Positions 1 to 64,000 of a stretch of 64,000 nucleotides of DNA are shown here, piece by piece (position 1 is the first letter of the stretch; every line of letters starts with the position of its first letter). Both the position numbers and the translations under genes were made by a program. Under the pieces are notes generated by a model. That model saw only the letters and a program-made list of their open reading frames with translations, did not search any database and was not told where the DNA came from. The stretch is taken from assembly GCF_028858725.1 (NCBI RefSeq), contig NC_084763.1, positions 4,898,001-4,962,000 of the forward strand, in the 5' to 3' direction. Origin of the DNA: Colius striatus (Eukaryota > Chordata > Aves > Coliiformes > Coliidae).

Positions 1-1689
1 AGTTTCTTTGGAGGGGGGTTAAATTTGGAAAGTGAGCATGACATTTTTGGTTGTGATCAAACCAAATGTATTAGGAAGCAACTATTCATTTCACAAATTG
101 TAAACATCCTCAGCAGCTTGTATGGAGACATTCAGAGCAAGTTTACTCCTTTCTATCACTCTCCTAGGACTGACAGCTGAAGCTGTCCTATTCCCTATCT
201 CATCTACAAGAGAATGAAGCCATGCATCCCTTCTGTAAGGGTTTTTAAGCTCTGCATAGACTTTCTATTCTATAGCAGAGCTCCTGCAGGGCTGCCAACC
301 TGCTCCTTCACATGAACTGGCCCTGGGCTGGTTCCTACCCTGTCCCTGGAGGATTTATTTCAGGGTGAATAACTCTGGAGCAAGCAAGCACAGTCAGCTA
401 GAATAAGTCTTGCTGTAAGAGTCAGAAGACTGGGGTTCTTTTCTTGGCTGACCACAGACCAAATGTTTGCTGCTAGGAAAATTACTTCATCCCTATTTTT
501 CCTTCCTTTTGTTAGCTCTTTGGGTTTTGCACTGACTCTGTTGAATGCTTCTACAGTGTCAAACACAACAGGGCCCTCACTGCAGATGACACCAGTGGGA
601 AATGCAATAATAAGACTCAGAAATGACATTTCAGAAGACTACCTACTTCTTTTTCTGCTTGTATCATGGGACTTGCCCAGCACCTGACAGCAGGGTGGCA
701 CATTACTAAGGAAAGGAAAAACTTCCCAATAACCAAGGAATTAAATAAGAGTCAGCTGCTAACTCTTGCCAGTCCTCTCATCTGTGTGTGTAAACCCTCG
801 GACTTGTGGGTCCTGGCAAATCTGTCCAGGTGTAGAGGTCAAAACAAGCCCACTTGCTCATTTGCAGAGAAGCACTCACAGTGATATGCCAGTTTGACAA
901 GCTCTCTGCTTTGTTCCAAGGCTGTGCTCATGATAATGCATGGGAATTTGCTCCCAGAAACGTGAACAAGGCAGGTCAATTAATTCCCTTCAAGAGAAGA
1001 ATCCAGACATAGCTGATAGGACATAGCCCAATTCAGAATGTTACAGCTGTTTATGAAAGCACGTGAGGAGATCTTGCTCTCTGAAATGCCTTCATGTCAC
1101 TTCAACTCTAGTCTCACAGCCCACAAGTGGAGCCTTGCTCTGCTAATTGATCACAGAATCACTTTGTCTCCTTGTGTCTCATCAAACATCTCAAAGTCTC
1201 ATACAGGGAAAAGAAACCTAAAGTAATTGTATTTCAGGAATAAGGATTTCTACATGAAGAGGAGGCAAGAGACTTGAATTTAATGTACAGGCATGGCCAG
1301 TTGACTCCAAGGAGTGGTATCACTGGGCAATTTGAACATGAGCTACTTTGCATCAGCTTTGTTGGGGAGTGCAAATCATTTCTTGCACAACCTGTGAAGA
1401 CAGCTTGGGCAAAGTATGACAGCCACTATTCTTGTAAAACAAACAGCCCAACAATTGAAGAGCTTCCTAGAAAATGTACTTTTCCAGGAGAAGCATCCAA
1501 CAAAAGAAAATGCCTTTTCTTTTTCCTCACTGTATCTTCTAGGACAAGCCCCCAAAACACCATCTGCTAAACTATCACAGTCCTCAGAGCAGCCATTTAG
1601 TTACCTGGGTCTCATAACTGACTCCCTTATAGATTAGATCTTTAACTTTCAGGGCTTCAGCAAAACTTTAGCAAACTTTGGTACAAAAA

Positions 1690-1786
1690 GTTAGGCAGCC
1701 TGATCTAGGTGAACCTGCTTCTGCAGGGGAGTTGGACTAGATGATCTCTAAAGGTCCCTTCCAACCCCTACCATCCTATGATATGC
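1690..1786 (+). mobile_element. CR1 LINE fragment, 3' end
   Basis: The segment has the CR1 3' UTR signature in sense orientation: a 'ctgcttctgcagg' block, then 'gatgatctctaaaggtccc' and 'ttccaaccccta', ending in the degenerate ATTCTATG-type tail. Only the last hundred or so bases of the element are present (5' truncated). Confidence 0.9.
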
Positions 1787-2100
1787 TGGTGAAATTAGCT
1801 AATGCAAGACAGTGAGAAGTCATTGCTACAGCCAAAGGAGAAAGAGCTGGGTGTAGCCACAGAACACAAAACAGCAGCAGGTTTGTCATAAAACAAAATA
1901 ACTCACATAAAAGTTGCAAGAAAATGAAGTAGAGTCTTCCTAAAATGCACCCAGGAGCTCTTCCAGGAGAGAAGAGGTGAAAAAACAATGCTGAAGGGCT
2001 TAAATAAGACCCTGGTGAGGCACCAGCTGCAGTAGGGCAACAGAATTCTTAGCATCCAGCCTCAGCAAGGATGAATTTATATTAAGACCAGCCCACTTCT

Positions 2101-2156
2101 CTTATCAGAAGTGATTAAAGGTAATCAGTTTCTTATCAGAGGTGATTAATCAGTTT
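2101..2156. repeat. Imperfect two-copy direct repeat
   Basis: Two adjacent copies begin 'cttatcag(a)ggtgatta' and end 'atcagttt'. The first (2101-2131) carries about six extra bases compared with the second (2132-2156). This looks like a small local duplication in an intron; no function is suggested. Confidence 0.7.
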
Positions 2157-3511
2157 GTTTAGCCTAGCAAGAGTGTGCTCACTCTTAGCAGATGCACAGG
2201 AGCAACCAATACCAGGGTTTTAACTTGCCAATTAATTCCAATTAGGCTGATTTGCTAATTTTCACGTATTTTGCCCTGTCCCCCCCCAAATCTCTGTCAT
2301 CTTCTGCCCTGTCTGTAAGTCTTTTGTCCGAGAACTGAGCTTCTTTGTAAATTAATAAGCATTCAGCGAGTGTGTTTGTGGGTTTGTAACCCCCTTTGTT
2401 AACCAATCTGTCACGAAAGCCATGAGTTAAAATAAAATTGGGTAAACCCAGCTTTCTAATGACACTTGACATGTCTTTGGGCACCCAACTAATCCAGGCC
2501 AGGAAGCAACACAATTCTCCTCTACCAAGAATGCTCAAGTTATATGTCCATAGTGATATTAGAGTCAAATGGCTGTATTAAAACCTTTTCATACCAGGTT
2601 ACAGCCTAAAAAATCTGCATGAATGGGCTATGTTTATTTAAGGAACAGAGCCCTTACTATTTCAGTAGCCCTATGTACAATTTTAAGCACAAAAGGCTGC
2701 ATTTTGGTGTATTTGTAAGGATCTAAAGGATAGTGGTTGTGCCATGGTAAGACCTCCTTTTGCCATTTGCAGTGGCAGTATTGCTGGTGGAATGTCTTCA
2801 TGTCACACTTGGCAGCTGCTTTCTTTGGGTCACATCCAGCTGAAATGAGCCTCTGTAGTTGCCAGTCAATGGACTTTCCAAAGCTCACCTGTGCTCCCCT
2901 TCAGGACTTTCCAGGGAAGTTTTCTTCCCTTTGGTAATCATGAACATGTCATTTATGGGTTTTTATTCCTCATCAGAGACAGGTTTATAATCTGCAGTTT
3001 CCCAAACTATAGAAGGGAAAGACTAAGACTACAAACCTTCTAGTTTGGCTCCCAGACTCATGAGGGGTCGTTTTTCTCCCTCACCTAGTTGCTGAAACAC
3101 AAGTGGTAAAGCTGAGCCACGAAGAACAAATAGCACAAGATGTTCAAGGTGTATCTTGACTAAGAAAAGTGATGGAGTTTTAGCATCTCTAATGAAGGTT
3201 TGTTGTGTTATACTACGAACCAGACTTCCACAGTTCCTCATACTATGAATAAATGTCGTTGAGACCGCTCTGACTCAGTTCAGTGAATTTATGGACTAAG
3301 GTTACACAGCTTTACAATCATCTGGCAGATAAAGCAGCGGCTACAGAACATCCCAGTCCCACCTACTGGTTTCTGTGCTGATGGATCACGCTGTGTCAGA
3401 TAAACTCAGCTGTTCACTCCATATGTTTTAAGAGGGGCTTACTTAAAGTACTGCAAAATTGCTAAGTAGTTACCTTAGAATTACCAGTGGATACCACTAT
3501 AAACAATATTT

Positions 3512-3537
3512 ACACTTTATATATAAGTATAAAGTGT
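3512..3537. repeat. Perfect 10-bp inverted repeat in AT-rich intron DNA
   Basis: The arms 'acactttata' (3512-3521) and 'tataaagtgt' (3528-3537) are exact reverse complements with a 6-base spacer. The surroundings are strongly AT-rich. It could form a small hairpin or simply be an AT-rich coincidence. Confidence 0.7.
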
Positions 3538-4435
3538 TTATTTTATAGCTATAGTTATTTCTTATCCACACATGTATACAATACATAAAATCAGGTATAA
3601 TTACTACAGCTTGAAGATGTAATTATGAGATATTGAATGATACACGCTGCATAATGACATATTATGACACACCATAAAATAAATACTACCCCTGCCAGCT
3701 TTTCTACTGTCTCCTTCTCTGAACAGAAGAATTAGGACAAGTGCAAAATACACCAATTACTCATTGGTTACATAATAGACTAAAAAAATTCATGCAAGAG
3801 CAAGTGGAAGGCTTTTAGGAGGTCTGGTTCATGCTGTACCGTGCTATGTCTCGGGTTTTCTCCTTGTATAAATGCAATATGTGAGTCATGGCATGGAAAG
3901 CAACGATCAGCTTGGCCAATCTCTGATCTTACTTTTGGGGCAGGTCCAGAGGAAGGATTGTTAATTGTTCCTAGCTGGATGAATCTTACTGTGCAGCAGG
4001 AATTAAGATGAGGTTCAATGTAGTGCAGCCTCGCTGTGGTCTGTTGTTTCCTCACTTGAGAGAAGAGGTGAAGATGTTGTCCTTCTAGCCTGGGTAGCAG
4101 TGAGAAGATTTTCTGTAGTTTTTTGGCTTGACTTGTCAAGGAACCAAATGAAACACCATCAGGCACCTCCCATTTTCCATCAGAGAGCAGGAGCTGCTGT
4201 CAGCACCACTAAAACCCCTCCTTTCCCAATGATATCTTTACCTTACTGACAGTGTATGTTACTCACATGATCTGTAGTGGTGTATGTGGGACTGAATGTT
4301 ATGCTTTTGGCCATGGAAAAGGAATTTTCAAGGATGCAGGGATGCTTCTAGCAGATGTGTATTCAATATAGAGCATTAATATGAGTGATGTGGTCTGAAC
4401 TCAGTATGTTTCTTCTGAGCATGTCTGCTTGCATT

Positions 4436-4506
4436 GCTTCTGCAGGGGAGTTGGACTAGGTGATCTCTAAAGGTCCCTTCCAACCCCACCATTCTGTGAT
4501 TCTATG
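4436..4506 (+). mobile_element. CR1 LINE fragment, 3' end
   Basis: A short 5'-truncated CR1 tail in sense orientation, from 'gcttctgcagg' through 'gatctctaaaggtccc' to 'attctgtgattctatg'. The repeated octamer at the 3' end is the CR1 hallmark. Confidence 0.9.
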
Positions 4507-5011
4507 TCCTTAGAAGGAAAAATAGAACTGCACCTGGTTCTTAAACCCAAGGTACCAAATCGTGCTTGACACTGCTCCAAACATCAGATTACAATGTATG
4601 CTAAGATGAGTAATAAGCAAGTCTGGTTAAGTTCATTTATAACATGAAGGTAGCAATAAATAGAATGAAAGCTCCCTGCATGACTGCGTTCTTCTAAATG
4701 CCTGGGTAGGTGGATATAGCCCTAAAAAGATGTATGAAGTTCGTGGCATTCTCTCAACCATGATGCAGTGGAACAAACCCAAAAAAACAAAGAAATGAAC
4801 CAGGAGACCCATTTCCACAACCTGGTGCTGGAAAGTGGAAGGAAAGTGTATGGTTTTCTGTTTGTTTCAGCATGGCAATGCTGCTGTTGGAGACGTTTTC
4901 AAACACACTGAATTCTGACACGATGGGTTTTGTTTTGGTCCTCAAATGAAAAAGGTATCAAAAGCATCAAAATCTACCTTTTAGAACTGAGACAAAAGTC
5001 TACCTGTGTTC

Positions 5012-5710
5012 CACCTAGATCAGGTCACATAGGAACATGTCCAGGAGGGTCTTGAAGACCTCCAAGGAAGGAGCCTCCACACCCTCCCTGGGCAGCCTGT
5101 GCCAGGGCTCCCTCACTGAAACACTGAAACAGTTTTTCCTTATGTTTAAATGGAACTTTTTGGGTTCCAAGTTTATCCCATCACCCCTTCTCCTGTTGCT
5201 AGATACCACAGAAAAAAGTACTCCTCTAACCTCCTGCCACCCAGCATTTAGATATTTATAATGTTAATGAGATCCCCCCTCAGTCTCCTCTTCTCCAGAC
5301 TAAACAGCCCCAGGTCCCACAGCCTTTCCTCGTATGAAAGATGTTCCAGTCCCCTGATCACCTTGCTGTCCCTGCACTGGCCTCTCTCCAGCACTTCCCT
5401 GTCCCTCTTGAGCTGAGGAGCCCAGAACTGGACACAGGACTCCAGATGAGGCCTCACCAGGGCAGAGCAGAGGGGGAGAGGAACCTCCCTTGACCTGCTG
5501 CCCACACTCTTCTTGATGCACCCCAGGCTGCCATTGGCTTCTTGGCCACGAGGGCACATTGCTGGCTCATGGTCAGTTTATTATCAACCAGCACTCCCAG
5601 GTCTCTCTCTGCAGAGCTGCTCTCCAGCAGGTCACCCCCAGCCTGTCCTGGTGCATGGGGTTGTTCCTTCCCAGATGCAGGACTCTGCACTTGTCCTTGT
5701 TGAACCTCAT
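5012..5710 (-). mobile_element. CR1 LINE fragment with the C-terminal part of ORF2
   Basis: On the minus strand the segment encodes pieces of the C-terminal end of CR1 ORF2 (the protein with endonuclease and reverse transcriptase), such as '[16 protein letters not shown]' and '[13 protein letters not shown]', split between frames by indels. The 3' UTR begins near the low-coordinate end with the 'cacctagatcaggtcaca' block, and the extreme octamer tail is absent. About 700 bp is retained; it is 5' truncated and no longer functional. Confidence 0.92.
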
Positions 5711-6714
5711 CCTTTTCCCTCATTTAGGGAAACTTATACCCACCCTCAAGAGCTCAGAGAAAAGATTACTATTGTATATCTTTAGTCATACCTCAAGTCC
5801 TACCGGCTGCAGAGAGACCATTTCTATGCAAAGACATTGCAGGAGTGATCTGAGAAATGCTGAGCAATCCTGAAGCTCCATTCAGCAGTGGTAAGAGCAT
5901 CTTCCTGAAGATGTTTAAAGCTTGCAGGACTGAGCTTGTGGTAGGAATCTACTGACAGTGAAGGAGGAATGAGAGAGATGAAACAGATTTTCTTCTCTTC
6001 TTCTTCTATTTGTTATATGTGTACAAGACATGCTTTATTTAATCTCAGATTTACCTGCAGAATGTTTGCAGTTGTAATCAGACCAATTTTGATATGAGAA
6101 AAGTCCAATTTAAAGTCCTAAGCAGAAGATGAACCGGGATCTAGTTTGTTGTAGGGAAAAAAAGACAGGAAGAGCAAAGTCATTTAAAATATCATAATGT
6201 CATTTAAAGCCTTTCTTTATGTACAGTATTAAAACCATTTGCAAGAGACACCTTTGTGAGTTTGGTCTCATTGGACAGCATTAAGAAATGCTGTTACATT
6301 TGATCAACTAATCAATATATTCCATCAGCTACAAACTTGTGATTTATTGTCCAATACTTGAAAGAAAAATGACATTAAGAAAAACTTGCTCTTCAAATCC
6401 ACAGTCTTCCATGGCAGCCAGGTTTTGGACATGACCTGAGTATAACAAGGATGTGTCACCCACAGGTGTATTTTTTTGAGCCTACTGAAGAAATGATAAA
6501 GAAATTACAGTGCTTTGGGCAGAAGCAAAATATCCTGGCTAGGAACTGGAATGAGAAGTGAGAAAATTCGAGATGAGACTTTTCACAAGTGGCTTCCAAG
6601 TATCAGGAATTCTGTTAAGGAATAAAAAGGAATGTGGCAAAAATCTTCATGTTTCAGTGTTTTTTAGGGAGTCTGAAGTTTTAAGCACACAATTACAGAC
6701 AGGAGGCACACAGC

Positions 6715-6806
6715 AGGTCTAGGTGTACCCTGCTTCTGCAGGGGGGGTTGGACTAGATGATCTCTAAAGGTCCTCTCCAACCCCTACCATTCTGTGACTC
6801 TATGAT
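6715..6806 (+). mobile_element. CR1 LINE fragment, 3' end
   Basis: A sense-orientation CR1 tail: 'gtctaggtgtaccctgcttc', a G-run, 'ggactagatgatctctaaag' and an 'attctgtgactctatg' ending. It is 5' truncated to under 100 bp. Confidence 0.9.
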
Positions 6807-8467
6807 TTTTAAAGACATGTCAGTGTCTATCTGCTTGGTGTTGCAAAGCATAACTGACCCAAGTACCTGAGTGAGTGACTATTGGAAAGATTAAGGTTGT
6901 TTGAAGGGAGGCATAAGTTTCACTCACTTTGGCTTTGTAAAACCTAGTGGACTATGTGAACTCAAACAAACATTTTCTAGTTGATGGCCTGTTTCTCCCA
7001 GTCATCTCAACTCACTTTGGCTGACCAAGTCACTTCTGTCCATGTGCCTGGTTACTGGCTGCAGAGGCTTGGATTTTAAATGCATTAAAGCAATATTGTC
7101 CTTCAAGTGATAGAACACACCCCAAAAGAAGGGATGTTTTCCTTACAAAAGAAACATATTTGATTTGAAATCATTCAGGGGCTTTCAGCAGGGAATGAAA
7201 TCCTGCTATTTTCCAGAGCAGAAGTGTGGTAGGAACCATTCTGGTACATCTGGCCTGTTTTATACTGCTTTAGTTTAGATTAAAAGAATGTTAAAGTTGC
7301 ATATTTAACTGCTCCTAAGCTATTGTGTGTCAGAATGAAGATGGTCTGTATGATGGTCATTCAGCCCATTTGTGTGAATCAATTGCTTTATGGCATTGAA
7401 GTGCATGATCAAACACTGGGTTTCCACTGAATCTTTTCCATGCTGAATGAATGGGCAGTTAGTTACTCAATATGTGTTTTATTCCCCAAATTGAGTGTGG
7501 GGCTGACAGCAAAATGAGTTTAACCATTGCAGAATAGAAAATGGCAAGTTTCCTCCCCTGGAAGGATTCCCTCCCCTGTAGGAAGCATTTTTGTCTTGCT
7601 CCTCCTAGAACAGCTGACCAAGCAACACTCCTAAAAACCTGCTGTCCACAAATCCAAACCCCACCCCATTAACATCCAGCTGCAAAAAGTGGGGCTGAAT
7701 TTGCTTTCCCAGCCTTTGGAACCTTCAGTGTAACAGTAAAACCAGCGTTTTCCTCAACAAACTGTCTGTTTGTTAGCTTTAAGCAGCCAGTACAGCTGAG
7801 AGGGAAGATAATTAGCAATCTCTTCCTTCAGATTAATCATCTGGAGAGTTTAACACCAAACAGAGATTTATTACCTTAGTTGAAGCCTATGGAGGGCAAG
7901 AGGATGGATTAGGTACCGCTGAGCACCAAGCAGAAGACACAGAGTTTACTCAGAGGTGTGGAACTGCTGTTAGAGAAGCAGCAGCTTTTCTTGCAGCAGC
8001 ACAGGATGAATCTTCAGAGCTTGCCTGCCTTAGCTTTTAAGGAGTGAAATATGCAGCCTTAGTGGTGTTCTAATGCAAAATGCTAATGATTTTTCACCTT
8101 CCAGACCAACTCTTGAGTTTTTGGTTTTGTTTTTATCCAGGTGCCATTGGTGTGAATCTGTATTGCTGGAACGGGAGAGCCTTAAATCCTGTGGGACTTG
8201 GTCTGATGTTTAGAAGTGTTATGGGATACAATAAGACAAACACTCTTTATTGCTTCCTACACCTTGAACTGATCTGCAGCAAATGTTTCTTTTTACTTAC
8301 TTCAAGTCATCCCTTGGCTTTTTCTCATAGATCTTCCCACACTGATGCCTTATGAAACAGTTAAGCTAAGGCTAAAGCCTGACTACTGTGATGAAAGATC
8401 TCCACCTGCATGTACAACTCCAGAAGATTTCTGACTATTGTTTTTTTCTCCCTCTTCTTTATTTTAG

Positions 8468-28856
<20,389 letters not shown>

Positions 28857-30758
28857 CCAAGGGCTTTGGGTTTGGCAGAGACACTAGCAATCAGAAGAAC
28901 AAAAAAACCTTGTATTGACGCTAGAAGGATGACACGACTCATGGATGCTACAATCCAGCAGCACAAAAAAACCCCACTCCAGAATGCTAACAGAACGTAG
29001 AAGACACAACAGATTTCATCCTTTGGAAACTGCAGCTGAGGGCGTCCAACCTCTGAGAGCTACAGAACCTGCAGGTGTTTGTCACAAGGGTCTTTCTGGA
29101 GAGGGCAGCAGGACACAGTGTGCTTGGTAGTACACCTACAGTTTGTTCAGCTTTTACATTTTGCTATTAATAATGAATTAATTGATTAATTTCCATGTTA
29201 CCTGGTTGTAATGTAACGGCAGGGCTGGTCACGCCTTCTTGGTCTATTCTTGGTGGAAGAGGGAAAGAAGGAGGGGAGGAGGATGTTTTCCTTTGGTGTT
29301 TGTTCCTTTCTGAGAACCTGCCCAAGCTGGTCAGGATAAAGCACAGTAACAAATTACTACCTGACGTGTCTTAAAAAGAACAAGCTCCTTGACTGGACAG
29401 TACTGCAATGGTTACTAAGGTCCTTTTCTTCAACGCCGTGGATTTAACAAGGCACAAGCGTTGGATCCTGACGTTATCTTTCTGGAAGGTGTCCTTTTGG
29501 CCTCGGTGAAGAAGTGCCATTCTTCTACTAATCTTATAGAAACCGTGATGTCTCCCTGCAACTCAGACACCAACCACTGTGTGTGCCGTTCGTCCTTCAA
29601 TACCAACAGGAGAGGAGTCAGAGCACTTTGATTCCAGGTGTTATGATGAATAGCCTCTTCTCACAGAGCCAAACAGTGATGAAGCACTTTGCAGGGGAAC
29701 GCTCTATAAAGTCGGCTGCTTTTCTGAGCACGACACTGACTGACCAAGATACTGAGTTTTAATTCACAGCCAGCGGTACCGTTGGGTAACAGAAGCCATG
29801 GATCATTCTTCTGCCACAGGAACGCTGTGGAAGGACTGATTTTCACCATTCTGCTCTTCGATCAGCTGGAGGGGTGTCTGTGGTGGACATTTGGCTATGG
29901 GAGACGGGTATCCATTTTGAATGCTGCTTATTGTGGTTTTAAAGAGGAAGCAAACCTGGGAAAGAAAGAAATTGCATCCAGTTGATGAAACCTAAACACT
30001 TTAGATTGGGTGTTGGTGTAAAAACACAGGGGCTTTTCTGAGAGCGTGTTCTGTTTCCAACAGTTCTGAAAAGAGGCAGGGAGAGAGGGGAGGGTGTTTT
30101 CTAGGATCTCTCAACGTTAGTTCGGTCATAGCTCTTCCTTAACTTCCTGAGTGAACAAGAGAAAGACTGGTAACTGTGAATAACCCGCCAGTCAGAGCTA
30201 AATTCATCTGCCACTCTGTTGTACAGCCTTAGCCAACATACACCAGTAGCTCAACACATCAAAATACTGGAGTAAGAGAAGGCGACTGGGTGGAGCTCAC
30301 CCCTTCCCCCGTTCTGCCTGGAGTCGCGGTGGTCACCATCCCTGCCTCCACAGAAGGCAGGCTGTACGGAATGCAGCGCAGAGTCGGGCCCATCATACAG
30401 CCATCAACCTCAGTGCTGGGAAGGAAAACAAACCATTTTTAGAGGATGGCTTATACATTACCTTGGAGAACCTGAGCTCAGAGTGGTAGGAGTTGAATAC
30501 GAGAGCCGCAGTAAAAGAATAAGGGCAGAAACTGTACAGATGTGTAAATATTGTGTTCTCTGAGGTATGCATGACTTTATGCTTTTAATGCATTCTAAAC
30601 TAGGAAATAACCTGGCATTTCTGTTGTAAACTATTTTTCTCTGCAGTGCCATTTATAAAACCAAACCCAACCCAATGGATCTCGCACTAAGGAACTTTAC
30701 AGAGACTGCTAACACAACCATAGCATAGCATCTGTAATCTCATGGGAACATGCTGAAA

Positions 30759-30764
30759 AATAAA
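30759..30764 (+). terminator. SUSD5: Candidate poly(A) signal AATAAA (proximal) for SUSD5
   Basis: A canonical hexamer 1.9 kb after the SUSD5 stop codon. The downstream sequence is not clearly GU-rich, so it ranks below the site at 31004. Confidence 0.35.
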
Positions 30765-31003
30765 CACAGGAACATCCATTAAAATACTGTTTAACTGAAG
30801 AGTGCAAGTTACATGTTGCAGCTCTGTGTAGCATCATTGGAAATGAAAAGTCAATGCTACTCGGCTCAGGAACTGAACATGTGAAAAGGAGACTCGTAGT
30901 TACAAACACCAACTGTACAGGGATCTTATTTGAGACCTAGAAATACTTGTTATTCATGAACCAGAGGGAAAGGTACATTAACATAATGCTTTGGAGGTAT
31001 TTA

Positions 31004-31009
31004 AATAAA
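31004..31009 (+). terminator. SUSD5: Candidate poly(A) signal AATAAA (distal) for SUSD5
   Basis: A canonical hexamer about 2.15 kb after the stop codon. A GU-rich element ('cttgtgtgtgttcttgtg') follows about 40 bases downstream, the arrangement expected of a working cleavage site. Confidence 0.5.
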
Positions 31010-32090
31010 AATCAAGTTACAGGAAAAAAACAAGGAAAGGAAGCTGCTTGTGTGTGTTCTTGTGCAAATCACCCAGCTTGCCCATATGGAGAAAAGATGG
31101 GTCTGACACACGGGTAATTCTTGTAGAAGACACTTTGATATTAACAATCAAATAGCTGAAAAGTGTTTAGCTTAGGCTGCTCTCCTGGTTCTGCTTCAGG
31201 GAGTGCATCTGCCTGTGCTCACGGTTATCACTTCAGCAGAACGATTCAGGGAGTGTGGGAAAACTAACAAACATGGGGATAAACAACCCATGAATGGCAC
31301 ATTTGACTCAGACCTCCTTTTGTATGTGAAACTGCTAACCCAAGACCCAAGGTGGCAAACAATGATTGTGGCACAGTAAATATGAAATCTGAAGATGATA
31401 AAGCCAAAATACAGGAGGGGATGAGTTACATATTAAGGGAATTAAGAGCTGAAAGTACCAGCTGTGGGGTCAAATTAGGAGAGGAAAAAAGAAAGGGGGA
31501 AATATTGGGGGTGGTTTTTGTTATGGTGACATCAAGTCATTAAGAGTTAGATCTGTCACTCTCTGATCCAACTCATGCATCATACTCTTCCAGTGAAGCC
31601 ACATACTCCAATAGGCTGGCCAGAATCACCTCACTGATGTTAAATCCCTCTCTTTCCCCTCCTTTCCTTTGTTAACTACTTATTAACTGTGCCCTCAGCT
31701 CCTACAGATCCCGTGCTGCTGGGTCTGGGCAGAGCCCTGTGAACATCCGCTGTCAGGCAGGCTGGGAAGTGACACTGCAGGGTGTAACACTGGGGGTTGC
31801 AGCCCTTGCAACCAAAAAGCCTTTCCTCCCTTTTCTACAGAAGCAGGGGGATCATGGATTTTAAGTGTTGTGAGGCTGAAATAGCCTCAGTTTCTGTGCT
31901 TGTCCTTGCATTTGCTAGCTAGAAGACAACACAGCGTTCGCTGCGCTGTGGTGCCTCGTTGCTGTGCCTCAAAAGCTCTTAATGTTGAGGATTTGTTACC
32001 ACGGGCACTGAAGCCAGCACAGGCTTTTTTCTTCAATTTACTATTGTTTTTTACCCCATAAGTTTAATGCAAAAATATAACAATCCCTCT

Positions 32091-32577
32091 CCAGTTCTGT
32101 GCTCCCCAGCTCCAGAGGGACAGGGAAGTGCTGGAGAGAGGCCAGTGCAGGGCCACCAAGATGATCAGGGGACTGGAACATCTTCCTCATGAGGAAAGGC
32201 TGCGGCACCTGGGGCTGTTCTGGAGGAGACTGAGGGGGATCTCATTCATATTTATAACCATATAAATGGTGGGTGTCACGAGGTTGGGGCAGCACATTTT
32301 CTATGGTATCTAGCAACAGGACAAGGGGAAATGGGAAGAGGTTGGAACACAAAAAGTTCAATTGAAACATAAGAAAAAACTCTTTCCCTCTTGAGGTGAG
32401 GGAGCCCTGGCACAGGCTGCCCAGGGAGGGTGTGGAAGCTCCTTCTCTGGAGGTCTTCAAGACTCCCCTGGACATGTTCCTATGTGACCTGATCTAGATG
32501 AACCTGCTTCTGCAGGGGCGTTGGACTGGATGATCTCTAAAGGTCCCTTCCAACCCCACCATTCTATGATTCTATGA
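32091..32577 (+). mobile_element. CR1 LINE fragment, 3' end
   Basis: Sense CR1 of about 490 bp: late ORF2 ('cagggaagtgctggagagag', 'gatgatcaggggactggaac'), then the 3' UTR ('tgatctctaaaggtccc') and an 'attctatgattctatga' tail. 5' truncated, with the ORF2 remnant broken by a deletion near 32218-32222. Confidence 0.94.
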
Positions 32578-34089
32578 CATAGAAAATGTAGTTATGAATG
32601 AGCATTTAAACAATCAGTCGTATCTAGAAATGATTAGATAGTTGTAAGGTCTTGTCAAACTACAGTGTTACCATCAGCTCAGGATAATACTTCAATGTTT
32701 AATCCCTTTTCAGGTAAGTGATAGTGAGAAGAGATAGTGGGAGTAGTTAGTGAGGATGGAGCAAAGGCAGAAAGCGACATGTTTTGTCTTTAAAATTAGT
32801 AGTCCCATAGAGCTATGCCCCTGGCTCTCATATTCCCACCTGAAATGAAACAAGTTTCATTAAATCACAGAAGAATTAATCTAAGGGAAGAGCACATCTG
32901 GTGCTTTGTGCTGCCTGAAAGAGTTACCCACGAGATACATCAACGGGAAGAAGTTAAAAATAAGCAGAGGAAACTTTGAAAGCTTTTTCTTTTTCCCTAC
33001 AGAAGAGGTTAACATTTACAAACTTTAAAATCCAGACCTCTCCACAGAATTGAGTCTCCACACATCATCAGGACTCTGAGGAGAGAGAAGAGGGGAAGGA
33101 GGAGAGATGGGTGCCTACACTGCTGAATATTTCCTTGCCAAAAATAAAGAAATAAAAGGTATCTATTTATTTGAATGTATTTTTTTCCTAGGTGCTGCAG
33201 AAGACTTTGGATCCAAACCCCTGACTTGCTGGGTTGTGCAACCCAACTTACTTTGGCTATTTCTTACTTCACTTCTTTTTTTGTGTGTGCAGCTTAAACT
33301 CCCCACACTAGGTCATTCAGGTCTTGAGTCACCAGAAAAAAAGAAGGTGCTGTTTCAAGCATGGCAGACAACCAAAACTTCAGACAGCTGCAATGAAGGA
33401 TTACTTGTGGGTTTTTTCTCACTGCCTTGCTACAAACTGCATCACAGCTCTATGTTCAAACATTATTAACTGGGAATGTTTTCTCTGGCACCGACCACTT
33501 CTCCCCACAGTTTAAGTATTGATTTTGTTTTAACTGAAGTAGCTTTGGTTCACAAGCTCACATTAAAACTCAAAAACATATTTCCATAGTAGCTGGCATA
33601 CGCAGGCAACTGTTTATTCTCAGTCCCAGCCATAATAAACACTTGTACTTTTATAATCCAACAAATCTTTGTCTAATCACAGCTCCGTTTGCAGGACTGT
33701 AAAATCCGTGTGCCATTTTTCATGAAGGCTCTCTAGAAGTTGAAGGATTTTTGTCATTATCAATACAGACCAATGACTCGCTGTAAAGGATGTGAAAATA
33801 CGTGGTGGGTATTAATGGCAACAGCCTATTGAGAAAAAGCTTTGCAAAGCAGGACATGCTATTGGATTTTGAGGAAAATAGCTGGTTTTGAGGAGACTCA
33901 CCTTTAATTCCACCTTGGACTTACTCTGGGAAACAGGAAGAAATGGAACCTCCTTGGTTAGATGGGTTTTCTGGGTCAACTGAGAACAGCATCCAACTAA
34001 CTTTTGGGTTCTTATTTCAGCATTCCAAAGCAGGAATCTGGAAAATGGTGCAATTTGAATTTGCTTTTGGCTCATGCCTTGTTAACAGA

Positions 34090-34577
34090 CATAGAATCAT
34101 AGAATGGTAGGGGTTGGAAGGGACCTTTAGAGATCATCCAGTCCAACCCCCCTGCAGAAGCAGGTTCACCTAGATCAGGTTGCATAAGAACGTGTCCAGG
34201 CAGGTGTTGAAGACCCCAAGGAAGGAGCCTCCACAACTCCCCTGGGCAGCCTGTGCCAGGGTTCTGTCACTCTCACAGTGAAATAGTTTTTTCTTATGTT
34301 TCAATTGAACTTTTTGTGTTCCAGCTTCATCCCATCACCCCTTGTCCTGTTGCTAGATAGCACAGAAAAAAGTGCTGCCCCAACCTCCTGACACCCACCC
34401 TTTAGATATTTATAAATGTTAATGAGATCCCCCCTCAGTCTCCTCTTCTCCAGACTGAACAGCCCCAGTTCCCACAGCCTTTCCTCGTATGAAAGATGTT
34501 CCAGTCCCCTGATCATCTTGGTGGCCCTGTGCTTGACTCTCTCCAGCAGTTCCCTGTCCCTCTTGAGCTGAGGAGCC
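34090..34577 (-). mobile_element. CR1 LINE fragment, 3' end
   Basis: Antisense CR1 of about 490 bp with a complete 'catagaatcatagaatgg' tail at its low end, the 3' UTR, and an open piece of ORF2 ending near 'ctcttgagctgaggagcc'. 5' truncated. A second, shorter antisense copy lies about 260 bp to the right. Confidence 0.95.
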
Positions 34578-34837
34578 AAACGAAGGCATAATGAAGACAT
34601 AACGAAGGTCTGCTTGCAGAATACAAAAGGGTCCAGCAGGACATTTGACTTCCCACTGAACCTGTCAGAAATGATAGCTCTGAAAGTGTTTGGTTTTCAC
34701 AGTTGACTTCATTGGCTATCAGAATTGCTGAGACACAGAGGTGTGGAGCCTGAGATGCTGTTTTATGGGAGCAGAGTTAAACTATGAGGAGAAAAATCAA
34801 TATCATCCTTCTTTTTGTAATGAATACTGCTAATTAT

Positions 34838-34939
34838 CATAGAATGATAGGGGTTGGTAGGGACCTTTAGAGATCATCCAGTCCAACCCCCCTGCAGAAG
34901 CAGGTCCACCTAGATCAGCTCACATAGGAACATGTCCTG
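34838..34939 (-). mobile_element. CR1 LINE fragment, extreme 3' end
   Basis: Antisense CR1 tail of about 100 bp ('catagaatgataggggttgg' to 'cacataggaacatgtcctg'). The 6-bp string 'aattat' occurs on both sides (just before 34838 and just after 34939) and may be a short target site duplication. Confidence 0.92.
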
Positions 34940-35691
34940 AATTATGAGGGTGAATTAGCAAGAAGCTGGTAATGCCTTAAGAACTACTATCAGTAAGAGC
35001 TGATATTAATTTGCCAAAGATGACATACTTAGCACAGTCTGTCAGATTTCCAACTGACTGATTTCCAACCTGTGAGTCTTTTCCCTTGCCCAAGGTTTGG
35101 TTCTTAGCTAAGACTGACAGCCAGCAGTCATGTTTTTCACATAACCAAACATCCTCTGCAGTGCACCAGTGTTTGTGACTCAGTTTAGTCTTCAGCTCTC
35201 AAGCAATCCTCCATCAAGCAGGTGCCCATCCAAGATGAGATCAAGCAAAGGACTCATGTCCGTGAAGACGGACTTCAGCATTCACCTCTAAGTGGTGACT
35301 GGAAGATATGCTCAGAATTATTGGACTTGCTTGTGGGCAGCAACAGATCAGAGGCCATGAGTAGCTACCCAAATAGGCACCTTTCTCACTAGAAATGTGA
35401 GCAATTATTAAGAAGCATAACTGTACAGCTCTATGACAAGTAACACTACCACTGAGGTCTAGAGAAATTTCCTCTCCAGGGTCAGCAGACCCATGGTACT
35501 GTATGAACCTTGTGATAAAAAAGGAGACAGAATCTAAATATCCCATCAGGTTAGGCAGAAGCTGCTAACATCTGAGGCAGACAGTCCACAACTGTAAGGA
35601 TTTGGGGTGGCAGATGGGAGGCAAGAATCATATTCCCACAGCCTCCCAAGAAGAGTTGGCAGGATCAGAGAAGTGGAAGAAAAGACACGAA

Positions 35692-35697
35692 TTTATT
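35692..35697 (-). terminator. CRTAP: Candidate distal poly(A) signal for CRTAP
   Basis: AATAAA on the minus strand (TTTATT on +), preceded by 'gactgc' and followed by the U-rich stretch 'ttcgtgtcttttcttcc'. It would give a 3.1 kb 3' UTR. Confidence 0.3.
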
Positions 35698-37799
35698 GCA
35701 GTCACATGTAAATGTTGGCATTTAACAACAGCAGCAGCAAAAGAAAAATCAGCTCAAAGAACCTGGGAATGCTGAAAAAAGCCACAATAAATACTGTAGA
35801 ACTGGAAGAGGAGCTATTTCTCATTAGACAGGAACATGGGTTTGAGCACTTATTAAGACTGAACTGGCTTGGGAGCATAGGCAGTGGAAATGAAGGCAGA
35901 AAAAATCCACAGACACTTGAACAAAATGAAAAAGGGATCACAGTGCCATTTCAGGAGGCCACAAGAAGATCAGTTGCCTCCTCAAGTTAAATGAAATGGT
36001 AAAGGACATCAGAGTTACTGCAGGCTTAAGAAAAATCAATCATTGTCTAATGTACATCCAGTCAAACCAGGAAATCCCCACCTGTGAAGGTACAATGGCA
36101 GGGGATTTTAGCTGTAAGGTTGACTGCTGGGGAAATGATTGAACATGAAAAGAGATCTGCTAAGGAAACCTTCATCACAGCAAATTGATAATACCTGAGA
36201 GATTTGCAAGGGTTGAATAACTGCTTGATGAAGAGGAAAAAATTAGGGTTCATAGGCAGTAAATGTATCCCCAGCATAACTCACTGAAGTCAAATGAGAC
36301 ACAAAACAGGTTAACTGTGGTGCTCAGTGTTTTACTGGGGGAATGAAAATATTACAATATTTTACCACATGCTTTGTTCTTTAAACAAAGATTATAGCAG
36401 TTAGTGCTGGAGAGGGGAAGGGAGTTCCTTAATAGGAAAGAAATAACTCTGGGTGGCAAACCAAAGAGATCCTGGAACGGATTTTCTGTCATTTCATGCC
36501 TACTGTAGTCTATGCTACCTGCTTCAGCAGCAGGCAAAATCTGAATGCACACATGGTATTTCCACACAAGATGACAGGGAAGACCTCAGGCCCAGGAACT
36601 TGAATTATAGGCACCTCTTTTTGGGAAGTCTTTAAAGGTTTTGCACTGTAGTACCTACAGACAGCACACAAGAACTAAAGCACCACAGAAACTGATAGCC
36701 AGAGGGTAGCTGGTGCTTGGCACAGTCCCTGAGTCAGGTTGGTACGTGGTGGTAAGAAGAAAATAAACTAGAAATCTGGTAAAACAAAGGCAATGTAGAT
36801 GGATCCATCCATCTCCAAGCCTTTTAATGGCACAGCTGCTGGATTCAAAACCTAGAGTATCAAAGACGAAGTTACTTGGATATATGATCTTCACATCAAT
36901 GGCCAAGTTCCTCAGGAGGAAGTCTGGAGTTGTCCTTTCCAGGCTGGAAAACAGAAGGAGAAAAGAGGCCTCCGGAGCAGTAACCTCTCACCTGAGCATA
37001 TGAACACTTCTGGCAAAAGAAAACTAGAGACAAGCTGCAGAAGCTACCCCAGCTGCATTGCACAATACATGCATTCCATGGGAAAGCAAGTGACGGTTTC
37101 CAATCAACTACTTGTAGGTTTGAAAAGAACAGTTAAATTCTAATGTGAAATTACAGCACCTGGAGTGCTAATATTGTGTGGAACAACAAGCCCAAGGGAA
37201 TCTGATGCACCCTCTGACTGTTCCAGGCATACAGCAAGCTGAATTCTGGTCTCATTACCACAAGTGCAGCTGGGTAAATAGGTCAAAAGCTCTTGATAGA
37301 TTAATTATGAGAATAAAACAACCTGCCCACCAACTTCTGGTGATCAGTTGTGATTTCTATTAAAGCTAAAAACCCCCCAATTCGATCTTCCAAGTATCTT
37401 TTGCACACAGCTTCAACGTTTTAAAATGTTTTGTTAGCAGCAACAAGTCATCAAGGCAGCATAGATCACTTTGCCTTTTAAAAACATAAAGCAGGTTTTG
37501 GTTTTGGAATTCATTTCCATGTAGATGAATTAAAGCTCTGTCATAAAAGTACCAAATGCTCTTGGCTCCTCTTGATGTAAAATGGGATTAAACCACTTGC
37601 AGGACTTGATCCTTAAAAATGAAAGAGGAAAGCAAAGGATGAAAACCTGGATCCTCCTCTGAGGTCAATGGGATTTCTGCTCTTCAGTAGTACTGTGTGC
37701 TATTTCACTACTCATCTCTTGAACAGTCATTTTTGAGCCTTCAAAGTACTTCTGTAATGGACTCTGACATCTAAATGTCAGGAATTCACATCATTGTTC

Positions 37800-37907
37800 A
37801 CAGAGTCACAGAACCTTAAGGGTTGGAAGAGACCTTGAAAGCTCATCCAGTCCAACCCCCTGCCAGAGCAGGACCACCTAGAGTTAGGGCACACAGGAAC
37901 TCATCCA
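37800..37907 (-). mobile_element. Diverged, older CR1 LINE fragment
   Basis: Recognisable CR1 tail in antisense orientation ('cacagaaccttaagggttgg', 'gctcatccagtccaaccccc', 'gagcaggaccacctagag'). It differs clearly from the other copies in the window (for example 'gaccttgaaagctcatcc' in place of 'gacctttagagatcatcc'). It probably belongs to another, older CR1 subfamily. Confidence 0.85.
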
Positions 37908-38248
37908 TTTAAAAATGCTTCAGTCTCCACCTGTACTTACTTTTGGATGAAAACTATGCAGATAGTCTCACCAGACTGAAAAAGACATGCAAACTGCTTC
38001 TGCAGAACAGAATGCCAAACACACTGATCATCACTATTCTATACAAGACTTGACCCCACCTCATACAGGAACCACAAGTTGTTTCAACAGAAGGAGTAAG
38101 AATTGGGAGGAAGAAGGAATTCTTTATTATTCAGTTATAAATGACCTCAGCTTCACATCATGGAAGTGAACTGAGTTTTTACGGAGGATGAACACTGCTT
38201 ACAGGATTCTTAAAGCAAGTTTTACAAGCTCACTAGTTCGCTCTGTTA

Positions 38249-38290
38249 TCACAGAATCAAAGAATGGTAGGGGTTGGGAAATCATCCCAC
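38249..38290 (-). mobile_element. CR1 LINE scrap
   Basis: About 35 bases match the CR1 terminus ('cacagaatcaaagaatgg', 'taggggttggg') before the similarity is lost. This is the last CR1-like sequence I can find going right in the window. Confidence 0.65.
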
Positions 38291-38338
38291 TTCAGCTACT
38301 TAAATGTATCTTAACATCTTTCTGAGATTCTGTATCCC

Positions 38339-38344
38339 TTTATT
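38339..38344 (-). terminator. CRTAP: Candidate proximal poly(A) signal for CRTAP
   Basis: AATAAA on the minus strand, 430 bp after the CRTAP stop codon. Confidence 0.4.
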
Positions 38345-38773
38345 CATCATCATAATAAAAAAAAAGAGATATATAAATAATACATTACATAGCTCAAAGT
38401 CCAGAGGAACTGTTATGTCTTCTGTGGCTCATAGTCTGACAAAAGTTCTTTGGAATTTAGCTCTACTGCTATAATTTAACCTTAGTGTTAACCCAGAAAA
38501 TACAGTCTGTTTGGTTGTGTTTGTGTAAAGGAAAGAAAGCTCAAAAGGAAAACCCATGTGCACCAGTTCTGCAAATGCAGAGTGAAAAGCCATGCTCATG
38601 GAAGTGTCAGTGCAGCATGGAAGGGACCCTTCAGGAGTGGATCTTGTAACAAAACGTGGAGTTTAAAGGAGCAACTTTGAGGTATATCTAACTGGAACTA
38701 CAGGTGACCAAAAACAATAGTAAGGAGAAATGGTGAGTCTTCACTTCTGTAAAATACTCTTGGGTGATTTCCC

Positions 38774-38836
38774 TCACGAGGATTCCTTCTTCTCCTCCAC
38801 TTCTAGCAGGTCATCAAGGAATTCCACAACTTCACC
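38774..38836 (-). CDS. CRTAP: CRTAP coding exon 7 (C-terminus)
   Basis: The acceptor (minus strand) is 'ttctag' before GGTGAAG; the stop TGA is at 38774-38776. It encodes a short acidic end ([20 protein letters not shown]). It lies 7.8 kb from exon 6. Confidence 0.94.
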   Translation of the reverse strand, partial: GEVVEFLDDLLEVEEKKESS

Positions 38837-41800
38837 CTAGAAAGTATTAAATTTAACAGATACAGATTAACCCTGTACTGCAAAATCAGTGGGAAACTTT
38901 GGCTATTTTAATCAAAACACAAACTGTTGTAATAGGTGTCTAAATATTTTTAACATCCTTCATACAGGAGCTAGCACAACGAGCCTATGAAATGCACATT
39001 TTTCTCTAGAAAGGTACTCCTTAGGAAGACAGCACCTTCCAGACACATGCAGTCTGAGGCTCAGAATTCTCCTGTTTTCTGTTCTGGTGAGGAAAGGGCA
39101 TTAAAGCCTCTGTCACTGAAAATAACAGGAGGAAATGGAGAATTTCTGTCTGCTTTGAATACAAGAATCATATGATGGATATGGCAATTAAAAATACCAA
39201 CAATTTTTCAGCAGTGTGATTAGCAAGGAGAAAAATAATGAGAACCAGGCAAGTAAAGAGAGAAGCGTGAGGAAAAGTGGCTGAAATGATCCTGCTCTTG
39301 TTCCCTGTTTCACAGCTCCACCTCAAAAGACTGCTGAGCATTCACTATGAAGTGGTTGCAGCCAGTCCTGAAGGATGGCAATTTCTTTTGCTTTGAATTG
39401 GTGCAAAACATCCAAGTGTCCAATTCAATAAACACACAAGAAAAAAATGACAGTGCTGTCATATTCCCTGTTTGAGTTCCTGGTTGCAGGAAATCTGGCA
39501 ATTGAAAACCAGAGATTTGACATTTCTGCACGTTTTCCTTTGTTAGAAGTATTTTGATTGCCTGAGGAGTGCAATTGTGCAAGGAATTCAATTCCACTTC
39601 ACAAATGCCACTAGGGCCAAGTATGAAGGCAGCTGCAAGATACAGAACCAGAGGACTTGAGGTCCAGATTTACAGCACAACTCCTGAAACTGTGAGCACA
39701 GGAATTTAGGTGTCTCTTGAAGGACTACAGACAGGCAGGTCCCATTAACTCTGGACAGAGCTACAAGACTGAGATTACAGGTGTTTGCTACAAGGTTCCA
39801 GATATAACTCAGACTGATTCTTTCAGAACACAGGATCATAGTTTAATGAGAGAATAACAGATATTGGAAAGGATTCCTCTCCTCTGTTTGCCTGCAAAGA
39901 CACTCTTCAAAAGGTAACAGTCTGGGACGTCAGGTAAAAGGTGACTGGATGACCCAGAATTAAATACAAGGAAGACATGGGGATTTCAATATTGTACCTT
40001 ATCCAATTCAACTATATTGCAATTCAATTCATACTATAACTGAGCAAAACCAGGCCTCCTTGGTGAAGCTGCTCCCAAAGAGAAGAACGGGCATGCGAAA
40101 TCAGGCACAACGCAAACAAGAGGGATAACGAAGGAAATTGTTTAAATCCATGCACCTGCAAGCCACAAAACATCTAAGAACAATGTTGGGAGTGATTGCT
40201 TCAGAGGAAAAGAGTTTGTTATATTAACCATTATATGGCTGTTCACTGTCCTGAATCCCTGTAACTTTCTGGTCCTGAGCAACAGGTAACATTCTGATCC
40301 AGAGCATCAAATAATCCGTAGCTTAAATCAGCTAGTTGGCCAAGTGATTTGGAAATATATATGAATAACTTGTGTAATAAGGGACCAATCAATGAAAGTC
40401 ATGTAAGGTGTAAAAGTAACAAATAACCAATCAAGGAAAAGGGTAAATTTAATGAACAACTCTAAGTGGGCTTTTATGTAGAGTCAAAATAGGCAAATCC
40501 TTTCATACAGAAATACAGAAAATGATGCTGCAATGCAACTGAGTAATTGCCTGGTTGTTGGTTATTTTCCAAAGTAAAGACAAATAAAACCTGCAGTTAA
40601 AATATTTTTGCTGGGGCATTCACAGTCAGAAGGTAAAGCATGTGCAAGGTGTCCACAGTGTGGCTGGCAGCCCAATGAAAAGGTGATGATGCTGCCTCAG
40701 AAGAGCACATCACAATGTCACACTACCAGACTGATCACCCTCCTTGCCCCATCAGCAGTCATTTGACACTGCATCAGGCATTTTGCATGCCTGAAGTCAG
40801 CAGATACTTCACAGGTGTTCATTCCAGGGAAAAAGCCTCCTGCCCACTGCTGAAAACTAATGATTTCATGCTGGCCTGCAGATCTGGAGCCTGAAATGAT
40901 TCTCTGATTCGATTTAAGCATTCAGTGTGACAGAATTCCCCCTGTTATCTACAATGCTCTTTGGCTCTTACCTGCCTGAATAGGTAGGACTTCAATTTTT
41001 ACACAAAATCAGATGCAAACCCCTAATTCCTTCTAATGTCAGCTACTAGAGGGGACAACAGACAGCCAGTTCTAATGCAGGTTACATAAATAAGCTGCTC
41101 AGACATGGTGCTGATGTAAATCAGAGTTGATCTATTACAACACATTTCATTACAATATATGGCCCAAAGTGTGATGTAGCTGTCTGGCTGGTAGCTAGTA
41201 AATCAGTATTGTGAAGTTTGAAAGCAATGGGGAAAGATGGGACAGGTATAGCCTGAAATATGGGAAGCATGATATTGAACAGCAGCAGGGGAATGCTCCC
41301 AGACTGGTGTGAATAGTAGGAAAAACCAGGGGAGTTGATCTGATCGACTGGAGCCTCCAATTATCTGTCAGATATGCAAATTCAGCACCCTTGTCTTAGA
41401 TTAACAACTGAAACAAGGCACAAACAGAAGCAACAAGTTTTGTACCACAGTAAGTAGTTCAAGGCTTTACAGGGAGTATGTGAGTAGGTGGATTATAAGA
41501 AACAAAGGATAAAAACGGATAAAAGGACAAAAATGCAGAATTCCTCACTTCTTATTGCAAGATGAAAGTCCAAGATTAAGGGAAATATTGGGTGATGGAT
41601 TGTTGCTGGCCCTTCCTTATGCAATATTCAATGCTGCATCCAAACACACAAACCACCACCTTGCACAAGAAGCATCTGTGGAGGCTCCTGGCCAGCTATT
41701 AAAATAAACAGCAATGAGGACAACCCACCAATACATGGCCCACTTGAGACTGATGGTCCATTTAAACATAGTAGCAAGCACCAGCACTTGTTCTGCTCAC

Positions 41801-43819
41801 TGACAGACCCAGATGCTTTGCTGTTGGTTGTAAAGACAGCCTGGCCTTCTGTGTAGCAAAGATTAATCATTCATGGGTCCTTGCTTCCACCTGCAATCTG
41901 CTGTGTCTTTTCTCAGTGTGGACTGGGAAAGCTGGGGGAAGAAAACAGCTTTCTTGCAATAACCCATACTTTCCATGCTGATCTGCTGATGGCCTTTGCT
42001 GTAGGGACTCCATATGCACTGCAGTGGGGTAGCCTGTTCTTTGGGGCAGTTAACAGGGAGTATTAAGATAACAGTGTTCTAGAATGAATTCAGACCTACA
42101 GAAAAATATTATGGACACACTTTCATGCATGATTATCAGTGAATAAATGAGAAAGAGCCTCTATCCTAACTTATCAAACAAGCTGAGCCTTAAGAGACAA
42201 CACACAGAGCAAGAATTGGCTGGATCTGTGTTTCCTTATGATCTATAACCTAGAAGGAAAATATTTATCCCACAAAATGTCCCTCCCACTGTCTTTCACA
42301 GCAAAAATACAGCAACAATACAGATTTTGCTAGAGTTCAAAGCCTTGAAACTTGATCAACAGTGAGAGTAACATATTTGATTCCCTTATTGTGATTCTGT
42401 ATTGGGTGTAGGTGCCAAGATTAGGGTAGCAGAGGTGGCCTCTGTGAGGAGAGGTCTGGGCTGCCCTGTAGCTAATGAACAACTATCCTGTAACAGCCTC
42501 TTTTGAGGTTATGAAAAGCAGCAGATTTTGTTAAAGCAAGACCAAAACCAAAGGTTTTGATATGGATGACTGTGGAGGATACTTGCTCTGTGGGCCTGAC
42601 AGAGGCTGCAAGTGCACATTGACACATCACACAGCCCCCTTGCCATATTTTGGGGGGGAAGACATGGTAAGACATGTGTCAATGAGTGGCTCAGACTGAA
42701 AGGTTCATTCAGCCTTGGACCAAGAAAAAGCTCTTTGATGTAACCTTCAGTTAAAACATGAGAGAGTTCAGTGTAACCACCTCAAAGCCCTCCCAGATCC
42801 TCCACAAGCAGTACAGACCAGGCTGGACATTCCTCACATTCTAGCAGGGGGAGAAAAAAACCCCTCAGTTCTTTGTGCAGAAAAATTATTTGGCCCTTAA
42901 CTTGTTTATTTTTCAGATACTTTTTTTCAGTTCACAGTGTGACCCACTGTCACATGCTTTCAGTTTTCCCTCCAATATTAAAGGAGCTTAGTTGTTCTTT
43001 ACATGTATGTTAACTACTCCACTTCATTTTTTAATGATGTATCCTGAACATTTAACTGTCTTCTTCCCACATAGCATGGGAGACTAGAATAGCCTTTTAC
43101 AGTGACCCAATACATGTGCCTTCTTCTCCACATGCCTATAAAACACGAGTCAACCCAGTTTCAGAGCAACTTACAACACTGCACACAGAGCTTAACAAAA
43201 TCTGGGCAGATAAAAAGTCCTCCTAATGTCAGTACCTGCAGCCTGGGGGCAAGAGTAACACCTTTGACAAAGACACACATCCAATGGTAAACAGGCAAGA
43301 GGGGAAAGCAGGAAGCTTCTGGAAAGCCAGGCCCATGGGCAGTGTCTCTGCTAGGAAATGATGGTGAAAAAATACCTCCTTTTCTGTTTTCTTTAAAGAA
43401 GTGTATGTTGAGCAGGGCCTGTAACAATGCCAAATAGCTGCCACCTCTCTCTGAAACAGCTGCCACCAGCTCTCTGTTGTAGCTGTGTTGGCCTGAAGTC
43501 ACAGGCAAGGCAGGGTTTACAGGTCTGCAGTTACAGCTTGCCCTTATGAGCACGCTTGTATAAATCAGTTGAACAAGTGCAAGAAACAGTGAGTTAATAA
43601 AGCTGAAAGTATGTTGTTAGCAATTCCTGAACAGAAAAAGAGGCTGAATTCAGATTATTCTTTGCTACCAGTAGTCCACTGGGGTCTCGTGCTTTGATGC
43701 TGTTCCATATGTTCACTTTCCATCAGTCACATTAGTTTAACACTTACTTTCCTTTGCAGCACACTTAAGAATGGATCACTTGAATTTCAGCTACTATACA
43801 AATGGACACACACACATAC

Positions 43820-43850
<31 letters not shown>

Positions 43851-46800
43851 AACAAGAGCATGGATTTGATGGGCCAGAAACATGTCTCATACAATTGGTG
43901 TAGTGCTGAAGTGATATTCTACATTAGCTTCTGATGGCATTTCAGTTTGCTGTTTAAATCTGTGCTGTATGTATTGTAGCCTTTATGCATTACACCTCTG
44001 AAGAGAAATCAAAAGGCTTGACTATCCATGGCCAACGTAGATGACAACACTGTGTAATGTTCTTCCAACTTCATTGTGGGAAACTCTAAGGATATTGAAT
44101 AATAATTACTTTCAAGACAAAATAATTTGTAGCTAGTTGGTGCTAATATTCTGTCATTTCCACTGTGTTAAATGTTTGAATTAAGAGATTTTCATTTCCT
44201 TGTGGAAAAACATTAATAAAGTAACATGAACAGGACAGTTATTTCTTGTACTGACATATGCAAAAACCATTACTGCACGTTCCAGCCTTTGCAATTGCTG
44301 CAATGTATTATTGGAAGAGGCCACATGTTCTCACTCGTTTTGCTAATGGGATTTTAAAAGACACATGGATGATCTGGGATGCAGGAGCACTGAGAAGCTT
44401 GAATGAAGTGAAATTCTCCACTTGGGAATGACCTATTCATATAGGAAAAGATCATTTTGCCACACCAATCCTTTTGCTTCACTCAAGTGAATGATTTTTT
44501 TTCTGCAGAGCATTTTATGGGCTCTTTGGCCCACCAGCAGCTTCCCTGACAGCAAACATGGACCATAGAAAACTCACAAAAAGTATGGCCTGTGGCCCAA
44601 GAAGCACATGGTTCAAATAAACAGAGTACACTAAAAAGAGAGGTTGCCTCCATCCTTAACAGTTTTTAATAAAGCTTTTACTGTAACACCTTATCTGGGT
44701 TTTTCATCAGCTTTCAGCATTCCCACAGAATAAACTTTTCTAGCTGTGCCAGGAGAAATATTAAAAATCAAATTCCACTTGCACTACCAGGTCCTGCCCC
44801 ATATAGCAGAAACTGCAAGGTAGCCATTTCACCTTTGTGCTAATCCTGCACTGTCTGGGCTCCTTGGGAGGCTCCTGCAGCCAAAGACAAGTTCTGCTAG
44901 CCAGGGAGTTATGAGTTCACTACCAAAAGACAGAGCCAAGCCGGAGGTGTGGACAGCTTCCATCCCTCCCAAGTTCTTCAGCCCTGGTAAAGGAGCGCAC
45001 AGAATCCCTTCACTTCAGCTTTTCCCTGGGAAAGGAGAATGTTACCTTCCTAATACGGTGAGAGTGTGGAGTAGGGATATCTGTGGCATGACCAGGCCCA
45101 GTAATTTCAGGTTTTTTAACCCAAACATACAATCCACTGTAATGGGACTTCCTTGATGCCTCCCCTAAAAGTTTACTTGACGTTTCCACTGTCCTTCCCT
45201 CCTGCAGATTGCAAGGTCATTGATAACTGCCCTGGTGAAATGGGCTACAGGAATGAACGACAGCAAAGGAATGCTTGTTTATTCCATACACAGTGCTTGA
45301 GGCTCAAGATTGTTTCAATAATCCCTTCTTGTAACAACATATGGGGAAAGCCCTCCCAACAGACTGCTCCTCTCCTCCCTTAATTACTCATCCCTGTGTT
45401 TTGGAGCAGCAGATAGGCAAGAAAGAAAGAAATTACAAATGAAGTTCATGCCTAATGTAAGAAAACATTATGGGCAAAGCACAAACCAACAGGGAATATG
45501 AAAAAGTGCTCAAGTATTTCACACCTTGATGAAAATCCATACAGGCCAGTCCTCAACTAAGCTTAACCTTACAGCCACCTTATTATATTGTCTTTCACAG
45601 AGTTTCATCACAACAGAAAGCTGCCTTAAAGTCTGGTAACCTTGCAATGGGATTTTATGCATAGAGTTGTTTTCAGGTCACTGGCACACTGAAGGCAGCA
45701 CAGGTATGTTATTAGTTCTCCACTATAAAATGCTCTCTCTCCCAATGTGCTGGACAACATACAAACTGCAAAGGTGATTTCATGTTTTTTAACATAAACC
45801 ATCTAACCATCTAACTAAAAAAGACCTCATCAGTGCTCAGCTCATTACAAGTACCCTGTCCCATGCTGTAACTGAACACAGCTATGCCAGCAACAAACTA
45901 TTCCATCATTTGAAGATCTTTTAAACCTTTAAATGAAAGGTTCTGAAAACAAAGGAAAACAAAAGGCAATCCAAAGCCTCCATGATTTATACTTTAATTT
46001 CAGCTGTGGGAGACAAAGCAATGCCCTTTCAACAATTTAGCCATTTTCCTTGCACAAAAACCCCCCACTTTACATATTTCCAGTCTAATAGTAGTCATTA
46101 TGTGTTATTTGGCCATGAATTCTAACCATTTAAGAAGCAAGATTGGGTGACCGAAATGTCACTGTGCAGAAACAAAAATGGCAGATAACAAGATTTCCTT
46201 TTGACAAAAAATGATCGTTTAGGTGGTTACTTCTGGATAAAATTATAGGGATCTTCAAATCGAATTTAAACAACGCTTCAGCAAAAGAAAACCCAAGAAA
46301 ACGTTGGGTTTAAATACAGATGCGACGTCTCTGCCCCCTGGTGTTACAACCTGCAAAGTGCATTTGCTTTTCCTGCGGGCTCAGTGCATATTTACCTTCG
46401 TGTGAATGTTGTCTGTATTTTCATAAATGGTATGAGCTGTTCCTAAGAGTTTGTTTCTTATATTCCATTTTAATAAAGACAGATGTAGGATAAATTGGTC
46501 ACAGCTACAAGATTTTTCCACATTGGCTAAATCCTGGAATTCCACCTATGTATCATCTTTACTGAAACATGACTGCTGTTGTTTTGACCATGATTTCCTT
46601 TCTAGACAACTCACCTCATCATCATCCATCAGATGCTCCTTTGCAAAGTCATACATTTCCAACTGCAGCGTGGTTATGTTGTGGTATCGAACTGCCTCCT
46701 GTCAAAACCCAACATTTCTCTGTTACTTTAGGGAAGTAAGACAGGGGAGCATCATCACATGTCACCTGAAACTACTCCAGTGAAGTCAGACATAGGCTTA

Positions 46801-49800
46801 GTAAAAGGTTAGATCTCAAGGGGAGGTTCTAACGTTTGAGAAAGGAAATGGCAGAAGAGCAAGCAACAAATCCAATGTCTTCTGTGGCTCTTTCTAAGCA
46901 CAGGCTCCATTGGTATGAGAAGAACAAAGCACTCTCCCCTCTTTCTCATGTTTCAAAGCATTGGCAAGGCTGAGAATAAGGAATGAGACTGCCAGAGCTG
47001 AGCAGCAGCCTGTGCCTGCATTCCAGTGGGCTTTGGACCCCAGAAAGCCTCTGTCTCCCTGTGTGCTGGCCTGCGGTGGCAGGCAGTTCTGGGAAAAAGA
47101 GACACCGAGCTATTTTGCATGATAATGACTCACCATCCAGGCCTGAGTCTGGATGAGGGATGTTCTGCACAGTGGCCCACCTGTCCCTCCTCACTTCTCT
47201 GGCTGTTTGCCCAGACAGCAGGGTTTAGCTCAGTCACCTACTCTCACATTTGTGAATAACAACAGTAATCTGCTTTGATGATTCCGTTTAACTCTTTTTT
47301 GGGGGGAGGAAAACAGGAGAGTTCCTCTTTCACAAAGCTTTAGTGTCAGAGCTAATTGCTGCTGTCACCCTGTTACCACTTTCTGAAAATAAACCAGAGG
47401 CACTATGGTTTTCATGGCAAGCAATTAGGACAGCAAGCAACTTCTGTTCATAGCTGCATGGATCAAAGCGCAAGAAAAATACAGCTGTGTGCATTTCATA
47501 TTTCATATTTAAAAATCAAATTATCTGTAGTCTCCAGCTCCTGAGAAGTTATCAATGAAACATTCAGAGGTAATGTGTAGGGCCCTTGTTCTGTCCTCTC
47601 TGCACACGTACGCCAAACCCGTCTGCGGTTTGCAATTCTATACTGTTGCTACCCCTCGCTCCCACTGCCATCAAACATTGTCTCCAGTACAGCTACAGAG
47701 CACAGCGCTGTTCCCAAAAGCAGTGACAAAGAAGTGATCCCTGTCCTCTGCAAGCTCACACTCGCTGCAGCTGCCTGAAAGAACCAAAACACATTCCTTT
47801 TCGCTGCCTTCTGGCCTTGTAGGGCGGGTGGGAGTTCCCAGCGTGTGGCTGTGCTGCACATAACAGTTGTCCACAAATACAACCCACTTAAATGGAGTGG
47901 TATTTTTGACTTGAGCTGGCTGGCCTGAGAGGCAGGAAAGTGTAATCATCAAATCAGTGCAGCCTGTAAGGTACACACATGAGCTGCTCTGCAGTGCTGC
48001 TGCAGAGAAAGGCGGTCAACCAAGCACTGCACGGATGTGCTGACTTTAACGTGGCATTAAGAATCAAAGGCTGCAGGGCTAACACACGTCTTGGGGACTG
48101 AGGTATCTGAAGAAGCAACACAGAAAGGGCAACTGCAAAGATGCCTTCATATATACATTTTGCCTGGACATGGAAACTTAAGACCACTGTAGAAACTCGA
48201 GTTTTAGGGTCATTTCTCAAAGCCAGACCATTGCTGCACAGACTGGTGCTTACTGGGAGTTCTTTGTAGCAAGCACTCTAACTGAGATTGTTAGATGGAA
48301 TATGGTCCTGAGCCTTTTTACCATCCTCATTCATCCAAATATATTCTAAACAGAGGGACTGGAAAGCGAGTTTATGTCACTTTATTGTGGTGGTTGTATC
48401 TGGACACATCCCAATGCCCACAGAACCTGACACAGCAAGCAGGTGGGCAGCTGTGTGATGGCAAATAATAACTGATTGACAAAATCCTGAATGTCATCGC
48501 TGTGATCTTTTCATCAGGAGATTTCAGGGGCCAGCTGCTTTATTTATCAAAGTAGATAAAGATATAAACATGCACAAGTGCCAGACAAGTACCAGCATGA
48601 ACTTACATGTCATCATATCATATTCCATCTTATTACAGTGTATTTGACATTCACTGTCTACATCACACAGTACACCTCTATGTACAAATATCTATATAGT
48701 TTTAATAAAACAGTATGTGTTTAGCCCTCATTTTCCCAACCAGACCCAGAGATAATTCACAAACTCTGACCCTCTGAGTTTCAAGGAAATATGTGAATAT
48801 ATCTGGAAGGTGTTTTAAAGTAATTCACCTACCGATCTGGGCTGAAAATCCTCTTCTTTAAGCCCCCATTTGTCTTTGTGGTACTGATAATAGACCATGT
48901 TCTGTTTCATTACTTCATCTTTCTGGTCAAACAGAAGGTAACTAGCAGCACAAGATGCTGCATTCTTCATGTCATTCACTAATTAATAAACATAGACCAA
49001 AATTAAAATACAGATAAGGTAAATAAATGAACAAAATCCTACTATTATCTAAGCTCTCACTATCTCAGATGGAAACACAACCTATTTTCTACCCTGTCAC
49101 AAGCTGCAAAGAATAAAAAGCTTCTCAGGAAGGAGATGCTATTTGTGTGTTCTGAAATAGGTAAGGCCATGACTGAAAAATGGGGATTTATCTCTGGTTT
49201 TCTTTGAAAATCCCAGCCAAATATCCCTCCCAGGTATCCCAGCACCAGTGAGGTATCAGCACACAGCCTGGTGATCCCCACTGGGGCAAAATTTAACCCA
49301 CTTCCCTCTTTGCACTAGAACTGACAGAATCCAGCCCTTATGTTGAGCAATTTATTTTGTCATGGCACCTTTTATGAGCACAGACTCTATATACAATGCT
49401 TATCTCCCATATCTGTTAACTACAGTTACACTGGGAGACAAAAAAGATGCCAGGAGGCTCAGAATTTCTGTCCCAGAACAGGTTAAAATGCAGATTCTAG
49501 AGGCCACTATTTACATTCTAAAGCCTTACAATTAGAAGGAAAAGGTAATGAATGGAAGCTATCTTATATCACCCCAATGTTATTAAGCACAATAAGTCAC
49601 TACTTACATTTATAATATCACTACTTACATTTATAATAAGCAAACTGCAAGTAGTGGTACATGGTAGCCACAAACTTCTCAACAACAAAGCCTCCTATAA
49701 TGGGTGTCAGATTACTCTCACACTGCACTTTGCATGCAAGGACTTCAATATAATGATCTAGAAGGAAGAAAATAACACAGGCTAGTGCACAGGGAATTGT

Positions 49801-52800
49801 TACAACCCTTGCCATTAGCTCCCCATTAAAATTTGGCCTTATGATGCTCTCCTGGGTCCTGTGCATCTGGATCTTGCTGCTTGGAAACACTGAGCATCAA
49901 CAACTCCATCTGAAGTACAAATCAGGTATTGGTACTCAGCCCTCCTGTAAAAAAACAGTGTGGTTTGGACTTGGAATGTATCACAGCTGCAATTGCAGAG
50001 AGCTAAGCAGTTAGGTGTCACTGACACCTACAGGCAGTCTCTGGTGGTAGGTTTTAGAGTCTGTTAAGAAGTACCACATTATTTCCCAACTATGAACTTA
50101 GCAGCACTCTCTTTTTTCCCTTAATTTTGAGAGTCTTTGTGATTTCATTAAATGTTTCTGTTCTGAAACAGAAGAAAGACAAAGAGTATGCTGCTCACTA
50201 CAGAACAACTTTCAGACAGGAATGTTTGCAAGCTCACCAGGTCTACAAAAGCTTGCTACAGGGGCATAGGACGAGAGGTGATCTCATGTTCAATAAAATC
50301 CATTCTGAGACAAAGCTCCATCAAAGAATCTCAAACATTTTCAGGATACATCATATTAGACAACAACACTAAACAGGAATATTTTAAAGCCTTAGTTTTC
50401 CTGTAAGCCACATTTGGCAGGTCAAAGCAAGTAATCTAAGCTTGTGCAGCCAGTCTCTGACCAACACAAAAGAGCAGCAAAGGCTCCTTCCCCTGTTTTT
50501 ATCTCTGACAACTCCTAGTGTGAAGAACACTGAGGATAACTAGAAATACCTGGCAAAATGAAATTACCAGACCCATCTTTTACAAGAGCAGTGGAGGCTC
50601 CAGACACAGTAGTGTTCACTTCCAGCTGGCACTTAAAGCCAGAGATGCAGGTACCTCAGTGAAGTGACCCCACACAATGAGGACAGCTGGCTTCCAGGCA
50701 TAGCTCACTGCTCAGGAAGAAATACACACCAGCATAGCTCAGCCCAGGCAGTGCAAGTAAATGTGCATTTTCTTGTCTCAAGAATGAAAGCACGTGGCTG
50801 TGATGGCATCATGTGGTAGTCCTACCTTTCCTCCTTACTACTACTGCTGGAATTGTCCTTTCTGTCCTTGGAGGAGGAGGAAGGATGACAGCAATCACAG
50901 CTGAGTGTGGACAACGAACTCTTTACAGTGGCTTGGAGGTTATCCTGATGTATGGGCTCTGACCCACTGGGGAAGAAGGGTTGTGTTTCATGCTTTGCCA
51001 CCTGTGGTTTGACCTTCACTCCTGCTCTGCTGTCCTAGACATATGTATGCTTTGCCAAAGAGTAAAGCAAGGCTTGAGAAACAGCCTACCATAGATGTTC
51101 CATGTCAGCTGTACTAGGGAATACCAGTTCCACATCTTAATAAATTGTGAAGCTGCTCTTGTACTTCCTGGGTGTCACAAGTTTCCCCTCACCAACACAT
51201 CTCATGGCTTTGGGACAAAAAGTTAGGACGGTTTTCCTTCCAGCAACTTCAAAATCCTGTTGCATTCTTTGTGTTTTTAATGAAAATGGAGAAAGGATTT
51301 GTTTCTTTTGCTATCAAAGAGCATAGGAAATGTGTATGTGCCACTTTCACAGCATTAAAAAAAGAGGTGGTGTCCTTTTTCCTTTGCAAAGCAATGGATG
51401 TTTTCTTTAAGCCACACACCAAGGAAAAACCAAATTGCTAGTAAAACTCTACTGTAGTAAAGATGCAATGGAAACTTGTCATATTGATGAGAAAGGAAAT
51501 ACATATCATCAGACATATACAAGCCACAAAGCAGATTTTGAAGGCAGGCTAATCTCAAAAGTAGTCAAACTGATATTGAAATAATGGAGACCCATCTGGA
51601 AAACTGTTTTTAGCTGGATGGAGTATTGTTATCACTTACGTGTCTATTTTACTGACACACACTTAAATGTCCATGTTAATGTAAGAACTCTCCATTGTGA
51701 TTTTCTGACAGTCCTCATGTTACTGGGATTAAAAAAAAGAGTAAACCAGGAACCAAGCAGTTTGCAGTGAATCCTATAAACTCACATTGACCCAAACTGA
51801 GCAGAGGACACCACGTGCATTTTGCACCGCAAACTAAGGGACACGATGTTGGTGGTCAATTCCAGAGATAAAGTGAAATGCATTTTTGAGACATCTTTCC
51901 CTACAGCTTCTTAACCACTCACCTGCAATGGAAAGATAGAAGTCTTTAAAATCTTTGATCTCTCGGGAGCCTTCACAGGCTGCTACACAATCGTCATAGG
52001 CTTTGAAGAAATCGGGAAGAGCCAGTTCCATGTCCGAGATAGACGTTCTCCAGTTGTCACCATTGTATGCTCTCACAGCCCTGACAAAGAGATTCTGAAA
52101 TATTGGCAGGAATGAAAACCAGCAGTAACTGATCTGTGGAAAGCTGAGTGTAAATTCAAATACAGCAAATGATGCCTCTGCATTTCTGGATTACTGTATA
52201 AACTGTTATCCAAGTCATGGAAGAACAAGAAATACAGATGGGTAATGGATTTTCCCAGGTATTTCCTAGAAAGCAAAGTAGGTAACTCCATTTCAGATCA
52301 ATAGAAAAGCCTGCTGGGCAAAGGAAATGGTGTGAGTCTAAAGCACAGGTCTTGACAGAGATTTTCAGTGTCATCAAACACCTTAACACCAAATGTCCTC
52401 ATTATTTTAAGCTGTGCCACTATAGCACTCATGCAATTGAATAACTCTTGTGTACCCACTTAACTCCAGTGATCATCTGCATGTAGCAGCTTTTGGGTAT
52501 GCCACTATCTAGGATTTACTGTGACTCATGTATGGAACACTGAGAGGTAAGAATCAATGAAAGCATCAGAAAGGCAAAAGAGAGATAGTGGAGTAAGAAC
52601 TGAGAACACACCAGCATATCAGATCCTCAAACCTCACACAGTAAGAGGAGTAACAGGACAGTTCCAAAAGACCAGACTCTGAATGAAAAGCATACCTCAT
52701 AAGGTTTTGTCTCCAAGTCTTTAATATGGTCCTCAGCATCAGGTATGGTCTTATAGTAGGCCATATTTCTTTGCATCATTTCATCATCTGGATGCTTCAG

Positions 52801-55800
52801 AAGAAACGTGTGAGCTGCTGCAATAGCTTTTGGAAGATTATTAGCCTAAACAAGGATAGGGAGAGGAGGAAGAAGGGAAAAAAAGGTTAATTACAAAGAA
52901 ACCCCTAAAAAAAAACAGTTCAAAGTTTCCCAGTTTTGTCACTGAACTTTCCTGCAGCCTCTATATTCCCAAACTTACTTCTACTGAAACCACAGGCTCA
53001 GCAGTACAATGGAACAGTAAAACTGATACAATCCTTCTGTTTTACTCCTAGCTGCCTCATTGTGGACACTTCTTTTAAATTTAAAAGTCCATTACTGTTG
53101 CAGATAGCATAGATGATGATTCTAAGTAATAAAGACCTTTTTTTTCCCTTCTCCCTCCTCTGACATGGGGACAAAGAACAAGATGATACAGTTGCTCCTA
53201 CATGGGATTAACCACAGAAATTAGAGATGTTAATCTGTGGCTACTGGGTCAACATACTCACCATGTTTACATGATGTGTATGTGCCTAGCAGCACAGAAG
53301 AGAGTATTACAATAATACATCCTCCTGATGGTGTTAGGAAGTTAGAGCAAACAGCATGGACTTGCTCAACAATTGTGTCCTAACATACCATGCGATTTCC
53401 TGTCTCTGTTTTTAAACTGACTTTAAACCTCATCAGGGATCCTTTGTGAAGTATGTGTTCCTCATTTACAACTGCATGTGGCAAATACATGTGTACTCCT
53501 GTGTGCATGCACTTATATTTTATGGACACATGCACCTATTTTAATAAACTATACAGGATATATAAACATATTTAGGAAGAATGAGAAAGTAAAAGTCTCT
53601 GAAATGTTAAAACCTTTTCCCTTGTAAGCCAAGTTCTTTATGAACTCATTCAGTGTATTGATGTGTAGATGATTCTACCTTGCATCTGAAAGTTTGTGGA
53701 AGTGCATGTGTAAAACCATAAGCAAGAATCACAAACATTTATGCACAGGCACCCCCGTTTGCATCCATTTCATTTCAGAAAGCAACTTGAGAGATGACCA
53801 CACCAAAGAAAAGCTTCAACCCTAAGATGAGCTCTTGCTGCTGTGCTGCTATAAGTGTCCCAGCTCTGGAACTCTGCCAGTTGCCTTTCCTGGCTGTCCC
53901 AAAACTATGTGCTTCCAGTGAGCTCAGAGAGCCAAACACAAAGAGGAATCTCTGCTGCACTTTCGACAAACGCCTGGGAGCTTTTTGTGCTTTATGTTTT
54001 AACCCTGTTTGTCGGTAGGCTGACAAGTCTCAGTTTTGCTTAGTCCACAATTCACTCTCACTTTCAATTTTCCCCCCTCAAAAACACAAAGAAAAGGTTT
54101 CGTAGAAGCACATTCCTAAGCCAACTCAGTGGCTACATGAAAGCTCCCTCCAGAGGAACAAGCAGCACAGAAACATCTACTCCCACGATCTACGACGTGG
54201 CAAAATTTCACTCTTGAACCCACCCGAATAAACACACAGTCACTCTAAAAAACGGCATTCAGCATTTCCCTCTGCCTTCCTCCTACGTTGGGGGGGGGTG
54301 GGGGAAGCAACATTCCTCTCTTCAGGAAACCACCAGCCAGGAAAAAAGTTCTTTGTACTAAGCAATTTGTATCTTTAGAAAACCTATCCTCCTCAAGTGA
54401 GTTGTAAGAGCTCCCAGCTGGACTACAATCTAGTAAAAGAACACAAAACAATTGACACTAAAGGCAAAAGCATCAAACTGCACTGCTCAAATGTACTGCA
54501 AATGTGATTGAAAAGCAGTTTAAAGGGAGATGGAGGGGCTTCTCCAATTTCCCTCTCACATTCCTACTCACAAGTTACTTAACTGTAGCAGAAAGAGTAA
54601 GCAGGAATGATTTCTGCTGTGATCCATACATTGCAAACTTTGTACGTACCACAGGGGGCGAATGAACAGTTAAAGTAAGGCAAGAAATGGAAACATTTGT
54701 GGTGATGTCATTTGTGTATCCCTATATGGCTTTGAGAATGTGAGGCGTGCCTGCCTACTCTTTTACTCAGAAGAAATATCCCCTCTTTGATACCTTCTGT
54801 TCTGTGTGTGTGCAGAGGTGCTCAGGTATGAAGTTAAGTTCCTCTGTATAGTCTTAGGGATGGATTTAAACACAGAGAATTATGCTGGTGTGATGCTGGG
54901 AACGTGGAGACTGTTCCTGTTTCATGACAACACATTTCCCTGCATCTGTTTGTGTCATTTGGGAAACCCACTGAATGTTTTCAGGAGAAAAGAGCACTCC
55001 TACAAACAAGACATGGCAACAGTTTAGAAGACGTGTTCTGAAGCAGCAATTTGAAATGTACAAGCATACAACTCTATGTAATATATCCTGGGATATGCTG
55101 GGAATGTATCCCTAAAAGAGAACACAATTTAACCAGAGAATTCACCTTGTTTATATCCCCACAGGTGTTCCCTTTACTTGAAATGCAAGTAATTGCAACA
55201 TCTGAGGAGACAGTATGAACGACCTTGATTTATAGAACAGAAGATGAAGGTGAAAAGGAAGAATCATCAAATTAGAATATGGACAGAAGGATGACTAGAA
55301 GCTAGAAAAACAGGATGAAATCAGTTAAAAGAGGTGTGTGTCCACAGTCTTGGCTAGCCCAGGAGCAAAAAGTAAACACCATTGCAGGGCCAGCTTTAGC
55401 ATCACACTTCAGCAGTCAATTTTTGCTTCATTCCTTCTCATGGCTATAAAAAACCTGGAGTTTTGAAGGCATCAGGCTATCTGTGAGTCACAGGCCGGGG
55501 GCTGCTGCACTTGAAAAACCTGTAGCAGAAGACAGCAAGTGAGGAAGATGAGGATACACTGCAGGAGAGGAAGCAGTGAAGAGCGCTTGCAATAGCATAG
55601 TGGCGACATTGAAGGTGATGTTTTGGAGAAGGCTAGAAGACAGTAAGGTGGATGGAAAGACGAGAGAGGCAGGGGTATGAATGACACCACTACAGGACAA
55701 GGAGGCAGGGTCCAGTGGCTGGAGGTCCAGAAAGAACTGGAGGAGCCAACTGAGAGGACGTGCTGGATGAGGTGTGGAAAAACTGGTGATGCTGGATGTT

Positions 55801-56791
55801 ACTATGTGGGCAAGTAGGAAGTAAGACAAGATACTTGCTGGTCCCCGCTGTGGGTTATACCAGTAAGGTGGGAGGAAGGGGCTGAAAGACTTGCCAGGGA
55901 GAAGATGATGATGGGCAGCACAGGCAGTCTGGGAGGGCAGGGACTGAAGGGCTTGGCCATAGAAAAGGATAAATGGAGGCAAGGCGCATGGCAATAGTTG
56001 GCTCGGCTGGTACGGAGGAATTGATGGGGAATGACGCCACGATCCAGGGGAACCTGTCCCGAGAACCAGGCAAGATGTCGGCGTGACAGCAGGCTTTTCC
56101 AGCACTGGGTGCATGAAGCACCTGCATCCATCAAGGCTGTGCAGGGACATGGCTGGCTGCCCCCCTCAACTGTGACACTGACAGGCATGCTTGGCTTGGC
56201 TGGAGGATGAGGAGAGATCCTCACACAGGATGAGGCGAGACTCCGGTGAGCCGAGCCCATCTGGGAGCCGAGCCAGGGCAGTGCAGAGAGACGGGACGGG
56301 AAGGGGGATGAAGGGCCAGGCCTCACCTTGAAGTAGGCAAACTGCAGGTACTTGTAGGGCTCACGGCGCTGGAACTCCTCGAGCAGCTCCCGGCCGGGCT
56401 GGGCCTGTCGGAAGGCGGGCAGCCCCTGCTTGCAGCGGCGCAGGCACTGGGCCCGGCGCAGCACCCCGGCCAGGATGCGCAGCTCGGCCAGCTCTCCCCC
56501 GCTGGCAGGGCCGGCGGCAGCGGCGGTGGTGGCGGGGGGCTGCCCGGCGGTGCTGCAGTTGCGGTGGCAGAAGGCCTCGCTGTCCCGCAGCAGGCGGTAG
56601 AGCCGCATGCTGACCTCCAGGTAGTTGACGCTCTCGGGCCAGTTCTCGGTGCTGTACTGGTCCAGGCCGTAGCGGTAGGCGGACTCGAGCGGCATGAGCT
56701 CGTCCCGCGGGAAGCTGCGGAAGCTGTAGCGCTCGTACTGCGCCTCGGCCTCGGCCGCCGCCGCCAGCAGCGCCGCCAGCGCCAGCCACAT
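38774..56791 (-). CDS. CRTAP: CRTAP, cartilage-associated protein (complete, seven coding exons)
   Basis: Complement join of 56327-56791, 52696-52845, 51923-52094, 49629-49757, 48833-48978, 46615-46698, 38774-38836: 1209 nt including stop, 402 residues. Every junction has GT/AG ends and keeps frame. CRTAP is the non-catalytic partner of prolyl 3-hydroxylase 1 and cyclophilin B in the ER complex that 3-hydroxylates a collagen proline; its loss causes recessive osteogenesis imperfecta in people (family knowledge). Visible: signal peptide (residues 1-17), [20 protein letters not shown] right after it, TPR-like helical repeats, and four CxxxC motifs at 75-79, 116-120, 241-245 and 271-275, as in the leprecan family. 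No KDEL-type signal is present, as in other CRTAPs. The length agrees with about 401 residues in human. The start is the ATG at 56791 (ACC ATG context); no ATG lies further upstream in the open frame. Confidence 0.97.
43806..43852. repeat. Compound (CA)n(TA)n(CA)n microsatellite
   Basis: CA units, then about eight TA units, then CA units again, roughly 47 bp in a CRTAP intron. Likely polymorphic. Confidence 0.95.
46329..46344 (-). promoter_or_regulatory. CTCF-like site
   Basis: On the minus strand the sequence reads 'acaccagggggcagag', close to the vertebrate CTCF core (CCACCAGGGGGCGC-like). It lies in CRTAP intron 6, about 270 bp from exon 6. Match by eye only. Confidence 0.4.
46615..46698 (-). 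CDS. CRTAP: CRTAP coding exon 6
   Basis: 84 nt, phase 0 to 0, with acceptor 'ttttgacag' and donor GATGAG|GTGAGT. It encodes [20 protein letters not shown] followed by EHLMDDDE; the NIT sequon matches the NVT region of mammalian CRTAP. Confidence 0.95.
46699..48832. other. CRTAP: CRTAP intron 5
   Basis: 2.1 kb with no recognisable feature other than short chance ORFs. Confidence 0.85.
48833..48978 (-). CDS. CRTAP: CRTAP coding exon 5
   Basis: 146 nt with acceptor 'attaattag' and donor ATCG|GTAGGT. It encodes (L)[20 protein letters not shown] and, further on, [12 protein letters not shown], a TPR-like helical segment. The first Leu codon is split with exon 4. Confidence 0.95.
48979..49628. 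other. CRTAP: CRTAP intron 4
   Basis: 650 bp. Its first bases (minus strand) belong to a 21-bp tandem duplication that includes the splice donor. Nothing else was recognised. Confidence 0.85.
49597..49638. repeat. CRTAP: Exact 21-bp tandem duplication spanning the CRTAP exon 4 donor
   Basis: 49597-49617 and 49618-49638 are identical ('tcactacttacatttataat' plus a final a). On the minus strand each copy carries ATAAAT|GTAAGT. The exon-proximal copy supplies the donor used in the CRTAP model. The second donor lies 21 nt further into the intron, at 49607-49602. Confidence 0.98.
49629..49757 (-). CDS. CRTAP: CRTAP coding exon 4
   Basis: 129 nt with acceptor 'ccttctag' and donor AAAT|GTAAGT. It encodes the rest of [20 protein letters not shown] and [18 protein letters not shown], including the fourth CxxxC motif and an NLT sequon. 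Confidence 0.96.
49758..51922. other. CRTAP: CRTAP intron 3
   Basis: 2.2 kb. No exon, transposon or RNA gene recognised. Confidence 0.85.
51923..52094 (-). CDS. CRTAP: CRTAP coding exon 3
   Basis: 172 nt with acceptor 'tatttcag' and donor TTGCAG|GTGAGT. It encodes [20 protein letters not shown], then [20 protein letters not shown] and [11 protein letters not shown], including the third CxxxC motif. The Asp codon after it is split with exon 4. Confidence 0.97.
52095..52695. other. CRTAP: CRTAP intron 2
   Basis: 601 bp; nothing recognised besides the splice sites. Confidence 0.88.
52696..52845 (-). CDS. CRTAP: CRTAP coding exon 2
   Basis: 150 nt, phase 0 to 0, with acceptor 'cttgtttag' and donor TATGAG|GTATGC. 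It encodes [20 protein letters not shown], then a TPR-like continuation ending DLETKPYE. Confidence 0.96.
52846..56326. other. CRTAP: CRTAP intron 1
   Basis: 3.5 kb. The first ~520 nt after exon 1 stay open in the exon 1 frame (to a stop at 55802), an accident of stop-poor sequence near the CpG island. No exon or repeat was recognised. A partial CTCF-like string 'ccacagggggcg' lies near 54649. Confidence 0.85.
56327..56791 (-). CDS. CRTAP: CRTAP coding exon 1
   Basis: 465 nt from the ATG to the donor TTCAAG|GTGAGG. It encodes the signal peptide [17 protein letters not shown], the N-terminal helical region, two CxxxC motifs (CHRNC, CLRRC) and the conserved end [13 protein letters not shown]. 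An Ala/Thr/Gly-rich loop of about 20 residues (80-99) between the motifs is low-complexity and variable in the family. Confidence 0.97.
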
Positions 56792-57439
56792 GGTGCGCGG
56801 CCGCCCGGACACCACGTCGCAGCCGCGGGGAGACGAGAACGCCGGAGCCAGAGCCGGAGCCCGGGCTGCGGAGGGGAGGGGCCGGGGGAGGGACCGGGGC
56901 GGGAGAAGGCGGTCCGGTTCCGCCCCGGGGAGGGTGTGCGCGGCCGTGGGGGCAAGTCGGTGATGGGGGCAGCGGGGCCAGGGCGTGGGAGAATGTGGAG
57001 CAACGCTGTTTTTAAGGTGTCAGCAGTTGGAAGCTGAGCGGCAGGCCCGGTTACTGTCAGGGTGGAGACACTCCTTTTGCATCTGCACCTTTCCATGTTG
57101 CTCTTTTTTTTTCCCCCCCTCCCTTCCTCGCTTGCCCTACAAGGGGTGGCAATGACTGTAGGGCCATTCGCCGCCTCTTATTTTGCCCTCGGACTACGGC
57201 CGGCTGGAGCGTGTGGTATCGTGGGGGGCAGCGTGGGGCGAGGGCAGGAGGTGGCGGGCAGGCACTGACGGGTGGCGGCGGGAAGCGGCCGTACCCGCCC
57301 CGCGCCCGGCGGTTTCCCGGGCAGGAGCGGGGCGGGCCTTGGCGAGGCGGGGCTGTGCAGGAAGCCGGGTCAGGAGACGGGGGCTGGGGAAGCGCATTCT
57401 CCGCCGCTGCTTCCTCCTGCCTGCCGGCTGCCCTCCGTC

Positions 57440-57493
57440 ATGCTGCGGCTCCTGCTCCCGCTGGCCGGCTTGGCGGCCATCCTCCGGGCGGCG
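57440..57493 (+). CDS. GLB1: GLB1 exon 1 (signal peptide of lysosomal beta-galactosidase)
   Basis: Starts ATG at 57440 (G at -3) and encodes MLRLLLPLAGLAAILRAA, then a consensus donor GCG|GTGAGT at 57494. Eighteen codons, leaving in phase 0. The human GLB1 first coding exon is also just the signal peptide and ends in phase 0 (codon 25). Identification rests on this, on its position back to back with CRTAP, and on TMPPE nested just downstream, as in mammals. The signal peptide itself is too variable to identify the gene. Exon 2 (start of the glycosyl hydrolase 35 domain) was not found before 64000. Confidence 0.8.
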
Positions 57494-60284
57494 GTGAGTC
57501 CCCTCGCCTCCCGCTTCCCTAAAGGCTCCCGCTCCGCGGCGGCGCCGGGGAGGCTGCGCTGAGGCGGCCCCGGGGCCGTTGGGGGCGGCCCCGAGCAGTC
57601 AGGGGCGCGGGGGGCCCCGGAGGAAAGCGATTAACAGTGGTCCGTTTTTAATTGATTAGCGATTTGCAGTTCGTGGGCGGTGTTACCCCTGGCGCCGCGG
57701 GTGCTGGGCCGAGGGGGAGCCGCTGGGGCAGGTGCGGCGCGGGAGGCGGCTCGTTCTCCAGAGCAGGCCCACGGCCGCCGTGCTGGGCCCTCACCCTCGC
57801 AGCCGTGCGGTGAGGCAGGGCTGCCGCTGCCCGTCCCCGCACCCCGGCCCGTGAGCCAGGCGGCCGCCTTCGCGAGGAGACCGCCGGGGCGGCTGTCCGG
57901 CTGCACCTCGGCCCGGCACGGTGCTGCCGGCGGTACCGCCCCCGCCTTTTGGACGCTGCTCCGAGAGATCACCTATTACAAGCACCTCATTAAGCACCTC
58001 GGGGGTGAACCGAGTCGCAGTTACCGGCTACCGACATTCCATTAGCAGAGCCCATGGGAAAACGTGCTCCTCCTGCGGTGCCGGAGAGGAGTTTTTCCTG
58101 TTCTGCCTGGGTTCAGCATCCATTCTAGTTGCTGCTTCGTGCAGTGGCACACCATATCACTGCCTAGCCAGGGGCCTGGGCAAGTCTTTCATCTTCACAG
58201 TTCCCGTGGGAGCTGTGTCTTGTTGTTTTTGCATTGAATTTGAAGCAGAATGTCAGTGTTACCTTTATGTTGCTAATTGAGTGATGCAAGGGAGGAGTGG
58301 ATGAGTCTAAGTATGGTCTTTGAGGCTTATGTCTGAGGCAAAAGTCTGAAGGTGAGTGGGTACAAGGAATAGAACCAATACTCGCAAAATTTTGTGGTAT
58401 TAGAAGAGGGACACTTGTTTAATAGGTTACATTAAAGCAGAGAAACTACATACAAAAATAGTGACCATCAGGATTTGCTGCTACAGGAGGCTGTGAAAGC
58501 AGACAATATTTAACAGATTCTAAAAAAAAGATCAGCTGAGTTAAAATACATCAGGTCCATAAACAATATCCAAAAATGACTAGGCAGGTATTTGCCTTCT
58601 CACATCCCCTAACGTAACAGCTTTGTCAGCTGGGGAAGTATGAGAGCAGCGGGCCACAGGCAACGGCCAAGGTCATGGTATTTCTTTAAACTGCATTTCT
58701 TATTGCTGTTGTCCAGACAGAATGTGGCCTAGTATCTAGAAGAACTGTGGACTCCAGTCAGTAGGGCATTTCTTGTGCTCTTATCTTCCTTGCTTTGTTT
58801 ATTTTCTGTAGAGGCATGTGTATAAAATAGCATCGTTTTTTGCTAATAATTTTATAACAGCTGAGGAGGCTTGAGGAACTGAGGCTGCTGAGCACGATTT
58901 TTCTGTCAACCCACACCTCTCTGACTAAGCAATGAGGGAAGGGGGCTTTTTAAAACTCAGCCTAGTCCTCACAATATATCAGGATCCTATCATCACAGAG
59001 GTGCTAGTGGTCTTTTAAATTAGCTTGGGAAAATGTATGCTGCAGAGGAGCAACCCGGCAAAGGTTTGTAGGCTCCTGGGCTCAAGCTCACTGCAGAGCC
59101 CCACAGGGCTGCTTTTGTGCCCTAGTTCTGAGATATTTTTGGCTGTAATGTTTGCTTGCTTTTACTCTAAGTATGGACTTGAGAGATGGGAAGTGTTTTG
59201 GAAGTATGTGCCACTGCATGGCTTTAAATAAGGTAGTTTATCTCAGGCTTGGTCCCTGTTGTATGTTATGAAAGACTATCCAAACTTTTTTTTTTTTCAT
59301 CTGTCTTAGAAGAGGAGATTACTTTTGAATAGAAATGTGCAAGCTGGCCACTAGTAAAAACACTATGAACTCTGAGCAAAGGGCAGCCAAGCAAAGAATT
59401 CCGGTGTGATTCAAACATAACTGATTCTTGCTTACTTATTTTCCATTTGGGAGCAGAATTGTAACAGACTGAAGTACTCCCTCTGCTTCTAAAGGAGCCC
59501 AGTGTGTGGCGTTTTAACTCTGTTTCAACTTAATTGCAACCTGCTTGACTAGGATATGCTGAAATAGGTGTTGAGTCTTTGTGAGCTGTAGGCATAGGGA
59601 AAGTGACCAGGAAGCGAGTAGCAAAACACAGTGTAAATTTCACTGGTCCTGCTGATTTTTGAGGGCTTGGGTGAAGTCTTATTCACAAGGAGAGGAAAGG
59701 ATACCTGCCAATACATCACCTGCAGTTTCTGGGGTCATGGTTGCATCTGATAGCTCTTCCAGTGGACATTTCACTGCTGCTGTTGCATGTGTTAGCAGAA
59801 CCTCTTGCATTCATAAGAGTGCTGTAGGGTGACACCTGGTTTTGAGATGGAGCCAGCTGCTCGGGAAGAACAGAAAACACATGTGCTAACAGCGGAAGCA
59901 GCTTAGTCCCACAATAGATAACAGGGTTTACAAATAGCATAATGATTGTTTGCAAATACTATAATAATGGTTTTCAGCACTCATTGCATCATGGTTGTGA
60001 TCTATTGCCATCTGTTATAAGGAAGTCTTAATGAAGAAAGAGTGTATACAAGAAAAAATGGGGGGGAGGAGGAGTCACTGGGGGAAGAAGGCAGGGAGCC
60101 TGGATGGGCATTGCCAGAATCCAGTGTTTTTGGTTGTTGGACTTAATCTGGTTTTATAACAGTGTTTCTGTGTGACCCACTGTCTTGGGTGGTATGTGCA
60201 GAGTAACACTCCTTTGTGGCAGTCTGGGAAAAAAGGGAATGTATGTCATATGTTAAAACGGCTGATACTGGTTCCTGGTTGCAG
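57494..60284. other. GLB1: GLB1 first intron, part before the TMPPE exon
   Basis: The first ~470 bp are CpG-rich; the rest is AT-moderate. No exon or repeat element was recognised apart from a poly-T run near 59288-59299. Confidence 0.75.
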
Positions 60285-60371
60285 GCTTCGTTGATCCAAG
60301 GCATCCCTTCATAACCCCATTATTGCCTACTGGAGACTCTGCAGACAGAAAGGAGCGGTCAGGAAGCAAAG
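60272..60371 (+). promoter_or_regulatory. TMPPE: Splice acceptor and 5' UTR of the TMPPE exon
   Basis: 'ttcctggttgcag' ending at 60284 is a plausible acceptor 87 nt before the TMPPE start codon, fitting a transcript that starts at the GLB1 promoter and splices into this exon. If GLB1 exon 1 (ending at 57493) is joined here, the GLB1 ATG stays open for nine more codons and stops at 60312-60314 (TAA), upstream of the TMPPE ATG. Confidence 0.55.
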
Positions 60372-61688
60372 ATGATCTCCTTCAAGCAACTGCCCCTTGA
60401 AGCAAAGGCTGCAGTGGCTGCAGGAGTGGTTTTCTTCTCCACGATGCTGTCGCGGAGTTATGTGGCAGAAAAGCTCGATCTCAGGATGCGGCGATGGCTT
60501 CTAAGGCTGCAGATGGCACTGTTTGCTAATGCACTCATGTTGATAGGATCTCTTCATGTTTGGAAAAGCACAGTGACCACGTTCTCCAGGTCTTCAGCTG
60601 CCAGCTCCTTCTGTTTCATGCCGTGGAAAATAGCTGTGTTCATGTTTCTAGCTTTGGCTCATTCAAGCTTCTTTACGTTGCTATTTCTCGTGGCAGAAGA
60701 GCCTTATTTCTTTTCTTTAGCTGCCTACACTTGCCTTGGGGCTTATATCATTCTTATCTTCTTCCTCTTCACTCTAGGCTCGGTAGAGCAGGCTTACAAG
60801 TTATTGGCTGGGAGAAGTGCTAAGGCAGGCACTGGCAACAAGAACAGAATGGCGATGAAACCAGTTTTGGCAGTCATGCTGACAATTGTGCTGACTGTTG
60901 TCGGGTTGTTAAATGCTTCCCAGCCTCCTATGGTGAACTCAGTGGAGGTTCCAGTTCACAAACTGCCCTCAACAATGAATAATCTGAAAGTGGTGTTGCT
61001 TTCAGATATCCACCTGGGGCCCACAGTTGGGAAGACCAAGCTTGCCATGATTGTGAGAATGGTTAAGGCTTTAAAACCAGATATCACTGTGATTGTTGGG
61101 GACCTTACTGACTCTGAGGTAGACATCATACGACCTGCTGTGGAGCCTCTTGGAGAACTTAACTCCCCTTTGGGGACTTACTTTGTCACAGGAAACCACG
61201 AGTACTACACATCAGATGTTAGCAACTGGTTTGAGCTGTTAAAATCTTTTAATATTCAGCCACTCCATAATGAGAATGTGAAGATAGTCTCACCAAAGAG
61301 CACTGATGACTGGTTCTGCCTGGCTGGTGTTGATGATATTGAAGCAGATGTATTGCGCTACTCAGGGCATGGCATGGATTTAAAAAAAGCTCTCAGAGAT
61401 TGTAGCAGTGAGCATGCAATAGTGCTGTTAGCTCATCAGCCCGTTGCTGCTAAGTGGGCCCTTCAGGAGAGGCCAGACATCAATTTAATTCTCTCTGGCC
61501 ATACTCACGGAGGGCAGATCTTCCCCCTGAACGCTGGAGCTTATTTGCTGAATCCATTCTTTGTTGGCTTGTACAAAGTTGGGCAGAACACCTTTGTCTA
61601 TGTTAGCCCAGGGACGATGTACTTTGGAATACCCATGAGGCTGGGTAGCAGAGCTGAAATAACAGAGATCATTCTACGTTCTCCTTGA
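60372..61688 (+). CDS. TMPPE: TMPPE, transmembrane protein with metallophosphoesterase domain
   Basis: An intronless 438-residue ORF nested in GLB1 intron 1, same strand (human TMPPE about 453 residues, same arrangement). The N-terminal half has about five hydrophobic helices (roughly residues 10-30, 45-65, 80-105, 110-135, 160-185). The C-terminal half is a calcineurin-like metallophosphoesterase with all metal-binding motifs: D212-x-H214 (LLSDIHLGP), GDLTD with D244, GNHE (274-277), H355 in LLAHQP, and G376-H-T-H-G-G. The catalytic site therefore looks intact. The substrate is not known to me. The ATG has A at -3. It likely shares the GLB1 promoter. Confidence 0.96.
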
Positions 61689-62417
61689 GGAGTTTTCCAG
61701 TTAACAGACTTCTGCCATCCTTTTTGGTCAGTATATTCGCTGTTCTGCTCTGAAAGCAAATCTGTTTTTCAGGGAAGCCAGAAAAGATGATTTGGACTTG
61801 ATTTCAGATGGCTCTGTTAAATTTGAGCAGAAAACACTAACAATATCTTTGGCCTGTGGAGCAAATGTGGAGCATGTTAAGATACTGAAGAAATCGGTTC
61901 TTTGAGCTCATTATTACTGAGGTTCTGCATTTAAAGACAACACTGATGTCATAGAGCTAGTGTGTGTCCTGTGCATGTTTAGTAATATGTGTCCTGCAGC
62001 TCCTTCGTGTTCCACTGTTTATTATCCATCAGGCAGCTGCCTTATCTCAGACAGATAAAGCTCTGATCCCTTGCAGTGAAATCACTCATGCACGTTTTGC
62101 AGAAGGGACTGCAAAGTGTCTGAATGTGTAAACTCAAGAAGCCTTATGCTAGAAATGTTATAGAAAGGGAATAGTTTGGGTATTTTTATTGAGGCTGGGT
62201 ATCTTCACCCTGCTAGCTGCATGCAGCATGCACTGGAGCTTCTAGTCTGTGCTGCTTACCAGTACAGTAAGTTGCCAGGCATCAGCTCCCCGAGTTCATT
62301 TCTTTCCAGTTAAAAAGCCTTATAGATTGATATCAAAGGATTAAAGTATCCCTCTTTCTGCAGGCATTTTACATAGAATAACTGGGCATCTAGTAATTTC
62401 TTACTGAAAACTGCTCT

Positions 62418-62423
62418 AATAAA
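62418..62423 (+). terminator. TMPPE: Candidate TMPPE poly(A) signal AATAAA
   Basis: The first canonical hexamer after the TMPPE stop, about 730 bp downstream. Confidence 0.35.
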
Positions 62424-62880
62424 AGCAAATGAGAAAGAAAAGTCATAAGTAATGTAACTTCTGTTGCTCTCTGGGCATATGCAATACCTCCTAACGTAAA
62501 GCACAAGATCCAAAGCTGAAATACTCAGTCTCTTTTCTCTTGATTCTCTATTTTTTTGTTTATGCTTATTTTCCTGTCTGTTTTTTTTTTTTCTCTCACA
62601 AGAGTAAGGAGATGCTCTTTGAAAACAATGCAAATAAGTTAAGCTTGAACTTCTAAGGTTTTAATATTTCAAGTAAATGGTGTCCTTTTTTAAGAAGATC
62701 AAACTCTGCACTAGGTGGCTTTCCTGAACAGCATTTGCATATCAATGTCCTGGTTGTCTGATAGGCACAGAGCAGAGTAACTGCTACAGGATGATGAGGG
62801 ATGGAGAATTTCCTCTCTGTCTTTCCTAGAAGGTCTTAACACAATATCATTTTGGGAAATTTGAGGTATTAAGAAATACT

Positions 62881-62886
62881 AATAAA
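62881..62886 (+). terminator. TMPPE: Candidate TMPPE poly(A) signal AATAAA (second)
   Basis: A canonical hexamer about 1.2 kb after the stop, followed by a U/GU-rich stretch ('gtttttgcttccttatct', 'ttgtgttcatg'), which makes it the better-supported of the two. Confidence 0.4.
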
Positions 62887-64000
62887 AACGTTTTTGCTTC
62901 CTTATCTTTGTGTTCATGTAAGAAAGCCAGGATGTAAATTAAAGTGCATTTATTGTCCAGACTGATGAGACTTGTGTACATCTTCCTCTCCGCTCCCACC
63001 TTACTGTTGGAGTGTGCAGTGCCACAAACAGTAAAAGGCTGGGAATCCTGCTGCTGCAGCTGTAGCCACAGGGTTTCCTTAGCCTCTGCCTTTCTTCCCA
63101 CCAGTACTTAGGTTCCTCTCAGTCAGACCCACGTAGCCAGTGAAGTTTTGAAGTTCCACTCCCTTCAGCACCACCTCCAGCAGAGTTTCTAACTGCTAAG
63201 CTGCTTTTGTATCCCGTTCCTCTGCACAAATGTCTTTGGTTTTCAGTCAAGAGGAATACTGAGAGATACTGTAAATGTGTCACGTGCACTGGAAGATTGG
63301 AGAGTTCAGAAGTCAGTCCTTTTTTTAGCCTGGAAACTGAACACCTGACCAGCTGGGCTCTCTGCTTCCCAGACTAGATAATTTCTGTTTAGCAGCAGCA
63401 GCTATCCTTTTTCAAACGTTTCTTAATGCTTGAGTATCCTAAAGTTTCCATGTATATCAAACATTTCCCACTGCCCTCATGGGATCCTCATGAGGTTTTT
63501 TTTCTGATCCATGGTGTAGTGTCAAATGGTCTTAGGTAGAGAGAATCTTGATAGCCTCTAATTCTCTGTTTACTTATAAAAATGCCTTCAGTTAAAAACC
63601 TGTGTTCTGGGTTTAGTAGTGCAGAGTATTCCTTCTAGGCCAGTGGTCTAGGAAGGCTTAACTGGTTATACTGAAGGTTATTACTATGTTAAGATGACTA
63701 ATTCTTAATCAAATTTCCCCATCAGGAGGCTTTTGTGGGAGTGGTTTTAAATGACATTATTTTCCCAGTGAGTTGCTACTTTCCTTTTTTTTTTTTTCCC
63801 AGCTATTTTTATTAGTCTTCTCATTCTGTCCCACTGTGTGCAGAAACTTAGCTGAAGTGGTCCCTCTGTCCCATGGATGACTTCATTACTTTGTACATGC
63901 CCCCTCTTGGAAGATCTTTTGTGTATCCTTTCAGCAGCAGATACACATCCTTTAAGGAGTGGTCCTATTATAATTTCATAAGTTTGAGTCCTCCTAATTT

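Follow-up and report, generated by a model that had tools for sequence, protein, structure and literature searches.

Introduction

Three human donor duplications in print, in OCT1, MSH6 and ATP11A, show use of the outer of two tandem donors. The variant rs35854239, common in humans, duplicates 8 bp together with the donor between exon 7 and intron 7 of OCT1 (SLC22A1), with outer-donor use of 38-52% in minigenes versus 0.3-0.6% in liver; it is reported to lower expression, an effect moderate in the authors' judgement (PMC8137991). The MSH6 variant c.3936_4001+8dup duplicates 74 bp over the exon 9 donor in carriers described as being without normal transcript, the outer donor outnumbering exon skipping by 7:1 in one cloned analysis and skipping alone being reported in one carrier's saliva (PMC9818763). 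In a minigene, the 8-bp donor duplication c.3322_3327+2dup of ATP11A shifts the junction outward (PMC9035003). In a designed library of tandem 5' splice sites, the first consensus donor predominates for sites 2-77 nt apart (p = 3.3e-5; PMC6783452). SUN5 dupGT likewise affects a donor, its effect being given at the protein rather than the RNA level, as protein loss, in the consulted part of the report (PMC7927044), and that part of PMC8724738 holds nothing deciding between inner and outer donors. Among the matches listed for the CRTAP, chicken and splice literature, no title concerns a 21-bp donor duplication.

Here we describe a locus of this kind in CRTAP, within a window of 64 kb (the whole stretch of DNA that was analysed; G000:C7:4898001-4962000). 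It shares three features with OCT1-type donor duplications: an exact copy spanning the exon/intron border, a complete donor in each copy, and a premature stop reached via the outer one. Both genes are otherwise functional, but the OCT1 duplication is an 8-bp, frameshifting, measured polymorphism, whereas that of CRTAP is 21 bp long, introduces in-frame stops and is known here from sequence alone. The MSH6 case, as reported, is likewise an exact tandem duplication of an exon end and intron start with a premature stop via the outer donor; unlike CRTAP, it copies 66 exonic bases, outer-donor use and skipping replaced normal splicing, and the allele is pathogenic or likely so. The ATP11A duplication also lies over an exon/intron border with a premature stop via the outer site, which is the one used in its minigene, but only two intronic bases are copied, so that the inner site is an incomplete donor, and the frame is shifted. 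The library resembles CRTAP in placing two equal donors near enough to compete, and differs in consisting of synthetic human contexts in K562 cells rather than a natural allele.

Results

A 21-bp unit is exactly duplicated across the exon 4/intron 4 boundary

Direct comparison identified two head-to-tail copies of TATTATAAATGTAAGTAGTGA, without mismatch, at 49638-49597 on the minus strand, spanning the end of CRTAP exon 4 (Table 1). On this strand the order is GCT, TATTATAAATGTAAGTAGTGA, TATTATAAATGTAAGTAGTGA, CTTATT. Tandem Repeats Finder reports the same interval (49597-49638; period 21, 2.0 copies, 100% match) with a score of 84, the top score among its 44 rows for the window. Both methods bear out the exact repeat across the junction that an earlier note on this DNA had described; its count of 12 shared exonic-side bases has to be corrected, as the unit comprises 10 exonic and 11 intronic bases.

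We found no additional copy of the unit with up to three mismatches in the window, and 100 shuffles gave a mean of 0.00 matches at that threshold. Twenty Markov-1 sequences as long as the window, scanned for periods 10-60, yielded four full exact tandem copies in total (periods 10, 11, 12 and 13) and none of period 21. Since the repeat is unique in the window, top-scoring and not reproduced in the Markov-1 sequences, we consider it a true duplication in the assembly and exclude a chance match.

Table 1. Positions within the window of the repeat, its donors and stops, and the CRTAP coding exons
Feature	Position	Strand	Basis or remark
Inner (first) 21-bp copy: last 10 bases of exon 4 and first 11 of intron 4	49618..49638	-	Comparison, Tandem Repeats Finder
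Outer (second) 21-bp copy, identical to inner	49597..49617	-	Comparison, Tandem Repeats Finder
Inner donor AAT/GTAAGT, junction 49629/49628	49623..49631	-	Gives K-L-N-D on joining to 48978
Outer donor AAT/GTAAGT, junction 49608/49607	49602..49610	-	Donor scoring, gene model
Successive in-frame stops TAG (49623-49621) and TGA (49620-49618)	49618..49623	-	Read solely upon outer-donor use
CRTAP first exon, coding	56791-56327	-	Rebuilt gene model
CRTAP second exon	52845-52696	-	Rebuilt gene model
CRTAP third exon	52094-51923	-	Rebuilt gene model
CRTAP exon 4, 129 nt, both boundaries in phase 1	49629..49757	-	Rebuilt gene model
CRTAP intron 4, 650 nt by inner donor	48979..49628	-	Rebuilt gene model
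CRTAP exon 5, 146 nt	48833..48978	-	Rebuilt gene model
CRTAP exon 6, 84 nt	46615..46698	-	Rebuilt gene model
Last CRTAP exon, coding part, 63 nt up to stop codon	38774..38836	-	Rebuilt gene model
Exonic CACTACTTGCA, predicted 11-bp pairing with TGTAAGTAGTG of either donor copy	49646..49656	-	Model only

Two further sequence elements lie close to the repeat. The 6-mer CTTATT occurs on the minus strand at 49640-49635, overlapping the start of the first copy, and at 49596-49591, directly past the second. These 6-mers, which would have stood 23 bp apart in the single-copy ancestor, may have helped slippage; a pure slip on them would duplicate 23 bp, as opposed to the 21 bp present. About 90 nt deeper in intron 4, AATGTAAATAGTG (49505-49517, minus strand) matches the core of the repeat unit at 12 of 13 positions. 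With all three counted, 0.12 such matches are expected across the window, and 5 of 5000 Markov-1 introns attained 12 of 13. We considered this element as a third, partial copy left by an older duplication and set it aside, as it was noticed post hoc and makes a poor donor (3.99; U1 duplex -1.6); it is perhaps such a relic, or else a chance match.

The duplication lies in an otherwise intact CRTAP gene

Joined on the minus strand, seven coding exons yield an open frame of 402 residues, and all six introns start with GT and end with AG. The product matches the Pfam Leprecan TPR family (PF23557, E 8.9e-127), and its residues 3-399 align to PDB chain 8k0e_B, named Cartilage-associated protein (E 2.4e-211), which we take to be the human protein; the match to prolyl 3-hydroxylase 1 (8k0e_A) is far weaker (E 8.8e-60). 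The gene and exon had therefore been named correctly as CRTAP exon 4. No other signs of decay were found in the rebuilt gene. The open frame, the intron ends, the alignment to CRTAP and the Leprecan TPR match together point to a gene that looks alive and has the inner donor as its conserved one.

Elsewhere in the window, long frames are found on the plus strand at 60315-61685, 27378-28853 and 18394-18771. They resemble TMPPE and portions of SUSD5, which are neighbours of CRTAP in other vertebrates. The ATTCTATG repeats in the window are presumably CR1-type tails and, taken with the assembly size of 1.21 Gb, suggest a bird; when a CR1-like frame was scanned against Pfam, no family matched.

Use of the outer donor would introduce two stops

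The full donor (-3 to +6) is AATGTAAGT in both copies. The earlier note had paired both donors with the acceptor before 48978 and assigned the normal frame to the inner one, in agreement with the rebuilt gene: with the inner donor, AAAT is spliced to TGAATGAC and the junction reads K-L-N-D, the same residues as in the 8k0e CRTAP chain. The outer donor adds 21 nt, and the frame becomes Lys-Cys-Lys-TAG-TGA-Tyr-Tyr-Lys-Leu-Asn-Asp. The Cys-Lys-stop foreseen for this donor is therefore right, with a second in-frame stop, TGA, directly after the first, and the normal frame returns past both. The predicted outer-donor product has 307 residues instead of 402, the final two of which are new. The stop is a by-product of sequence and phase: in this intron phase GTAAGT and the AG after it are read as (N)GT-AAG-TAG.

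An mRNA is usually directed to decay when its stop lies over some 50-55 nt upstream of a junction, and the same distance is the stop-distance criterion for regulated unproductive splicing (AS-NMD). The first outer-donor stop precedes the later coding junctions by 13, 159 and 243 nt. By this rule the latter two distances predict nonsense-mediated decay for outer-donor mRNA, which, between the truncation and the decay that the earlier note had offered as outcomes, makes decay the likelier and a truncated protein the less likely.

Using a donor matrix, the scores of which are rough, we obtained 8.14 for each of the two identical 9-mers, the fourth highest among the six CRTAP donors, while the next-best site in exon 4 and intron 4 scored 5.82 (at 49302). 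The U1 duplex energy of the repeat-donor 9-mer is -5.1, and it is equalled or bettered within exon 4 and intron 4 at 49722 (-5.4), 49573 (-6.4) and 49369 (-5.3), three sites which again indicate that the donor scores are rough. Since the two 9-mers are identical and equal in score, competition between inner and outer donors is plausible.

A paralogous exon has a single donor

A 261-bp query covering exon 4 and the repeat, searched against the whole assembly, recovered its own locus at 100% identity and one other place at 77%. The latter is a paralogous exon (L002, contig C40; G000:C40:3390364-3393480), 77% identical over 117 bp, in a Leprecan-family gene that we presume to be P3H4 (SC65). It has a single consensus donor, AAGC/GTGAGT, at the same codon as the inner donor of CRTAP, and its joining to TGAACGAC of the same gene, read by eye, also gives K-L-N-D. 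A second donor copy is absent from this exon, which says little about CRTAP itself.

Exact tandem duplications of this size are common

We surveyed 20 stretches of 10 kb each (200 kb) from contig C7, on which the window lies, for exact tandem copies with periods of 15-60, dropping low-complexity units. One stretch (L022; G000:C7:58000001-58010000), near the end of the contig, contains minisatellite arrays of 21-22 bp. It was left out, as several of its 12 exact matches come from a few such arrays. The 19 ordinary stretches contained three exact tandem copies in 190 kb, one each in L008, L016 and L019. At this frequency, duplication could affect tens of donors in a genome of such size, before any selection. 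A sum that includes the finding itself (4 per 254 kb), allows a 21-bp unit 13 placements and assumes 170,000 donors gives about 35 doubled donors per genome, which should be read as an order of magnitude only. The CRTAP donor duplication is a draw from a common mutation class, one that by chance fell on a junction.

The copies agree at 21 of 21 positions, which would fit any age from a living polymorphism up to some tens of millions of years, a rough estimate that uses a bird substitution rate. Judged by its sequence, the duplication appears real, young-looking and small, and a lineage-specific or individual duplication, as the earlier note had put forward among its options, fits best.

Fold models of the exon-donor hairpin point both ways

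With two copies present, the fold model pairs CACTACTTGCA with the inner donor, the mean pair probability over an 8-bp core being 0.98 versus 0.019 for the outer donor. With flanks of 60-200 nt, the modelled opening cost is 4.1 kcal/mol for the inner donor, 5.4 for the outer donor and 7.6 in a single-copy model; when the flanks are centred on the individual sites, the costs of the inner and outer donors are 4.11 and 4.30 kcal/mol. The single-copy cost was attained by 7 of 200 flank shuffles and the outer-minus-inner difference by 52 of 200. Opening costs of 6.4-8.4 apply to four of the five remaining CRTAP donors. Pairing of the inner donor with the exon could favour the outer donor, an argument countered within the same models by the lower opening cost of the inner donor. 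We therefore treat the hairpin as weak evidence, pointing both ways.

Discussion

The probable explanation, in our judgement, is a small recent duplication followed by mainly inner-donor use, with a decaying minority of outer-donor transcripts. Replication slippage or end joining would have produced a small and fairly recent 21-bp tandem duplication over the junction of exon 4 and intron 4 in a CRTAP gene that is intact elsewhere, so that the spliceosome now faces two identical donors 21 nt apart. The inner donor, which the spliceosome encounters first and which adjoins the intact exon, would serve most transcripts and yield normal CRTAP, while the outer donor would take a minority carrying TAG-TGA, to be cleared by nonsense-mediated decay. 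CRTAP output would fall modestly as a result, and the duplication would be nearly neutral, perhaps polymorphic, and without special function. The predominance of the first consensus donor in the designed library speaks for this reading (PMC6783452). The reported MSH6 carriers, being without normal transcript, are the opposite of an inner-first rule and count against inner-donor dominance. As OCT1, MSH6, ATP11A and the library disagree in degree, the donor ratio at CRTAP is not confidently predictable.

Unlikely, though worth weighing, is a second copy that is real yet silent, with nearly exclusive use of the inner donor and no measurable effect. The preference of the designed library for the first donor, described as first-come-first-served, favours this outcome (PMC6783452), and the CRTAP gene of the sequenced animal is otherwise intact; the 38-52% outer-donor use reported for OCT1 minigenes argues against it, though the copies there are 8 nt apart (PMC8137991).

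We hold it to be decidedly unlikely that the outer donor or exon skipping dominates, which would make this a strongly hypomorphic or null CRTAP haplotype tolerated through heterozygosity or residual normal transcript. The MSH6 allele, as reported, provides a precedent, with its lack of normal transcript and the 7:1 excess of outer donor over skipping in one cloned analysis (PMC9818763), and the lengthened exon of the ATP11A minigene is reported in the same direction (PMC9035003), although ATP11A copies only the first two intronic bases and its inner site is an incomplete donor; the OCT1 and designed-library results, as published, also oppose such dominance (PMC8137991, PMC6783452). The model pairing of the inner donor with the exon would favour it. 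In people, loss of CRTAP causes recessive brittle-bone disease, and a harm of this kind makes a fixed null unlikely.

That the repeat is an assembly or read error and the animal single-copy is very improbable: short tandem duplications can be mis-assembled, but the contiguity here is good (1.21 Gb in 191 contigs), the unit is copied without mismatch and is not low-complexity, and similar duplications occur elsewhere in the contig C7 sample.

We give still less credence to a maintained, regulated splicing-plus-decay switch that tunes the CRTAP level. The geometry, with its double stop and decay-prone transcript, would permit one, as would the modelled exon-donor hairpin, yet the paralogous exon has no second copy, the copies show no divergence, as expected of a young event, and the stop follows from GTAAGT and AG being in phase, while the hairpin is only weakly unusual among shuffles and other CRTAP donors cost alike to open. 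The built-in leaky unproductive isoform of the earlier note, understood as a maintained device, is therefore unsupported. Scarcely credible is the proposal that the duplication altered a donor masked by the 11-bp hairpin between CACTACTTGCA and TGTAAGTAGTG, such that the exon strand pairs with one copy at once and leaves the other easier to open, proteins that shift the hairpin could switch between productive and decaying CRTAP transcripts, and a splicing switch arose in one mutational step.

The kind of mutation preferred here, a small duplication with mainly inner-donor use, is ordinary and has close human precedents; in this case it lies in a bone-collagen gene, and CRTAP dose matters for bone collagen. 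If both donors are not in use, this is an unremarkable small duplication, and annotators should not call CRTAP broken. Published evidence on donor choice points both ways, with MSH6 on one side and the library and OCT1 on the other. If RNA has both donors in use, the locus would be a natural experiment on the choice that the spliceosome makes when two identical donors stand 21 nt apart.
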